Virus record (IMG/VR): IMGVR_UViG_3300020370_000003
Coordinates: 1 to 64,000 of that record
Source of the DNA: a virus
Strand: one strand, 5' to 3'
Length of the DNA: 64,000 bases
Shown piece after piece: positions 1 through 64,000 of the stretch. The position numbers and the translations under genes are program-made. Numbering within the stretch: the stretch's first letter is position 1; each line of letters begins with the position of its first letter. The notes beneath the pieces were generated by a model. It was given only the letters and a program-made list of their open reading frames with translations, did not search any database and was not told the origin of the DNA.

Positions 1-16
1 CATTGACACTAATCTA

Positions 17-22
17 CCTCCT
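17..22 (-). promoter_or_regulatory. Shine-Dalgarno of the next (unseen) gene
   Basis: The minus strand reads AGGAGG, followed by seven bases and then GTG at 9-7, with an in-frame ATG at 3-1. This is a near-perfect ribosome-binding site, so another gene begins at the left edge with GTG (position 9) or ATG (position 3). A TATACATA element at 32-39, one mismatch from the T4 late promoter, sits where its promoter should be. Only three codons of the gene are visible, so its product is unknown. Confidence 0.6.
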
Positions 23-31
23 ATACCACAA

Positions 32-39
32 TATGTATA
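32..39 (-). promoter_or_regulatory. Possible late promoter (TATACATA) of the next gene
   Basis: TATACATA on the minus strand differs at one position from the T4 late -10 element TATAAATA. It lies 23 bases before the GTG start at the left edge, similar to the spacing of the other late elements in this window. One mismatch in an AT-rich genome makes it tentative. Confidence 0.3.
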
Positions 40-77
40 GACCTTAGTACCTTAGCACAGAATTAAAAATTTTGCAA

Positions 78-635
78 CTACCTTTTGTCTCTGCTTCCCT
101 GATTCCTTACTTCAAATACTGTATAGTTGAAAGTTGCTGTAGCAGTCATGAATTCATTATCAGTTCCTGTAACATCGAAAGCTACAGTGGACAATGATAC
201 TGGCCAAAGACTTTGAAATACAACATCAAAGTTTGTAACATTATTATTATTTAAAACCAATAACGTTGCATCAGACCACTTAGCATCATCAGTGTTAGAT
301 CTAGTATCCATTCTATATTGGTCATTCCAATTCATTCTATCAATATAATCTTGAGGAGTTCCTAATGCTCGTATCCAATTATGAATCTCCATATAATTTC
401 TAAGGTCTTCATCAACAATGAAATCCAAAGTCAATTGACTATACTCTATATTACCACTCATAGGGATCTTAGCATATCCAGCAGTAGGAATATCAACTTG
501 CCCTAAACTCATTTCTGGTATTGATGCTCTTTGGCATAGAAAAGAAACCTTCTTTGCTTTATCCAATACGAATACAAATCCTATTGGTGATAGAAAGTTC
601 TTGTTTGTTAATTGATCTTTATACCAGTTTGCCAT
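78..635 (-). CDS. Tail-tube-like (gp19-fold) virion protein
   Basis: This 185-aa protein probably belongs to the myovirus tail tube/baseplate tube family. Seen: a soluble beta-rich sequence with an N-terminal stretch FLSPIGFVFVLDKAKKVSF, then a segment rich in P and G (DIPTAGYAKIPMSGNIEY), then LTLDFIVDEDLRNYMEIHNW. That order (a strand reporting on the ligand, an amidated loop, then a W-containing helix) resembles the T4 gp19 fold. The canonical tube gene gp19 is elsewhere (7304-7900), so this may be a tube-initiator or cap relative such as a gp48/gp54 counterpart. The start ATG lies 20 bases after a TATAAATA element, so it probably has its own late transcript. It follows the Ycf35 gene and precedes the gene that starts at the left edge. 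The exact T4 equivalent is uncertain. Confidence 0.6.
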   Translation of the reverse strand: MANWYKDQLTNKNFLSPIGFVFVLDKAKKVSFLCQRASIPEMSLGQVDIPTAGYAKIPMSGNIEYSQLTLDFIVDEDLRNYMEIHNWIRALGTPQDYIDRMNWNDQYRMDTRSNTDDAKWSDATLLVLNNNNVTNFDVVFQSLWPVSLSTVAFDVTGTDNEFMTATATFNYTVFEVRNQGSRDKR

Positions 636-655
636 TATAGCAGTACTATTTTAAT

Positions 656-663
656 TATTTATA
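656..663 (-). promoter_or_regulatory. T4-type late promoter TATAAATA (fused to ycf35 stop)
   Basis: A perfect TATAAATA on the minus strand ends 21 bases before the ATG of the tail-tube-like gene. The TAA inside the element (659-661) is also the stop codon of the upstream ycf35 gene. T4 late promoters consist of this -10 element alone, which fits the absence of a -35 box. Confidence 0.75.
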
Positions 664-1042
664 CCCACCGATTAACAACTAGTTCAACAGCATTACTTGA
701 ATTAACCTTCTGACTTTCCACTTCAAATCCATTAGACTTAGCAACACTGGTAAGTAGTTGTATACAATACAACTGTGTTATCTTTTCAAGGAATCTTTCT
801 ATTGGTATTTGATGAGACCAAGTTTGTCTATCGGTTATCAACTCATAGCATTGAGACTGTTTGTTCCATACGAAACCCATATCATCACCTACAGTTACTT
901 CACACATTACTCTCTCGTGCTCATGTCCTATAGGATTTACTAACTGTCTATTAATATCAACTGGATAACCATCAAACATCAATGCTTGTATTAATGCTGG
1001 TTTGTTTGTGATCTTCGTTTTGATTTTGCTGAAGTGTGACAT
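659..1042 (-). CDS. ycf35: Ycf35 / DUF1257 family protein
   Basis: This 127-aa protein resembles Ycf35 (DUF1257), a protein of cyanobacteria and plastids whose function is not established. Diagnostic stretches are the N-terminal MSHFSKIKTKI, LVNPIGHEHERV, GDDMGFVWNKQSQCYELITD, the QTW motif followed by PIERFLEKITQLY, and the C-terminal VELVVNRW. I chose the ATG at 1042 because the family begins MSHFSKIKT; an upstream in-frame ATG at 1078 adds 12 residues that do not look conserved. It overlaps the end of the DUF2997-like gene by about 71 bases in another frame. This is probably a host-derived auxiliary gene and is the best evidence in the window for a cyanobacterial host. The identification comes from recalled family motifs. 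Confidence 0.8.
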   Translation of the reverse strand: MSHFSKIKTKITNKPALIQALMFDGYPVDINRQLVNPIGHEHERVMCEVTVGDDMGFVWNKQSQCYELITDRQTWSHQIPIERFLEKITQLYCIQLLTSVAKSNGFEVESQKVNSSNAVELVVNRWV

Positions 1043-1208
1043 TGTAGTATTCTGGTTTGTATTCTCTAGAGATAACATTAACGTTATTTAGAGCTTTCTC
1101 AAATGGTAGTGTAACATCTAAACACTGATTTGACTCTACTCCTTGTACCTCTTCTATAACTGTACCATCCTGTTGGATGATGAATTTAATTTTTTGTTGT
1201 GTGGGCAT
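972..1208 (-). CDS. DUF2997-like small protein paired with Ycf35
   Basis: This 78-aa protein matches the short DUF2997 pattern: a strand KIKFIIQQDGTVIEEVQGV, a conserved Cys in NQCLDVTLPFEKALN, then a K-P-E-Y-Y end near residue 54. DUF2997 genes often sit beside ycf35 in cyanobacteria, and here the two are adjacent and overlapping. The start shares a base with the stop of the preceding gene (TAATG at 1210-1206), which suggests translational coupling. The last 24 residues are polar and lie over the beginning of ycf35 in a different frame, so the tail may be a by-product of the overlap. Function is unknown. It probably acts with Ycf35. Confidence 0.7.
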   Translation of the reverse strand: MPTQQKIKFIIQQDGTVIEEVQGVESNQCLDVTLPFEKALNNVNVISREYKPEYYNVTLQQNQNEDHKQTSINTSIDV

Positions 1209-1498
1209 TAGTAATGATCCTCTAGTCCTTCTACTGGTTTAACTTCCCAGTCCTTACCATAGTATTTTTCTAACATATTATGATGTGGAGCACGGTCAAG
1301 TTGCTCTTGCGTGAATGTAATCTTCTTAGGTGGTGGAGGTGGAAACATCTCTAGTTGTATCTCAGGTATAGAAAAGGTGTCACCATCTTTTCTATGGTGT
1401 TGCCAATAGAATGTACCGTTTGGTTTTTTGTATAAATGGTCTGCATCGTGTGAACTAATCAAAACCATCTTAACTATCTTGTCGCCTTTCTCAATCAT
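1208..1498 (-). CDS. Small hypothetical protein with polyproline run
   Basis: This protein of about 96 aa has no family I recognise. It contains HHRKDGDTF, a PPPPP run after EIQLEMF, and an acidic C-terminus. The ATG at 1498 shares one base with the TAA stop of the upstream 62-aa gene (TAATG), matching the junction style of its neighbours. An in-frame ATG at 1513 would add five residues and a 16-base overlap. It lies in a co-directional run of small genes ahead of the DUF2997/ycf35 pair. The compact spacing and overlapping stop/start suggest it is real. Confidence 0.6.
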   Translation of the reverse strand: MIEKGDKIVKMVLISSHDADHLYKKPNGTFYWQHHRKDGDTFSIPEIQLEMFPPPPPKKITFTQEQLDRAPHHNMLEKYYGKDWEVKPVEGLEDHY

Positions 1499-1686
1499 TA
1501 ATGTATTATGCATGTGGAATCAGGATCCCAACAATCTGGACAGTCCATCTCTTGTTCATAGTTATGTAGTTTATGAACCACATCATCGTATTTCTCACCA
1601 AGTTCCTTATCCTGTGATCTTATCATACTCCCATAATATTGGCAAGCATGAATCATCCTTTGTATTTCTTTTTCGTGGAATTGCAT
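1498..1686 (-). CDS. Small hypothetical protein, Cys-containing C-terminus
   Basis: This 62-aa polypeptide begins MQFHEKEIQRMIHACQYYG, is likely helical, and ends with a short CPDCWDPDSTC segment. The three Cys could bind metal or form a disulfide, but this is inference. A late-promoter-like AATAAATA lies 21 bases before the ATG. The stop is fused to the next start (TAATG). Function is unknown. Confidence 0.6.
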   Translation of the reverse strand: MQFHEKEIQRMIHACQYYGSMIRSQDKELGEKYDDVVHKLHNYEQEMDCPDCWDPDSTCIIH

Positions 1687-1706
1687 AATACAAATGGGTA
1701 AATATA

Positions 1707-1714
1707 TATTTATT
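1707..1714 (-). promoter_or_regulatory. Late-promoter-like AATAAATA
   Basis: AATAAATA on the minus strand lies 21 bases upstream of the 62-aa gene and touches the stop codon of the 88-aa gene. It has one mismatch to TATAAATA and is embedded in an AT-rich stretch, so the call is moderate. Confidence 0.45.
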
Positions 1715-1980
1715 TAAGATACCTTACCACCCCATTCAGAATTAGGATCTAATCTCTCCATATAATTAAACCCACTACCTTCGGGGTAAATATATTTTCC
1801 ATTCTCATCAAAGTTTGGACCTACCTTCTTTGCAGGGTATGTGGGATATGGTCTCAACCCTGCTCTCATCTCTCTACCCTTTCTCTTTCTCATCTCATTA
1901 CCAGTCTCATGATCTTCAGGCATAGTGGGCCATGATGATCCAAGAATACGTTTGATATCTTCTTTAGTATAACCTTTCAT
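1714..1980 (-). CDS. Small hypothetical protein downstream of the gp23 terminator
   Basis: This 88-aa protein has a basic middle (NEMRKRKGREMRAG), aromatic and proline-rich segments (RPYPTYPAKK, YIYPEGSGFNYMER) and the N-terminus MKGYTKEDIKRILG. I recognise no family. It begins 19 bases beyond the terminator of the capsid gene, so it is expressed by read-through or from a weak promoter. There is no strong Shine-Dalgarno. Orientation and position make it a plausible phage gene. Confidence 0.6.
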   Translation of the reverse strand: MKGYTKEDIKRILGSSWPTMPEDHETGNEMRKRKGREMRAGLRPYPTYPAKKVGPNFDENGKYIYPEGSGFNYMERLDPNSEWGGKVS

Positions 1981-1994
1981 ATTTAATTTAGTAT

Positions 1995-2023
1995 AAAAAA
2001 AGAGACCCCTCTGGGGTCTCTTT
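1995..2023 (-). terminator. Rho-independent terminator after gp23
   Basis: An 11-bp perfect stem (1999-2009 with 2013-2023) with a three-base loop is followed on the minus strand by a run of T. The stem contains GAGACCCC and its complement. It begins 20 bases after the gp23 stop codon and should end the major capsid transcript. Confidence 0.9.
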
Positions 2024-2042
2024 AAGTTGTATGTAATCCAAA

Positions 2043-3440
2043 TTACATGAGGTTTGCAACTTGTACACGTCTGTAATACTTGTTAGTATTAGCTGTAAGA
2101 GCACCAGATCCCTGAGTAAGTCCCTGTGAGAATGGGTTTGAAACCATGCCGTAACGAGTCTTGAATCCAATTTTTGGTTGGAAGGTGTCAGGATTTATTG
2201 CTCTGACCTGCTGTAGAGGTACATATGGGCAATAGAATAATCCAGCATCATAAGGAGAAGTTCCTTTGTATCCAGCAACGTAGAAGTGCTTGTCACTTAC
2301 GTTAGCAGAATAAGGGTCAACATAAACCTTTATGCGTCCGTTAAGAGTACCAACAAGTGTGCTTGCAGTATCATCAACACCAGTAAGAGCATTGTTGCCG
2401 TTAAGAGCAGGTGTGTAATCTAGAACACCAGCCATTCCAAGAGCAGAAGCCACATCAGCAGAGCAGATGAGGATGTTGCCCTTCCCACGACGAGTTTGCT
2501 GTCCGATAGCGTTAGCATCTCTTTCTATCTGGAAGAGTAGTCCTTTGAACTTCTCAACTGACCATCTACCGTTGGAGTCAACGTCAAGGTCAAAGATACC
2601 AGCATCAGCAGTATTGTTCTGAGCACCTTCTACTGCGTTAACGTAGATTGTACGAACAACTTCTCTGTTGATTTCAGCAAGGATTTCTGTTGAGAGAATG
2701 TTGGACAACTCTTGCTCGGCATCAAGACCATGAATTGCTTTCAAGTCTTGAGCAAGCTCGATGCTGTACTCAGCTTTCAACGCACGAGATTTCGCTGTAA
2801 CAGTTACTTTCTCTATGCTGAATCCCATCTCACGGAACGCTGTATTAGCAGCACCGTCATCTAAAGCTTCAGCAGTGGTTGTTGCCATTCCAGTAGCATC
2901 ACCAGTCTGCTCGTAAGTTCCAGGAGAACTATCGTTAAGAACAGCAGGGTTGTTACCTTGAGCGTCGTTAGTTGCGTCTGAAGCGTTGGGGTCGTAGTTA
3001 GAAAGACCTGTTCCAGCACCACCAGAGAAACCAGCGTTAGGCTCATTGAAGAATGCTTCACGGAAGTCAGATGAAGCAGGGCTTCTCTCACTACCATAGG
3101 CAGTTCTCATTGCGAAGATAAGTCCAGTAGGACCAGTCATTGGTTGTACACCAGCAATGTCATAAGCAATTAGCTTAGGCATTGAACGACGTATCAATGA
3201 TATAAGTACGGGGTCGAAACCAGCAACAGGACCAGTTGCAGTTGCATCTGCACCATATCCACCTGTTCCAACAGTTTGTAAAGTCTCGTTAAGGATTTGT
3301 CCTTCTTCGACTTGTGCTTTTTCTTGGTTCTCTAGAAGTTGTGCGACTACACCTTTTTTATAGGAATCTTCGATCTCTGGAAGAGCGTCGTGATTCAATA
3401 CAGGGGCCCACTTCTCCTGGAGTTGTTTAATGTTAGCCAT
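2043..3440 (-). CDS. gp23: Major capsid protein gp23
   Basis: This protein of about 465 aa forms the hexameric capsid lattice of T4-like phages; T4 gp23 has 521 aa. Family features are an N-terminal helical propeptide (IKQLQEKWAPVLNH), the segment RRSMPKLIAYDIAGVQPM, GPTGLIFAMRTAYG, and the C-terminal half with FYCPYVPLQQVRAINPDTF and PKIGFKTRYGMVSNPFSQG. T4 prohead protease cuts after (I/L)-x-E. The sequence ILNE followed by TLQTVGTGGYG near residue 52 is a good candidate maturation site. I use the ATG at 3440; the longer reading from 3449 starts with TTG, and that TTGGAG acts as part of the ribosome-binding site. It follows scaffold gp22, and a strong terminator follows. No TATAAATA is obvious in its short leader. 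Confidence 0.97.
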   Translation of the reverse strand: MANIKQLQEKWAPVLNHDALPEIEDSYKKGVVAQLLENQEKAQVEEGQILNETLQTVGTGGYGADATATGPVAGFDPVLISLIRRSMPKLIAYDIAGVQPMTGPTGLIFAMRTAYGSERSPASSDFREAFFNEPNAGFSGGAGTGLSNYDPNASDATNDAQGNNPAVLNDSSPGTYEQTGDATGMATTTAEALDDGAANTAFREMGFSIEKVTVTAKSRALKAEYSIELAQDLKAIHGLDAEQELSNILSTEILAEINREVVRTIYVNAVEGAQNNTADAGIFDLDVDSNGRWSVEKFKGLLFQIERDANAIGQQTRRGKGNILICSADVASALGMAGVLDYTPALNGNNALTGVDDTASTLVGTLNGRIKVYVDPYSANVSDKHFYVAGYKGTSPYDAGLFYCPYVPLQQVRAINPDTFQPKIGFKTRYGMVSNPFSQGLTQGSGALTANTNKYYRRVQVANLM

Positions 3441-3470
3441 TTTCTCCAAAATTTGTAGTAGTTTAATTAA

Positions 3471-4565
3471 TTATTTCGACCATCTAGACAGTGCATCAAC
3501 GTACTTCGACATTGTGCCACTAGTGGTTTCTTCTACCAAAGGAGCAGATCCTTCTTCGGTGGGTTCAGTTGTTTCAGCAACAACTTCGGCCTTCCTAGTG
3601 AAGTATGATTCCTTGATAGTTTCGACTTTAGATTTAAAGTCTGCTTCAGTTTCAAACTCAACCCCTTCTGCTAATGAAACGAGCTTTTCCTTTTGGGTCT
3701 CAGCAAGTCCAGTTGCACATTCGTTCACAATTTCCATTTTAACAAACTCACCAATTCTCTTATTCAATGAGACATTGGTGTCGATCTGTTCGTTGAGCTT
3801 TGTTTCCATATCATTTAACTCTTCAGCCATGCCATCAAGCAGGTTGAATTTTTCTTCGGGTACAGTAAAGTTCTGTTCCACGAATAGCTTTTTAAGACCA
3901 TTAAAGAATGATTCTGCCATCTCTGTCTTAATGCCATGCTCCACAGCAAGTGCGTTTTCTTCTAACCATTGCTTTGCAGCATAAGAGATGTAGTCATCAA
4001 CCTTCTCGGCCAATTCTGTTTTAACCTTTTCGACCTCTTCTGTAAGAGTGCCTTCAAAGGCTTCTTGCAACGCTTTGACTTCCTCGTTAACCTTTTGGGT
4101 TACGACTGCCTCAAAGATTGTCTTTGCTTTAGTCTTGAACTCTTCATCTAGTTCTTGACCAGCGACAAGAGCGTCAACATCTTCACTAAAGTCGTACTTG
4201 GCTTCAGTGGTCTCTTCTTCTTTGGGCTCTTCGGAGATTGTTTCGCCATTCTTTTCCTCACTGTCAAAGATCTTTCCAGATAATCCAGCACTTACATTAC
4301 CAGTGCCTGCATCTGAAGGCTTCGTCTTGATAGACTTGTCTCCTTCTTTGGCAGTTGAACCAGCAGCAGATGCACCAAGGTTCTTAGTACCCTTAGCACC
4401 TTCTTCTGATTTACTATCGGATCCTCCAATAGCATTAAAATTTCCCCCAGAAGTATCGATTTTTTCTCCTGCGGTTGCACCTTTTTTGATTGCTGTAGAA
4501 CCAGTAGCTGCGTCTTCGCTCACTTGCTCCATATTATCTAGCTCTTTAGTAGAGGTCTCAGACAT
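3471..4565 (-). CDS. gp22: Prohead scaffold (core) protein gp22
   Basis: This 364-aa protein sits exactly where T4 has the prohead core protein, between protease gp21 and capsid gp23. The composition fits a scaffold: very acidic, Ser/Thr/Gly-rich N-terminal 110 residues, then long charged helices (FKTKAKTIFEAVVTQKVNEE, EVEKVKTELAEKVDDYISY) likely to coil, and a short ending YVDALSRWSK. T4 gp22 is 269 aa, so this one has a longer disordered N-terminus. The protein is normally cut to peptides by gp21 during maturation. A perfect TATAAATA at 4604-4611 should drive gp22 and probably gp23. The call rests on position and composition plus the C-terminal end; sequence identity in this family is low. 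Confidence 0.88.
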   Translation of the reverse strand: MSETSTKELDNMEQVSEDAATGSTAIKKGATAGEKIDTSGGNFNAIGGSDSKSEEGAKGTKNLGASAAGSTAKEGDKSIKTKPSDAGTGNVSAGLSGKIFDSEEKNGETISEEPKEEETTEAKYDFSEDVDALVAGQELDEEFKTKAKTIFEAVVTQKVNEEVKALQEAFEGTLTEEVEKVKTELAEKVDDYISYAAKQWLEENALAVEHGIKTEMAESFFNGLKKLFVEQNFTVPEEKFNLLDGMAEELNDMETKLNEQIDTNVSLNKRIGEFVKMEIVNECATGLAETQKEKLVSLAEGVEFETEADFKSKVETIKESYFTRKAEVVAETTEPTEEGSAPLVEETTSGTMSKYVDALSRWSK

Positions 4566-4603
4566 TTGTTTAAACTCCGATTAAATCTTGCGTTGTCTTT
4601 ATT

Positions 4604-4611
4604 TATTTATA
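4604..4611 (-). promoter_or_regulatory. T4-type late promoter upstream of gp22
   Basis: Perfect TATAAATA on the minus strand, 39 bases before the gp22 ATG and just downstream of the gp21 stop codon. It would start a transcript covering gp22 and gp23 up to the terminator at 1995-2023. Confidence 0.8.
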
Positions 4612-4613
4612 AA

Positions 4614-5258
4614 TCACAAACTCTTTAGAAACTTACTGAATGCGGAAACCTTCCGTTCTTGTAAGTTTATTAGAGTTGCTTCATCAATTTCTTGCTTTAT
4701 TTGAGCAACAGCAGACTCTTTAAGTATACCATTATCCCAAACCCATTCTTTTCCTTCCATAATTCCATCAACAAAAGCATCAGGTGCTGATGGATCTGCT
4801 ACTATATCAGCAGCAGTTGCAAGCATAAAGTCATCTTGTACTATGTTAACGCCCTCTTGTTGTTTAAGAGAACCCATACCACGACTAGAAACTCCAAGAC
4901 TTACACCTTCATCAAGAAGAGATTTTGCAATTCTTCCGTTAGGTGTATCAAGAATCTTTGCACGTCCGATAAAATTATTACCTTCTGCTCTAAGAGATTC
5001 TATTTTATGAGAAACTTTATCCAGATTGATGGAAGGTCCATCTGGATGTCCTAACTCACCGAGAGCACGACCCTTGCGAATATGTGCCTCATCATATTTA
5101 GCAACTTCACGTTCAAGTGTTTTGAATGGATACTTGCGACCATTCTTATTTGCTATCTCAGCCTGTAGAAAGACACCTTCTATAAAGTGTGACTTCTTCC
5201 CATCCTTTTCTTCGGATAAAAAGTTAACTTCGGTTATTTCTTCAGCTATCAGTCTCAT
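4614..5258 (-). CDS. gp21: Prohead core protease gp21
   Basis: This 214-aa protein is a serine protease of the T4 gp21 type (T4: 212 aa) that degrades the scaffold and trims capsid proteins inside the prohead. The visible catalytic surroundings are His71 in GELGHPD and Ser124/125 in GVSSRGMGS, the two hallmark motifs of the family. IEGVFLQAEIANKNGRKYP is the conserved N-terminal strand and NGR loop. The start overlaps the end of the upstream small gene by 17 bases, so the two are probably co-translated. It lies between portal and scaffold genes as in T4. Confidence 0.95.
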   Translation of the reverse strand: MRLIAEEITEVNFLSEEKDGKKSHFIEGVFLQAEIANKNGRKYPFKTLEREVAKYDEAHIRKGRALGELGHPDGPSINLDKVSHKIESLRAEGNNFIGRAKILDTPNGRIAKSLLDEGVSLGVSSRGMGSLKQQEGVNIVQDDFMLATAADIVADPSAPDAFVDGIMEGKEWVWDNGILKESAVAQIKQEIDEATLINLQERKVSAFSKFLKSL

Positions 5259-5595
5259 TTTTTGGTTCCTCTATAGGTTCGATAGAATCAACCACCGCAG
5301 TATTTGGTGGTAGTGGGTCAGGCACTTGTTCCTGTTCTGCATTTGCTATTTCACCTGCAGTAGGTGCAATCTCTGGTGGTTCTTGACCATCAAAGACTTT
5401 ATCCGCAATTTCATCAGCAGTTGCTTGACCAGTTTGATCTTGGTCAAAACCCCACTCTTTTGCAAATTCAAGTTTCTTTGCTTCAATTGCATCATATGCT
5501 GCTGCACTTAAAGCATCATTAGTCGCATCAATAGCTTTAGATTTCTCATCGCTAAAGATGTGATTTACAATTGTATTTGCTATTTCACTAGGCAT
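5242..5595 (-). CDS. Small acidic protein between portal and protease (possible core protein)
   Basis: This 117-aa protein has a helical, Ala/Glu-rich first half (SEIANTIVNHIFSDEKSKAI) and an acidic, Pro-rich tail. In T4 the same interval between gp20 and gp21 holds the small core proteins gp67 and gp68, so a prohead core role is a reasonable inference. No sequence similarity to those can be claimed. I chose the ATG at 5595, which is preceded by GGGAA. The longer reading starts with GTG at 5607. A late-promoter-like element lies 21 bases upstream of the ATG. Confidence 0.75.
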   Translation of the reverse strand: MPSEIANTIVNHIFSDEKSKAIDATNDALSAAAYDAIEAKKLEFAKEWGFDQDQTGQATADEIADKVFDGQEPPEIAPTAGEIANAEQEQVPDPLPPNTAVVDSIEPIEEPKNETDS

Positions 5596-5615
5596 AATAA
5601 TTCCCACGTTAGTTT

Positions 5616-5623
5616 TATTTATT
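5616..5623 (-). promoter_or_regulatory. Late-promoter-like AATAAATA overlapping the gp20 stop
   Basis: AATAAATA on the minus strand overlaps the TAA stop of the portal gene (5622-5624) and lies 21 bases before the ATG at 5595. One mismatch to the T4 consensus. Confidence 0.5.
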
Positions 5624-7259
5624 AAAATTCAGCTCTCTTCTGATCACCAGAAGAAATACTAGACTTTGGGTCCGCTGTCGAACCCCCATTTGCTGCACCA
5701 TTTGCACCAGCTAATGCGGTTGAATCCGTCATAGGATCTTCCCCGATTCCCATTTCCAATGCTTGCATTGCCATAGGATCCATGATAATTCCGTCTGCTA
5801 TCTCTTGCTTAATCTGTTTGTCGATTTCTTTAATCTCAACATCAGTATGCTTAAGAACTTGACGACGGATATAATCAGCAGAGAAGTACTTACCAACATA
5901 AGGATCCATGTTGGCAACTTCATTCATCCTTTCATTGCGGATTTCAATCTCTTTGAGTTCAGTAAAGTAGTTGTCAGCGATATAATCAAACTGAACATGC
6001 TCCTTCATACTTTCCCAATCTTCGAGAGTAAGAATACCCTTTAAGATTAACTGCGTCTTTAAAAGATCTGTGAATAATTCAGAGAATCTCTTACGCAATC
6101 TTGCGACAAACTTCTGGAACTTAACCTCATCTCTTGTGATCTCAGCAGCACGACCAATGTTAAATGTAGTCTCTGTTTCTAATCTTGAGTTAGGAACGTT
6201 CAGTGATTTGTATAGTTTCTTCTGGAAGTACTTAACATCTTCTAGTTCTCCAAGGTTCTGACCACCAGGTAATGTAGTAATCTCAGTTCCTCTTCCACCT
6301 TCTCTTCTAGGTAACCAGAAGTCTTCCAACATGGACATGAACTTCTTGTCATCCTTTATCTCACCAGTGTTTGCATCGTATACAAGTTTATTTCTGTAAC
6401 GACCCATTACCTCACGTAGATATTGTTCCGCTTTATTCTTTGGAAGGTTACCTACATCGATATAGAAAATTCTTCTTTCTGGTGCTCTTGATAATCTGTA
6501 GATAACAAGAGAGTCTTCAATCATTCTTAATTGATTGACTGCCTTAATTGCCTTATGCAAATGAGACAAGACCATATTCTTGTTAAGATCTTGAACACCA
6601 GAGTGACAATATGTAATAGAATCAGGAGCAATCTTCATACCTTGGTTGGTACTATTCTTTAATCCTTTTGGATTGTATAAGAAATAAGATGCTGCTCTTT
6701 GCGTGAGTTGAGTATTGAGATCCATGCCCCGAAGTTGTTCGGGTTTCTTTTCCTCATACTCAGTTACTTTACGAATCTTACGAGGGTCAATATATCTAAG
6801 GTCTATCAATCCACCTTTAGGGTTTTTGGGATCTATAACCTTATGATAAAAAAGTCTCCCATCAACATACCATCGACGGAAGATCTCGTATGACCTGTTT
6901 TCAAAATCAAGAAGACGGAGGATTTCATCGAACTCCTCACGGATTAACTTCTTAATTTTTTCAGATACTTTTAAATTTGATAATTCTACAGAGACTGGAA
7001 CGTCATCAAAGTTACCACATATAGTCTCGTTGACTACATCATCTACTGCACTATCACATTCTGGTTGCAAAACCATCTCCCTATATCTTGATATAAGGTC
7101 ATAATCATTTCTTACTACTCCATCAAGATCAATAGAATATCCAAAGTATCCACCACCTGCAATAGGTTGTGAACCATCTAAACTATCCTTTTGAACAAAA
7201 GAAGGCCCCTTCGGAACCTTCTTTGCTCTCTCTAGTGAAAATCCAAAGAGCTGCGACAT
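5622..7259 (-). CDS. gp20: Portal vertex protein gp20
   Basis: This 545-aa protein is the dodecameric portal through which DNA is packaged (T4 gp20: 524 aa). Characteristic segments are the N-terminal YFGYSIDLDGVVRNDYDLISRYREM (conserved Y-R-x-M region), CDSAVDDVVNE, LRYIDPRKIRKV, YRLSRAPERRIFYIDVGNLP, DFWLPRREGGRGTEITTLPGG and FNIGRAAEITRDEVKF. The C-terminus is Ala/Gly/Ser-rich and probably flexible. It is expressed from a CTAAATAAGG late-type element in the 44-base gap after gp19 and precedes the core and protease genes, as in T4-like phages. Confidence 0.97.
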   Translation of the reverse strand: MSQLFGFSLERAKKVPKGPSFVQKDSLDGSQPIAGGGYFGYSIDLDGVVRNDYDLISRYREMVLQPECDSAVDDVVNETICGNFDDVPVSVELSNLKVSEKIKKLIREEFDEILRLLDFENRSYEIFRRWYVDGRLFYHKVIDPKNPKGGLIDLRYIDPRKIRKVTEYEEKKPEQLRGMDLNTQLTQRAASYFLYNPKGLKNSTNQGMKIAPDSITYCHSGVQDLNKNMVLSHLHKAIKAVNQLRMIEDSLVIYRLSRAPERRIFYIDVGNLPKNKAEQYLREVMGRYRNKLVYDANTGEIKDDKKFMSMLEDFWLPRREGGRGTEITTLPGGQNLGELEDVKYFQKKLYKSLNVPNSRLETETTFNIGRAAEITRDEVKFQKFVARLRKRFSELFTDLLKTQLILKGILTLEDWESMKEHVQFDYIADNYFTELKEIEIRNERMNEVANMDPYVGKYFSADYIRRQVLKHTDVEIKEIDKQIKQEIADGIIMDPMAMQALEMGIGEDPMTDSTALAGANGAANGGSTADPKSSISSGDQKRAEF

Positions 7260-7281
7260 TATTAAAAACTTATTGTTCCTA

Positions 7282-7291
7282 CCTTATTTAG
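7282..7291 (-). promoter_or_regulatory. Late-promoter-like CTAAATAAGG upstream of gp20
   Basis: CTAAATAAGG on the minus strand in the short gp19-gp20 gap, 23 bases before the gp20 ATG. It has the AAATA core of the late element with the first T replaced. Confidence 0.45.
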
Positions 7292-7303
7292 GGAGTTTCC
7301 AAA

Positions 7304-7900
7304 CTAGGCGTTTTTAACAATTGGAGTCCAGTACTGAGTCTGGAGTTCAACTGTAAACTCTTCAACCGCATCATTGTTACCGAAGTCTAAGTCTATTGCA
7401 GCAATAGAACTTGGGAATACATTGTAGAACTTATAAGACTTAAGAATATTTGGATTGTCATCAGTCTTGATATCACGTGATAACTGGTGTACTTCCATAT
7501 CAGCGAAGTATCCAACTGCGTCATCTGTATCATTTAGTGCATTACCTGACTCAGTAGTCGAAGTATAGTTCTCGTTATATGCCTGTATTGCAGCTGCCCA
7601 TGTTTCAAATGCTGTTCTTAACAAGAACTTACTATCATTCTGAATAGTAATTGTCCAAGGTTCAAAGGTTCTGTCTCCAGCAATCTTTAAAACTCGTCCT
7701 CTAAAAGGTACTTCGATAACACCAATTTGAGATGCTGGTAGGTTTGCTGCACGAATTGTGAAAGCACCTAGCTTTGATAATTCTGATGATCCTTGTATAA
7801 TCCCTGTTGGGAATGCCAAGTCAACTTGAAATAGATTAGGTCTTGCGAAATCCGATGTAACAGCCGCCTTAAAACTGTCAAGTGATCCTCTGCTTGCCAT
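7304..7900 (-). CDS. gp19: Tail tube protein gp19
   Basis: This 198-aa protein is the inner tail tube subunit (T4 gp19: 163 aa). It begins MASRGSLDSFKAAVTSDFARPNLFQVDLAFP, followed by FTIRAANLPASQIGVIEVPFRGR, KIAGDRTFEPWTITI and a segment FLLRTAFETWAAAIQAYN, the usual order of the gp19 fold. A loop around GYFADMEVHQLSRD and the end EFTVELQTQYWTPI complete it. It lies after sheath gp18 and before portal gp20 as in T4. A terminator separates it from gp18, and a CTAAATA element lies 42 bases upstream, so tube and sheath are probably transcribed separately. Confidence 0.95.
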   Translation of the reverse strand: MASRGSLDSFKAAVTSDFARPNLFQVDLAFPTGIIQGSSELSKLGAFTIRAANLPASQIGVIEVPFRGRVLKIAGDRTFEPWTITIQNDSKFLLRTAFETWAAAIQAYNENYTSTTESGNALNDTDDAVGYFADMEVHQLSRDIKTDDNPNILKSYKFYNVFPSSIAAIDLDFGNNDAVEEFTVELQTQYWTPIVKNA

Positions 7901-7941
7901 GATAGTAAAATTCCTTGGTGGTTATTAAATCCTGTCCTTTA

Positions 7942-7949
7942 TATTTAGT
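7942..7949 (-). promoter_or_regulatory. Late-promoter-like element (ACTAAATA) upstream of gp19
   Basis: The minus strand reads ACTAAATATA here, 42 bases before the gp19 ATG and just beyond the terminator that follows gp18. The location is what an independent gp19 promoter requires. Confidence 0.45.
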
Positions 7950-7970
7950 ATAATGAATATTTTTAGACAT

Positions 7971-8000
7971 AAAAAATAGCGGAGTTTCCTCCGCTATTTT
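7971..8000 (-). terminator. Rho-independent terminator after gp18
   Basis: A perfect 12-bp stem (7973-7984 with 7989-8000) with a GAAA tetraloop on the minus strand, followed by TTTTTT. The GC-rich core is AGCGGAG/CTCCGCT. It lies 25 bases after the sheath stop codon. Confidence 0.92.
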
Positions 8001-8025
8001 GAATCCATCTCGAACTCAGGATTAT

Positions 8026-10278
8026 TTATTGAGCAACTTCACTGAATGCAACACCAGTACGTGTAGCAACGAATGTTAGAGTAATGTAGTTGATTGTGCG
8101 TGTTGGCTTCACGAAGATTTCTGCGTAGAACTCACCACGATCTATAGCCTCAGCTGGGTTGTTATCACCATCACACTTGATTAGGAAGTCGGTTACACCA
8201 CGACGACCTTGAACATCACGCATGTAAGGTTCAACAATGTTGAGGAATAATGCTCTTTGTGACTCATCGTTTTGCTCGAAGAGTTGTGACTTAGCAGCAC
8301 CAGAGATAACTCTCTCGATTGTAAGGAATAAACGACGAACGTTTATTCTATCGAATGCGGAAGCATATGATAGAGCAGTCTTATCACCATATAGAACTAC
8401 ACCCTGTCCTGGGAAGGAAACTATTGGGTTAATTCTGTTGGCATAAAGTGTATCTCTCTGTGTCTTGTTAGGTGTAAATGCAAGTTTGATTGCATTTCTT
8501 AGAACACCACGTTGGAAACCAGCTGGTGAGAACCAAGGTTCTGCAGTCTCAGTTGTTTGTAAACATAAACCAGCAACGTCACCGTTACATGGAACGTAAC
8601 GATAAAGATCATTGTACTTATCATAGATGTACTTATAACCTGAATCGAATACAACGTAAGAAGAACTTGGTAATAGTTTGAAGAATCCTTCAATGTTCTC
8701 TGTTTGTTGTTGTGAAGAACTTACACCAACAACATTTGCTCTACGTGGAGAAACAAATAATAGGCAGTCACGACGCTCTTCAACAATACTTGTTAGAGCA
8801 GTTACTTTAGCCTTAGCAGTTCCATCATCAACACCAGAAGGACCAGTAAGAATGTAATCAACGGTCTGTGACTCTGGGTCAGAGATTAATTGATATGCAC
8901 TCTCAACATCTGTACTTGATACACTGTACTCACCACTAGAAATAGAGTAGTTAGCACCATCAGTAAGTCTATAGTAGAATGTTGCGTTATTCTTAGAACC
9001 GATTGTGAAAGAACCACCTGGGAAATCAGTAGTACCAGCAGATGAACGTAGTAGGTTAAATTGACGACCTACACCACTTAATCCCCAGTTACCATCTGAA
9101 GAAGTACCTGTTGCAGAGAACAGTCCAGTCTCATGGTTACCCCAGAAGATGTATTGTGAACGTTGCTTAATTACAGTCTTGTAGTAGTTAGTCTCACCAA
9201 CAGAAGTCTTAGCATCAGATGCTTTAGACATTCCAACGAAACGCTCAAGAACAGCACCAGCAGTTCCAGTTAGTCCACCATCAACATCAACTACAACAGC
9301 GTGTAGTTCGTCACGGAATCCACCTTGACCAGCAATTGATTGTGAAGTTCCAGGACGTGGAGCAACATTAATCCACTTAACACCAGGAAGATACTCACGC
9401 TCGTTATACTCAACACGAACTGAAGTAATAGTTACGTTAGTAGAGTTTGTGTCAGCAACAACATCAGAACCAGCAAAATCAATGCTGTCCTTATTGAGTG
9501 CTACGTATAGTTGACGCTCAATACCACCTGTTGTGATAACAGCAGTATTAGTACCAGCAGTAATTGTTTGACCATCAGCGATTATACCAGTAACACCACC
9601 ACTAGGAAGTCCTATTTCTAATTTTTTATTATTTGAATCCCAAGCAAGAACATCAACTCCCTCTTGTGAACCACCAATATTAATTGTAGTAGTAGCACCA
9701 GGAGTGAATGTACCAACAATAGTATCAACAGTTAAGAGTATACTGTACTTGAATACTTTACCAGCAGCACCTGAAGTTGCAGAAAGTGCAGCATCAGCAA
9801 CAAACTCATGCTCGTTACCTGAACCAGGAGCTGGTAGTACAGCAATCTGATCAGCACCAGAGTCTGTTATGAATATACCAATTGAATTACCTTTATGTCC
9901 TGGAGTTCTAGCTGCCCACTTCCAGTTATTATTTGAATCTTCATAAGATGCTTCGTAACCATCCTGATTTGCTATCAAAGGAGCAGTACCACTATCAACA
10001 CCATTTTTTAATGCAGTTGAGTTAACCCTAATTGTTTTTAAAATACCACCGTAAGATAAAAACTGTGAAGCAGTATACCAATACTCATAGTTAGAATCAT
10101 TTGGTTTACCAAACTTCTCTACAAGATCTCTTTCGGATGTTACTGTGACCACTTCCTCAACAGGTCCGAGTTCAAACGGTGCAGCTAATACACCCAAGTT
10201 TGCTGTTGATAAGCTGGTAATAGTTGTCAGGTCTCTCTCCTGTACTACTACACCTGGCGATAATTGATTGGCTGCCAT
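8026..10278 (-). CDS. gp18: Contractile tail sheath protein gp18
   Basis: This 750-aa protein is the contractile sheath (T4 gp18: 659 aa). The N-terminus QLSPGVVVQERDLTTI and the C-terminal region IERVISGAAKSQLFEQND, with AEIFVKPTRTINYITLTFVATRTGV near the end, are typical. The extra length includes about 70 residues (roughly residues 180-250; bases about 9530-9740) with the pattern G-x-F-T-P-G, W-D-S, L-x-I and I-T-A-G. This is the same small beta module found in gp14, gp8 and the fibre protein. A Shine-Dalgarno AGGAG precedes the ATG by nine bases. A perfect TATAAATA lies in the gap after gp17, and a strong terminator follows, so gp18 is a single-gene late unit, as expected for an abundant protein. 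Confidence 0.96.
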   Translation of the reverse strand: MAANQLSPGVVVQERDLTTITSLSTANLGVLAAPFELGPVEEVVTVTSERDLVEKFGKPNDSNYEYWYTASQFLSYGGILKTIRVNSTALKNGVDSGTAPLIANQDGYEASYEDSNNNWKWAARTPGHKGNSIGIFITDSGADQIAVLPAPGSGNEHEFVADAALSATSGAAGKVFKYSILLTVDTIVGTFTPGATTTINIGGSQEGVDVLAWDSNNKKLEIGLPSGGVTGIIADGQTITAGTNTAVITTGGIERQLYVALNKDSIDFAGSDVVADTNSTNVTITSVRVEYNEREYLPGVKWINVAPRPGTSQSIAGQGGFRDELHAVVVDVDGGLTGTAGAVLERFVGMSKASDAKTSVGETNYYKTVIKQRSQYIFWGNHETGLFSATGTSSDGNWGLSGVGRQFNLLRSSAGTTDFPGGSFTIGSKNNATFYYRLTDGANYSISSGEYSVSSTDVESAYQLISDPESQTVDYILTGPSGVDDGTAKAKVTALTSIVEERRDCLLFVSPRRANVVGVSSSQQQTENIEGFFKLLPSSSYVVFDSGYKYIYDKYNDLYRYVPCNGDVAGLCLQTTETAEPWFSPAGFQRGVLRNAIKLAFTPNKTQRDTLYANRINPIVSFPGQGVVLYGDKTALSYASAFDRINVRRLFLTIERVISGAAKSQLFEQNDESQRALFLNIVEPYMRDVQGRRGVTDFLIKCDGDNNPAEAIDRGEFYAEIFVKPTRTINYITLTFVATRTGVAFSEVAQ

Positions 10279-10321
10279 GTTTATAAACTCCTAGAATATC
10301 CCGTGGACGGTTAACTAAGAT

Positions 10322-10329
10322 TATTTATA
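10322..10329 (-). promoter_or_regulatory. T4-type late promoter upstream of gp18
   Basis: Perfect TATAAATA on the minus strand in the 62-base gp17-gp18 gap, 44 bases before the gp18 ATG. Confidence 0.8.
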
Positions 10330-10340
10330 TTTTTGAATAC

Positions 10341-11993
10341 TCACCTGAAGTCTAACATATGCTGCACATCACCATATTCCGCAAGTTCCCATCTCTCTCC
10401 TTGTGCATCTATTATATGATCATCTTCTAATCCATCATTAACAAATCCAAATGGAGCCATATCCTGTTCAATAGAATCTCTTTGGTCATCATATATTCTT
10501 TGTCTTACATCATTATCATGCATCTCTTTAAAGTATTCTTGCATAGCCATCCATGCAAACATTACTAAACACATGGCAAGATCATCATGACATCCATCTT
10601 CCGCTTGGAATGAATTACCCTTTTGAATAAAAGTTGTTAATTCCGCAATCGTATCATAATCTTGTATGATTAATTTATCATCTTCTATTAATGCTTTAAG
10701 ATTGGAACACCCTACTTGTTTAACAGCAGTACTCATCTTAACACCAAGTTGTGTCTTCTTACCTGAGAACCCTTGTCCTAATTGTTGACCTGCTCTTCCT
10801 CTCATAGCAGCCATCAATAAGTTCTCATACTCTAAATCAAATTGAATTATATCTGCAACCTGACCTCCTATATCATTTACTTCACATAAAATATATGCAT
10901 TATTAAAATTCTTAGCAACATCTACAATGATATTAGGAAATATAATAGGTTTAATTTCATTGTTTTTATATCTTCCTACCATTTTATATGGTAATGTAGT
11001 TGTATCCATGATACAAAATGCAGAGTAATCTCCACCAATACCACGAGATACATCAACAGTTAGAATATAATTATGATCTTCAACTACTTGTTCATAAATT
11101 GCTAAACCCCTATTTTGTAGTATAGGATCTTCATACGGCATAATCCTCAACTTACTTGCAGAAATTAAAGTATCAACTGAACCTAAGAACTCACATTCAA
11201 ACTCAACTTTGAACTGTCCTTCAGATGTATTTTTAATAGTTTGTTCCTTCCACACTTCATCCCTACCAGGAACTTGAGACCAATGAACTTCTGTAGGAAC
11301 ATATTCATTTGCTTTACGTTCAGCATCATGCCACAACTTATAGAACATATTCATTCCATGAGGAGTGGAGATAATTATTACCTTTGTTTTCTTACCAGAA
11401 GATATAGTAGGATATACGGAACTAAAGAATTGCTCTGCGATATGGTTCGGGACAAAGGCGAATTCGTCGAGAAATATAATGTTAAACGACATACCTCTAA
11501 CAGCACTTGCTGATGTAGAAGCAGCCAAAATTTTACTCCCATTTTCTAACTCCAAACTACCTTTGTTCCATCCTAGTATACCTTGTTGTAACCATTTTGG
11601 TAAGTTCTCATATGATAATTGTAACCTACCTAACATCTCACGAGCAGTTGCTGCTTTGTTAGCAAGAATTGCTACGTTAACATTATCATTAAAGAGTACA
11701 TACCATAACAGATATGCAGTAACAATAGTTGACTTACCAGACTGACGAGGAAGTTTTGCTATATTAAATCTGTGATCATGGAACTTCTGTACCATGTCTT
11801 CCTGAAAGTCATACATGGTAAATGGTATGATACCTTCATCAAGAGAAACAATCTTAATATACTCTCTTATAAAGTATACTGGATCTCGACCACACTTTAA
11901 AAATTCAGCAATCTCTTTCTTAGAAAACTCCTGTTCTACATTTGCTTTCTTAAGATTGGGATTACCTAGATAAATTTCCTGTTGTTTGCTCAT
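10341..11993 (-). CDS. gp17: Terminase large subunit gp17
   Basis: This 550-aa DNA-packaging motor and nuclease (T4 gp17: 610 aa) shows an adenine-binding region near FTMYDFQEDM, Walker A LPRQSGKST at residues 81-89, Walker B IIFLDEFAF with Asp176/Glu177, and the coupling motif IISTPHGMN near residue 208. The RuvC-like nuclease follows, with Asp314 in LTVDVSRG, a second acidic motif CEVNDIG, and HDDLAM near residue 480. All catalytic residues that I can locate are intact, and no intron or inserted endonuclease interrupts it. It begins after AGAGGAAT. It sits between the SNase-like nuclease and sheath gp18. Confidence 0.97.
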   Translation of the reverse strand: MSKQQEIYLGNPNLKKANVEQEFSKKEIAEFLKCGRDPVYFIREYIKIVSLDEGIIPFTMYDFQEDMVQKFHDHRFNIAKLPRQSGKSTIVTAYLLWYVLFNDNVNVAILANKAATAREMLGRLQLSYENLPKWLQQGILGWNKGSLELENGSKILAASTSASAVRGMSFNIIFLDEFAFVPNHIAEQFFSSVYPTISSGKKTKVIIISTPHGMNMFYKLWHDAERKANEYVPTEVHWSQVPGRDEVWKEQTIKNTSEGQFKVEFECEFLGSVDTLISASKLRIMPYEDPILQNRGLAIYEQVVEDHNYILTVDVSRGIGGDYSAFCIMDTTTLPYKMVGRYKNNEIKPIIFPNIIVDVAKNFNNAYILCEVNDIGGQVADIIQFDLEYENLLMAAMRGRAGQQLGQGFSGKKTQLGVKMSTAVKQVGCSNLKALIEDDKLIIQDYDTIAELTTFIQKGNSFQAEDGCHDDLAMCLVMFAWMAMQEYFKEMHDNDVRQRIYDDQRDSIEQDMAPFGFVNDGLEDDHIIDAQGERWELAEYGDVQHMLDFR

Positions 11994-12068
11994 ATTCCTC
12001 TGTTGGTATAGACCACTCTATTAATATACGTCTGCCTGTTTTACCATGCAAATCAATATACTTTTGAT
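11962..12068 (-). other. Coding-like stretch without a start codon between nuclease and gp17
   Basis: Directly after the SNase stop, the +1 frame stays open for about 36 codons and reads like protein (LDQKYIDLHGKTG, ILIEWSIPTEEYEQT), ending inside the first codons of gp17. It has no ATG of its own. It could be a C-terminal extension of the nuclease lost by a one-base change, a relic, or chance. Confidence 0.25.
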
Positions 12069-12547
12069 CAAGACTCGACCAGTGTCCCAAACGTTCTCCT
12101 AATTTCACGTAAAGTTTCAAAATCTTTCTGTTTAGTACCGCCATCATATGCCCAAGCATAACCTTCCTCAATCATTTGTTCATTTAGTGAAATAGTAGCA
12201 TCGCCAATGTAGAGCCAACCAAGAAGCCTACCATACTTCCCAACGCCACCCTTAAGTTCTGTTCTAATAAGGAGTTCTTCATCACCTTTAATAGTCTCAG
12301 TAAGTTTTGCCTTTAACCAATTAGTAGCATCTATTCCCAATGCCTTCTCTTCAAGGTCTCTTGTTCTCTTCTCTGGTGTATCAACGCCTGCAATTCTAAC
12401 TCTTTCTTTCTTGTATAGATCAAAACCGAGGTCAATAGTAACATCGATAGTGTCACCATCAAGAACCTTGTCTATCTTCGTCACTCGGAAATTGTAACAA
12501 CTCTTCCGTGACGGTGGTATCATCGCTCCCATTTGGCCAAAATTCAT
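12068..12547 (-). CDS. SNase-like (staphylococcal nuclease fold) endonuclease
   Basis: This 159-aa protein carries the thermonuclease active-site pattern: VLDGDTIDV (Asp32), RIAGVDTPE (Arg51, Asp56, Thr57, Glu59) and GKYGRLLGW (Arg107), plus the trailing helix LNEQMIEEGYAWAY. These correspond to the Ca-binding and catalytic residues of staphylococcal nuclease, so it should be an active phosphodiesterase of DNA or RNA. No signal peptide is evident. The ATG at 12547 overlaps the upstream 58-aa gene by 89 bases. The domain begins only near residue 18, so a later start (for example Met9) is possible. Its place beside the large terminase suggests a role in host DNA turnover or packaging; that is inference. 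Confidence 0.88.
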   Translation of the reverse strand: MNFGQMGAMIPPSRKSCYNFRVTKIDKVLDGDTIDVTIDLGFDLYKKERVRIAGVDTPEKRTRDLEEKALGIDATNWLKAKLTETIKGDEELLIRTELKGGVGKYGRLLGWLYIGDATISLNEQMIEEGYAWAYDGGTKQKDFETLREIRRTFGTLVES

Positions 12548-12635
12548 CGTACTTAAATATGTAGTAGATTACGATGCATACTCCTACAAGAAGAATAGCA
12601 ATCATTATATTAACTGAATGTACTACTTCACCCAT
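12459..12635 (-). CDS. Small single-pass membrane protein (58 aa)
   Basis: ATG at 12635 opens a 58-codon frame: a short N-terminus MGEVVHSVN, a hydrophobic span IMIAILLVGVCIVIYYIF (about residues 10-27), one Lys, and a strongly acidic C-terminal half ending DEDRQGS. The start overlaps the end of the methyltransferase gene by 13 bases and the 3' part overlaps the nuclease gene. A single membrane segment with a charged tail and tight coupling argue for a real gene. Function unknown; membrane localisation is inferred from hydrophobicity. Confidence 0.65.
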   Translation of the reverse strand: MGEVVHSVNIMIAILLVGVCIVIYYIFKYDEFWPNGSDDTTVTEELLQFPSDEDRQGS

Positions 12636-13306
12636 ACAAAGGTCTCATCATAGGCAGACATAAGATTATCTATATTATTTTTTTCTCTAAACTCAGCGAC
12701 TGCCTCTCTAACCATTGGAGAGAAGTAATCATGTCCAGAAAATAATCCACCCTTCTTAACCTTTGGATACCACACATCAAGATCTTGTACTGCCTGTTCC
12801 TTTGTTAGATAAGCATCTAAAAATATAAAATCTAATGATTCATCTTCAATCTTTTCAGCTGCAGAATTACTATCCATTTCTAAGAACCTAATCTTATCTT
12901 TAAGTTCTGGTGCAATATGATTCAAACGATGAAAACAATATAGTTTAACAAACTCTATATCCTTTTCATCAAATTGCATAGTAGGTAAATCTTTATTTGT
13001 AGTAGATGCATTCATATAATCATCAAATGGTTTATATGCATCAACACCATATAGCGTTTTAATATTTGGACAATTAAAAAGCATGGTCAGAAAAGAGTCT
13101 CCTCGTAAAACACCGAGTTCGAGACCTACTAAATCTGTACCATGCAAATTAATTACAGGAACCATAGACCTTATGTCGGCTCCTAATGCACCAGTATAAT
13201 TATAATAAGGTTCAGCTTTTCTCCCATCTTCTCTGAGATGTTTTGGAAAACCAATTGGATATGAATCTGCTATATCTGTAGCTGCAGCTACATCAACCCA
13301 AGCCAT
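12623..13306 (-). CDS. Class I SAM-dependent methyltransferase-like protein
   Basis: This 227-aa protein has the Rossmann methyltransferase motifs: motif I ELGVLRGDS at 63-71, an acidic end of strand 2 in YGVDAY (Asp89), LDFIFLDA at 158-165 (motif IV position), and the strand-turn KKGGLFSGHDY at 184-194. It resembles the Methyltransf_24/cephalosporin hydroxylase-like group common in marine phages. The substrate is unknown; sugar, protein or small-molecule targets are all possible, and no target-recognition domain of DNA methylases is visible. A CTAAATAAC element lies 21 bases upstream. It is located between the accessory small genes and the nuclease. Confidence 0.8.
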   Translation of the reverse strand: MAWVDVAAATDIADSYPIGFPKHLREDGRKAEPYYNYTGALGADIRSMVPVINLHGTDLVGLELGVLRGDSFLTMLFNCPNIKTLYGVDAYKPFDDYMNASTTNKDLPTMQFDEKDIEFVKLYCFHRLNHIAPELKDKIRFLEMDSNSAAEKIEDESLDFIFLDAYLTKEQAVQDLDVWYPKVKKGGLFSGHDYFSPMVREAVAEFREKNNIDNLMSAYDETFVWVK

Positions 13307-13326
13307 AATTTAATAATCTAATTAAT

Positions 13327-13335
13327 GTTATTTAG
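13327..13335 (-). promoter_or_regulatory. Late-promoter-like CTAAATAAC fused to an upstream stop
   Basis: CTAAATAAC on the minus strand, 21 bases before the methyltransferase ATG. Its TAA overlaps the stop codon of the 61-aa gene (13332-13334). Confidence 0.45.
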
Positions 13336-13517
13336 AAATTTTTAGGATGTGTTACTACATCACCATGTATCTCACCGATATCATCTATGTGAGCATGATC
13401 GATTTTATCAATCTCATCTATGTGAGCATGGTCAATAGAAAGATGTAAATCATTACTTTCTAAAAGTTGTGCGATCCTATCCAAAGCATCTGCAATTCTT
13501 GCAAGATTCTTTTCCAT
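13332..13517 (-). CDS. Small helical protein with internal IDHAHID repeat
   Basis: This 61-aa protein has an N-terminal amphipathic helix MEKNLARIADALDRIAQLLE and a tandem repeat IDHAHIDEIDK / IDHAHIDDIGE that is also visible as a 21-base DNA repeat. Repeated His and Asp could bind metal, but this is speculation. I recognise no family. It lies between the 37-aa gene and the methyltransferase on the same strand. Confidence 0.65.
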   Translation of the reverse strand: MEKNLARIADALDRIAQLLESNDLHLSIDHAHIDEIDKIDHAHIDDIGEIHGDVVTHPKNF

Positions 13518-13544
13518 AATGTTTTTGTATTTGTACTTATTATA

Positions 13545-13658
13545 TCACGCCCATGCTTCGGATGCAAGTCTAACTGACAATCCCAGGGACACTCCCATAA
13601 CTGTCAGTCTACTCATCCACCACATGATTTCGTGCTTATGCTTGTTTATTCTACTCAT
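13545..13658 (-). CDS. Tiny hydrophobic protein (37 aa)
   Basis: An ATG at 13658, two bases beyond the stop of the 69-aa gene, opens a 37-codon frame: a basic N-terminus SRINKHKHEI, then WWMSRLTVMGVSLGLSVRLA and SEAWA. It has the charge pattern of a small membrane peptide. It fills a gap of about 140 bases that is otherwise empty, and start/stop spacing suggests coupling. No function is known. Confidence 0.55.
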   Translation of the reverse strand: MSRINKHKHEIMWWMSRLTVMGVSLGLSVRLASEAWA

Positions 13659-13660
13659 GA

Positions 13661-13870
13661 TTAATGCCCCATAGGGATACCAGCTGCCATAAGACTAGAC
13701 ATGGCATTTACTTCTGCGTTGATGCACGAATCAACAAAATGAGGATGCTCCTTTAAAAAGGGAACATCCTCCTGTGCGTCTTTAATTGCTTCATACGAGT
13801 CTGTAGCGTACTCGCAGATCTCGTGTCTATGTAGTTCTGTGTCGTGATAACCGACAACGTAGTGGGACAT
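13661..13870 (-). CDS. Small hypothetical protein, His-rich
   Basis: This 69-aa protein begins MSHYVVGYHDTELHRHEICEY and continues with an acidic helix DSYEAIKDAQEDVPFLKEH and a Met-rich end. It looks like a compact soluble protein. No family is recognised with certainty. A late-type AATAAATA lies 32 bases upstream, giving it its own promoter with the 37-aa gene and downstream small genes. Confidence 0.65.
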   Translation of the reverse strand: MSHYVVGYHDTELHRHEICEYATDSYEAIKDAQEDVPFLKEHPHFVDSCINAEVNAMSSLMAAGIPMGH

Positions 13871-13901
13871 GAACTTTCAACTCCACTGTATATGTTGATA
13901 C

Positions 13902-13909
13902 TATTTATT
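13902..13909 (-). promoter_or_regulatory. Late-promoter-like AATAAATA upstream of the small-gene cluster
   Basis: AATAAATA on the minus strand in the 75-base gap between the basic-protein gene and the 69-aa gene, 32 bases before the ATG. Nothing else is seen in this gap. Confidence 0.5.
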
Positions 13910-13945
13910 ATAGCATATAAGTAGAAATACGCATTAAGTTAGGGT

Positions 13946-14617
13946 TCACTTATAATGATATGATGCTTTGTTAGTCTTTCCCAATTTACCACTTCTTACC
14001 TTAGTACCTGAAGTCTCACCATCTCCTTTAGGGTGTTTACCTGCAGCAGACTTTCCTAAGTTAATTGACTTTCCAGGTTTCTTAGATTGAGTATCGTGCA
14101 ACCTTGCTGGTTTCTTTTTGTCTTTTGTGATGACTGATTCTTGACCATGCTTTCTGCCAAGACGACGCATTGTTTTACCAAACCTACGTTTTGACATCTT
14201 ATCAGGTTTGGAAGTTTGGTAAGAGACTTCTCTACCAGTACCTTCCTTTCCGTCATCACTCTTGTACTTGTATTCACCAACACCTTTCTTATACCCTATA
14301 CCTTTCTTCTTTAGATCTTTCTCAAGACCTTTTCTCTTCTCACGATTCTTTTTCTCATCACCACCACGGTCAGCAGAGATATTACCAGTAACCTTAGTCT
14401 TAGACTTGGTTAACATTCTGGTTGTTGGATTGCCCTCAACTATGTTGATAAAATCTTTATAGTACATAACCTTTAATTGTGCTTCTTGTGCTAACTTATT
14501 TGCCGTAGCATACATGACTTCCTTGTCACGTTTCCCATATAGTTTCTTAAAGCGATGAGCACTTTTGTTCTTCATCCCTCTAACTATACGTTCTGCTTCT
14601 TGATTAACGGCTGGCAT
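13946..14617 (-). CDS. Very basic virion- or DNA-associated protein (unknown family)
   Basis: This 223-aa protein is extremely rich in Lys, Arg and Gly. The first 70 residues are probably folded (NQEAERIVRGMKNKSAHRF, KLAQEAQLKVMYYKDFINIV). The remaining 150 are low-complexity and basic (KRRFGKTMRRLGRKHG, KKPGKSINLGKSAAGKHPKG). Such a tail suggests nucleic-acid binding or an internal head protein that enters the capsid with DNA, but no known motif is seen. It follows the 177-aa structural protein by one base and is presumably on the same late transcript. Confidence 0.7.
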   Translation of the reverse strand: MPAVNQEAERIVRGMKNKSAHRFKKLYGKRDKEVMYATANKLAQEAQLKVMYYKDFINIVEGNPTTRMLTKSKTKVTGNISADRGGDEKKNREKRKGLEKDLKKKGIGYKKGVGEYKYKSDDGKEGTGREVSYQTSKPDKMSKRRFGKTMRRLGRKHGQESVITKDKKKPARLHDTQSKKPGKSINLGKSAAGKHPKGDGETSGTKVRSGKLGKTNKASYHYK

Positions 14618-14618
14618 C

Positions 14619-15152
14619 TTAGCCTCCGACTACTTGTACTTCTTCTACTATAACTGCACTAGTTGCTGCAGTAATTTTAACAGCACGTTGAATTTTTGCT
14701 TTTCTACCTGATGACCAGGTGTAAGTAGAAGTAGCAGATGAATCAATATCTGTACTCAACATACCTAAACCATTATCAGCAGTTATCTTTTTACCAGCAG
14801 TACCAGCAGATAAGAAAGCAGCATTGATAGCAGTATCTGTTCCATCATCAACTACTGCAATATAATCTCCTACAGAAAATGGATGATTACTAGATGTATC
14901 TTGAACGTGTTCACCAACATAATAATCGGTAGTTGCATCAGCAGTACCCTTTACGATATTTGCTGTACCTGGCTTACCACCTTTGATAAGAACAAATTCA
15001 TTTTGTACTAGAGTTATTGCGGGTCCACCATTGAATGAAACTGTGGCAGCACCTGCTGTAGAACCAACTCTATAATATCCTGTTTGTACTGTTTGATATT
15101 CAGAAGCACCAGCAGCTACTGAATTAGTACTTAATACATTAAGAACTGTCAT
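14619..15152 (-). CDS. Putative virion structural protein (Ala/Thr/Gly-rich)
   Basis: This 177-aa protein is rich in Ala, Thr, Val and Gly with alternating beta-strand character (YYRVGSTAGAATVSFNGGPA, FVLIKGGKPGTANIVKG, YIAVVDDGTDTAINAAFLS). It lacks a signal or membrane segment. The composition and a perfect TATAAATA 26 bases upstream argue for an abundant late virion protein, perhaps head decoration or neck. No T4 counterpart is identified at this position between gp16 and gp17. Confidence 0.7.
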   Translation of the reverse strand: MTVLNVLSTNSVAAGASEYQTVQTGYYRVGSTAGAATVSFNGGPAITLVQNEFVLIKGGKPGTANIVKGTADATTDYYVGEHVQDTSSNHPFSVGDYIAVVDDGTDTAINAAFLSAGTAGKKITADNGLGMLSTDIDSSATSTYTWSSGRKAKIQRAVKITAATSAVIVEEVQVVGG

Positions 15153-15160
15153 TGTCGTGT

Positions 15161-15574
15161 CTATGTAGATTCACCTTTATTTATATTCTTCAACATCTTT
15201 TGGAGATCTGCAGTACTCCCAACAAACATAGCATTAGTAACATTTGTCGGACCTCTCTTTTCTTCCTTATCCAATTCTTTCATCTTACCTTGGAGATCTA
15301 TTAATTTATCTGTTACATCTCCGACTGCTTTAATTGTTGTTGCAGCAACTTCATAAGCACGAGGATGATCTGAAGCTCGTGCCACATCAAGTATACCATC
15401 TACTGCCTCCTGTCCTTTCATTACTAGATTATGTAGTTGAGCACGAGAAATCTCATAGTCCTGTTGTATATCAGGAGCCTCAGATTTCTTTGTGAGTGCT
15501 TTAGTTTCCTCTACATGCTTTTCAAGATCTGATGGTTCATCACCAAATGCTTTTGAAAGTCCATCAAAACTCAT
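15161..15574 (-). CDS. gp16: Terminase small subunit gp16
   Basis: This 137-aa protein is the DNA-recognition partner of gp17 (T4 gp16: 164 aa). It is almost entirely helical: an N-terminal segment ending in DYEISRAQLHNLVMKGQEAV, then ILDVARASDHPRAYEVAATT and a coiled region VTDKLIDLQGKMKELDKEEK. A short C-terminal segment FVGSTADLQKMLKNI follows. The arrangement matches other T4-type small terminases. It starts three bases after gp15 ends. In T4 gp16 and gp17 are adjacent; here about 3 kb of accessory genes separates them. Confidence 0.92.
   Translation of the reverse strand: MSFDGLSKAFGDEPSDLEKHVEETKALTKKSEAPDIQQDYEISRAQLHNLVMKGQEAVDGILDVARASDHPRAYEVAATTIKAVGDVTDKLIDLQGKMKELDKEEKRGPTNVTNAMFVGSTADLQKMLKNINKGEST
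15178..15185 (-). promoter_or_regulatory. T4-type late promoter inside the 3' end of gp16
   Basis: Perfect TATAAATA on the minus strand, inside the last codons of gp16 and 26 bases before the ATG of the 177-aa structural protein. Confidence 0.75.
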
Positions 15575-15576
15575 AA

Positions 15577-16608
15577 TTAAATTGCCTCATCTTGACCACT
15601 AATAGGATTACGTTTCTTATTATCTGTGTATTCAGAATACAACTCACCAAATCCAAAGTCATCACTAGAATCTAGTAGTGCTGCATCATCTTCATCTATC
15701 TTCAGAATAGCTGAACCGTTTGCATGTCCAACAATCGTTGAACCATTCCATCCTCTGCTGACATGAAGTGTGCTACCAACAACTCTGTTGATATGCATTA
15801 CCTCAGTTCCAATCTGAATATCATCTCCTTGTGCAAGAGATGATACACTAGCAACGGATATAATTCCATCATTAATGTCCATTGCAGCAGTAAGAGTAGT
15901 AAGTCCTACTCCATCCTGATCTGTTAATGCTGTAGGAGTAACAGTATATCTGCGTTCTCTTGGTGCTGTAGTTGTATTGACAGAACTGTAAGTATCTGTA
16001 ATAGCCTTCTTGATAACCTTGCTGTCTGTAATAGGACCGTATAGATAAGTCTTTGCAGTAAATGTTAGAGTGTATATAATTGCTCTACGTTGTGCGAAAT
16101 CTCCTTCGTAGTCATCCTCATAATCAATGTTCTGTAAAACTATAGGAACATCTTTTGTTTCTCCTATTGTTGTTTGTAATTTAACTGAGAGATTATAATG
16201 AGGTTGAAAGTACGGAAGAATCTGTTCAATGATCTGTAATCCGTCATCTTGATTTTTTGATATAATTGCTAATTCAAACCCAATATTATAAGGAACTGGC
16301 ATGAAAGCATTCTTATTTTCATTTACGTCCTTTTTAAATTTAATCTTCTGTGTTGGTGATACCTTTCTAGTAGGATCATATCCTACACTATTAATTTCAA
16401 ATGAAAGTCTAGGTAAAGTTATTTGAACCCTTTTGTTGGTAGGGTCTGGATTTTGATCTAACCTTGCTAAAAATTTCTGCTTTGGACCATATGCCAAAGG
16501 CACTTTCATCACTTCATCTGAGCGACGAATTTCAATATTATTAAACAACGTTCCGAAAGCCACAATGGTTTTCCGAAATATTTCATTGTATGCGTAAGTT
16601 CCTAACAT
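15577..16608 (-). CDS. gp15: Tail terminator / sheath stabiliser gp15
   Basis: This 343-aa protein (T4 gp15: 272 aa) caps the tail and joins it to the head. The N-terminus MLGTYAYNEIFRKTIVAFG, the stretch VPLAYGPKQKFLARLDQ, LPRLSFEINSVGYDPTRK and PVPYNIGFELAIISKNQDDG are typical of the family. About 65 extra residues near 238-304 carry a beta module with the ending VSRGWNGSTIVGHANGS. Related modules occur in the baseplate proteins of this window. The start codon shares a base with the gp14 stop (TAATG), which indicates coupling. Confidence 0.95.
   Translation of the reverse strand: MLGTYAYNEIFRKTIVAFGTLFNNIEIRRSDEVMKVPLAYGPKQKFLARLDQNPDPTNKRVQITLPRLSFEINSVGYDPTRKVSPTQKIKFKKDVNENKNAFMPVPYNIGFELAIISKNQDDGLQIIEQILPYFQPHYNLSVKLQTTIGETKDVPIVLQNIDYEDDYEGDFAQRRAIIYTLTFTAKTYLYGPITDSKVIKKAITDTYSSVNTTTAPRERRYTVTPTALTDQDGVGLTTLTAAMDINDGIISVASVSSLAQGDDIQIGTEVMHINRVVGSTLHVSRGWNGSTIVGHANGSAILKIDEDDAALLDSSDDFGFGELYSEYTDNKKRNPISGQDEAI
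15696..15897 (-). repeat. Inserted RG-x2-G-T-type beta module in gp15
   Basis: This segment encodes about 65 residues with the order DGIISVASVSSL, IQIGTEVMHINRV, LHVSRGWNGS and AHANG-like end. The same order (xxIxVxDxxxF, I-x-I/G-x-E-I/x-Y, Y-x-RGxxGT, H) is seen in the 2392-aa protein (about 26360-26610), in the 1384-aa protein (about 35400-35570) and more loosely in the giant protein (about 61640-61850). Confidence 0.6.
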
Positions 16609-17534
16609 TAGATTGATACATCAGTTGAGCTTCCGACTGTTCCGAATGGGTTTGCCTCGGAGAAGTCTATAATATCGTTATCAGCAGTCTCAAAGTCATT
16701 GTTTTGATCGTACTCGATATTTTTATTATCTATTGTATTATATGTAGCAGTTGTCCAAGATGCACTAGATGTACCCCCTGTAAGTGTTTCTGGTACAGAG
16801 AATGTACCAGAACGATTGATAACGATGAGAGTCCTAGAAGCACTATCCCAAGACTTAACCTCAGCCGTAACATTTGATGTTCCTCCAGTAACAGTTTCCC
16901 CAACAGTAAAGTCTCCACTTCCACCAGCTACAAGACCAACTGTAATAGCATTAGCAAAATTAGTCTCAATAGCATCAAGATCTGCAAGACCAGTATCAAT
17001 CTCCTCGTCACTGTACTCGAAGAGCTCACACTGACATTCCCAAACATATCCTTTACCTAACTGATAGAAAGGACGTTCGACTTCTACAAACTTAATTTCA
17101 AATAAATGTTTTGTTATAGGGAACCAAATTAAATCCCCTTCGTTGGGTCTTCCTTCGACATTGAGTACAGTCGAGTCATCAACCTTTTCTTTAAATTTTT
17201 CACGGGAGAATATAAACGTTGTCTTATCCTCGATGCGGATTCCAAACTTCGTAAGAAGTTCGCCTTGTCCTTCCCATCCTTCAACATTATTGACATAGGC
17301 TCGAATCGCTTTGGCACTTTCAAATTTGCCATCAGAGTCCTCTCCGAAGACGTTATCACGGTTGACAATAGTTCTCGGCACGTAGTAAATATCTTGCCCG
17401 TAAATTTCAATGCTTTCTACAACTAGGTTTTCCATAAACTTCTGCTCTTGAGCAGAACCATTAATGTTTAATCTAGCAGAATTAGTATAGTCAGACTGTA
17501 CATAATCCTGTGCTGGTGTATTTGAATATGCCAT
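16608..17534 (-). CDS. gp14: Neck protein gp14
   Basis: This 308-aa protein (T4 gp14: 256 aa) forms the neck with gp13. Family-like segments are QDYVQSDYTNSARLNINGSA, ESIEIYGQDIYYVPRT, GIRIEDKTTFIFSREKF, RPNEGDLIWFPITKHLFEIK and VWECQCELFEYSDEEIDTG. Residues about 198-268 are an insertion carrying two half-copies of the module F-T/S-V-x-E-T-x-T-G-G-T-S. That explains most of the extra length compared with T4. It is followed with a one-base overlap by gp15 and preceded by gp13. Confidence 0.95.
   Translation of the reverse strand: MAYSNTPAQDYVQSDYTNSARLNINGSAQEQKFMENLVVESIEIYGQDIYYVPRTIVNRDNVFGEDSDGKFESAKAIRAYVNNVEGWEGQGELLTKFGIRIEDKTTFIFSREKFKEKVDDSTVLNVEGRPNEGDLIWFPITKHLFEIKFVEVERPFYQLGKGYVWECQCELFEYSDEEIDTGLADLDAIETNFANAITVGLVAGGSGDFTVGETVTGGTSNVTAEVKSWDSASRTLIVINRSGTFSVPETLTGGTSSASWTTATYNTIDNKNIEYDQNNDFETADNDIIDFSEANPFGTVGSSTDVSI
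16730..16940 (-). repeat. VGE-x-V-x-G-x-TS beta module inserted in gp14
   Basis: Encodes GDFTVGETVTGGTS then WDSASRTLIVINRSGTFSVP and ETLTGGTSS. Close variants are present in gp18, gp8, the 1384-aa and 2392-aa proteins, the 2197-aa fibre protein and the giant gp7-like protein. Confidence 0.7.
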
Positions 17535-17535
17535 A

Positions 17536-18342
17536 TTAACCTATTAAATCTATAGGTGGAAGTTCATAACGATCACGGAGTTCTTTCTCCATGTCTTGTT
17601 TAAACGTAGATGCATCTTCTAAGATCTGACGACCATTAAGTGTAACTCCACCTAACATTTGTATGCCATCATACTTACTTAAGTTACGACCCCACTGTTG
17701 TTGGAAAAGTGCTTCCACATAATCTTTTAACCAGTTATCATTATAAATTCCTGTATTTGTTTCTGGGTCTTGACGCATAGTGCAATCAACCATAATATAA
17801 TCACCAGTAGTAATATCATCCCAATCAAAATCAAGACTTAACTTACCACCATGTTCATTCCATTTAATTCTACGATTTTGTTGAGAATTAGTTACCCAAT
17901 CTAAAGTCTCAAGATACTGAGAAGTCATATAATAATGTAATATCTGACCATGAGTCATAGCATAGATATCATTCAAAAAGATCTGATACTTAATATTGAA
18001 TATGTTACCAGGAACTATACTAGATGCACCAATGTTTGTGTACACATGATTGATACCTAGCATTCCAGGTGGTGTAGAAACATAGTTATTAACACCATAC
18101 CAAGCAGTAGAACCTTGTTGAGTTTCTGATTTTGCAGCAGTTTTAATTGCATCAGTAACTTCTATCTTCATCCAAGCTTGATAGCTTCCATTATAATGAT
18201 ACTCTTGATAGTAATCAATTGCTTCTTCAACTAAATCATCCAATTGCTCAGTGGCAACGTTGATATCTATCGTAGGATATCCTAACCTGCGAAGAGCATA
18301 ATCCTTCAATTCAGTTTTAGTTGCTGGTCTTGTAGCTGACAT
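17536..18342 (-). CDS. gp13: Neck protein gp13
   Basis: This 268-aa protein (T4 gp13: 309 aa) is the head-tail connector that binds the portal end of the packaged head. The N-terminus TKTELKDYALRRLGYPTIDI followed by QLDDLVEEAIDYYQEYHYNG, then GINHVYTNIGAS, FLNDIYAMTHGQ, YYMTSQYLETLDWV and TLNGRQILEDASTFKQDME are typical. It starts the gp13-gp14-gp15-gp16 operon, six bases after the fibre gene ends, and precedes gp14 by one base. No separate late promoter is obvious, so it probably depends on read-through from the fibre gene. Confidence 0.95.
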   Translation of the reverse strand: MSATRPATKTELKDYALRRLGYPTIDINVATEQLDDLVEEAIDYYQEYHYNGSYQAWMKIEVTDAIKTAAKSETQQGSTAWYGVNNYVSTPPGMLGINHVYTNIGASSIVPGNIFNIKYQIFLNDIYAMTHGQILHYYMTSQYLETLDWVTNSQQNRRIKWNEHGGKLSLDFDWDDITTGDYIMVDCTMRQDPETNTGIYNDNWLKDYVEALFQQQWGRNLSKYDGIQMLGGVTLNGRQILEDASTFKQDMEKELRDRYELPPIDLIG

Positions 18343-18347
18343 TTATC

Positions 18348-21300
18348 TTAAGCGAATGATTGGATAGTCAAATTAGTAACATCATTAGCACCAACGGTTT
18401 CTCCCTTCTTGAAGAATCCGTCAACATTATCAACGGTAACTGAAGTAGCACCTAGAGCAGTAATAACTCCTGTTGAACCTGAAGTACCACCTGTAACGGT
18501 TGCACCCACTTCCATCGTTGCGATGTCAGATAGTGTGAAGGTTGCATTAACAAATACTGCAGCAGTGTTCAATGAAGAACCATTACCGTGGATGGCTGAT
18601 ACTGGAATTGTGCAACTGTTGCCATGTATAGCAGCGACTGAAGTCTGTGCATCATCATTACCACCTACAATACTTATAACTTCGGAGTTTGCATAACCAG
18701 AACCATCAGTGTTAACTGTAACAGCAGTAACATTTCCACTTGCATCAGCAGTAACGTTAAGTGTCAATCCAGTTCCTGAACCAGATGATGTTGTTGCAAC
18801 ATTACTGAATGTACCCTCAGTCCATCCAGTACCAGCATTACTAATGGAACCAAGTGTATTAACACCAGTTGCATTTGCGTTAACGATAGTAACTGTTTCA
18901 GAAGCAGCATAACCAGTACCATCATCATTAATTGTTACTCCAGTTACAGCACCGTTACCATCAACTGTAATATCTACAGTTGCAGATGTATTGGAACCTG
19001 TTGTTGCAATACCACTTCCAGCAGAATAACCTGTACCAGCAGTAGCAATAGAACCAAGAGTCTTAATACCAGTTGCGTTAGCGTTAGTAATAGTCAATGT
19101 CTCACCAATAGCATATCCAGAACCAGCATTATTAACAGAAACGTTAATGATTGCTCCACCAGATGCTGTAATGTTAAGTGTAGCACCTGTTCCTGAACCA
19201 GATGATGATGTAGCAACACCAGTTGCTGTAGTGTATCCAGTACCACCAGCCAATGTACCCAAGTTAAGAGCAGAAACACCACCTAGATTTGGGTTGGTTA
19301 ATGTTAGTGTATCAGTTATTAGATAGTCACTACCAGCAGCATTAAGTGCAAGACCTGTAATAGCACCGTTTCCATCAACAGTAGTATTAACAGTTAATCC
19401 AGAACCAGTACCACCAGTTGTTGCTACACCAGATGCATTAGAGTATCCTCCAAGACCACTAGCAGTAATAGAACCAATAGTTGTAACAGAACCTGGTGTT
19501 GGGTCTCCAGATAGATTCAGTACTAATGTAGTTGAAGTTGCAAGGTTGTTAAGCATTGCACTAAGTTGTTCAAAAGCATTATCAAGTTTTGCTTGTACTC
19601 TTGCTTCTGTGTAATAAAGATTTGTACCTTCTGCAAGAGCAGCAGTATTATGATTATTAAGGTTGGTTGCCTGTGTTGCAGAACCAGCAGTACCAGATGT
19701 ATCTTGGTTACCTGCTGTATTAACACCTGGAAGACTGATTGATGCAGTACCATCAAATGCAACTCCACCAATATTAACTGAAGCAGCTAAGGCAGTAGCA
19801 GTAGCAGCATTACCAGATGTATCCTGAGTACCACTAATGTTAACACCAGCAAGATCTATATTTGCTGAACCATCGAATGCAACTCCACCAATATTTTTAG
19901 ATGCATAGAATTTTGTTGCTGTATCAGCATTACCAATGAATGCTCCACCAAAACTAGGTGCAGTTACTCTTCCGTTAGCAGCATTAAAGAGGAAAGTAGA
20001 CCTACTCTTAACTCCTAGATTACCAGTTGCATCAGTAGCAAACAGTACGTTGCAAGTTGTATCAGTCTGCTCATCAGAAACTGTAACTGTTGTTGCTATG
20101 TCTGCTGTACCTGTAAGGTCTCCAGTAATAGCAGTTATGTTTGCAGCATCTGCATATATTCCTTGCCATCTAACTGAAGTAGTACCTAAGTCATATGTGC
20201 TATCAGCAGCAGGATTTAAATCTTTAGCAGTAGAAGTTGCAGCAACTAAGTTACCCGTAACATCTCCCGTGAGTGATGCTGTAATTACATTAGCAGCAAA
20301 GTTACCAGAACCGTCACGTAGAACAAGGTTGTTTGATGCGTTAGTGGACGCTGAAGCGACGTTAATCGTTGTATCACCTGATACACCATCTGCGTTGGTA
20401 AGAGTGATTCCAGACGATGCTGTCGCCTGTAAGGTACGTTGTGCATATGTACCATTCCCTGTTCTTACAACATAACCAGTACCAGACTGTGCAGCAAGTG
20501 CAGATATATCTGTATCATTAAATGTTGTTGTTAGTGTAACAGCAGCAGAACCATCAATGGATACATTACCATCAACTACACCATCAAGTGTTAATACTCT
20601 AGCAGTTTTCCAAGCATCAGCAGAAGTTGCGTTACCTAAGAATCCAGCACCAGCACCAGCAGCACTAGCAGCAGTGATTTGATTAGCAGCAAAGTCTCCA
20701 GAAGAATCTCTGTTAACAACTGTGGATGCAGTGTTTGCACTTGCAGTTGTCATATTATCTAAACGGTCAACGTTTAGGTTATTAACTTTTGTTGTAGATG
20801 TAATAACAAATGGAGCAGTACCATCAGCAATTTGGAAAATACCTTGACCATCAACTGTTAGAGTGCCATCAATATTTGCATTGTTATCTACATCAAGTGA
20901 AGTACCAGCACCAGTAAGATTTAAAGAACCAGCTCTTAGAGCACCGTCTGTACCAGCATGTACTTCAGAAGTATTTGTTGCGTCTGTTAAAAATGCGAAC
21001 TGGTTTGATGAGTTATCAAATCCAAAGAAACCAATCTTAGCAGAACTATCATAGTAACGGAACTCAACACCACGGTCTTTAGCATCATCACTTGCAGGTG
21101 CAGTGTCTCCACCAAGAGTTATGATAGGGTCATCTAGAGTTGTTACTGTAGAATTGACAGTAGTAGTTGTACCATTAACAATTAAATTACCACCAACAGT
21201 AAGGTCATTATGTAATGTTGCATCACCAGTAGAATTGGTTATCTTAAATGCATTTCTTCCATTGCCTGTATCATAAACTGTAAAGTCTCCACCAATCCAA

Positions 21301-24300
21301 GTCTTCTTCTGAACAGTTAAACCACCTTGAGATTTAAGAGCAGATGCTGTGGCATTTAATGAAGCTGCATCTTGAGTACTACTAATATTAAGTAAACCAG
21401 CAACATCAGCATCACCATTAAAATCACAATTCTGAGTTACTATAAGATCTGCATAACATCTTACATCAGAATTAACAGCAACTTGTTTATTAACAGAAAG
21501 ACCACCGTCAATTACTACACCAGCAACAGGATTCCAGACACCTGATATATCACATTGAGTAGTATTATCTAAGTTTGCTACTGGGCTAACACTAAATGAA
21601 GTACCAACTCCAAGTCCACCTTGACAAGTTGTAAGTCCATATAGGTTTGCATTCTTGTCATTCATATTGACATGGAAGGCAAGGTTTCCACTTGTATCCT
21701 TGACTTCAAACATATCATTGGTTATCTCACCTTCAATACTAACTCTACCTAAGATGTTAGTAACAGTACTAGAACCTACAGTACCAAGAGTTAGATTTCT
21801 CTTAATGTAAGTATCACCAGTTTGTGTGTCAACAGTAAATCTATCTTCTGTACCAGCAGCATTTTGAATTTTAAAATCTTTATTATCTGCCTTGATGGTA
21901 ACATCATCTTTTAATGTAGTAGCACCATCAACATTAAGTGTAGTATCAAAATCAACAGCACCCTTATTGTTTAAGTCTCCTTCATTTACTGCATTACCAG
22001 TAGCAGAAGCAATAGTAAACTTATCAGTTGTACCAGAACGAACTGCAAAGTTACCATCAACATCTACAGTTCCATTAAATTCTGAGTTATCACCAACTGT
22101 TAGAGTTCCTACAATATCTGTATTACCTGTAGCACCTAGAACACTAAACTTAACTGTATCTCCAGAGTTCTTCTTACCTACAAATAAACCTTCTCCAGAT
22201 CCAGTACCACCAACATGTAGTGAGGTGTTAATACCAGCACCACCATAAACTCTTAAGTTAGAAGTGTTATGATTTGAATAACTTGGAGTGTATGCACCAA
22301 CAGAACCAGCACGTAGTTTATATCTGACAGATAGGTAGTTCCTTAAACCATAGTTCTCAGTTGCATCTTCTTGCTGGTTAAAGTCACCGTTAAGATACAA
22401 GTCACCATTAAACAATACATTCTTATCAAAGTATGCACCACCATCTACTCTTAATGCACCATAGTCACTATTTTGAATTGTATGTGGAGCACCAGATAGA
22501 ATATCAGGATTGTCTGTAGACTCAAAATGTACTAGGTCAGCAACATTTAATTTACCTGCACTATCTGTATCACCATTATCTGTATCAACTGTAAACTTAT
22601 CTACTGCAGCAGCAGTTTGAATTTTGAAGTACTTAGCATCTGCTTTAATAGTAGTGGCATCAGATACTGTTAAAGTACCAGCAATAGCAGTGTTACCAGA
22701 TGCTGCTACAACATTAAACTTGTTAGAATTAATATTAAGGTTATTAGTTATATCAACAACACCATAGAATGATGCATTACCAGTTGTTGATTGTAGTTCT
22801 ACTCTAGTAGTTCCACTACCATTATTTAATTGAAGTGTCTTAGATGCACCTTGAATAGTAAGGCTGTCATTAAAACGACCTGTACCATGAGTAACAAGGT
22901 TTGTATCTATATCTACTGAACCACCAATATTAACATCATCACCTATACCAGCACCACCTGCTATTACTAAGTCTCCAGTAGTATTTGAAGTTGAGTTAGT
23001 ATTAGTTGTAAGTTTTAAGTTTCCAGCGATGATCCCTGCATCTGTTCCAGAGAATACTTCGGAGGTATTTGTGGCATCGTAGAGGAATGTAAACGTTCCT
23101 GAATGTCCTCCAAGATCGTTGGCTGAATCGTCGTAACCAAAGAATCCAACCTTTGCCGAAGCGTCATAATATCTGAATTCAACTCCTCTATCTTTACTGT
23201 CATCTGACGCTGGAGCAGTATCACCACCAAGAGTAATAATAGGATCATCCAACGTAGTAACTGTTGAATTAACTGTTGTAGTCGTTCCATCTACTTGTAA
23301 ATTTCCTCGTATAGTTACTAGTCCAGTAATATCCCTATCATCATTAGGGTCAATTAATATATCACCAGTACCACCCAGATAGTTAGCTTGGAACCTTAAA
23401 TCTTCTACATGAACTTTACCATTAGCATCATTAGCAGCAATACTAACTTTATCTTCTGCACCAATGATTACATGACTTTCACCAGAACCTAAGTTAGTTG
23501 CAAAAATACTTACTGTTCTATTAGATGCAGAATCTTGTGTGGACTGTATGGTTAAATTACCATCACCAGTCTTGTCTATAGTTTGTGCAACCGTCCCATC
23601 AAGGGTAATGTCAGGGTCTGAAATGTAAGTTCTTACATTGATATCAACTTCTCCAGCACTACTGTCACCAGTATTATTAGCACCGAATAAAAGATTCCCT
23701 GAAGTATCGTTAACTTTAACATAGTTTAAATAATTAAAACCTCTATAACCAGTACTTGCTGTGAGTTCCTGATCTAATTCAAAATTCTCTACAGAATTCC
23801 CATCAGCAAAACCAATTTGTCTATTTTGTATTTGAGCATTATCAATACCATTAGCAGCAATAGTAACGTGACCTGCTGCAGATACATCAAAATCTTCTTG
23901 TGCAAAAGATGCAAGTCCTTTCTGCTTTGTACTAACAGCAGCTAAGAATCTCCACTGTCCAGCATCACTACCATCTGTGTGAGTTGGTTCTCCTTGTCCA
24001 GGTGCAATATCTGATTTTGCTTCATAGAGATTGCCACCAGCAGTAATTTTATCGAAACGGTAATACTGAGTTCCGTTATCAAATGCTGCTACTTCAGTTC
24101 CCTCTACTGCTGTAGCAATAGGTATGTCTGCAGCAGCAGTAAATCTACCATAATCATCAACAGTAAATGCTGTAGTATTAACTGTCTGTGAACCAGCTAC
24201 TGAGGTAAGTGATGCTGTATTATAATCAGCAGGAGTAACAGCAGTTGTTATTAAATCAATTGTTGGGTTTCCACTTATACCACTACCATCTGAAATAGCA

Positions 24301-24941
24301 ATTCTAGTAGCACTACCTTGTAGTGTTCTAGTTGCCATCACATTGGCAGAAGTTCTAGCAATCAATCCAGTTGTAGTAATACCAGCAATTGCAGCAAGGT
24401 CTCCGTCATATGGCATAGCAGAAGAACCTTCTACTGTACCGTCTAGACCATATGCAGCAAGAGTTGTTGGATTAGAAGCATTAGAAATTCTACCTTTAGC
24501 ATCTACAGTTACTTTTGTGTATGTACCAGTAGAAGCAGATGTACCATCATAATGCGGTAAAGTTGTAACTAATTCTAATGATGTTTGGAGATTTAAGTTA
24601 GAAGAACCATCAAATACACCAGAACCTTGAACATCATCAGAGAGTTGAATCTGACGTGTTGAAGCAAGTCGTGTAGCAGTAGAAGCATTACCAATTAGAG
24701 TTGATGTAATAGTCGCTGCAGCAAAATTACCATCAGCATCCCTTTGAACCAATGTGTTTGCAGTATTTGACGTTGACTCAACAGGACGCTCATATCTCAA
24801 AGAGTTCCACGCTGAAACGCCATCACCAATTTTAAATCGACCAGTGTCTAATTCTATCCCTAATTCACCTTGAGCAAGTGTTGGGTTGGAGTTTGCCCAT
24901 TCCTGAGCACCACCTCTTCTTAACTGTATTCTATTTGCCAT
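18348..24941 (-). CDS. Large fibre-like virion protein (2197 aa)
   Basis: The N-terminus MANRIQLRRGGAQEWANSNP with ELGIELDTGRFKIGDG is the module that opens many phage tail fibre proteins. A long Thr/Asn/Asp/Gly-rich beta region follows with dozens of short strands of the form TLTVxDxTxIxxD, probably a trimeric beta-helical shaft. Two diverged copies of a block around VNSTVTTLDDPIITLGGDTA occur (bases about 23040-23290 and 20990-21180). The C-terminal 500 residues hold about four repeats of a 70-residue G-T-G-Y unit, ending with the V-T-G-G-T-S module. It lies just before gp13, the T4 position of fibre/whisker genes. It may be a host-contacting fibre or a baseplate/whisker protein; which cannot be decided from sequence alone. 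A terminator and a CATAAATA promoter precede it. Confidence 0.85.
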   Translation of the reverse strand: MANRIQLRRGGAQEWANSNPTLAQGELGIELDTGRFKIGDGVSAWNSLRYERPVESTSNTANTLVQRDADGNFAAATITSTLIGNASTATRLASTRQIQLSDDVQGSGVFDGSSNLNLQTSLELVTTLPHYDGTSASTGTYTKVTVDAKGRISNASNPTTLAAYGLDGTVEGSSAMPYDGDLAAIAGITTTGLIARTSANVMATRTLQGSATRIAISDGSGISGNPTIDLITTAVTPADYNTASLTSVAGSQTVNTTAFTVDDYGRFTAAADIPIATAVEGTEVAAFDNGTQYYRFDKITAGGNLYEAKSDIAPGQGEPTHTDGSDAGQWRFLAAVSTKQKGLASFAQEDFDVSAAGHVTIAANGIDNAQIQNRQIGFADGNSVENFELDQELTASTGYRGFNYLNYVKVNDTSGNLLFGANNTGDSSAGEVDINVRTYISDPDITLDGTVAQTIDKTGDGNLTIQSTQDSASNRTVSIFATNLGSGESHVIIGAEDKVSIAANDANGKVHVEDLRFQANYLGGTGDILIDPNDDRDITGLVTIRGNLQVDGTTTTVNSTVTTLDDPIITLGGDTAPASDDSKDRGVEFRYYDASAKVGFFGYDDSANDLGGHSGTFTFLYDATNTSEVFSGTDAGIIAGNLKLTTNTNSTSNTTGDLVIAGGAGIGDDVNIGGSVDIDTNLVTHGTGRFNDSLTIQGASKTLQLNNGSGTTRVELQSTTGNASFYGVVDITNNLNINSNKFNVVAASGNTAIAGTLTVSDATTIKADAKYFKIQTAAAVDKFTVDTDNGDTDSAGKLNVADLVHFESTDNPDILSGAPHTIQNSDYGALRVDGGAYFDKNVLFNGDLYLNGDFNQQEDATENYGLRNYLSVRYKLRAGSVGAYTPSYSNHNTSNLRVYGGAGINTSLHVGGTGSGEGLFVGKKNSGDTVKFSVLGATGNTDIVGTLTVGDNSEFNGTVDVDGNFAVRSGTTDKFTIASATGNAVNEGDLNNKGAVDFDTTLNVDGATTLKDDVTIKADNKDFKIQNAAGTEDRFTVDTQTGDTYIKRNLTLGTVGSSTVTNILGRVSIEGEITNDMFEVKDTSGNLAFHVNMNDKNANLYGLTTCQGGLGVGTSFSVSPVANLDNTTQCDISGVWNPVAGVVIDGGLSVNKQVAVNSDVRCYADLIVTQNCDFNGDADVAGLLNISSTQDAASLNATASALKSQGGLTVQKKTWIGGDFTVYDTGNGRNAFKITNSTGDATLHNDLTVGGNLIVNGTTTTVNSTVTTLDDPIITLGGDTAPASDDAKDRGVEFRYYDSSAKIGFFGFDNSSNQFAFLTDATNTSEVHAGTDGALRAGSLNLTGAGTSLDVDNNANIDGTLTVDGQGIFQIADGTAPFVITSTTKVNNLNVDRLDNMTTASANTASTVVNRDSSGDFAANQITAASAAGAGAGFLGNATSADAWKTARVLTLDGVVDGNVSIDGSAAVTLTTTFNDTDISALAAQSGTGYVVRTGNGTYAQRTLQATASSGITLTNADGVSGDTTINVASASTNASNNLVLRDGSGNFAANVITASLTGDVTGNLVAATSTAKDLNPAADSTYDLGTTSVRWQGIYADAANITAITGDLTGTADIATTVTVSDEQTDTTCNVLFATDATGNLGVKSRSTFLFNAANGRVTAPSFGGAFIGNADTATKFYASKNIGGVAFDGSANIDLAGVNISGTQDTSGNAATATALAASVNIGGVAFDGTASISLPGVNTAGNQDTSGTAGSATQATNLNNHNTAALAEGTNLYYTEARVQAKLDNAFEQLSAMLNNLATSTTLVLNLSGDPTPGSVTTIGSITASGLGGYSNASGVATTGGTGSGLTVNTTVDGNGAITGLALNAAGSDYLITDTLTLTNPNLGGVSALNLGTLAGGTGYTTATGVATSSSGSGTGATLNITASGGAIINVSVNNAGSGYAIGETLTITNANATGIKTLGSIATAGTGYSAGSGIATTGSNTSATVDITVDGNGAVTGVTINDDGTGYAASETVTIVNANATGVNTLGSISNAGTGWTEGTFSNVATTSSGSGTGLTLNVTADASGNVTAVTVNTDGSGYANSEVISIVGGNDDAQTSVAAIHGNSCTIPVSAIHGNGSSLNTAAVFVNATFTLSDIATMEVGATVTGGTSGSTGVITALGATSVTVDNVDGFFKKGETVGANDVTNLTIQSFA
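18660..19490 (-). repeat. About four G-T-G-Y repeats at the C-terminus of the fibre protein
   Basis: Units of roughly 70 residues share TLGSIxxAGTGY, a GIATT-like strand, GNGAVTGVTINDDGTGY and SETVTIVNANATG. At the DNA level the copies are visibly similar. Confidence 0.75.
20990..21180 (-). repeat. Second copy of the fibre-protein duplicated block
   Basis: Encodes GTTTTVNSTVTTLDDPIITL with the KDRGVEFRYYDSSAKIGFFG segment. Nearly the same protein sequence is encoded at about 23040-23290, but many third positions differ. Confidence 0.8.
23040..23290 (-). repeat. First copy of the fibre-protein duplicated block
   Basis: Encodes the same block as 20990-21180, with KDRGVEFRYYDASAKVGFFG, with different synonymous codons and a short insertion (NDLGGHSGTF). 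Confidence 0.8.
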
Positions 24942-24977
24942 TTTATTGGAACAACTCTATAAAACATGCTTCCAAGT

Positions 24978-24985
24978 TATTTATG
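24978..24985 (-). promoter_or_regulatory. Late promoter CATAAATA upstream of the fibre gene
   Basis: CATAAATAAC on the minus strand, 37 bases before the fibre ATG and directly beyond the terminator of the baseplate block. One mismatch to TATAAATA. Confidence 0.65.
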
Positions 24986-24987
24986 TC

Positions 24988-25017
24988 ATTAAAAAGGGGG
25001 AACTTAATCCCCCCTTT
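24988..25017 (-). terminator. Rho-independent terminator closing the baseplate block
   Basis: On the minus strand, AAAGGGGGGA pairs with TTCCCCCTTT around a five-base loop (24993-25002 with 25008-25017; one G-T pair) and a short T-run follows. It begins three bases beyond the stop of the 78-aa gene. Confidence 0.82.
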
Positions 25018-25019
25018 AA

Positions 25020-25256
25020 TTATTCTTCAGTAGTGAGATTATCCGCTATCTCTTCCTCTGGTCTTGGAGGTACTTCTTGATAATATTGAAGTGCCTCTAT
25101 AGCACCTTGAAGCTTTAGTGCTACTATTTCATTATCTTTAATTTTCTTTGCCAGCTCTTCATTTTCTCTAACGGTATTATTAAACCGTTCTTGAAACTGT
25201 GCCAGCATCGCTTCTTGGGACACCTTTTCTACAGGTGCGGTTGCATCATCTGTCAT
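25020..25256 (-). CDS. Small coiled-coil protein (possible fibre chaperone)
   Basis: This 78-aa protein is acidic and largely helical, with a heptad-like central segment QERFNNTVRENEELAKKIKD followed by NEIVALKLQGAIEALQYYQ and an acidic tail. T4 gp57A, the 79-aa coiled-coil chaperone for fibre trimerisation, has a similar size and layout, and this gene lies immediately before the giant fibre gene. A similar chaperone role is therefore a hypothesis; I do not claim sequence homology. It overlaps the 77-aa gene by 11 bases and ends at a terminator. Confidence 0.7.
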   Translation of the reverse strand: MTDDATAPVEKVSQEAMLAQFQERFNNTVRENEELAKKIKDNEIVALKLQGAIEALQYYQEVPPRPEEEIADNLTTEE

Positions 25257-25479
25257 TTTTGTCTTGGACTAACGTTAGTAAAAGTGATTTGATGTCACTC
25301 ATCTCTGATTTTAACTCAGAAACTTCATTTTGTAAAGCTATCTGCTCTCCTCTTGCTTTCTGTTCAGCATAATACGTTTTCATATACTTATCATAAGCAT
25401 GCTTATCAGCAGACTCAATACATCCAGAGGTGGTGTCTTTCCACCATCCATCTTTATCTTTTATAGGTAAATAACCCAT
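25246..25479 (-). CDS. Small coiled-coil protein (77 aa)
   Basis: A short aromatic N-terminus MGYLPIKDKDGWWKD, which could anchor it to a virion protein, leads to a helical segment YYAEQKARGEQIALQNEVSE and KSEMSDIKSLLLTLVQDK. The ATG shares one base with the stop of the 2392-aa gene (TAATG). Likely co-expressed with the 78-aa protein. Function unknown. Confidence 0.7.
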   Translation of the reverse strand: MGYLPIKDKDGWWKDTTSGCIESADKHAYDKYMKTYYAEQKARGEQIALQNEVSELKSEMSDIKSLLLTLVQDKNDR

Positions 25480-28400
25480 TATATAGCAAGAGCAATTGCT
25501 CGTAGATCCATTATCTTAGGTACACTAGCTTGGTTTTGAGATACAAACAATATCTTAATTTGATACTGTGTAAAGTCTAATCCGCTAATTTCATATCCAT
25601 AATCCCTATAAACTTCTTCATCAGTAGTTGCTGGAATTACAGAATCACCACCAGTAGGGAAGAATTCCCATCCTAAAGTCTCTATGTTATCAGTAGAACC
25701 TGCAGGTAGCACTCTATATAGAGGCTTGATATGTGTATCTGGTGGTCGGGTAGCACTAAACATTAATTTAATAGCACCAGATGGATTGGTAAGAGTAGCA
25801 ATCTTAGTGATGTAAACCGCTTCATGCTCATCACCAACTGGTAATAATGCAGAATTAATATTAGTTGGACTATTGATTCTATTAGATGTTAGAATAATAG
25901 ACATCCTATCTGTATCAATTATAGGTGATACATTTTCCTTTTCACTCTTAAGTGTTAGATCTAATCTAAATGACTTAGAACCTGACAACTCAGCAGATTC
26001 ATTAATCTGTGAACATATTAATTGTGGAGATAGGAACTCATTATAGTCATTTAATACTACATCAAAAAACTCACCTGTATTTGAGAATGAATTTTGTGAT
26101 AGTGCTTGTCCATCCCCAATAGATGTTCCACTAATAGTATTAACTGTACCATCTACTGAAGTCTTAGGTAATATAAGTTTTTGAATTTGTGGTGTCAAAA
26201 CTTCATACTGAATATTTTGAGATGCTTCAATATGATTACCACCAGATTTAATTCCCAATCTAGCAATTGAGTTTGTTGTTAATTCATAAGAATCTAATGA
26301 TGGTGCTAGAATTGCAGCATGAGTTTTATTCAATTCTGGTAATGGTATACCATCTAAGTTGTAGCAATGTACTCTACTATCATCAGTATGAGTAACAGCA
26401 GTAGTTCCATCTACACCTCTTTCATAAGCAGTAATAGTTTTACCATCACCACTAATAGCAGAGTATGAAATAATCTCATCATCTATTTTAATATAACCAA
26501 CATTTGCTGTTCCAACAGTACCACCATTAATGATAGTATGGAATGCAGTACCATCATTAACTTGAATACTTGTATCAGCAGCAGATATAGATGACGTTAG
26601 ATATGTTGTAGAAACTTCTGAAGCAATATCAACAAGAGTTACATTATTATCATTATCATGCATTCCATGATTTGAATGGAATACTTTAACCTTTCTCTGA
26701 GCACTTGTATATGTTGGAGATGTTGAAGGATATGCATCACTAACAGCACCTGTCTCAATTACATCACCACTATATGATATAGCATTAACTGTTGCAGTTA
26801 CAGAAGATTCACCACCTGTAATAGTTTCAGTAGATGCAGTAAAGTCAGTAGAAACATACTTAAGTGTAAGTGTATTAGTTCCTGGAGTCCAAGTAACAAC
26901 TTCTGCAGTAGGAGATGTTGCTGAGTTACCAGTAATTGTCTCACCAACACTGAAGTCACCAGATGCACCAGTTACAGTCATATCAGCAAGTGTCTTAGAT
27001 GATACCAATCTATTAGAAATAACACCACCAGTATTAGAACCAGCAGACCATGTTCCTGAGATATCATTAATTGTTAAAAGAACACCACCAGCACTAGAAG
27101 CAACTGCTTTAATAGTACCTTCAGCTAATGTTGTCTTTTGATAAACACGAGCACCAGCACTGAATGGTAATGTTGTAGAGTTCATAACCAACTGCAATTC
27201 AGGTTGGAATGTTTGAATTGCATCAGGTTGTAATATAATCTTACCTCTATTACCTCTATCTAATGGAGCATTATTTAAAGTAACTCTAGAAGCAACTGAT
27301 GTATTAAATACTGCTCTGTTAACAATGAACTTCATATCTTCATATTGGTCAGCAGTCCATGTTGTTGCGTTCTGTGACTTGAATAGAACACCAGCATAAG
27401 GCTGTTCAGATATAGTTCTGTCTCCAGTAATATCCAATTCACCCATTCTAGAAATCCAAACTTTATATGTATTGGAATCAGAGAATAGAACAAAACAATG
27501 TTCTTGAGATTGAGGAATATAAACTGGTGCTCTAAATGTAAATCTAGTTGCAACAGCACCTGTCTCAGAGATCTGTACTTGTTCTGGAGTTAATGTTGTA
27601 TCAGAGAAAGGAAGAATCGTAGTTGTAGGATATCCATTCTCCATAGTTCTAACTTGCATAGAGATAGGAATATTAACATCCTTAGTAGCAAAGTAGATAT
27701 CAACTGAAGTAATAAATGTACCACCTTCTTCATCAACCAAGAATGATTGTGCTAGTGGATCCCACCAACCAACCTGACGAGTTTCTTCTCTAATAGTTGT
27801 AGTAATACTCTGACTTTGAGTTTGAGTATCTTGAGTAACCTCTGCATTTCTAATAGAGAGGATAACTTCTTGAACTGTATTTAAAGAACCAGTTGACCTA
27901 TACTCTACCTGTGCAGCAGAATCTACAGTTCCTGGAAGTCTAGAATCATTTTCATTAGTAGTAAATCTTAATAATCTTGTACCAGTAGCCCAACGAGGAT
28001 TAGTATCAATTCCAGCATCAGGTATATAGAATGATGCTCTATACTGTCCTCTTCTGTCTGAAATACATCTACGATCTTTAACAACTGCTCTAGCACCTGA
28101 AGCACCTTGAAGTACTTCTCCAACTTGAACATTACCAAAGTATTCACCTACAGCTTGAGCAGCAAGAGACTCTGTGTTGATGTTAATAAAGTTAGTTGTT
28201 GATGCATATGATGAAGGAAGTTCCGTATCATCATAAGGATTGTATGTGAAGTAATCGTTAGGTGCAGCAACTTGTAACTTACACCCACTAGTCAAACCAG
28301 TTACAGTTTCACCTTCAACAAATGGTGTGGAGTTTGTTCTGGAATCAGTAGTAGAATCCTTAATAACCTCAATAATTTTAGGTGTTAAATAAGCATCAAC

Positions 28401-31400
28401 TCTTTGTCCATCAAAGAATACAAAGAATGATGTTCTAGGCTTCATACGAACAACATTAACATCTACGTTTCTAGAACGAATCCAAGGAATTGCTGTAGAT
28501 GAAAGAACTGAATCACCAGCACTAACTCTATCAATCCTTGGAACAACTCTTGTTCTAATACCAGATCTAGTTTGATTAGTTACAGATTCAACTCTTGTTG
28601 TTTCCATAACTGCACGACCCCAACCACCTGGAAGACGGTTAGGTTGTCCTGAATTCCAACGTCCTGTACTTGTTGTCTGCTCTCCAGTCCAAGTAGTCTG
28701 CCAACTACCCCATTGTGTTGGTGCAAAACCATTTTGATCAACATTAAAGCTAGCAGCAGTTGACTCAAAATCACCTTCTAAGTTCTGTACATTCTGTGGT
28801 ACTCTATTTGTTTCAACCCAGTCATCAGATGCTGGAGTTAAATCAATACGTCCAATATAAGCAAAAACGTTAAATGGGTTTACATTTTCAACTCTTGAAG
28901 CATATGGTTGTATAATTAATGGTTCCTCTTCATATGGTAATGTTATAATAGGACCAGTCTTCTGATAGTTCTGAGATAATGAATCATTAACAACTAGAGA
29001 AACATTTGTTGTATAGTGAGAAGGACGGCAAAGACCATATGAGAAATCTAATGCTGCAGCCCAATCTTGTGACTTAGTAAGAGACTTAGAATGATCTGTA
29101 AAGTCATCTACAATGAATCCATTCTTTAAACGATTCTTACCAGAAGCATCAGTTATCTCAACGTTGAATGTATCAGTCTCTAACATATTAAGAGAAGTAT
29201 AATACTCAACACTACCAAGGCGTTTTTCAATAGCCCCGATATCTCTCATAGTAAATCTCTTATTATCAGACTTGATAATAGTTACATCATCAGCAGGTTC
29301 AAATCCATAAGGCTTGTGTCTTAAGACTGCTAACTGCATACCATCTTGTAAACCTTCTGGTTCAAGTGGAATCTCTGCAGACTTACCTTTAATTATTTGG
29401 AATTCACCATTAGGTAGTATATAAATTTTATCAATTCTTCTTAGATACCAATCAATATCACACTTAAAGTTACTATTGATTTTAGGTACATCAAATAACG
29501 TAGCAGATGGTGTTCCTGAAGTTGGGAATACTCTTGACTTAAAGTCAAATGTAGAACAATTTACAAATGCTGGAGAAGAAACTGATCCTGTTCCTGTATA
29601 AAGATTCTTACAACCTGGACGGAAGTCTAAGTAATCTGCTAAGAACTTCTCTCCATATATTGTTACATCCTTATAATCAGTATTCAAGTAAGACTGTCCA
29701 CCGAAGTAATCTCCAGTAGCAGAATGACTATAATAATCTAATACGATTTTTAATTTTCTAATAGGAGTTGCAAAACCTTTTCTTCTTACTAACTTAGAAG
29801 GTCCATAGAAGAAATCAGTTTGACCATTCTCCAAAACATATCTGTCAGTAATTACCTTTGAACCTTCGATAATAGATCCAACAGCATCATTAATAATACC
29901 ACTAATAGCAAGGTTATTACTATCAGTACCCTCAACTGTCTCACCAGATACAAAATTACCATCAAGATATATGATAGTTAATTTTAAAGTACTTGTATTA
30001 AAGTCAACAACCATCGCTCTTGCTTTGGATGTCTTACCTGTAACTACAGTACCAGTAGCAAAGAAAGTTGGTTCAACTAATGTAATAGATGGTACTATAG
30101 GATCGTTTTCGTCTAAAGATTCGTATATTGCATGAATCTTATATCCATCCATCAATCCAAGAGAAAGTTCTCTATCCTCAATTCTTGTACCATAAAGGTT
30201 TGAATATGTTAATCCATAATTTAACTTATCTTTATTAGAGATAGTCTTATTAACTTTCATAACAAACATCTGTTGTGCTGCTTTTGTCTTTCTAGCAGTC
30301 ACGTTCTTAGAAACAGTTGCTGTTACTTTAATAGATGTAATGTTTGTTAGGTTATCAATCTGGATAGTTGTTTTATCAGCAGAAGTAAATGTTGTATATC
30401 CTAAAGCACCAGAGTTTGCAGTATCAATTGGAAGTTGATCACCAATAGGATAAGTACCATTAGTACCACCCATTACAGTTAATGTGTAGTTCTCATTAGT
30501 AATTGCTTCAAACTGTTCATTCTCTGGAAGAGTGATTGATACAGAATCTGATGCAACAGTCTGAGCATCAAATGTTCTACGACAAACCATTGATTCATCA
30601 GAGATACTTTTGATGTATGGCTTAGGCATTTGACTCAATAGAGATGAATCTAAAGTATCAACTAACTTAGACCTATAACGAATTAGAGTTGTATATGTTC
30701 CTGCACTAGGATAGTTAGAACCTGGAGGAGTTACATTAACTGTCTGTGCTGAATAATCAAAAATAGTTAAAGTATTACCACTACCTAAAGCTGCTGGTGT
30801 TATAAAATCAACAGTAACATATGTTGTTGCAGAGAAGTATATTCTATCTCCTGGTCTTAGGTCAGCAGCAAAGTTTGATTGTAAACCTGTAATCTTTTCA
30901 GAACCACCAGTAGCATCATAAGTAAATGTTGCACCCTGAACAATCTTAGCATCATCTAATCTAAGATCTGATGTAAATTCTATTGCTTGAGTACTCTCAT
31001 CTCTTGCTACAAGTTGTCTTGCATCCGAATATTGATATACATGTGTATTACTAATTACATCTAATACTTCACCATCAAGAAGTAATGATTCACCTTTTTG
31101 GAAAGTACCTTCTACTTGATATAACTGGAAATGGCTACTAGTGGTAGCAGATATAATATATCCTTTAGCACCTGATGTCATACCAGTAAGTACTGAACCC
31201 TGAGAAACGGATTTAGATGAAGCTATTTGAACTACAGTAATCATCTGTATATCAAATAGATTTAATTTATATCTATCATCCGCATCACCAAACGTACTAT
31301 TAGGATCTTGAACAAATTCACATGAAGAAACTCTAGCATATCCAATTATATTACCTTGAGCATCACCAGGAGTTGCTGTAAATTCATCATGCAATTCTAC

Positions 31401-32657
31401 AGTCTGATATGCATTACTAATAGTAGAACCAGAAACATTAGGGAATCCATAGAGATTACTAATATGTGAATAGTTACCTAACGTAAATCCTATATTAGTA
31501 TTCTGTTGTGAATTAGTATCTCTAGGCTTCTCCAAATCAATATAAGTTGGAGCCATAGTTTTGATTCTATAACCCCTAACATATGCAGTTCCTGGACCTA
31601 TCTCAATAGAATAAAGATTTTCTGCAGCAGTAAATCCACTACTGGTTGTTTCTCCAGCAGTATATACACCGTTATTAAACCCATCATTTAGGTTATCTCT
31701 CATAGAGATCTGGAAGTCTTGTACAACATAGTCTCCAGACTCTTCATATGTTCTTAATGCTAATGATTTTTCTAACTCACCAAAAGCAGTACGGTCAACA
31801 AGTTTCTCAATCTTATCACCGTTAATACGAAGTAATTCGATGAAGTCTTTATCAGCATCATCTGTAAGTAATTTCTTAATTAAGTTGGTTGTTATTCTGA
31901 ACCTATGAGCACCAGGAGCAGCATAATTAGATGTGCCTGCAGCGTTATCATTGAGTGATAAGTCATCTTCTGGGGTGACAATTGACTCAAGGATTTCGAG
32001 TCCAATTCTATATTTTGGAGAGGTTCCATATTGATCAAGAAGGATATACTGATAGGGTACGTCAACAAAGAATCCTCTGATGAAATAAACACCAGGTTGC
32101 ACATAAGCAACAGAACCCTTTAAAATTGAAGCAGTAGGTAGAAGTTGTGCGAATGGTGAACCAACCTCAATCAAAGTACTACCAAAGGTAATGTCAGATT
32201 CAGTGACTAATTGTTCGTTATTTGAGAAAGTAGTTTGGTTATTTGCTGTACCACCAGACTCAATATACTTCACATATATTGTGATATAACCTTTCTCAGA
32301 TTCTGTTGCAGATATACTATAAAGTACTTGTGCTTTAACACCAGAGGCTAGACCTGTAATTATCTTACCGTCAAGTTGACTACGATACGCTTCTACGTCA
32401 GCACCCAAGAAACTCTCTTGAAGTAATATACAGTCAACTGATTTATCATAACCAATCTGGCCAGGTATGACCATCGCACCATCTTTAAAATTGTACGACC
32501 CCATATTCTCAATCTGATTCTGCATAAGAGATTGAGAAGTCGTAAGTTCTCTTGCCTGTATAGGGAAGCCAGGACGGAACAGCACTCGATAAAAGTTTTT
32601 ACTCTTATCAAAGTCGTCGTAATACGGTGTTACGTTTAAGTTAGTATTTTGTGCCAT
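25479..32657 (-). CDS. DUF4815-type baseplate/fibre structural protein (2392 aa)
   Basis: The N-terminus VTPYYDDFDKSKNFYRVLFR, PGFPIQARELTTSQSLMQNQ and GAMVIPGQIG matches the DUF4815 domain found in marine T4-like phages. It follows gp8, the T4 location of gp9/gp10, so a baseplate wedge periphery role is likely. The middle contains VGE-x-V-x-G-x-TS modules in several copies (for example FQKGESLLLDGEVL, FSVGETITGNSATSPTAEVV). One RG-x2-GT module (AYERGVDGTTAVTHTDDSR) lies near bases 26360-26610. A conserved jelly-roll-like stretch VGWWDPLAQSFLVDEEGG is near residue 1630. The C-terminus (LTLKSEKENVSPIIDTDRMS) is also typical of this type. The extra length is mostly inserted beta modules. Symbol not assigned because T4 equivalence is positional. 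Confidence 0.85.
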   Translation of the reverse strand: MAQNTNLNVTPYYDDFDKSKNFYRVLFRPGFPIQARELTTSQSLMQNQIENMGSYNFKDGAMVIPGQIGYDKSVDCILLQESFLGADVEAYRSQLDGKIITGLASGVKAQVLYSISATESEKGYITIYVKYIESGGTANNQTTFSNNEQLVTESDITFGSTLIEVGSPFAQLLPTASILKGSVAYVQPGVYFIRGFFVDVPYQYILLDQYGTSPKYRIGLEILESIVTPEDDLSLNDNAAGTSNYAAPGAHRFRITTNLIKKLLTDDADKDFIELLRINGDKIEKLVDRTAFGELEKSLALRTYEESGDYVVQDFQISMRDNLNDGFNNGVYTAGETTSSGFTAAENLYSIEIGPGTAYVRGYRIKTMAPTYIDLEKPRDTNSQQNTNIGFTLGNYSHISNLYGFPNVSGSTISNAYQTVELHDEFTATPGDAQGNIIGYARVSSCEFVQDPNSTFGDADDRYKLNLFDIQMITVVQIASSKSVSQGSVLTGMTSGAKGYIISATTSSHFQLYQVEGTFQKGESLLLDGEVLDVISNTHVYQYSDARQLVARDESTQAIEFTSDLRLDDAKIVQGATFTYDATGGSEKITGLQSNFAADLRPGDRIYFSATTYVTVDFITPAALGSGNTLTIFDYSAQTVNVTPPGSNYPSAGTYTTLIRYRSKLVDTLDSSLLSQMPKPYIKSISDESMVCRRTFDAQTVASDSVSITLPENEQFEAITNENYTLTVMGGTNGTYPIGDQLPIDTANSGALGYTTFTSADKTTIQIDNLTNITSIKVTATVSKNVTARKTKAAQQMFVMKVNKTISNKDKLNYGLTYSNLYGTRIEDRELSLGLMDGYKIHAIYESLDENDPIVPSITLVEPTFFATGTVVTGKTSKARAMVVDFNTSTLKLTIIYLDGNFVSGETVEGTDSNNLAISGIINDAVGSIIEGSKVITDRYVLENGQTDFFYGPSKLVRRKGFATPIRKLKIVLDYYSHSATGDYFGGQSYLNTDYKDVTIYGEKFLADYLDFRPGCKNLYTGTGSVSSPAFVNCSTFDFKSRVFPTSGTPSATLFDVPKINSNFKCDIDWYLRRIDKIYILPNGEFQIIKGKSAEIPLEPEGLQDGMQLAVLRHKPYGFEPADDVTIIKSDNKRFTMRDIGAIEKRLGSVEYYTSLNMLETDTFNVEITDASGKNRLKNGFIVDDFTDHSKSLTKSQDWAAALDFSYGLCRPSHYTTNVSLVVNDSLSQNYQKTGPIITLPYEEEPLIIQPYASRVENVNPFNVFAYIGRIDLTPASDDWVETNRVPQNVQNLEGDFESTAASFNVDQNGFAPTQWGSWQTTWTGEQTTSTGRWNSGQPNRLPGGWGRAVMETTRVESVTNQTRSGIRTRVVPRIDRVSAGDSVLSSTAIPWIRSRNVDVNVVRMKPRTSFFVFFDGQRVDAYLTPKIIEVIKDSTTDSRTNSTPFVEGETVTGLTSGCKLQVAAPNDYFTYNPYDDTELPSSYASTTNFININTESLAAQAVGEYFGNVQVGEVLQGASGARAVVKDRRCISDRRGQYRASFYIPDAGIDTNPRWATGTRLLRFTTNENDSRLPGTVDSAAQVEYRSTGSLNTVQEVILSIRNAEVTQDTQTQSQSITTTIREETRQVGWWDPLAQSFLVDEEGGTFITSVDIYFATKDVNIPISMQVRTMENGYPTTTILPFSDTTLTPEQVQISETGAVATRFTFRAPVYIPQSQEHCFVLFSDSNTYKVWISRMGELDITGDRTISEQPYAGVLFKSQNATTWTADQYEDMKFIVNRAVFNTSVASRVTLNNAPLDRGNRGKIILQPDAIQTFQPELQLVMNSTTLPFSAGARVYQKTTLAEGTIKAVASSAGGVLLTINDISGTWSAGSNTGGVISNRLVSSKTLADMTVTGASGDFSVGETITGNSATSPTAEVVTWTPGTNTLTLKYVSTDFTASTETITGGESSVTATVNAISYSGDVIETGAVSDAYPSTSPTYTSAQRKVKVFHSNHGMHDNDNNVTLVDIASEVSTTYLTSSISAADTSIQVNDGTAFHTIINGGTVGTANVGYIKIDDEIISYSAISGDGKTITAYERGVDGTTAVTHTDDSRVHCYNLDGIPLPELNKTHAAILAPSLDSYELTTNSIARLGIKSGGNHIEASQNIQYEVLTPQIQKLILPKTSVDGTVNTISGTSIGDGQALSQNSFSNTGEFFDVVLNDYNEFLSPQLICSQINESAELSGSKSFRLDLTLKSEKENVSPIIDTDRMSIILTSNRINSPTNINSALLPVGDEHEAVYITKIATLTNPSGAIKLMFSATRPPDTHIKPLYRVLPAGSTDNIETLGWEFFPTGGDSVIPATTDEEVYRDYGYEISGLDFTQYQIKILFVSQNQASVPKIMDLRAIALAI
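26360..26610 (-). repeat. RG-x2-GT beta module in the 2392-aa protein
   Basis: Encodes TSIQVNDGTAFHT, GYIKIDDEIISYSAI and AYERGVDGTTAVTHTD, the clearest copy of the module inserted in gp15. Confidence 0.6.
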
Positions 32658-32661
32658 TCGT

Positions 32662-34194
32662 TTAGAACTCGATTACGATTTTAATGTCTTCTACTTGGTC
32701 GTTTGCACGACTAATTGCTCTCCTATTATCTATGTAAACAACCTGACCGCTATTTGACTTAATCTCTGGTTTTGCATATCCAGAATTAAATCTCATACCC
32801 AAATCATATTCAGTATTATTAATAGTTCTAGAAGAAGAGTTTGGAACAGCAGGGAAGTTTACATCTGGTTGCCCAGCTGCACCTGAAGTTGCACCACTTA
32901 TAACGTTAGATCCATCAAACTCATTCTGTGTACCAGTAACTTCTGGGAAGATACCATCAATTTCATTTTGATAATACTTCAAGACTTTTGTTGTAGCATT
33001 CCAGGATATAACCCTTCCACGTGCAGTAACGTTTGTACCACCAACAACTCTAGTTTGAGTGATAATTTCGTCAGGGACATAGTTACCTTGGAATGTTGGA
33101 TTGAATATAACTGCTTTAGTAGCAGAAACTGTAAGATCTGATATCAACTCAGTTGTACCAAACTTAAGAGGATTGGATATTAATCCAATACGACGGTAGT
33201 CATTATCAACTGGGAAGTCACCAGCACCCTCATCATATGAGAGTTTAGCGTTAATCATAACTCGGAATGCACCAAGTTCGATAACAGTGTCGCTACCATG
33301 ACCACCTGGAGGTGGGATGATTACATCGACTTGACCACCTTGACCAGTACCAATACCAGTAATATTGTCAACAGAAATTTTACCAAAGGTATATCCAGTA
33401 CCACCACTAGTAACAGTAGCAGAAATAATTTTACCTCCATCGACAACAATAGAGACCCTACCGCCAGTACCATCACCGTTAATAGAAACATTATCGTAAG
33501 TACCGTTATTGTAACCTGTACCTGCAGCATTAATAACTACAGTATCAACTTCACCCTCAACAGCATTTGTCTTCACTGCATCATTAGTGAATACAGGCAT
33601 ATAATCGTTCGAGAAGAACTTAAGAACAGATGCAACAGGAATAGTGTACATATACTTCCATCTATAACCATCACCAGTAGTAACAATAGAGGTAGAAGTA
33701 CCAGTAGGTTCAACCGTAGAAGGTTTTCCGTTAGGATCGCTAGGAGAAGTACCGTTATAGATGCACTTATAAACTTGATACTGAGAATTTACAACGTAAA
33801 AGTCAGAATCATATAGTTTAGTAGCACCAGAAGCAGCAGTTTTACTTGGAGAATAGTCATGTCTATACATGTCATAGGTGAAACCTAATCCACCAGTAGT
33901 TTGTTCTGGGGAAACCCAGTCAATTCTACGAGAGACTTGAACAGTATCAGAAGCGAGGACTCTCTTCAACGATATCATGTCATCGTAAGAACCCGAAAAT
34001 TCGGAAAATGAATCAACTGCCTGTGGAGGCGAGTTTTCATTATCCCACGATTGTGGTCTACCTATAAAAAGGTATACACGATCTCGTGTAGCACCTGCAT
34101 CCGTATCGGATTGCGTTGGGTCTGGACCTTCGAGAGCCTTAATAAATTTTAATGCTGAAAAAATCCTAAATTGATCAGTTAATAGAGCTGCCAT
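32662..34194 (-). CDS. gp8: Baseplate wedge protein gp8
   Basis: This 510-aa protein matches T4 gp8 (334 aa) at several positions recalled from the family. The N-terminal VYLFIGRPQSWDNENSPP corresponds to the FITFGRSEPW region, TTGDGYRWKYMYTIP to the GDGYVWEYLFEIP region, DYRRIGLISNPLKFG to the FRQISIITNPLEA region, and the end YIDNRRAISRANDQVEDIK to the MENRPPI region. Relative to T4 it contains inserted beta modules: a GTGY-type pair near residues 215-280 (bases about 33350-33560) and a V-x-G-x-TS-like pair near 360-430. gp8 dimers form part of the inner wedge with gp6, gp7 and gp53. A CATAAATA element precedes the gene in a 35-base gap. Confidence 0.93.
   Translation of the reverse strand: MAALLTDQFRIFSALKFIKALEGPDPTQSDTDAGATRDRVYLFIGRPQSWDNENSPPQAVDSFSEFSGSYDDMISLKRVLASDTVQVSRRIDWVSPEQTTGGLGFTYDMYRHDYSPSKTAASGATKLYDSDFYVVNSQYQVYKCIYNGTSPSDPNGKPSTVEPTGTSTSIVTTGDGYRWKYMYTIPVASVLKFFSNDYMPVFTNDAVKTNAVEGEVDTVVINAAGTGYNNGTYDNVSINGDGTGGRVSIVVDGGKIISATVTSGGTGYTFGKISVDNITGIGTGQGGQVDVIIPPPGGHGSDTVIELGAFRVMINAKLSYDEGAGDFPVDNDYRRIGLISNPLKFGTTELISDLTVSATKAVIFNPTFQGNYVPDEIITQTRVVGGTNVTARGRVISWNATTKVLKYYQNEIDGIFPEVTGTQNEFDGSNVISGATSGAAGQPDVNFPAVPNSSSRTINNTEYDLGMRFNSGYAKPEIKSNSGQVVYIDNRRAISRANDQVEDIKIVIEF
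32900..33110 (-). repeat. V-x-G-x-T beta module inserted in gp8
   Basis: Encodes FQGNYVPDEIITQTRVVGG, ARGRVISWNATTKVLKYY and FDGSNVISGATSG, a divergent member of the same module as in gp14. Confidence 0.55.
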
Positions 34195-34220
34195 TTCCTA
34201 GTGACTATTGTCCTCTTGTT

Positions 34221-34228
34221 TATTTATG
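34221..34228 (-). promoter_or_regulatory. Late promoter CATAAATA upstream of gp8
   Basis: CATAAATAA on the minus strand in the 35-base gap between the 1384-aa gene and gp8, 27 bases before the gp8 ATG. Confidence 0.65.
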
Positions 34229-34229
34229 T

Positions 34230-37200
34230 CTATTTGGAACGAACTATAGTTGAATACTCAATTCGTTGAATTCTATATCTCGCTCCACTATTACCAACTG
34301 CATCTTCACCACCTAATATTGCTTGAGCAGCCGCTCCAGTTCCAGTGGTATCACCAGCAGCAGGAGTGAATGTTACTGTAGGATGAAGAGCATAAAACCC
34401 ATCAACACTTTGTACTATTCCAAATCCACCACTAGTAAGAGTAATATCTTTTACTTGGTCACCAGCAGTTGTCATATTAATAGTACCTGTTGCTGTTATA
34501 TCTCCAATATCTTCAACAACTAATGTTGGTGGTGCAGTATAGTTAGTTCCTGGATTCTGCAATACAAAATCTACTACAGTTGTATTGTATGAAAATTCAT
34601 ATAAGTAACCATTCACACCCTTATTAACATCACCAGTATTATATGGAGTTATATCTTTAAGTTGTAAAATACTATTTACAGGATCCCAAGAAACTACTGT
34701 TCCTCTTACACCTGAAACAGAACCAGTTACAATTTCATTAACACCAAATGACAAATTATTTGAAACACTAGGATCTAAGAACAAATTGACAAGTGCCTCA
34801 TGTTCTACACCATCAGTCAATGTTCCAGCAGCACTAATGGTTGCGTATTTAAACGGAATAGCAGCATCTTTAATCTGGTCACCAACTTGGAATAGAGTTG
34901 TGTTTTGTCCACCAAGAGTTTCTTCAATACCATATAATGAGAAATACATACCACCATCAAGACTAATTTGATTTTCAAAAGTTGTGCCAGTATTAACAAG
35001 ATCTATAATTCCATCTCCAGCACCATCCAATTCATCATCATCTTCAAACTTCTTATCTATCATAAGACCAATAGGAACTGTTAATGTAACAATACCTGGT
35101 CCTCCAAGGTCATCTAACAGAACATGAGGGTTAAATCCACCAGGAGCACTATTAGCAACACCAGCATCAAACTGAACAATAGCATCTTCAGTTGATGGTC
35201 TACCACCATCAATAAATGCTAATTCATCTACTTCAAATGTAACTAGAAGTTCTCTCGTAAATTTATTAAAGTCATAAACTTTAGCAACCTTATTACTAGC
35301 ATTCTCAACTTTTCTAATAACTCTGTCACCTACATTAAATTCATATGCTGATGAACCATCAGGATTATTCTGTCCAATATCAAGAATAACTCTTTGGTCA
35401 TAGTTAAAGTTTACACCTCTGGTTAGTCCTGAGAATTTACCAGGAGCTTTATTTGTATATGCTATTGTTTCCTTATTAAGGATAACAGTACCAGAACCAG
35501 GATATGCGTCTGTAGAATCAACATATATTGTTGTATCTGATGGATCAACATCTTTAACAAGACCTGTAAGATAATTAGCACCTGAGTTGTATGCCTGTCT
35601 TGCTCTAGTCTTACGTTTAAGGTTAACAAGTTTAGTGAATATAACTGATGGTGGATTAATATATCCATTACCAGGGTCTGTAACTACTATTTCACTAATA
35701 GAACCTTGAGCAATTCTTGCTTCTGCTTTTGCTCCTATACCTCCACCACCAGTAATTAAAATATAAGGAGGTTCTTCATAGTATTCACCAGCATCAACTA
35801 TAGAAATATTTTTAATTTGTCCTAATGTGTCAACAGCTGCAGCACCTTCAGCACCTTGTCCACCACCACCTTCAAATATAAGAGTTGGTGGAGATGAATA
35901 CTCTCTACCACCATTCATTAAAGAAAGACCAGTAACTGTTTGTACTATAGGACTACCAGTACCACCACTACCTTCTCCACCTAAAATTCTTGCTGTAGCA
36001 GGACCAAAATAATTATCTCCCATTTTGGTCATCTTAATATAATCAATCTGGCCAGGATTTGCAGCACTTAAAACAATTTCACCTTCTGCCCCACCTGGAA
36101 AAATGTCTGCTGCCTGTGGAAGAGTGTCTCCTTCAAATATTGCTTTCCCATAAAATCTAGAACCAATAACATATGGGTATACAGGATTACCTGAACTATC
36201 CTCTGTCATAAAGTAAGCATATGTTCCATTTGGATACTCTGGAGTTACAGCAAACCTACCATTATACTCATCAAGAGTACCTTGATTATCCCAAATATTA
36301 TCTTCAACTAGATCACCCATCACATAACCATCTTGAACAGTTCTTACCCCTATTCCAGCAGATGTATAAGCAAAGAAATATAATGCTAATGGTGCATCTA
36401 CAGGAACTAGAAATCTTATCTCTCTAGAAGAAGCCGCATTAAATCCAGAATTATATGCAGCATACGTTACTTCAGATCCTTCTAACCAATAACTAATACC
36501 AACTCCATTATACAAATATGATGAATCTTGAGGAGTAGATGATACATGCCATCCATCTTCTGTTGTAGATAGTAACATCTGATTGTTATACAACGATGCA
36601 TCATTCTGTTGGAAGATATATGTATTACCTCTTAAAAGATTTAAGAATGAAACCTGACTGCCATCAAAATTGTAAGTACCATTAGCAAGAGTTACTGCAT
36701 AAGTTACCGTTGTTGGTGTAGTAATTTGTGGTCTTGCACCTGCTATTTCAGCACCTGTTTTTAATCTATAACCACTAGTTTCTCTTGCAGCTGAACCACT
36801 ACTATTATATCCATAAGGACCATAAATTGGATAACCATCATAAGACATACCTAAGATCTTAGAGTGTCCATCAGCATGTCTACTGTAATCTGGTGAAGCA
36901 CCACCAGAATAATAATCAGTAATATAATAATCATTAGTTGGTGTATGTGCTTCAACTGTAGGGTCTAAGATCATATAACCTTCATGACCTTCATGACCAG
37001 ACATATATCTGTGATTCTTACAATAGTAGTAAATACGATTAGTCTCATCCTCATTCATTATAAACAGAGGTTGTAACTCATTCTCATAATCTGTAGATGG
37101 TGCTGCACTTGCACCTGTACTATTATAATAAAGTGACCCACCATTCAATAAACCATCCTGTGTAGTACTGAACTGCATAGGATGACCATCTGTATGATGT

Positions 37201-38384
37201 TCTCCAGGAGAATTAGTAGGATCAGATTGATTCCATTTAATTAAATAATTTCTTTGAACTTTAATATCTTCAGGAGAAAGATAATATTGACCTGGAACAA
37301 ATGGACCAAACTCAGCAGCATCCGTTCCAAAATCAATATAAAAAATACCATTAGGGAAATATGTTACTGGTTCTGCAATTCTAAAACTAAAACCAGTAGA
37401 ACCTAAAAGTACATCATCCTCAGTAAATGTATTTTTAAGATCTCTTAGATATACATGTGTAATTACTCCTAGATTATTCTTTACAATCTTTGCAATTTCT
37501 CCTCTACCATTACCTCCAATTTCATCTACTGTTCTACCAACTTCAACAACACCTAAAGTTTGATCAACATTTTCAACTTGCAACATTACATTATCAAATT
37601 CTACCTTAATATTCCAAGTAAATTGTTGTTGCTTACCCCACTCAAAAACACCATTTTTAGAAGCGAATTCGCCAATAGTTTTACTAGACTGATAATAATA
37701 AACTGCATTATCAACTACAGTATGATGCACACTACTATTTTTAATATGAGTATGCTTTACAGCATCTATTGTAAATCCTGGAGGTGGACTTCCATCTGGA
37801 CCCCATTCTGGTGTATGAAGTAATCCACCGTTCGCTAATATACCAGTAACTTTATCTAATTGTTCTTCTCTAATACTAGGGTCTGGTACATCTTTACCAC
37901 CCCTGAATATAAATTCTTGATTAAATGGTCTATCTACTAAGTAACTTTGACCACCTGGTTCTCTTTCTTGATCTATAATAGAAGGCTTAGGACTATTATC
38001 AGAAGTAATAGTAATCCTATCCGAGTTGGCACTAAATGTTCCTACAGTTGGAGAGTTTGGATGAGTCTGCCATATCTTATTAATATCAAATGAACTAACA
38101 ACATTAGGAGTATCCTGAGATGGAATTATTTGTAATCTTAAAGGATCGTATCCTTTACCTCTTTCTAAGACTCTAACGTGTATTATCTTACCAGATTCTT
38201 CATCAATAATAGGATACAGTAATGCTGCCTGGTCAGGTGTACCACAACCAGTAATAGTTAAACGTGGAGGATCCTCTTGAGAATATGAATCCCCTCCTTC
38301 AACTACTCTTACCGCACGAACTCCAAAAACTTCATCAAATATAGGTTCAATTACAGCACCACTTCCAGGAACAGTTCTTGCCAT
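34230..38384 (-). CDS. Large virion protein with cupredoxin-like and YHYH-like domains (1384 aa)
   Basis: The N-terminal third carries G-x-G-Y modules. Residues about 370-470 form a cupredoxin-like domain with an intact type-1 copper set: His401 in DGHPMQFS and Cys455, His458, Met461 in YYYCKNHRYMSGHE. Residues about 505-760 carry a YHYH-like domain with LGMSYDGYPIYGPYGYN and, after an inserted second cupredoxin-like fold lacking Cys (VPVDAPLALYFFAYTSAG), DEYNGRFAVTPEYPNGTYAY. A cluster of GGGG-x-GA and G-x-GY repeats follows (about 35640-36080), then an RG-type module and a V-x-G-x-x-S module. It lies between a cupredoxin-like 408-aa protein and gp8. I infer a baseplate-associated or fibre role. 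No T4 counterpart recognised. Confidence 0.8.
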   Translation of the reverse strand: MARTVPGSGAVIEPIFDEVFGVRAVRVVEGGDSYSQEDPPRLTITGCGTPDQAALLYPIIDEESGKIIHVRVLERGKGYDPLRLQIIPSQDTPNVVSSFDINKIWQTHPNSPTVGTFSANSDRITITSDNSPKPSIIDQEREPGGQSYLVDRPFNQEFIFRGGKDVPDPSIREEQLDKVTGILANGGLLHTPEWGPDGSPPPGFTIDAVKHTHIKNSSVHHTVVDNAVYYYQSSKTIGEFASKNGVFEWGKQQQFTWNIKVEFDNVMLQVENVDQTLGVVEVGRTVDEIGGNGRGEIAKIVKNNLGVITHVYLRDLKNTFTEDDVLLGSTGFSFRIAEPVTYFPNGIFYIDFGTDAAEFGPFVPGQYYLSPEDIKVQRNYLIKWNQSDPTNSPGEHHTDGHPMQFSTTQDGLLNGGSLYYNSTGASAAPSTDYENELQPLFIMNEDETNRIYYYCKNHRYMSGHEGHEGYMILDPTVEAHTPTNDYYITDYYSGGASPDYSRHADGHSKILGMSYDGYPIYGPYGYNSSGSAARETSGYRLKTGAEIAGARPQITTPTTVTYAVTLANGTYNFDGSQVSFLNLLRGNTYIFQQNDASLYNNQMLLSTTEDGWHVSSTPQDSSYLYNGVGISYWLEGSEVTYAAYNSGFNAASSREIRFLVPVDAPLALYFFAYTSAGIGVRTVQDGYVMGDLVEDNIWDNQGTLDEYNGRFAVTPEYPNGTYAYFMTEDSSGNPVYPYVIGSRFYGKAIFEGDTLPQAADIFPGGAEGEIVLSAANPGQIDYIKMTKMGDNYFGPATARILGGEGSGGTGSPIVQTVTGLSLMNGGREYSSPPTLIFEGGGGQGAEGAAAVDTLGQIKNISIVDAGEYYEEPPYILITGGGGIGAKAEARIAQGSISEIVVTDPGNGYINPPSVIFTKLVNLKRKTRARQAYNSGANYLTGLVKDVDPSDTTIYVDSTDAYPGSGTVILNKETIAYTNKAPGKFSGLTRGVNFNYDQRVILDIGQNNPDGSSAYEFNVGDRVIRKVENASNKVAKVYDFNKFTRELLVTFEVDELAFIDGGRPSTEDAIVQFDAGVANSAPGGFNPHVLLDDLGGPGIVTLTVPIGLMIDKKFEDDDELDGAGDGIIDLVNTGTTFENQISLDGGMYFSLYGIEETLGGQNTTLFQVGDQIKDAAIPFKYATISAAGTLTDGVEHEALVNLFLDPSVSNNLSFGVNEIVTGSVSGVRGTVVSWDPVNSILQLKDITPYNTGDVNKGVNGYLYEFSYNTTVVDFVLQNPGTNYTAPPTLVVEDIGDITATGTINMTTAGDQVKDITLTSGGFGIVQSVDGFYALHPTVTFTPAAGDTTGTGAAAQAILGGEDAVGNSGARYRIQRIEYSTIVRSK
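35640..36080 (-). repeat. GGGG-x-GA / G-x-GY repeat cluster in the 1384-aa protein
   Basis: Encodes successive units PPTLIFEGGGGQGAEGAAAV, YILITGGGGIGAKAEARIA and similar, each followed by an IxxIxxxDxGxxY strand. Confidence 0.7.
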
Positions 38385-38390
38385 ATTTTA

Positions 38391-39617
38391 TTAACCGATT
38401 ACGTTGATTACGCCATTCATAGCAGCGTGTAATGTACACTGATAATAAAGAATAGCTGGGGCATCCATAGGAACAGTCCAATAAAGAACAGCAGTTCCAC
38501 TACCAGTTTGACCAGCAGTATATGGGTTACCACTCAAACCTTGACTACTCTGTATTCTAAATGGGTGTGCAGATGCTTGAACAGTATTATCAAAAGCATA
38601 TGTCATACCCTTCATAACAGAAAGAGTTGCATCAGCAGTTGCAGATGAAAATCCAGGTCCAGCAAATGTATAGTCAGATGAACCAGAAGCATTTACTTCC
38701 CACCAAGTAATAGGACTGCGTGTAACAACCCAATTAGTACCATTATAAAATAATGAATCTCCTTGCACTAAACCACCAACATCAGTATCTGTTAAAGCAG
38801 CAAATGTGGTAGTAAGAGTTCCAGAAAAATCTACTGTTAAAGTATCACCAACAACTGTTGTTGTTATATTAGTTCCACCAGCAACTGTTAATGTATCAAC
38901 TTGACTATTAGCAGTTGTAGACCCAGTATCACCAGCAACAGTAGCAAATAAGTTTACAGAACTAACTCCAGCAGCATCATCACCTGGTTTCCATTTAGCA
39001 GCAGTTGAATCCCATTTAAGAACTTGATTATTTGTAGGAGCAACAGTAGTTGTATCAATATCTGCTAATAAATCAACACTAGAATACTCAGTAATAAGTT
39101 TTGCTCTTACATCACCAACACCACCTGTAGTAATATTAATGTTAACATATGGATTATCATCACCATCTACAGTAAAGAAAAATCCACCATAAGCTGCAGC
39201 AGAAGGTGCATTACCCAATGCTGGAAATTCATTTTTGTAACCTATTCTCGTGGGGAAGTCAAAATCTCCAGTCGCACCATCAAAAGTAGCAGTAACACCG
39301 CCAGCAGAGATAGTAACATCTCCTGTCCCATTGGGAGCGAGAGAAATGTTTCCATTACTTGAGGATATGATAGAATTTCCATTTACATCCAGTCCTGATG
39401 TTAAAGTTGTAAGATCTGACGGTAAGAAATTACTACCATTATAGCGGAGAACTTGACCAACAGCAGGGTTTATGACACTAAGTTGTATATTAGTACCATT
39501 ACCAATTGCGGAATATATCTCATTGAAATTGTCGTTAATCTTGTCGCCTCCACCACGCAGGGTATCCCCTGTGTTATCATTAGCTACCGTACCAAGATTT
39601 AGTGATTGTTTGGCCAT
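38391..39617 (-). CDS. Virion protein with fibre-type N-terminus and C-terminal cupredoxin-like domain (408 aa)
   Basis: The N-terminus QSLNLGTVANDNTGDTLRGG followed by GDKINDNFNEIYSAIG is a module common at the start of phage tail fibre/virion proteins. The middle is Thr/Asn-rich with beta character. The last 110 residues resemble cupredoxins: a strand at TYAFDNTVQAS, His351 in AHPFRIQSS, then TVPMDAPAILYYQCTLHAAM containing Cys394, His397 and Met400. The C-x2-H-x2-M spacing is the same as in amicyanin. Position between the gp7-like giant and the 1384-aa cupredoxin-bearing protein suggests that they assemble together. A CATAAATA element fused to the upstream TAA precedes it. Copper binding is inferred from the residues only. 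Confidence 0.82.
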   Translation of the reverse strand: MAKQSLNLGTVANDNTGDTLRGGGDKINDNFNEIYSAIGNGTNIQLSVINPAVGQVLRYNGSNFLPSDLTTLTSGLDVNGNSIISSSNGNISLAPNGTGDVTISAGGVTATFDGATGDFDFPTRIGYKNEFPALGNAPSAAAYGGFFFTVDGDDNPYVNINITTGGVGDVRAKLITEYSSVDLLADIDTTTVAPTNNQVLKWDSTAAKWKPGDDAAGVSSVNLFATVAGDTGSTTANSQVDTLTVAGGTNITTTVVGDTLTVDFSGTLTTTFAALTDTDVGGLVQGDSLFYNGTNWVVTRSPITWWEVNASGSSDYTFAGPGFSSATADATLSVMKGMTYAFDNTVQASAHPFRIQSSQGLSGNPYTAGQTGSGTAVLYWTVPMDAPAILYYQCTLHAAMNGVINVIG

Positions 39618-39637
39618 TACTCGCTACATTTTTTAGT

Positions 39638-39645
39638 TATTTATG
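39638..39645 (-). promoter_or_regulatory. Late promoter CATAAATA fused to the giant gene's stop
   Basis: CATAAATAA on the minus strand. The TAA within it (39641-39643) is the stop codon of the giant gp7-like gene. The ATG of the 408-aa gene follows 21 bases later. Confidence 0.6.
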
Positions 39646-42600
39646 GTGTTTCAGGGTCTACTAACTCTTCACCATATTGTGAAAGGTCAGGAGCAGTCCA
39701 ATCATCAGGAACTGATGTCTCAACCTCAATATTAGGATTTTGATATCCAGTACCTTGGTTATTAATAACAACTCCACCGACACCAACTAGTGCGTTAATA
39801 TCTCCTTCAAAACCAGATATAGAGTCAACTCTAACATTTGGTCTGCTTGTGTATCCAGATCCACCTGAAGTAACCTGTACACTATTAATAAATCCTGAAG
39901 TTAAATTTGCCTGTGCTTGTGCGTTCTGTCCGAACACAGAACCAAGATAGTCAAATGTAATTAGAGAGTTTGAAGACTCAATAACAGCAACCTCTCTGTC
40001 TGATGTCTCACCTTGGATGTCAATAAAGTCACCAGGTTCGATAGGTGGAATAACTTCAGCAGCATCAACGTCTGCCTCAGAACCAACGTAGGAGAATCCA
40101 ACAAATGTAGAACCTACACGAGGAATCTCAGAGAAAATGATACGTGAACCAACCAATTCAAAACCAACGCCTGGTTCCTGAATAACACCGTTAAGTGAAA
40201 CGATGATATTATTCTCAGGTCTGATAGTTGTGGACTGAACACCATCCGTAAGCGTTAGTGAGTAGAATACATCATTACGCTTGAGGTTGAATGACTGACG
40301 TAAGGAGTCAAACTCGAATGAGATATCATCCAACTGTCTCAACTTACCTACGTAGAATCCTGTAAATGATGCTCCTAAATCTGGTGGTTCTGTGAACTGA
40401 ATAGAATCAGAGAACGCTGTATAAGCAGAAGACGCACCAGGTGGTTGAAGAATACCATTAACAAATATAAGAAGATGTCCAGCTGGATCTGGTAGGTACT
40501 GAGTACCATTACCAGTAGAGAGTTTGAATGTAGTTTGAACTCCATCAAATCCCTTAAATGCTCTCTTAACACGTGCGAGAAGTGGAACTTTATTTACCAC
40601 GATTGCCTTATAATCATCAGCACTGATAATTGCATCCTTAGTAACAAATGTTCCTTTGATATTACTTAGATAAACTCTCTTAAGAGTACCGCTATCACGT
40701 ATATCCTGAATTAAAGCTGAACCAGCACCAGGTGTGACAACCCTTGTAGTTACAGATGCGTAACCAACTGGGAAGTTATTTCCAACTCCATAATCACCTA
40801 CGAGATCTCCATTTGTAAGAGGTGTTCCTTGGAAATCAGCAACATATAAGAAGTTGTTATCTAGATCAACTTCAGAAATTATTGCATAATTATCAAAGTC
40901 CTGTATACCACCAACAACCTTATAAAGTCTACTACCAACAGTAAATTCATTCAATCCACTAATGACTGTAATACCCAAGCGTGTATATCCAGCAGATGCG
41001 ATTCTATCACCAACTGATATATCAAAACCATCAAACTTATTAACTTCAATATATTGTCTAGAAACTTCAGGATAAACAACAGAAGTTGTTTCAAATGAAC
41101 CTAATAGAGTTTCAGTATCAACTGTTAAAGTACCACCTGTATTATCAAGTACAGCAGCTTCTGTACGTATAAATTCGGTTGGAGTAGCAGTTGCACCACT
41201 AGTGTATGCCTTAAATGGAACCGATGCCTCAAATGTACCCTTAAGGTCTATAATTTGAAGACGATCTGTAATTACACTAATCTGTCCTGTTGGTGGTAAT
41301 TGTGCTCTATCAGATTCAACTATATCAAGAGCTGCAAATGTACCAGCACTCATTATCACATCTACGTATCTGTAGTTCTCATCTTCCCATAATCCATGAA
41401 CAGTTCCATTTACAGCATTATCAGATACCTTTCTAATAGTTTCACCTATCCAGAATGGTCCATCTGTTATCTCAGCATCAAATCGTAATCTCTGATAGAT
41501 GTTAACAATCTCACCTTCATTAACAGTCATAGTTTCTAATTCTGCATATGCACCACTATTAAATCCATACAAGTAATCAGAATCATTTAATCCACCACCT
41601 AAACCAATTGGTACTTCTCTAGTTCCATATGTGTAGGTAGGCATACTAATACCATTGTTAACAGTGATATTAGTGTAGAATGTATCTAAACCTAGTTGTC
41701 CTTTTAGAATATCTAAGTTACTTCTGATACATCTAGTTACTGACTTATCGTTATAGTATGCAGAAGAGTTAGCATCAAAGTACTTAATATAACTTGCAGC
41801 AGGTGAAGGTGATGTGAGTGTATCACTTATTGCCTGACTTGCATAAGTTTCTAAAGCACTTAAAGCATAGGTCTTAACATTGTACTCAGTATCTGCGTAG
41901 AATATTTCACCAAGTTGAGAAGTGTATGGGTCAATAGTACCAACAGATAATTTAGCACCCCACATAAACATACCACTTGCACCATCACCCAAGTATGATA
42001 AAGAATTAGTAGTATCATACATTAAGAATTGAGCACGTAATTCACTAAATCCAAAGGATATAGTTGTTGTAATATATGCTCTATACCATCCATTACCATA
42101 AGGTACTGAACCATATGCATCACCACTTATACCACCTTGAGGTTGGAATAATGTTCCAGCAGTTCCTGTAGCAAGATCTAAGTCAAAGAATACATCTTGC
42201 TGACCAACTGTACCAGCATCCATAACAAGACCGAATCTAACTTTATTAAATTCATCTCCTTTAAAGAATACTGAGAATGTATATTGCTGATTATCATCAT
42301 CAGTAGCTGCTCCACCTTCGTCAAAACTATTGTTAGTATCATCAAACTTAATAGTTCCATCATCCCACGTATCATAAGATGTTAAACTATAGTTTCTACT
42401 AGTATAGTGATAACCATTACTCTGATAAGCAATTAATTTTTCTGCAGTTTGTGTACCATCTGGTGCTTGTGCAAAATCATCACTAATAACAATATAACCA
42501 GGAAGCCAATTAAATCTTATTTGCTCTGGATTTGAGAATAAGTTAGGTGCAGATACCTGACCTTGGATATTAGATTGTATATTCTTAGCAAAAGCAATAG

Positions 42601-45600
42601 TTCTAACATTTGCTGGTTTGTTAAACCAAGTATATGGATAACCAACTCCACCCACTTTAACATTTGCTACAACACCAGAACGTGTTCCTTCTAGTCTATC
42701 GTTTGCTTCCCAAGGAGAACCATACCATTTTCCAACAACTAAGAAACTACCTTCACTCTTATATTCAAGAACTACAGCAGATCCACCACCAGCTCTTTGA
42801 CTGAATATCATCTCACCAACTTCAAAAGCACCAGTAACATTTTCAATTTCAATATTATGTGCTACTACTGTATCAGTAATATCAGTTGTAATTAAATCAT
42901 GTACTAAATTAGTAACAATGGTATTGAGCCAATCATCATACAACCAAACAGAAGAACCGAACTGCTGTGCTACAAGAGTTGTAATCTCTTCTTTATAGTA
43001 ACTCTGGTTATAAAGTAAGTTCTTAGCAGCACCTCTCATTGCCAACTTACCAGGAGCAAGTATATTAAGAGCAATATCAACCAATTCTTTAAACCTAGTA
43101 ACAACTGGGCTCATATCAACTGGTGTTAATCCATCTCTATATGCTTCTATAGTAGTATAGTTAAAGTTATATGCTGGAGGAACCTCATTAGAATCTTTAG
43201 TGTACAACCTATTAAGAATTGCATGCTCACCTAACCACTTCATCTGCTCAATAGCATATGTTGTTGCTAATAACTCATCTTCGATGAAGTTAATTTGCAT
43301 TGTAGTGGATAGATAATTTTCCATTGCAGCAATAGTGCTATTATTTCCACCTGTTTGTAAGTCAGAAATAATACCCAACATAATAAGAGATAGGTCACGT
43401 TGACATGTTTGAACACCACCTGGTTCTGGATATAAGAATGCATTGTAGTAAGGACCACCTTCTGCTAATTGGAATTGGAATTCATTACTTACTAATGTTG
43501 TTATTTCATCAGCAATTGATTTTCTATTAAAGTATAATCTATCAGCAGATATTGCAAAGTCATTATTTGTAGGAGCAATGATATCATTAGCAGTTTCAAC
43601 TAAACTATCAATTGCTTCCTTAACATCAGCACAATCACCAGGAGAGACTATTCCAGCAGCAACTGCACTTACAAATGTATGTGCTTGAACATTAGTTGTA
43701 GCACCAACATTAAGTGTAATTGTTGTTGCATCAGCAGCAAGGATTTCCAAATTGCTACCAGACGCAGGGTCAGTTGATCTTGGATATGCAGCCTGAGATG
43801 ATGTAACTGCACTAACGTTAACTGTAATTGTTGTACCAGTTACAGCACTAATTGCTAGAACACCATTATTCATATCTGACGTATTAGTAGACGCAGGGTC
43901 AGTAGGACGTGGATATGGATGATTAGAAGAATGATTATCAGCATCACAAGTAAATGTAATTCCAAAATCAGCAATACTAATTGTATTACTTGTAGTCAAA
44001 CTATGTGATCCAATTTCTAATTCTAAATTACCATTTGAAGGATTATATGTTGTTCCTGTTGCTGCAGTAAATGGTCCACCAGAGTCTGCAGTAATGGCAT
44101 CAGTAACACCACTTACAAAAGTATGAGTTCCTGTACCACCAGCACAACTGAATGTTAAAGAAGCATTTGCGACATTAACATATCTTCCAACTTCAAGACT
44201 ATGAGTTCCGATAGTTGCAACAAGAATACCAGTTGCAGGATCATAAGTTGCTGATGAAGCTGTAAATGTAGATGATGTTGATTGTGTAATACCCCAATCA
44301 CCAACTATAATTTTATCAGTATTATCATAAGTTAAATTACCAGTTATCGCTTGCTTCATGTAATGTGCAAGACGTAAATGTGCATATGCAGATTGGAATA
44401 ACTGTAAGCGAATATGTAAGATTACATCATTAGCACCAAGATATCTCCTAGCAACGTTAACTGTATTAAAGTTACCACCTTGTCTAAGGTCTTTAATAAA
44501 TTCGGTAAGAATTAATGCTAAGTCAGTCTTACACTGTAAAGTACCATTTCCACTACCATCAGCATTTCTAGGCATATCCAGAACAAGATCTGGATATAAA
44601 GTCAACATATCATAAGATGCTTTATCTACAATAGGACCAGCATTTGCTTCTACTAGATCTGCAGCATCTTGGAATCTATACTTACCATTACTACCAATTT
44701 GATTTGCATATATTATATCATCAGTAGAATTGTGTAATGAAACTGGGAATGTTTCTTCCAAATATGCATATACACGTCCACCAAGGAATTCATTATTTGG
44801 ATCTGAAGATAATTTTGATACAGAACCAAGATGATCTATAGGTGATGGATTATTAGCATCTTCTAAAGTATCAGTAACTATATCAATTAAGTTTTCTACA
44901 GTTGCTTGAACATCTACACAATCACCTACACTATAATCCATAACAGTAACACAATTAGTTTCTGCAGAAACAAAAGAATGCTTAGTTAAGAGCTTCTTAA
45001 CTGCACCAGGGTCAGCACTTGAGAATGTGTGAGCACTTGCTGGTTGATAAGAAACATTATTGCTACTTGCATTACCAGTAAATGTATGTGCATAATCACC
45101 ACCAGTTACAACTGCTGCTCTCTTAATACAGTTAGTTGCATATGTTTTACCAGCTACGAATGTATGTGTAGTAACGTTAGTAGAAGGTGATATATCTAAA
45201 ACTTGAACTTGGAAGGTATATGATGTCAATCCTGTAGATAGAACCTTCAACCACTTACCACTTGCAGGGTCAGTTGCTCTTGGATATCTGTGCTCAGTAG
45301 CATTACCGTCCTTAGTACATGTAAATGTTAATGAATTATCATCAAACTTAATATACTCACCTGCATCCATATTATGAACAACATTAGTTGTAACAGTCAT
45401 TATTCCTGTCCAACCACTATATGTTATTCCAGTTGGTGTGTACTTATCATATACTGTATAGAAAGCATGTTCTGTGGTATTACTAATAGCACCATTAGAT
45501 ATATTAACAGTAACAGAAGTTGAAGTTGTGGCAGTAATAGGATGAGATTTATTATAACCCCAGTCACTTGTACGAGGATAGTAGTGAATAGTATTACCAC

Positions 45601-48600
45601 CATCTTGAGCACAAATAAATCCAAATGATTGTTTAGCAATTTTAATACCATCACCAACCTCAAGTTCATGAGCACCAATATCAATGGTCAACATTCCAGT
45701 AGTAGGATCATATGCTGTTGTTGAACCAGCTGCTAATGAAGGATTGTATCCTTTGATAGGAGACTTACCAACATTAACCTTAATCATACCATTCTGTGCT
45801 CTAACACCATTAGTTGCAGCACTTAAGAAAGCATGAGTAGAAGTATCTGAAGATATTCCTACATTAACATCAAATGTATCATTAGTCTTATTTGAAATAG
45901 CTAACCATCTTCCACTTGAAGGGTCAGTTGCTCTTGGATACTTATGGTCCGATGTATATCCATCTAGGTTACATCTAAAAGTTAATGACTCATCAACAAG
46001 TTGGATGTAATCTCCATTATTAAGTCCATGAGCAGTCAATGTAATTGTCATTACACCTGTTGAAGGAACAAATGCAGCGTTACTAGCAGTACCTGAACTA
46101 TAATATACGTCAGTTACAGGAATTGATTTCTCAGCACCATAAGGATCTGTTGCACGTGGATATGTCTTAGTGGCAGTATTGCCATCCATATCACAAGTGA
46201 ACTGTAAAGTATTATTCTGTATAACAATACTAGAACCTTTACGCATTCCATGTTGACCAATCGTTAAAGTCATATCACCTGTTGATGCATCGTAAGTAGC
46301 AGCAGATGGTGTAAATGTCTGATTAGTTCCAGGTGTACCTACATTAACTGTTATTGAAGTAGCATCTGTAGCAATAACTGGCAATTCTTTACCAGAAGTA
46401 CGAACATCATGTCCAGGTCTAGGATAAGATTTAATGGACTGGTTATTGTCCATTGTACATGTAAATCTAATTGACTCATCTTCAATGATTACGAAATCAT
46501 CAGTTGTAATATCATGAGCAAGAAGGTTTATCTGTAAATTACCATTACTTGTATCGTATGTTGCAGTATCTGGATTGTATGGTTTATAATTTTTATTGAA
46601 TGAAGTAGGACCAACATTAACAGTAAATGAGTTTGTATCAAACTTAGTAATTGGTAATACTTGCTTAGATGAAGGATCTGTAGTACGTGGATACGTATGA
46701 TTTGAAGCTCTATCATCATATTCACATGTCATGGTCAATCCATGATCATCAATAGCAATTGCTCTACCTTTCTTCTTAAAGCATCCACCCTTAGCACCTG
46801 TAAGAGTATGTGTATAAGCACCACCAGTTCTAATTACAGCACGAGTTAATCCATTTGTTACAGCAGATTGGAATTGGTGAGTGGTAGTATTAGAAGAAGT
46901 ACCGACATTAACAACAAAGGTATCTTTAGTAACACTAGATACTTCCAAATATGTGTCGCTAGCTGGGTCAGAAGAACGTGGATATGTATGATCAGTCTGA
47001 TAGTTATCTTGTAAACAACGGAATGTTATTGAACCATCGTCAAATTTAACCATGTCTCCATTTTCAAATCCATGATTAGGAACTGTTACAGTCATTAAAC
47101 CAGTTCCAGGAGTAAATGCAGCAGTAGTTATAGTGAACTTCTCACCACCAGTAACAAATTCATGTGTATAATCACCACCAACAGTAAATGCTTTATCTAC
47201 TGTTAGTCCACCCTTCCAAACGTGAGTATATTGTCCACCACACTTAATAGCATCTGCACTAGCAGATTGGAATACGTGAGTTGAAGTATTTGAAGATATA
47301 CCAACATCAACTGTAATTACACCAGTTGGTCTCTGCATACTGTTTGCAACAAAGTTTACAAAGGTATGAGTTGATGTATCACTAGACTTACCAATAAAGA
47401 CATCAAATGTATTTGTCAGAACATTATCTAATGGTAACCACTCAAAGTAAGATGGGTCTGTACGTCTTGGATATGAATGGTTTGTAGCATCATCGTCTTT
47501 AGCACAAGTGAATGTTACTGCATTTTCGTCTAATCTAACCTTATCATTTGCCTTAATTAACCCATTAGCAACTGCTGATACCCATACGTGAGTTGTATTA
47601 TTAGAAATAGGTTGATCACCAAATGCACTTCCAACAGTCATACTGAAATCGTTAGCACTTGTGCGAAGAATTGGGAAGAATCTTCCACTAGCAAAATCAC
47701 TAGGTCTTGGATATGAATGGTTGGTAGAATTACCATCTTCAGCACAAGTAAAGACTAAAGAGTTATTAGCAATCTTAACCATGTCACCAGTTACAAATCC
47801 ATGATTAGCAGATGTTACAAATAGTTCACCTGTTGCTGGATTAAATGATGTACCACTTTCTGCAGTCTTTGTAGTTGGAGCAGTTAATCCATGACCATCC
47901 ATAGTTATGGTCATCATACCTGTAGTTGGATTATATGCTGCATCAGTTGGAGTATGAGTTGTAGTCTTAACATCCTGAACATAAGTTGCAGTATTGTATG
48001 CATAGTCAGCACCACCAGGAGCATTAGAACCAGATGCACGAGGATATGTCTTATCTGTTGTCTGACCATCAAGATCGCAACGGAATGTTAATGAATCTTG
48101 CTCGATGTATACAGAATCACCAGCTCTTGTAATACCATTTTGAACACAACTTACAAATGTGTGAGTATAATCACCACCAGTAATTACAGCACCTGATAAA
48201 GATGAATGATAGTTATGAGTACCAGCATGACTAATTGCCGTATCTGGTGCTTCGTTAACGTTTACCGTAATGGTTGTTGCATCCTTAGCAGTAATATTCA
48301 ATGAAGTATTGTATGCATAGTCTTGATTATCACTTGTATTAGCACCATATGATCTTGGATATGACTTCTGAGTAGAGAATCCATCTCCACCATAATCACA
48401 AACAAATGTGATTGAATTATCTTTTAATCTTATACTAGTTCCAACTGAAAGACTATGTGTACCAATGGTAAGTACTAAGTCTCCAGATACAGGATCGTAG
48501 CTAGCATTAGAAACATCAAAGTCTAATTGTGGTGAAGTTCCTACGTTAACATCAAATGTATTATCAGTAACGTTAGAAATTAGCATCCACTCCCCAGACT

Positions 48601-51600
48601 TAGGGTCAGTAGATCTTGGATAAGTATGCTCACTACCGTGTTGGTCTAATGAACATGTTAATGATATTGCATTATCAGCAACCTTAACCTTATCCCCTAT
48701 CATGAATCCATGATTAGGAATTGTAAGTGTCATTACACCAGTTGATGCAATGTAATTTACATCAGTTGCTGTATGAGTGGTAGAATCCTTAATCCAATGA
48801 TTACCAATAGTCAAGTCCATAATACCTGTCTCAGGTACATAGACAGCAGCAGAAGGTGTATATGCTGAGAACTTACTCTTACCAACATTAACAGTAAAGG
48901 CATTATTATTCTGCCTAATACCGTCAGCTAATCCAGAAACGAAGCTGTGTGTATAAGCACCAAATATAGTTCTACCAACAAATACATCAAATGTAGTGTT
49001 AGTTGAAGCTTCTACAACACTCCATCCTCTTCTAAACACTGGGTCAGTCTTACGAGGATATGCATGGTTTGTAGCATTACCATCTTTAGTACAACTAAAG
49101 GTAATAGCACCTTCTTCAAATCTAACTAACTCACCAGCAACTTTCATGCAAGGGTTAGTAGTTACACCAACACATGTATGCTCACTAAGGTCTTGAGACT
49201 TACCAATAAACAAATCAAATGTATTATCAGTTCTATTCTGTGCAGGTAACCATTCATCTCTTGCAGGGTCACCTGAGCGTGGGTAGAAGTGGTCTGTTGT
49301 CTCATCATCCAATCCACAACGGAATATAAATGCACCATCATTAAGTCTAACAAGGTTACCATTGTATACCTGATGACCAGATGATGTAATAGTTAACATT
49401 CCAGTAGCAGGGTCATAAGCAGCACCAGTACAATTTCTAGTACTTGGTGGGCTTAATAATGCACCGCAAGTAACAGTCATCATACCTGTTAATGGGTTGT
49501 ATGATGCATCAGTTGCAGTCCTATTAATTTCAGAAATATTAGTAACTTCAACAGCAGTACCACGAGCAGGGTCAGTTAATCTTGGATATGCATGATCGGT
49601 TGCTTGACCGTCCATATTACATGCAAAGAGGAATGCCCCATCTCTAAGTCTAATGCTATCACCAACCATTAAATTCATATTTCCACCTAATCCAGGAGAA
49701 CCAGGAGCAGAAGTGGTAATTACTAATGCACCAGTTACAGGAGTATAGTTTGCACTAGAAACATCGTATGCAATATTATGTGTCTTACCAACATCTAAAG
49801 TAATTGTATTATCCTTATGAATAATACCATTAGGATCTGCAGACTTAAATGTATGTAATGAAAGGTCAGTAGATATACCAACATTTACATCAAATGTATT
49901 AGTAGTTACATTAACAATCTTATGTAACCTACCGCTAGTTGGGTCTGTAGAACGTGGATATCTATGTTGAGTTATGTTGTTGTCCAACAAGCACTCAAAT
50001 GTAAGTGAATCATCAGCAATACGAACTTTATCACCATGAGCAAATCCATGACTAAACACTGTAATTGTTAGTAAACCTGTTTCTGGTGTGTATGATGCAC
50101 CATTTGCAGTATGAGTAGTTCCTTCATATAGAATAGGAACACTATCCTGATAAATGAAATCATTCGCTCTTGGATATTTCTTAACAGACTGCAATCCATC
50201 CATAGTACATCTGAATGGAAGACTACCTGTAGCAACCTTAATATTTGTACCAGCTCTCAATCTATGCTCACCAATAGTCATCTTAAGAAGACCTGTTGAA
50301 CCACTGTATGTTGCAGCAGTAGGATTGAAAATTACGTCTGGTGTTTTACCAACATCAACTTGGAAAGTTGTTGAGTCAACAACAACAACATCTAACCAAC
50401 CTTGACTTGCATGGTCAGAAGCTCTTGGATACTTATGCTCAGACCTATTCTGATCCATAGTACAAGTAAATGTTAGAGACTCATCTTCAATTTGAAGTTT
50501 AGAACCTGCTGTAAGATTATGAGCACTACCAGTTGTACATGTAAGCATACCAGTAACAGGGTTATATCCACCACCATTAATTGATAATGATGTTTCACTA
50601 AACAAACCATGTGATGCTTTTAATATTTTTAATTCGCCAGTTGCAGCATTATATTCTGCTCCTGAAGGTGTGAATTTAGATGCTGCATTACCACTAGACT
50701 CTGTAATACTAGTATCAAATTTCTGCTTGTGTCCATGATGACCTTGAACATCCCAAGCATCATTGGTTATGATATATCTTAAAATTTGATTTAATTTACC
50801 ATATGTCCAAACAGTTTCTACAATTTCATTTTCAACGTTGAGTAATTTAACATTGTTTATATCTTCTCTGTCAACATAGTATGATGCAGCAGTCCAAATC
50901 TTTTCATTACTACCATTACGTAAATCAGATGCAATAGACTTACAAATATCTTTAACATCATCTTGACAATTTACACTACCATTAATGACAGTGAAATCTG
51001 GGAATTTCTGTTCTAATAGATATACTGCCTCTTGAGCAATGAAGTCTAAGTTGGATTCAATCAATGTAGCAGCATTGTAATACCTGTTAGTATTTCCAAC
51101 AAAACCTCTAGAAACTGCTCTACCAACATTAACTGTAATTGTAGTACCAGTTACTGAATCAATTGTTAATGCTACTCCATGTGCAGGGTCAGTTGGTCTT
51201 GGATATCTATGCTCAGTTGTATGATTATCTTTATCACAAGTGAATGGTAACTTATCAGTACCAATAGTTACAGTATTAGATGTTGTAAAACTATGAGATC
51301 CAATAGTCAATACTAAAACACCAGTCTCACCATTATACGTTGCATCAGTAACATCCTTTATAGTTCCATCGTTAAATGTAAGAGCAGCGTTTGAAGTACC
51401 AGCTACAAATGTATGGTCACCAACATAACGAACAGTAGAAATTATAGCATCGTTATTGAAATATTCTCCCTTTGTGAATGACTCAGAACCAGACCAATCT
51501 TGTACCCATTGCTGACCATCTTTACCATCAAAGTGAAGTAACATCTTAGTAGCACTATCACCTTGGAATATTCCAGCTAAAGGTGTAAATGCAGCTGCAT

Positions 51601-54600
51601 ATCTGACAGTATTAGAGATTCTTACCTCATCAATATGACCGATAAATCCAGTTCCAAATGCATAACCAACACCAATAAACAGTGGTTTAGCAGTATAAGT
51701 TGTGTTATCAGTTCCAGTACCAACCTCAACACCATCAATATACATCTTACCAGATGTACCTGTTCTAGTGTAAGCAACATGAGCCCATGTATCAGCAGTT
51801 AGAGATGTTCCAACAGAAGTTACAAGATCTGCATTATTAACATTCCAACGAACTTGACCACTTTCGAGATATACTCTCAATGCAACTTCATTAGCACTTG
51901 AAACTCTTGTATCAAAAACATCGATAGTTCCACTTAATGAAGAAGAATCAGGACGTATATAGAATTCAAAAGTAAAGTCACCACTACTAAATGCAATTTC
52001 ATTAGTTGTTTGACACCAGATATAATCTGTTGTTCCAGCAGTTAATTGTAATGAAGCAGCACCATACTTTTTCTGTGCGGTATCAATCTGAGCACTACCA
52101 GCAAAAGTAAAATCAAAATAGTCTTCACCATTAGACTTAGTTCTACCAATCTTACCAAGATATACTGTATTACGTGCTTGGTTATATCCAATAACTTCAG
52201 CCTTAGTATCTCTAGATCTTATAACTTGACCAGAACTAAAGAATCCAGTTCCTTCTCTATCATAGAAGGACATCTTTCTAACTTTACCAGTTTCACCAGT
52301 TACAAATTCATTAGTATTATTACCATATTCAATCTTATAATTACGAATATTTTCATTAAGTTGTAACGTTCCTGTTAAATTATTAAATGGAACAATATAA
52401 TTATTAATCTGTTCATTAGCTGGGAAGTTACCATTATAAGGAGTTAGATTATCGGTAGCATCAACAATACTTACTGCAGATGATGCAATATCATCTAAAA
52501 CAACATTTGGATAAGTCTGAGATGTAATTCTGTTGAATAATAATCCAAAGAATGAAGAACCAGGAGAGATATCAACCTGACCAATAAATTCTTGAGTTAT
52601 AGGATCTTGATAAGCAGATGTTGAAGTAATTCGTGCTATAACACCAGACTGTGCTCCATAGATAACATCATTCAACTGAATATCAAATAATCCAGGTGTT
52701 GATGTATATGTACCTGCAGTCTTACTTAAAGTTAGTTGATCAGTAACCTCAATTTTAGTACTATAAAGTGGAGTATTATCTTGCTGATTCGCTGCAGTTG
52801 TACCAAGAACATTTCTTACAACTGTAAGTGATGTGGATTCTGCATTATCTACAGTGCCTACAAGAGTAAAGATTTCAGATCCTACTTGATAATTAACATT
52901 AGCAACAAATGTTCCTACAGGTACTGGTTGGTCAGTAGATGCAGTTGGGTCAATAACTTCAAATACAGTTGTAGAAGGACCAATAGAATACCTTAATTTA
53001 GCAATAGGCATCTCTTGTCCAGTTTCTAAGTTAACTGCTTCAACCTTTGCAGTATTACCTTCTAGGTTTGTAATATTTTCACCAAAAGTAAATAGTCCGA
53101 TACTTCCAACTGGAGTTATAGATGCTAAGTTTCCAGCAAATCCTGTTGCTACAACGTTACATAATTCACCAAGTATAAAACTACCATCAGTTATATAACC
53201 AGTAACTACATTACCAACTACTTTCAATACAGTAAATCTAGCATCAGTAGAACTACCCTTAATCTCATTACCAAGACCAGGATAAATTCCACTAGGATTA
53301 TTGAATGTCATTTCATATCCTTGAATAGCATCAATGGTAACAGAAGCATATTTAACACTTGCTGGTGGTCTTGGTGGTTCATTGAATACTATAGAATCCT
53401 GTTGGATTGTAAATGCTGTCTCTGGGTTTTGTACAACACCATTCAAGACAACCATTAACTGATTTGCGTTAGCAACAACAGTACCACCATTAACTGTTAA
53501 TGGGAATGAAGTCTTAATACCATCAAACTGGTCTGATATATCATCAACTCTCTGTACAACAGAAGTTAGAATGTTCTCAGAAGATGTCAATCTCTTCTGT
53601 CTGAATAGTACTTCTGTATTATTAAACTCAGTATAAATTGGATCTACAAGAGCAAAGTTTTGAATATTTGGAACAATTGCTTCTTGAGCAAGTTCTACAG
53701 ACTTAGTAAGTTCAAAGAAAGTATCTTTATTAGGAATCTCTCCATACTCATTCAAGTTCAACTCACCAAACACCTTAAACGATGCAGGGTGAACGTTTCT
53801 GATTAGAATTTCTTTCCACTCACTGATAGAAACAGCAGACTTAACAGCATAAGAGAAGTCCTGATAGTAGTAAGAGTCTTGAATCTTTTGAATAATTTCA
53901 GATGGTTTACCAACATCATCAATAAACTGACCAGTAGTCTTAGTTATAGAACCAATATCTAGAACACCACGAGCAAACTTAAGGTCACTAATAGTACCAG
54001 AAGACTTAGAAATAACACCAGTTATTTGTTCACCTTCTGAAAATACACCATCATAATTAACAATCTTAAGAATTCTAGGTCCAATCTGCCAACCAGAGTT
54101 GGTTGAAACATATCCTTGTGCTGTTGATGTCTCTAATGAATCACCCTGATAAACAAGTTCACCTTCAAGGAAGGTAGAAGTAATAACATTAGCAGTAGCA
54201 GCACCACCAAATGATTCAGTTAAGATACTCTGACGACCATCACCAGCGTTAACAAATGATAATGCATCACCCAATTCTGCGTTTTGAGGAGTAATAGCGA
54301 TCTTTAATTGATCATCTTCTAGAGAGTTTGCACTACCAGAAATTGCATAATAAGTAGTATTTGGATTAAGACGACCTGTTGCACCAGCAGCTAGAGGATA
54401 ATCAGCACCATCTCCAGTATCTGTTACAGCAACACTAATTTCAGCACCATTAGTAATACCATGTGGATAAGCAAACTGTAATAAACCTAAGTCAAGGTTA
54501 ACAACATAGTTAAATGAAGACCTAAGACTTACAGAAGGAGTGGAAGAATATCCAGCACCTGGGTCTTTAACTTCAACAATATCCAATCTACCATTCTTAA

Positions 54601-57600
54601 TAGTTGCTTCAGCAGTTGCTCCAGATCCACCACCACCTGTAATAACAACAGTAGGTGCTAATGAATATCCAGAACCTGGATTAGTAACAGTAATACTTTC
54701 AAGAATACTTGTAGAAGTTAACTGAGCATTAAGTGGGAATGTAATCTCAGGACGTAAAGTATAGTCATGAGGATAATCATAACCAAAGTTATTATTCTTA
54801 AGTTTCTTAATCTTACCAACCTTATCACCCTTAGTGAAGATAGATGCTTCAGTACCGAAAGGTGGAATAACAACTGATAAATCTGCACCAGATCCAGTTA
54901 AACCAGCACCAAGAATACCAGAAACACCTTCAACGTCAATTGTAGCAGAAGTGTATCCTTTACCTGGAGATGTGACAAGAACTTCTTGAATCTGACCTGG
55001 AATGGTTATACCTTCATCATCTTGTCCATCTGCAACAGTAATTTGAACAAATCCACCTTCACCATCACCAGCAATAGGTACACCATTATATGTTCCTACA
55101 GCATATTCAGTTCCTGGTTCAATAATTTGAACTCTTTCAATCTTTCTTGTAGATGCGATACCAGTAACAATAGGTAACTTAGTATAGAAACCACCTGGAT
55201 TAATGATACGGATATCTCCAATAGAACCAACTGCTTTTAATGAACTTGTAGTATATGAAGTTCTTGAAATATCACCAATACCTTCTGGCTCATTTAATAA
55301 TGGGAATTTAAATACATCAGCACCACGAGTAATTGTTTGACCAGAAGTACTGCTAATTGTAAATGTACCAGTATAAGGTGAATCTGTTACATCAAGATAA
55401 CTATCAGAAATTACAGGAGAATCAGCACCAGTTCTAGAAGGATCGAAATAGTAGGAAATATTAGTAACTATATCACTATCAACTTTCAACTTAACTGATG
55501 GATTTGGTTCTCCTTGACCAGTTAAACCAGGAGTTCCAATTCTTTCAATAGAGTTGAATGAATATTCCAACTTATAAAGATTATCCTTAGCAAAAGATAA
55601 ATTACCACCAACAAGTGTAGAATGAGCTAAATCAAAGATATACTGATGTCCATAGTACATCTTTAGAGTTGGAGACTTAACAAATATACCAACACTAGCA
55701 GCATTAGTTGCAGGAGCAGTTATAGCAGTTTGTGGTAATTTGTAAGTAAATTCAAGTGGACTTACAACAGTATCAACAGCAAATGCACCATCATACTCAT
55801 CGTAAACAAGACCACCATCTGTTTGTGATGGGTTACCATCAACATAAACAATTTCACCTTCAGACAAGTAATGACTTGTTCCTGTAATTACATAAACTTC
55901 ATCACTATTAGCAACAGCAGTTATTTGAAGTATTCTTTCTAGATTAGAAATCAATGTAATCTTAGTAACACCTATTAAATTTGTTATCTCACATGTATTG
56001 TAATTAGCATTGAAAGATATATCGCTAGATGTAAGTGAAACTACAGATCCAACAATAAACGATGAACTACCACCAATTTCATCAATTCTAACTGAATAGT
56101 CACCTACATTAAATGGTTTAAATCTAGCAAAGTCATCTAAGTTATTAGTACCACCAATATTAGCAGGAGCATCATAAGTGGACATATCAATATCAAATGT
56201 TCCAGGAGTTGTATTGTTTACCTGTGCGAAGGTATATGCCTTCATTTCATTAACATCATTTGGAATAGGACCAACTATTCCATAAGTATCTTGTTCATTA
56301 AATTGCTCACTAACTAAAATACCAGTGTTTAAATCATTAGTCCAAGGATTATTCTGAACAGCAACATAAATTTTTCTGTTAGGTATATCAGATTTAATGA
56401 TATATCCACTATTAATAAAGTTACCATTAGAAAGATTATTAAGTCTTAACTTAGAACCAGTAGTAAATATGAACGGTTGATTTATAGTTAACTCTTGAAT
56501 ATTATCAATTTTAACTGTATTAGTAACCTTAAAGAAATATCTATCCTTAACTACAGCAGATACTTGTAATTTTTGAGAACCTGGAGAAGGAACAGTCGCT
56601 GTTCTAGAACTCCAAATATCATTAGTATAAGTTAATGTCTCTGTACCTGGAGTCATTGTTATAGTAGCATCATCAAAGTCTAAAGTTTGTAGACCTGCAT
56701 CACCTAACGCAAAATCAGCTTCACCTATTGTCATTGAAGATCCAGTAACAGGAGTTACAGAAGTTCTGACAAATCCTAATTGAGTATTAGTTTGTACACC
56801 TTTATCACCCAATCTAGTAGAATCAGCATTCTTATCTACTTTTAAATTCCATCCATTATGGTCAATATAATCATACTTGGTTAAATTATTAGTAAACCAA
56901 GCAGTGTCTGTCCAAGCAAATCCTAATGCAAATGATGCAACAGGAGGTAAACTCGAAATATCAGAAGGTACAGTTACAGTAACTGCTCTATTTCTCAATC
57001 TAATATTATCAATGAAGAATTGACCTTGATAATTTTGACTGAAATCTGTAGCACCAGCACCAAAACCAACCTGGTTACCAAAGTACAAGTCCTTAGTAGC
57101 AAAAGAAGTATTTGATAATGTACCTGTTATTACTTCTATACCATTAACAAATGCTTTAAATACATTACCTTCTTTCCTTACAGCAATGGTTTGCCAACTA
57201 TTGTCAGCATACATTGTTGTTTGTGTGGATGATTGTCCAGAACCATTAATTAACTGAGTTGTTTGATTGGTAATAACCATCTGCAACTCACCAGAGGAAT
57301 TATCATATCCTAACCATAGTCCACCAGTAGCATCTCTAGCACCACCGATACCCATTATAGTTTGGACATTTTGTGATAAAGTCTGAGATTGTGACCCAGA
57401 TTTGTATATAAAGAACTCTAAAGTCCAATCATTTGCTAATGTTGTACCTAAATCAGATCCAGCAACCTTAAGATAAGAATTTTCCCATGTAGAACTAGAC
57501 CCAGCTGGTTGATAACCATAGATCTTTGCCATATTATCATCATAAGTTATAGCATTACTTGCTCCAACTGAAGTTAAAGTATAGTTGCTAGTTAGATCTG

Positions 57601-60600
57601 TTTGCTCATTAGCAGCAAAATCGAATATAAACTCATTCCTATTCCATTGAGTTTGACCAGAAAGGTAAACATCACCAGAATTATCAGTATTAACTGAATG
57701 AACGGTTATACCTTCAATACGGTTTTTATTAAATTCATTAGTTGTATGATTCTTAATAATACCATTATATCCAATCTTAACTGAATCTACAGTTTTAACA
57801 CCAGTTGTAGTATTGTCTCTACTAAATGCAACGTTTAAATCTCCAAATATATCGATAGAACTCCTATCTGCCATAGTGATATCTCTACCAGGAGCAACAT
57901 AACGATAATTCCAAATTATATCACCAGTTCTACTAACTTTACAAACCCAAAAACTATCTTTCTGTGTAGGATCAGACTTAAATCTTAATGAACAAGAAAT
58001 ATAACACTCATTAAATTCGTCAAAGACAAGACTACCATCAACTAATGAATATACAGATGTACTATACTCTTTAATAAAGTCTATATTAATTGCACTTGTA
58101 GTTAAAGTTGCTTTACCAAATGCAAGATTAACATCGGTAGTAGATTGATTTAACCCTACTTCCATTAAGAAGTATAATTCTGTAGCTCCTGAAGTAGTCG
58201 TTATGACCTTCATATCTACAATCTTTTCAGATTTACTAGTAGATACAAGCTTTCTCTTAATAGCAAAATTACCAGTACTATCAATAGATGCTAAGAATGC
58301 ATCATATGGGTTACTGGAATTTGTATTAGTATAACCACCAATAATGAAACGAGTATCACTCCATTTTTGAATTGAAGTTACATAGTCAGCACGAGTAGCA
58401 CCAGAGATACCAGCATATCCTTTTTGGAACTGTAATCCAGCACTCAATCCATTTTCTGTCTGAGTATACTTAGCAAGTATAACATCTGGATTATATGCAT
58501 TAAGTAGATTAGAATTTGGCTTATTATTACCAACCACCCAAACATCAAGACCATCTACATAAAGTTTTTGAAACTCTGTATAGTATTGTCCATCAGTACT
58601 CTCTAGAGTATTCTCCCACTCTTTAACACCTGTAGCAGATAATTTAGCAACAAAACCTACTGAATTTCCAACAGCATCTTTTGTTTTACCACAAATAAAG
58701 ATCTCTTTATTATCACTAACGTAAGTATCATTAATTTTAACATAATTCTGATTTCCAATTTTAGAAAGATAATAATCCGCTTTCTTAAAGACCTGTGGAT
58801 GAGATAATATAACACGAGGATTAGATGTATATCCAGAACCAGAATTTAAAATATTAACTTGATCAATAGCACCAACAGTTGATACAACTGCTTCTAATTT
58901 TCCAGAAGTACCATCACCATCAATTGTAATAGTTGGTGGAATATCTGTATTGTATCCAGAACCTCTTTGGTCAATAACAATCTCTTCTATACCTTTATAT
59001 TGACGAACTACAAACGTTTTGTTTGTATTCTGCATTATAGGAGTATAATCTATATAAACAACATCACCAGCAATTAGATTATGAGGATCTGCTGTCTGTA
59101 AGACACCATAATTAGCACCACTAATATTCTCAAAATCATATGCAGCAACTGCTTCACCCTTGATTTTTGAAATACGAGCAGATACACCAGCTCCATCAGT
59201 ATCGGTATTATCAAATATTAATCTATCATCTACCTGATAATTCTTACCTGTGTTCTCAACAGTAAATCCAGTAACAGAAGCATCTTCAAATTTAGTTGTT
59301 GTTTCAACTTCAATATCAACTTTAGAGTCAAATTTAACTTTAGGGAAGTAATCAAATAACTGTAAAGGTGACTCCTCAAACATTTGATCGGGGTCAGCAG
59401 TCTCTTCTGGACCTATAATTCCATCTCTATTTTCATCCTCTACTTCAAACAACAAGATCTCACCATCTTCAGTTGTTAAAGCAGCAGTAGAAGCATTAGG
59501 AACCCTTTCAACATCAATATCAACATTCTCATAAGGGTCTCTATAACGTACAACTCCAGTTGGTATATTCTGCTGAATTGCATTTGCACTAAGGTTCCAT
59601 TCATCAACAACAGAGTTGAAACTTGGTCCTATAACATATGGGAAAAGTGGACTACCTGCATCAGTAGCATCAATAGTAACGAAATAAGCATAAGCACCAT
59701 TAGGGAAGTCAGGAGTCTTACAAAAACGACCATTATACTGGTCTAAGTCACCTAATCCAAAACTATACTCATAGTCTTCTACAAAATTACCAGCAGGTTC
59801 TTCTGTTAATAATGGACCAGCAGTTCTATTTGGAGTTGGATTAATAGTATCATCATAAATTAATTCATCCTTTAATTTGTAAGAAGTTCTAAGTCTTACG
59901 GTAGCAGAACTTTGGTCAGTAGGATCAACGTATCCATAAGGACCGTAAATTGGATTACCATCAAATGCCCAACCGATAATTGGAGAGTGAGATAACTGCT
60001 CTTCTTGTTCTAGAATATTTCCTGTGCCAATTTCTTCATAAAGGTTATCACCAAGGATATACCTCATCTTTTGAGGGTTTGAAAGGTGAGCATACTCACC
60101 ACCATACTCATTATTGTAACCAGTAAATACAGAACCTTTAGCAGTATCAAACTGTGAAGTTGCTTGAAGGTTATAATTCCATTGGAATACATTTGCAGTA
60201 AAAGTAGCATTTTGACCAACGGAAGTCAAATTAATAATAGTACTACCTTGGATGTAGTTAATACCTTTGTTAACAATCTCAATATTGGTAACCCTACCAG
60301 CATTTTCACCGTCTGTGTCAATAGTTGCTCTTGCAATTGCACCAAATCCAACACCTTGAACAGATACTTCAGGTGCAGTAGTATATCCAGATCCAGCAGA
60401 AATGATAGCAATAGATATAATTCTACCATCATTAACAATTGCTTGTGCAACAGCACCTTTACCAGAACTTAGTGTTACTGTTGGACTTGAAGTGTATTGA
60501 ACACCACCATTAGTAATACCAATAGACTGAATAGGTCCACGAACAGATGCAGTACCAGCAGCACCATTTCCACCACCACCAACAATAGTAATAAGTGGTT

Positions 60601-63600
60601 GTGAAATATACCCAGAACCGCCTGAGTTGATTAGAATACGTGAAACTGACCCTTTAGTGATAATAGCAGTTGCAGCAGCACCAGAACCACCTCCTCCAAC
60701 GATTGACACCAATGGAGATGAAGTATATCCAGAACCGCCATTAGTTACAGTAATTTCACTAAGAGAACCGTTAACTACAACACTTGCAGTTGCACCTTCT
60801 CCTCCACCACCTGTCATAGTAATTGCAGGAGGAGATGCAGCATCATATCCAGATCCAGAATTAGTAATGCTAACATCGGTTACAGCACCAAAGGTTTTTG
60901 CTTCGGTTGACTTATAAGACCAAATTGATACACCATTTACCCAAGTACCAATCGGACCTGAAGAAATAGCATTCTTAGTTGAAATTGTAGTAGGTACTTT
61001 AGGGAACCTATTTAATTTACGTTGATTACCTGGAAGTAGAGCAGAACCAGGGAATGGACCTATCTCATAGTTAGGAATACCTGTAGAAGCAACATAAACG
61101 TAATTATCATTAAAGAATGAGTTTTGTATGTTAGTGGTATAAGGACTAACTGCATTATTAACAGCAGAGTTGACAGATTTACCTTTATTAAGGTCAACAG
61201 ATACTAAAATATTACCCTGTGGTATAACAGTAGCAGGTTGAGGTAGATTATACTGGAATATAAGGTCGCTATCCCTAGAAGTTACTAAAAATGTTCCGTT
61301 ATAGATGATTGGGTTAGCACCATAAATGGTAACCTGATCTCCAACCAATAAACCATGAGGATTGGTACAAGTTATAGTAGCAGACTGATTATTAACACCA
61401 CCATAAGTTACAGTGTCAACATCAATCAATTTTTTGACGTTATACAACCAAGTAGTAAGATCTGGACCAACACCAGTACCACCAAGCTTGGAAACCGTTA
61501 ATTTATCTCCAGGTAAGTAATAAGAACCTGTATCTGTTAATGTAGTTTGTTGAGCATCAACAATACCAACAATATTCATTACAACTTCTTGAGCAGTTCC
61601 CTTATTAAGATAAACTCTAAAGTTTGATGTTACTTCAGTAGCAGAATCCCAATCTTCAACTACATTATTGACTGAACGAGTACATTCAATAAACTGGTTA
61701 AGTGATTTCTCCTTATACTGTACAAGTTCTGAACCAGTTCCAGTACCGATTAAAAATTCACCGTTTCTTTCTGGCCAACCGATAGTAGAGTCAACTGTAA
61801 TAATACCATCGGTAAAATTCAAAGGCTCTGCAAGTTTAGTCTTATATGGAACTGTAAACGTACCATTAATAGTTTCTTCAGAAAGAACCAATTCATATAT
61901 TGTTAGTTCTGAAGTTTTAATAGAAATAAAGTTTTCTACAAGAGCACTTGCTGCTTGAACATTATCATCTGCTATATCTCTATCTTGTATTAATAAAGCA
62001 TCTTTTATATTATTAGAATCACCACTAACCAACGTTGCCCGAAGAATTGTATCAATAGACCAAGTAGCATCAGAAGGCTTAATTATTTGGTCTTTTGGAT
62101 ATGAAATACTTACAGTTTCACCATATAATAACTTAAAGAGATAAGCAATACTATAAGAAGTACCTTTAGAAGCATAAAAGTCCTTAATAGTCTTAATTGC
62201 TGTTCTAACGTCAATTTGAGAGTAATCTAGAGAAGGTACATCAGGTAAGAACTGTTCTGTATACTTATCAAGCAATCTCTTGATGAATAACGCATCCAAA
62301 CATTTAACAGGAGTATCTGTAACTGCTGTAGATGCTACTGTAACATCAGAGAATACTGCATTACCATCTTCAGAATATTCTTTAATACCACTTGCTGCTC
62401 TAGCACATCCTTCAAATTTTGCTTTACTATATCCAGTACCATTTTGATTTACTGTAAATCCAGTAACTTCATTAAGTCCAACTGTAGCAGATGCTTCTGA
62501 TGAAGGTGGTTCTTGAATAAAGATAGTTGGAGGTTCAGTTGCACTATATCCAGAACCAAAATTGGTTATATTAATATCAATAATCTGACCATTGAAAATA
62601 GATGCAACAGCAGTAGCTCCAGTACCACCAGCATAGTTACCAAGTTGATCTACTCTTTCATCAACAATATAAACCGATGGAACATCTTGATATCCACTAC
62701 CACCATTTAAAAGTTCAATATCTGTTACTCTTCCATCACCATCAACTTTTGTTTGGAGAATTTGTGCTCCTGTTGGATCTACAACAGCAACTCTAGGAGT
62801 TCCTACGTACCCTTGACCAGCATTTAATATCTGAACAGAAGTAATTCTTCCGTCTGTTAATACTGCTCTTAATGATGCTCTAATGCCATCTACTTCAGTA
62901 GGTTCATCAATATAAATGTCAGGTACAGTTGTATAACCAATACCACCATTAGTTACAGTTATACCACCACTAATAGAACCGTTAGATATCGTTGGAGGGT
63001 CAATTTTACCGCCTCCAGGTTGCCTAAAGCTAAGTCTAGGTGTGAATGTATATCCACTACCTGAATTAAGTACTTCTAGTCCACTAACAGCACCATTTGT
63101 AACAGTTGCTCTAATACTTGCTGTTGTAGAACCTGGTTTTGTAGGTGATTGAACATCTACTAGAGGTGGGTTTGTATCACTATACCCATATCCTCCATCA
63201 AGAAGAGAAACACTCTTAATACCATTAACTAATGCTGTTGCAGCTGCCCCAGATCCATTTTCAGATTTAATAGAAACTTTTGGTGGATATTCAAACCTAT
63301 AGTTACTACCATTAGTATTTGTAGAAATACCAGTTAAAGTACCAGCATCATCTATACGTGCATATCCAATAGCACCTGCACCAAAAGAAGGAATTGGTGC
63401 TTCAACAGAGTATAATGATAAGAATCTACCATTTAAAGGTGCGTCTTTAAATATAAACTGATTTCCATCAATAAAGAAGTCTACTTTTGGAATAAGAAGT
63501 TCATTATCATAAATCGCTAAAACATACTCATCTATAACAGGTTCGTATAAAGCACCATCTCTTGTTATAGTAAATTGACGATTACCTTCACCAAAACTAT

Positions 63601-64000
63601 TAGATAAATTATCAATTGCAACAATATTACTTTCAACAAAACCACTCAAATATGTAATGAAAGTTAAATCTGCTCCATCAGCATCGAGTTTTGTTCTAGG
63701 AGCAGTTGTGAAGATTATATCAGTACCTTCTACAGTATAATCTATATTAGGAATTAGAATCTCACCATAAGACTGTACAATCAAATGTTGTGCAGAAGGT
63801 GGAGCTACGGGATTATTTTGAGAAGTTAACGGGAATTTTTGAGTAGTTCCATCAAACAATGCCAATGGACTTGCAAGACCCAACCACTTTAATTTAACCT
63901 GTTCGTATGAAATACCTGGACTTAAAGCAATATTAGGAGCATGACTTACAGATTCATAGTAAATTACTTCATCACCAATCAGAATAGATCCATCGTTCTC
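39641..64000 (-). CDS. gp7: Giant gp7-like baseplate wedge protein, 5'-truncated by window edge
   Basis: An open frame of 8119 codons runs without a stop to the right edge, so the true start lies outside; the apparent start at 63883 is an internal TTG. The T4 gp7 (1032 aa) core is recognised by two motifs: DFYASKGTSYSIAYLFKLLY (bases about 62100-62190) and WKEILIRNVHPASFKVFGEL (about 53760-53820). Around them (order from the edge): FDG/LNGV-type modules; G-x-GY repeats (62440-63380); an ECTRS module; GGGG repeats (60240-60880); a YHYH-like domain (59640-60010); a propeller-like tract (57660-58770); a LamG-like domain (56960-57480); more G-x-GY (54500-55200); a second LamG (51560-52080); about 21 YPR repeats mixed with helical repeats (42850-51270); a third jelly-roll (41900-42520); and two C-terminal LNGV modules. 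It is expected to be a virion baseplate component. Confidence 0.85.
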   Translation of the reverse strand, partial: ENDGSILIGDEVIYYESVSHAPNIALSPGISYEQVKLKWLGLASPLALFDGTTQKFPLTSQNNPVAPPSAQHLIVQSYGEILIPNIDYTVEGTDIIFTTAPRTKLDADGADLTFITYLSGFVESNIVAIDNLSNSFGEGNRQFTITRDGALYEPVIDEYVLAIYDNELLIPKVDFFIDGNQFIFKDAPLNGRFLSLYSVEAPIPSFGAGAIGYARIDDAGTLTGISTNTNGSNYRFEYPPKVSIKSENGSGAAATALVNGIKSVSLLDGGYGYSDTNPPLVDVQSPTKPGSTTASIRATVTNGAVSGLEVLNSGSGYTFTPRLSFRQPGGGKIDPPTISNGSISGGITVTNGGIGYTTVPDIYIDEPTEVDGIRASLRAVLTDGRITSVQILNAGQGYVGTPRVAVVDPTGAQILQTKVDGDGRVTDIELLNGGSGYQDVPSVYIVDERVDQLGNYAGGTGATAVASIFNGQIIDINITNFGSGYSATEPPTIFIQEPPSSEASATVGLNEVTGFTVNQNGTGYSKAKFEGCARAASGIKEYSEDGNAVFSDVTVASTAVTDTPVKCLDALFIKRLLDKYTEQFLPDVPSLDYSQIDVRTAIKTIKDFYASKGTSYSIAYLFKLLYGETVSISYPKDQIIKPSDATWSIDTILRATLVSGDSNNIKDALLIQDRDIADDNVQAASALVENFISIKTSELTIYELVLSEETINGTFTVPYKTKLAEPLNFTDGIITVDSTIGWPERNGEFLIGTGTGSELVQYKEKSLNQFIECTRSVNNVVEDWDSATEVTSNFRVYLNKGTAQEVVMNIVGIVDAQQTTLTDTGSYYLPGDKLTVSKLGGTGVGPDLTTWLYNVKKLIDVDTVTYGGVNNQSATITCTNPHGLLVGDQVTIYGANPIIYNGTFLVTSRDSDLIFQYNLPQPATVIPQGNILVSVDLNKGKSVNSAVNNAVSPYTTNIQNSFFNDNYVYVASTGIPNYEIGPFPGSALLPGNQRKLNRFPKVPTTISTKNAISSGPIGTWVNGVSIWSYKSTEAKTFGAVTDVSITNSGSGYDAASPPAITMTGGGGEGATASVVVNGSLSEITVTNGGSGYTSSPLVSIVGGGGSGAAATAIITKGSVSRILINSGGSGYISQPLITIVGGGGNGAAGTASVRGPIQSIGITNGGVQYTSSPTVTLSSGKGAVAQAIVNDGRIISIAIISAGSGYTTAPEVSVQGVGFGAIARATIDTDGENAGRVTNIEIVNKGINYIQGSTIINLTSVGQNATFTANVFQWNYNLQATSQFDTAKGSVFTGYNNEYGGEYAHLSNPQKMRYILGDNLYEEIGTGNILEQEEQLSHSPIIGWAFDGNPIYGPYGYVDPTDQSSATVRLRTSYKLKDELIYDDTINPTPNRTAGPLLTEEPAGNFVEDYEYSFGLGDLDQYNGRFCKTPDFPNGAYAYFVTIDATDAGSPLFPYVIGPSFNSVVDEWNLSANAIQQNIPTGVVRYRDPYENVDIDVERVPNASTAALTTEDGEILLFEVEDENRDGIIGPEETADPDQMFEESPLQLFDYFPKVKFDSKVDIEVETTTKFEDASVTGFTVENTGKNYQVDDRLIFDNTDTDGAGVSARISKIKGEAVAAYDFENISGANYGVLQTADPHNLIAGDVVYIDYTPIMQNTNKTFVVRQYKGIEEIVIDQRGSGYNTDIPPTITIDGDGTSGKLEAVVSTVGAIDQVNILNSGSGYTSNPRVILSHPQVFKKADYYLSKIGNQNYVKINDTYVSDNKEIFICGKTKDAVGNSVGFVAKLSATGVKEWENTLESTDGQYYTEFQKLYVDGLDVWVVGNNKPNSNLLNAYNPDVILAKYTQTENGLSAGLQFQKGYAGISGATRADYVTSIQKWSDTRFIIGGYTNTNSSNPYDAFLASIDSTGNFAIKRKLVSTSKSEKIVDMKVITTTSGATELYFLMEVGLNQSTTDVNLAFGKATLTTSAINIDFIKEYSTSVYSLVDGSLVFDEFNECYISCSLRFKSDPTQKDSFWVCKVSRTGDIIWNYRYVAPGRDITMADRSSIDIFGDLNVAFSRDNTTTGVKTVDSVKIGYNGIIKNHTTNEFNKNRIEGITVHSVNTDNSGDVYLSGQTQWNRNEFIFDFAANEQTDLTSNYTLTSVGASNAITYDDNMAKIYGYQPAGSSSTWENSYLKVAGSDLGTTLANDWTLEFFIYKSGSQSQTLSQNVQTIMGIGGARDATGGLWLGYDNSSGELQMVITNQTTQLINGSGQSSTQTTMYADNSWQTIAVRKEGNVFKAFVNGIEVITGTLSNTSFATKDLYFGNQVGFGAGATDFSQNYQGQFFIDNIRLRNRAVTVTVPSDISSLPPVASFALGFAWTDTAWFTNNLTKYDYIDHNGWNLKVDKNADSTRLGDKGVQTNTQLGFVRTSVTPVTGSSMTIGEADFALGDAGLQTLDFDDATITMTPGTETLTYTNDIWSSRTATVPSPGSQKLQVSAVVKDRYFFKVTNTVKIDNIQELTINQPFIFTTGSKLRLNNLSNGNFINSGYIIKSDIPNRKIYVAVQNNPWTNDLNTGILVSEQFNEQDTYGIVGPIPNDVNEMKAYTFAQVNNTTPGTFDIDMSTYDAPANIGGTNNLDDFARFKPFNVGDYSVRIDEIGGSSSFIVGSVVSLTSSDISFNANYNTCEITNLIGVTKITLISNLERILQITAVANSDEVYVITGTSHYLSEGEIVYVDGNPSQTDGGLVYDEYDGAFAVDTVVSPLEFTYKLPQTAITAPATNAASVGIFVKSPTLKMYYGHQYIFDLAHSTLVGGNLSFAKDNLYKLEYSFNSIERIGTPGLTGQGEPNPSVKLKVDSDIVTNISYYFDPSRTGADSPVISDSYLDVTDSPYTGTFTISSTSGQTITRGADVFKFPLLNEPEGIGDISRTSYTTSSLKAVGSIGDIRIINPGGFYTKLPIVTGIASTRKIERVQIIEPGTEYAVGTYNGVPIAGDGEGGFVQITVADGQDDEGITIPGQIQEVLVTSPGKGYTSATIDVEGVSGILGAGLTGSGADLSVVIPPFGTEASIFTKGDKVGKIKKLKNNNFGYDYPHDYTLRPEITFPLNAQLTSTSILESITVTNPGSGYSLAPTVVITGGGGSGATAEATIKNGRLDIVEVKDPGAGYSSTPSVSLRSSFNYVVNLDLGLLQFAYPHGITNGAEISVAVTDTGDGADYPLAAGATGRLNPNTTYYAISGSANSLEDDQLKIAITPQNAELGDALSFVNAGDGRQSILTESFGGAATANVITSTFLEGELVYQGDSLETSTAQGYVSTNSGWQIGPRILKIVNYDGVFSEGEQITGVISKSSGTISDLKFARGVLDIGSITKTTGQFIDDVGKPSEIIQKIQDSYYYQDFSYAVKSAVSISEWKEILIRNVHPASFKVFGELNLNEYGEIPNKDTFFELTKSVELAQEAIVPNIQNFALVDPIYTEFNNTEVLFRQKRLTSSENILTSVVQRVDDISDQFDGIKTSFPLTVNGGTVVANANQLMVVLNGVVQNPETAFTIQQDSIVFNEPPRPPASVKYASVTIDAIQGYEMTFNNPSGIYPGLGNEIKGSSTDARFTVLKVVGNVVTGYITDGSFILGELCNVVATGFAGNLASITPVGSIGLFTFGENITNLEGNTAKVEAVNLETGQEMPIAKLRYSIGPSTTVFEVIDPTASTDQPVPVGTFVANVNYQVGSEIFTLVGTVDNAESTSLTVVRNVLGTTAANQQDNTPLYSTKIEVTDQLTLSKTAGTYTSTPGLFDIQLNDVIYGAQSGVIARITSTSAYQDPITQEFIGQVDISPGSSFFGLLFNRITSQTYPNVVLDDIASSAVSIVDATDNLTPYNGNFPANEQINNYIVPFNNLTGTLQLNENIRNYKIEYGNNTNEFVTGETGKVRKMSFYDREGTGFFSSGQVIRSRDTKAEVIGYNQARNTVYLGKIGRTKSNGEDYFDFTFAGSAQIDTAQKKYGAASLQLTAGTTDYIWCQTTNEIAFSSGDFTFEFYIRPDSSSLSGTIDVFDTRVSSANEVALRVYLESGQVRWNVNNADLVTSVGTSLTADTWAHVAYTRTGTSGKMYIDGVEVGTGTDNTTYTAKPLFIGVGYAFGTGFIGHIDEVRISNTVRYAAAFTPLAGIFQGDSATKMLLHFDGKDGQQWVQDWSGSESFTKGEYFNNDAIISTVRYVGDHTFVAGTSNAALTFNDGTIKDVTDATYNGETGVLVLTIGSHSFTTSNTVTIGTDKLPFTCDKDNHTTEHRYPRPTDPAHGVALTIDSVTGTTITVNVGRAVSRGFVGNTNRYYNAATLIESNLDFIAQEAVYLLEQKFPDFTVINGSVNCQDDVKDICKSIASDLRNGSNEKIWTAASYYVDREDINNVKLLNVENEIVETVWTYGKLNQILRYIITNDAWDVQGHHGHKQKFDTSITESSGNAASKFTPSGAEYNAATGELKILKASHGLFSETSLSINGGGYNPVTGMLTCTTGSAHNLTAGSKLQIEDESLTFTCTMDQNRSEHKYPRASDHASQGWLDVVVVDSTTFQVDVGKTPDVIFNPTAATYSGSTGLLKMTIGEHRLRAGTNIKVATGSLPFRCTMDGLQSVKKYPRANDFIYQDSVPILYEGTTHTANGASYTPETGLLTITVFSHGFAHGDKVRIADDSLTFECLLDNNITQHRYPRSTDPTSGRLHKIVNVTTNTFDVNVGISTDLSLHTFKSADPNGIIHKDNTITLDVGKTHNIAYDVSSANYTPVTGALVITTSAPGSPGLGGNMNLMVGDSIRLRDGAFLFACNMDGQATDHAYPRLTDPARGTAVEVTNISEINRTATDASYNPLTGMMTVTCGALLSPPSTRNCTGAAYDPATGMLTITSSGHQVYNGNLVRLNDGAFIFRCGLDDETTDHFYPRSGDPARDEWLPAQNRTDNTFDLFIGKSQDLSEHTCVGVTTNPCMKVAGELVRFEEGAITFSCTKDGNATNHAYPRKTDPVFRRGWSVVEASTNTTFDVFVGRTIFGAYTHSFVSGLADGIRQNNNAFTVNVGKSKFSAYTPSAAVYVPETGIMDLTIGNHWIKDSTTHTATDVNYIASTGVMTLTIPNHGFMIGDKVKVADNAISLTCSLDQHGSEHTYPRSTDPKSGEWMLISNVTDNTFDVNVGTSPQLDFDVSNASYDPVSGDLVLTIGTHSLSVGTSIRLKDNSITFVCDYGGDGFSTQKSYPRSYGANTSDNQDYAYNTSLNITAKDATTITVNVNEAPDTAISHAGTHNYHSSLSGAVITGGDYTHTFVSCVQNGITRAGDSVYIEQDSLTFRCDLDGQTTDKTYPRASGSNAPGGADYAYNTATYVQDVKTTTHTPTDAAYNPTTGMMTITMDGHGLTAPTTKTAESGTSFNPATGELFVTSANHGFVTGDMVKIANNSLVFTCAEDGNSTNHSYPRPSDFASGRFFPILRTSANDFSMTVGSAFGDQPISNNTTHVWVSAVANGLIKANDKVRLDENAVTFTCAKDDDATNHSYPRRTDPSYFEWLPLDNVLTNTFDVFIGKSSDTSTHTFVNFVANSMQRPTGVITVDVGISSNTSTHVFQSASADAIKCGGQYTHVWKGGLTVDKAFTVGGDYTHEFVTGGEKFTITTAAFTPGTGLMTVTVPNHGFENGDMVKFDDGSITFRCLQDNYQTDHTYPRSSDPASDTYLEVSSVTKDTFVVNVGTSSNTTTHQFQSAVTNGLTRAVIRTGGAYTHTLTGAKGGCFKKKGRAIAIDDHGLTMTCEYDDRASNHTYPRTTDPSSKQVLPITKFDTNSFTVNVGPTSFNKNYKPYNPDTATYDTSNGNLQINLLAHDITTDDFVIIEDESIRFTCTMDNNQSIKSYPRPGHDVRTSGKELPVIATDATSITVNVGTPGTNQTFTPSAATYDASTGDMTLTIGQHGMRKGSSIVIQNNTLQFTCDMDGNTATKTYPRATDPYGAEKSIPVTDVYYSSGTASNAAFVPSTGVMTITLTAHGLNNGDYIQLVDESLTFRCNLDGYTSDHKYPRATDPSSGRWLAISNKTNDTFDVNVGISSDTSTHAFLSAATNGVRAQNGMIKVNVGKSPIKGYNPSLAAGSTTAYDPTTGMLTIDIGAHELEVGDGIKIAKQSFGFICAQDGGNTIHYYPRTSDWGYNKSHPITATTSTSVTVNISNGAISNTTEHAFYTVYDKYTPTGITYSGWTGIMTVTTNVVHNMDAGEYIKFDDNSLTFTCTKDGNATEHRYPRATDPASGKWLKVLSTGLTSYTFQVQVLDISPSTNVTTHTFVAGKTYATNCIKRAAVVTGGDYAHTFTGNASSNNVSYQPASAHTFSSADPGAVKKLLTKHSFVSAETNCVTVMDYSVGDCVDVQATVENLIDIVTDTLEDANNPSPIDHLGSVSKLSSDPNNEFLGGRVYAYLEETFPVSLHNSTDDIIYANQIGSNGKYRFQDAADLVEANAGPIVDKASYDMLTLYPDLVLDMPRNADGSGNGTLQCKTDLALILTEFIKDLRQGGNFNTVNVARRYLGANDVILHIRLQLFQSAYAHLRLAHYMKQAITGNLTYDNTDKIIVGDWGITQSTSSTFTASSATYDPATGILVATIGTHSLEVGRYVNVANASLTFSCAGGTGTHTFVSGVTDAITADSGGPFTAATGTTYNPSNGNLELEIGSHSLTTSNTISIADFGITFTCDADNHSSNHPYPRPTDPASTNTSDMNNGVLAISAVTGTTITVNVSAVTSSQAAYPRSTDPASGSNLEILAADATTITLNVGATTNVQAHTFVSAVAAGIVSPGDCADVKEAIDSLVETANDIIAPTNNDFAISADRLYFNRKSIADEITTLVSNEFQFQLAEGGPYYNAFLYPEPGGVQTCQRDLSLIMLGIISDLQTGGNNSTIAAMENYLSTTMQINFIEDELLATTYAIEQMKWLGEHAILNRLYTKDSNEVPPAYNFNYTTIEAYRDGLTPVDMSPVVTRFKELVDIALNILAPGKLAMRGAAKNLLYNQSYYKEEITTLVAQQFGSSVWLYDDWLNTIVTNLVHDLITTDITDTVVAHNIEIENVTGAFEVGEMIFSQRAGGGSAVVLEYKSEGSFLVVGKWYGSPWEANDRLEGTRSGVVANVKVGGVGYPYTWFNKPANVRTIAFAKNIQSNIQGQVSAPNLFSNPEQIRFNWLPGYIVISDDFAQAPDGTQTAEKLIAYQSNGYHYTSRNYSLTSYDTWDDGTIKFDDTNNSFDEGGAATDDDNQQYTFSVFFKGDEFNKVRFGLVMDAGTVGQQDVFFDLDLATGTAGTLFQPQGGISGDAYGSVPYGNGWYRAYITTTISFGFSELRAQFLMYDTTNSLSYLGDGASGMFMWGAKLSVGTIDPYTSQLGEIFYADTEYNVKTYALSALETYASQAISDTLTSPSPAASYIKYFDANSSAYYNDKSVTRCIRSNLDILKGQLGLDTFYTNITVNNGISMPTYTYGTREVPIGLGGGLNDSDYLYGFNSGAYAELETMTVNEGEIVNIYQRLRFDAEITDGPFWIGETIRKVSDNAVNGTVHGLWEDENYRYVDVIMSAGTFAALDIVESDRAQLPPTGQISVITDRLQIIDLKGTFEASVPFKAYTSGATATPTEFIRTEAAVLDNTGGTLTVDTETLLGSFETTSVVYPEVSRQYIEVNKFDGFDISVGDRIASAGYTRLGITVISGLNEFTVGSRLYKVVGGIQDFDNYAIISEVDLDNNFLYVADFQGTPLTNGDLVGDYGVGNNFPVGYASVTTRVVTPGAGSALIQDIRDSGTLKRVYLSNIKGTFVTKDAIISADDYKAIVVNKVPLLARVKRAFKGFDGVQTTFKLSTGNGTQYLPDPAGHLLIFVNGILQPPGASSAYTAFSDSIQFTEPPDLGASFTGFYVGKLRQLDDISFEFDSLRQSFNLKRNDVFYSLTLTDGVQSTTIRPENNIIVSLNGVIQEPGVGFELVGSRIIFSEIPRVGSTFVGFSYVGSEADVDAAEVIPPIEPGDFIDIQGETSDREVAVIESSNSLITFDYLGSVFGQNAQAQANLTSGFINSVQVTSGGSGYTSRPNVRVDSISGFEGDINALVGVGGVVINNQGTGYQNPNIEVETSVPDDWTAPDLSQYGEELVDPETP
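42850..51100 (-). repeat. Helical repeat family interspersed in the giant protein
   Basis: Three clear copies and probably a fourth partial one share a helical pattern: a first helix with I/L-x-x-N-x-x-x-I-A-x-E, a P-D-F/L-like turn, then C-x-x-D-x-x-x-I-x-x-x-I-x-D-L-x-x-G-G/S-N and T-x-x-A-x-x-Y. Approximate positions 50760-51090, 44300-44950, 43200-43650 and 42850-43150. The YPR repeats lie between the first and second copies. Confidence 0.7.
43740..51270 (-). repeat. About 21 copies of a Cys/YPR beta repeat in the giant protein
   Basis: Each unit of roughly 80-120 residues runs: Y-x-P-x-T-G-x-M-T-x-T, HG-x-x-x-G-D, L-x-F-x-C-x2-D, five or six residues, H/K-x-YPR-x-x-D-P, x-W-L, then TFDVNVG and a T-H-x-F end. 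I counted 21 YPR sites. The YPR-D-P core is encoded by similar DNA in most copies (plus strand commonly GGGTC near CTTGGATA). No known family is assigned. Confidence 0.9.
60240..60880 (-). repeat. GGGGSGA / G-x-GY repeat cluster
   Basis: Five to six units of about 36 residues, for example ITMTGGGGEGATASVVVNG then EITVTNGGSGYTSSPLVSIV. The same unit recurs in the 1384-aa protein, in gp8 and in other parts of the giant protein (62440-63380 and 54500-55200). Confidence 0.8.

Follow-up and report, generated by a model that had tools for sequence, protein, structure and literature searches.

The closest described relative of this locus is cluster g of cyanobacteria, with the gene order duf2997 - ycf35 - fed7 (PMC4284462); the host cluster also holds a HEAT-repeat gene, giving HEAT protein - DUF2997 - ycf35 - Fed7 ferredoxin. 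In Synechocystis, Fed7 has a protective role under oxidative, metal and iron stress (PMC4284462). In cyanophages, direct orthologues of the pair studied here are P-SSM7_222/223 and P-SSM2_178/179 (cyanophage T4-GC 174 / 175; phrog_23133 / phrog_20456), annotated as hypothetical proteins only, and a literature search found no paper that names ycf35/DUF1257 in cyanophages. Coupled pairs with a TAATG or ATGA junction resemble the phage pair in being adjacent same-strand genes that likely act together. Termination-reinitiation operates at stop-start spacings near -8 to +10 nt (PMC12548453, PMC10666635), and translational coupling weakens as the overlap grows, with none at -25 nt in the reviewed experiments (PMC12548453). 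Long overlaps in the phase of DUF2997/ycf35 are the common kind in bacteria (PMC10666635), and terminal overlap through stop-codon loss has been set apart from de novo overprinting (PMC2268670).

The stretch of DNA that we analysed (the window, 64,000 nt) is part of an 81-kb IMG/VR record related to Prochlorococcus phage P-SSM7 (gp23 88% identity). On its minus strand, gp23 is followed by a run of small genes that closes with DUF2997 and ycf35, and then by gp3 (Table 1). An earlier sequence-only reading had recognized the cyanobacterial pair and its order, and both hold up: DUF2997 lies immediately upstream of ycf35 on the same strand, as in cluster g (PMC4284462).

Table 1 Positions of genes, overlap and signals around the DUF2997-ycf35 pair in the window
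Feature	Positions	Strand	Evidence or remark
gp3 (tail completion), downstream neighbour	78..635	(-)	63% identical to P-SSM7 gp3
TATAAATA, putative late -10 motif for gp3	656..663	(-)	Spans last codon and stop of ycf35
Ycf35 / DUF1257 protein, 127 aa	659..1042	(-)	Start ATG at 1042 (MSHF); Pfam PF06868 6.3e-17; phrog_20456
Out-of-frame overlap, 71 nt	972..1042	(-)	Length 71 nt in the clade of the window; other phages 29-83 nt
DUF2997 protein, 78 aa	972..1208	(-)	Pfam PF11211 1.1e-13; phrog_23133
Putatively selected part of overlap, DUF2997 tail VTLQQNQN over Ycf35 codons 1-9	1017..1040	(-)	Codon skew; tail consensus
Small ORF upstream, 101 aa	1208..1513	(-)	TAATG junction (1 nt) with DUF2997; phrog_14292
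Shine-Dalgarno-like GAGGA of DUF2997	1218..1222	(-)	Duplex -5.8 kcal/mol
Small ORF upstream, 62 aa	1498..1686	(-)	16-nt overlap with next ORF; first gene after late-promoter motif; phrog_5190
AATAAATA, cyanophage late -10 motif (NATAAATA)	1707..1714	(-)	Upstream of the gene run closing with the pair
Strong intrinsic terminator	1999..2023	(-)	After gp23
gp23 major capsid protein, upstream neighbour	2043..3440	(-)	Pfam Gp23 2e-148; 88% to P-SSM7 gp23

The phage pair and its host counterpart

The DUF2997 protein matches the PF11211 profile over residues 7-55 with 51.2 bits (gathering cut-off 24.1), and Ycf35 matches the DUF1257 profile PF06868 with 62.1 bits (gathering cut-off 22.2); PF06868 profile positions 1-27 are unaligned in the window protein, the MSHF start is invariant in A2, and the Ycf35 proteins of phage homologues begin in the same way. 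Both open reading frames, and the exact 71 nt that they share out of frame, are as the sequence-only reading gave them. The Ycf35 frame is +1 relative to that of DUF2997, and the overlap starts at DUF2997 residue 56, with all residues after the Pfam domain encoded within ycf35. The shared segment makes up 71 of the 384 nt of ycf35, about 18% or a sixth of the gene, and not the first third that had been proposed. The P-SSM7 pair has a 71-nt overlap, as in the window, and the P-SSM2 pair one of 35 nt; these pairs sit before psbA or gp43, as opposed to the gp23-gp3 interval of the window.

In AlphaFold2 models, the DUF2997 tail (residues 56-78), beyond a core of approximately residues 1-55, has a pLDDT of about 43-51, a very low confidence of the kind expected for disorder, and the tail is thus predicted to be disordered. 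The model of Ycf35 is of good quality (pLDDT 89). Ycf35 has no PDB relative by sequence and none by fold (best E 0.1), and its model has one BFVD relative, A0A7S5REL3; the DUF2997 model is too weak for structure search.

The phage pair differs from cluster g in lacking Fed7 and the HEAT-repeat gene, in its 71-nt overlap and in its different DUF2997 tail. The position downstream of ycf35 that the fed7-type 4Fe-4S ferredoxin holds in cluster g is taken in the window by gp3. A Fed7-like ORF was found in 112 cyanobacterial loci and in no phage locus, so that neither Fed7 nor any other ferredoxin is a constant partner in phages. It is a reasonable guess that the phage pair modulates the Fed7-type redox system of the host. 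The uncharacterised cyanobacterial DUF2997/Ycf35 pair becomes an auxiliary unit of phages that can be tracked in hundreds of marine viral contigs.

Distribution and origin of the overlap

Relatives were recovered by profile search in 571 viral contigs; 215 distinct phage loci were compared, 207 of them scorable for the junction. The sequence-only reading had asked whether the overlap is conserved in related phages, and it is: 167 of the 207 scorable loci overlap, by 29-83 nt and in one single phase. The lengths are 56 nt (45 loci), 47 nt (31), 35 nt (25), 71 nt (20), 41 nt (18), 29 nt (18), 38 nt (7), 80 nt (2) and 83 nt (1). The non-overlapping phages (n=37) have junctions of 1 nt (32 loci) or 0 nt (5 loci), and in 3 phage loci the genes are 490-534 nt apart; in none of the scorable phage loci does the DUF2997 stop lie 2-28 nt into ycf35. 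On the host side, 72 of 78 scorable host-scan loci, mostly Prochlorococcus, have a 14-nt overlap, these 72 being of the high-light type, and the remaining loci have a 0-1 nt overlap or none. Other cyanobacteria in our sample show gaps of 20-201 nt and no overlap. Cluster g of high-light Prochlorococcus already carries an overlap, with the same frame relation as in phages.

Phage Ycf35 proteins form a single clade beside those of high-light Prochlorococcus (SH-aLRT 99 and 88), so that one single acquisition of the pair by phages is likely, with the sister relation of phage and high-light host supported by 88 only and both branches long. Overlap status switches approximately 10 times within the phage tree. 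Homologues in which DUF2997 ends before ycf35, which the sequence-only reading would have taken as the mark of a recent mutation, do exist, yet the overlap is ancient in phages: conservation across phages and the tree rule out a recent mutation. The comparisons indicate that the overlap is old, not a recent accident, and that the double reading has probably been kept by selection.

At codons 4-5 of Ycf35, all 72 hosts with the 14-nt overlap carry TTT AGY, a TAG stop when read in the DUF2997 frame; codon 4 is TTC in every overlapping phage scored at MSHF. This TTT/TTC difference at Phe4 leaves the Ycf35 protein unchanged and eliminates the DUF2997 TAG stop; we infer that the change ran from TTT to TTC. 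In the scenario that we propose, a two-gene unit was taken once from a Prochlorococcus-like host, phages having retained only DUF2997 and ycf35 of the host cluster. The start state would have been a DUF2997 TAG 14 nt inside ycf35, as in the high-light host; the synonymous change at Phe4, or an equivalent history, would have abolished this stop, and DUF2997 would then have extended to the next in-frame stop, 29-83 nt inside ycf35. Through a single synonymous change, a downstream gene can in this way lengthen the upstream protein by a tail. Terminal overlaps through stop-codon loss (PMC2268670) likewise carry an upstream gene, out of frame, into its downstream neighbour; unlike them, the phage extension is partly conserved, lies on a host-derived gene and is variable in length with its first tail residues kept. 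The kind of overlap is already known; in the literature searched, this particular tail and the two-state junction set out below appear to be undescribed.

Codon choice, the DUF2997 tail and ycf35 initiation

Monte Carlo synonymous recodings of the window's Ycf35 protein, drawn with window codon usage, put the first stop in the frame of DUF2997 at a median of 17 nt for the window class (17-29 nt across all classes), and only 0.3-0.9% of recodings stay open for 71 nt. With the following within-gene codon control, this rules out a chance open frame. We compared 158 distinct overlapping phages with the rest of the same gene and with non-overlapping phages. His3 is CAC in 153/158 overlapping phages vs 90/470 in the rest of the gene, and Phe4 is TTC in 158/158 vs 118/500. 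Ser5 is AGC in 120 and AGT in 8, vs 17 and 138, respectively, in the rest of the gene; Ile7 is ATC in 110, ATA in 33 and ATT in 0, vs 51% ATT. AGC thus accounts for 94% at Ser5, as against 3% of the window's Ser codons and 11% of AGY elsewhere in the ycf35 genes. Non-overlapping phages reverse the skew at two of these codons (AGT in 23/23 AGY at Ser5; ATA 29, ATT 5 and ATC 2 at Ile7), and at His3 and Phe4 it is weaker but present (CAC 27/36, TTC 26/36), so that ancestry or start-region constraints contribute there. Near-identical Ycf35 N-termini with and without the overlap, differing accordingly in codon choice, provide a natural comparison.

The DUF2997 tail consensus is V-T/S-L-Q/H-Q/H-N/D-Q/K-N/D. 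The skew is also found where a T would create no stop, at Ser5 before T6 (AGC 84, AGT 8) and Phe4 before T5 (TTC 30, TTT 0), which suggests that the tail amino acids are selected, rather than openness alone. Any such constraint is confined to the beginning of the overlap: dual-frame constraint is found for Ycf35 codons 3-7 only, with none clear in the distal overlap, and the tail past approximately residue 10 drifts, its length fixed by the next stop in frame. Synonymous variation is clearly reduced at Ycf35 codons 2-5 only, and for the 71-nt class alone the reduction is not significant (p = 0.2), kinship inflating the p-values of the selection tests, which comprise 1-3 independent tree contrasts. 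Because these contrasts are so few and relatedness is not fully corrected, we go no further than to call selection on the overlap probable and, somewhat less firmly, selection at the peptide level, on the short tail V-T-L-Q-(Q/H)-(N/D)-Q, fairly likely.

The best explanation, in which we place moderate confidence, joins single acquisition and stop loss to protein-level selection of the tail motif. Selection would have maintained the first 7-8 new residues, a short motif at the disordered C-terminus that may bind a partner, perhaps Ycf35, and the distal tail would drift. Ycf35 would most likely initiate by itself from an unstructured AUG without Shine-Dalgarno sequence, and not by termination-reinitiation.

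The window ycf35 start has no Shine-Dalgarno (0.2 kcal/mol). The core of this signal occurs before ycf35 in 0/106 distinct upstreams of overlapping phages (median 0.0 kcal/mol) and in 16/26 upstreams of 0/1-nt phages (median -5.7 kcal/mol; p = 3e-13). Overlapping ycf35 starts also have little structure (-2.35 vs -5.79 kcal/mol), which suits Shine-Dalgarno-independent initiation. Most non-overlapping phages share a conserved DUF2997 C-terminus, HDSEGC, whose DNA (GATTCRGARGGNTGYTAATG) carries the ycf35 Shine-Dalgarno (L046-L049, L051, L178, L185, L257-L282, L381, L391 and L397) and which in 0/1-nt phages is usually followed by the TAATG junction. These phages do well with such other tails, so the VTLQ-type motif is not essential. 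We tentatively suggest that a functional V-T-L-Q-[QH]-[ND]-Q motif came from second-frame ycf35 codons and that several lineages exchanged it for HDSEGC together with a ycf35 ribosome-binding site. If true, the VTLQ-type overlap and the HDSEGC tail are two alternative solutions to one gene junction, and the named motif and the junction switch make this directly testable.

The gap in phage stop positions at 2-28 nt could also mean that the position of the stop is selected and not the peptide: a stop 14-23 nt in would park ribosomes on a start that lacks a Shine-Dalgarno, and phages would therefore keep DUF2997 stops at least 29 nt inside ycf35. The weakly structured, signal-free starts of overlapping ycf35 genes and the unconstrained distal tail fit this account. 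We nevertheless consider it unlikely, given the skew at Ser5 before T6 and Phe4 before T5, where there is no stop risk, and the 14 nt tolerated by high-light hosts. Moreover, in the three loci with ycf35 490-534 nt off (L030, L033 and L041), DUF2997 keeps the tail VTLQQNQDQD, encoded by a duplicated ycf35 piece.

We hold it very doubtful that the overlap couples Ycf35 translation to that of DUF2997, as the sequence-only reading proposed. The Shine-Dalgarno core, absent from ycf35 in all overlapping phages, is present for DUF2997 in the window, the two genes travel together, and the missing signal still allows a dependence of ycf35 on DUF2997 ribosomes. However, the window's stop-start spacing of -71 nt lies outside the termination-reinitiation range, and such reinitiation falls with overlap and is already absent at -25 nt (PMC12548453); RNA folding at the ycf35 start (-1.2 kcal/mol, -30..+40) leaves little to unfold. 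Unlike TAATG / ATGA coupled pairs, the window pair has this long overlap and a second gene without Shine-Dalgarno, and the textbook architecture of TAATG plus Shine-Dalgarno sits on the non-overlapping phages; classical translational coupling is probably absent from the overlapping pair. Equally improbable is a neutral by-product, in which the frame stayed open through C-ending codons inherited from the host, with no selection on the tail: the freely variable distal tail, the commonness of long overlaps of this phase in bacteria (PMC10666635) and the approximately 8 overlaps of at least 50 nt in the P-SSM7 annotation (by our reading of its tables) agree with it, but the excess of AGC at Ser5 over both backgrounds and the reversal at Ser5 and Ile7 in non-overlapping phages do not.

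Genome sites, putative promoters and split pairs

The cyanophage late -10 motif NATAAATA has been described previously (PMC2984593). In the window it lies upstream of the pair in the same putative operon, and this motif and the terminator after gp23 support a late-type context for the window pair. The sequence-only reading saw in the late structural region a hint of a role in late infection; the motif and terminator agree with this here, but a late region is atypical of the pair. In other phages it lies before psbA, gp43, gp25 or gp17; between regA and hsp20, nrdB and NAD synthetase, or gp14 and gp15; and next to DNA-replication genes. With so many genome sites, the location of the pair cannot be taken as a sign that it generally acts late.

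A comparison of ycf35 3' ends (L013-L040) suggests that the end of ycf35, its final codon and stop, doubles as a piece of the putative promoter of the following gene. Every gp3-adjacent relative in the clade of the window has TATAAATA; in gp3-adjacent relatives, WV-stop corresponds to GTATAAATA, a putative late -10 for gp3, and in psbA-adjacent relatives, W[TSI]-stop falls within TTGACR-17-TATAAT, of the sigma-70 type, before psbA. Across the 64 kb, the late-motif form WATAAATA has 9 matches, all on the gene strand and 8 of them at late-gene junctions, and the expectation from shuffled sequence is approximately 16 over both strands.

The gp23-gp3 interval is a cargo site (L015, L016, L020, L021, L023 and L040), holding purM-like and tRNA-ligase-like genes or the DUF2997-ycf35 pair in IMG/VR relatives, and tRNAs and a tRNA ligase in P-SSM7. 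The 62-aa protein of the window's gene run ends in CPDCWDPDSTCIIH and has a weak likeness, below cut-off, to Pfam Phage_zn_bind_4. A giant ORF at 39641-63883 (-), of more than 8,000 aa and with an open frame that continues beyond the window to 64270, is the orthologue of the P-SSM7 7,124-aa virion structural protein (68% over a 4,104-residue alignment).

The overlap had also been expected to lock the two genes together. The 37 loci with 0/1-nt junctions and the intervening gene in L030, L033 and L041 contradict this, and the split pairs rule out the overlap as a tether against separation. The gene between DUF2997 and ycf35 belongs to phrog_274, labelled DNA endonuclease V (L030 4510-5000, L033 4466-5000, L041 4510-5000); it has no Pfam match, and its HxD..H pattern is more like that of a 2OG-Fe(II) oxygenase. 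Its insertion goes with a duplication of the first 11 ycf35 codons, and in L033 the phrog_274 frame has no stop from the original ycf35 ATG onwards.
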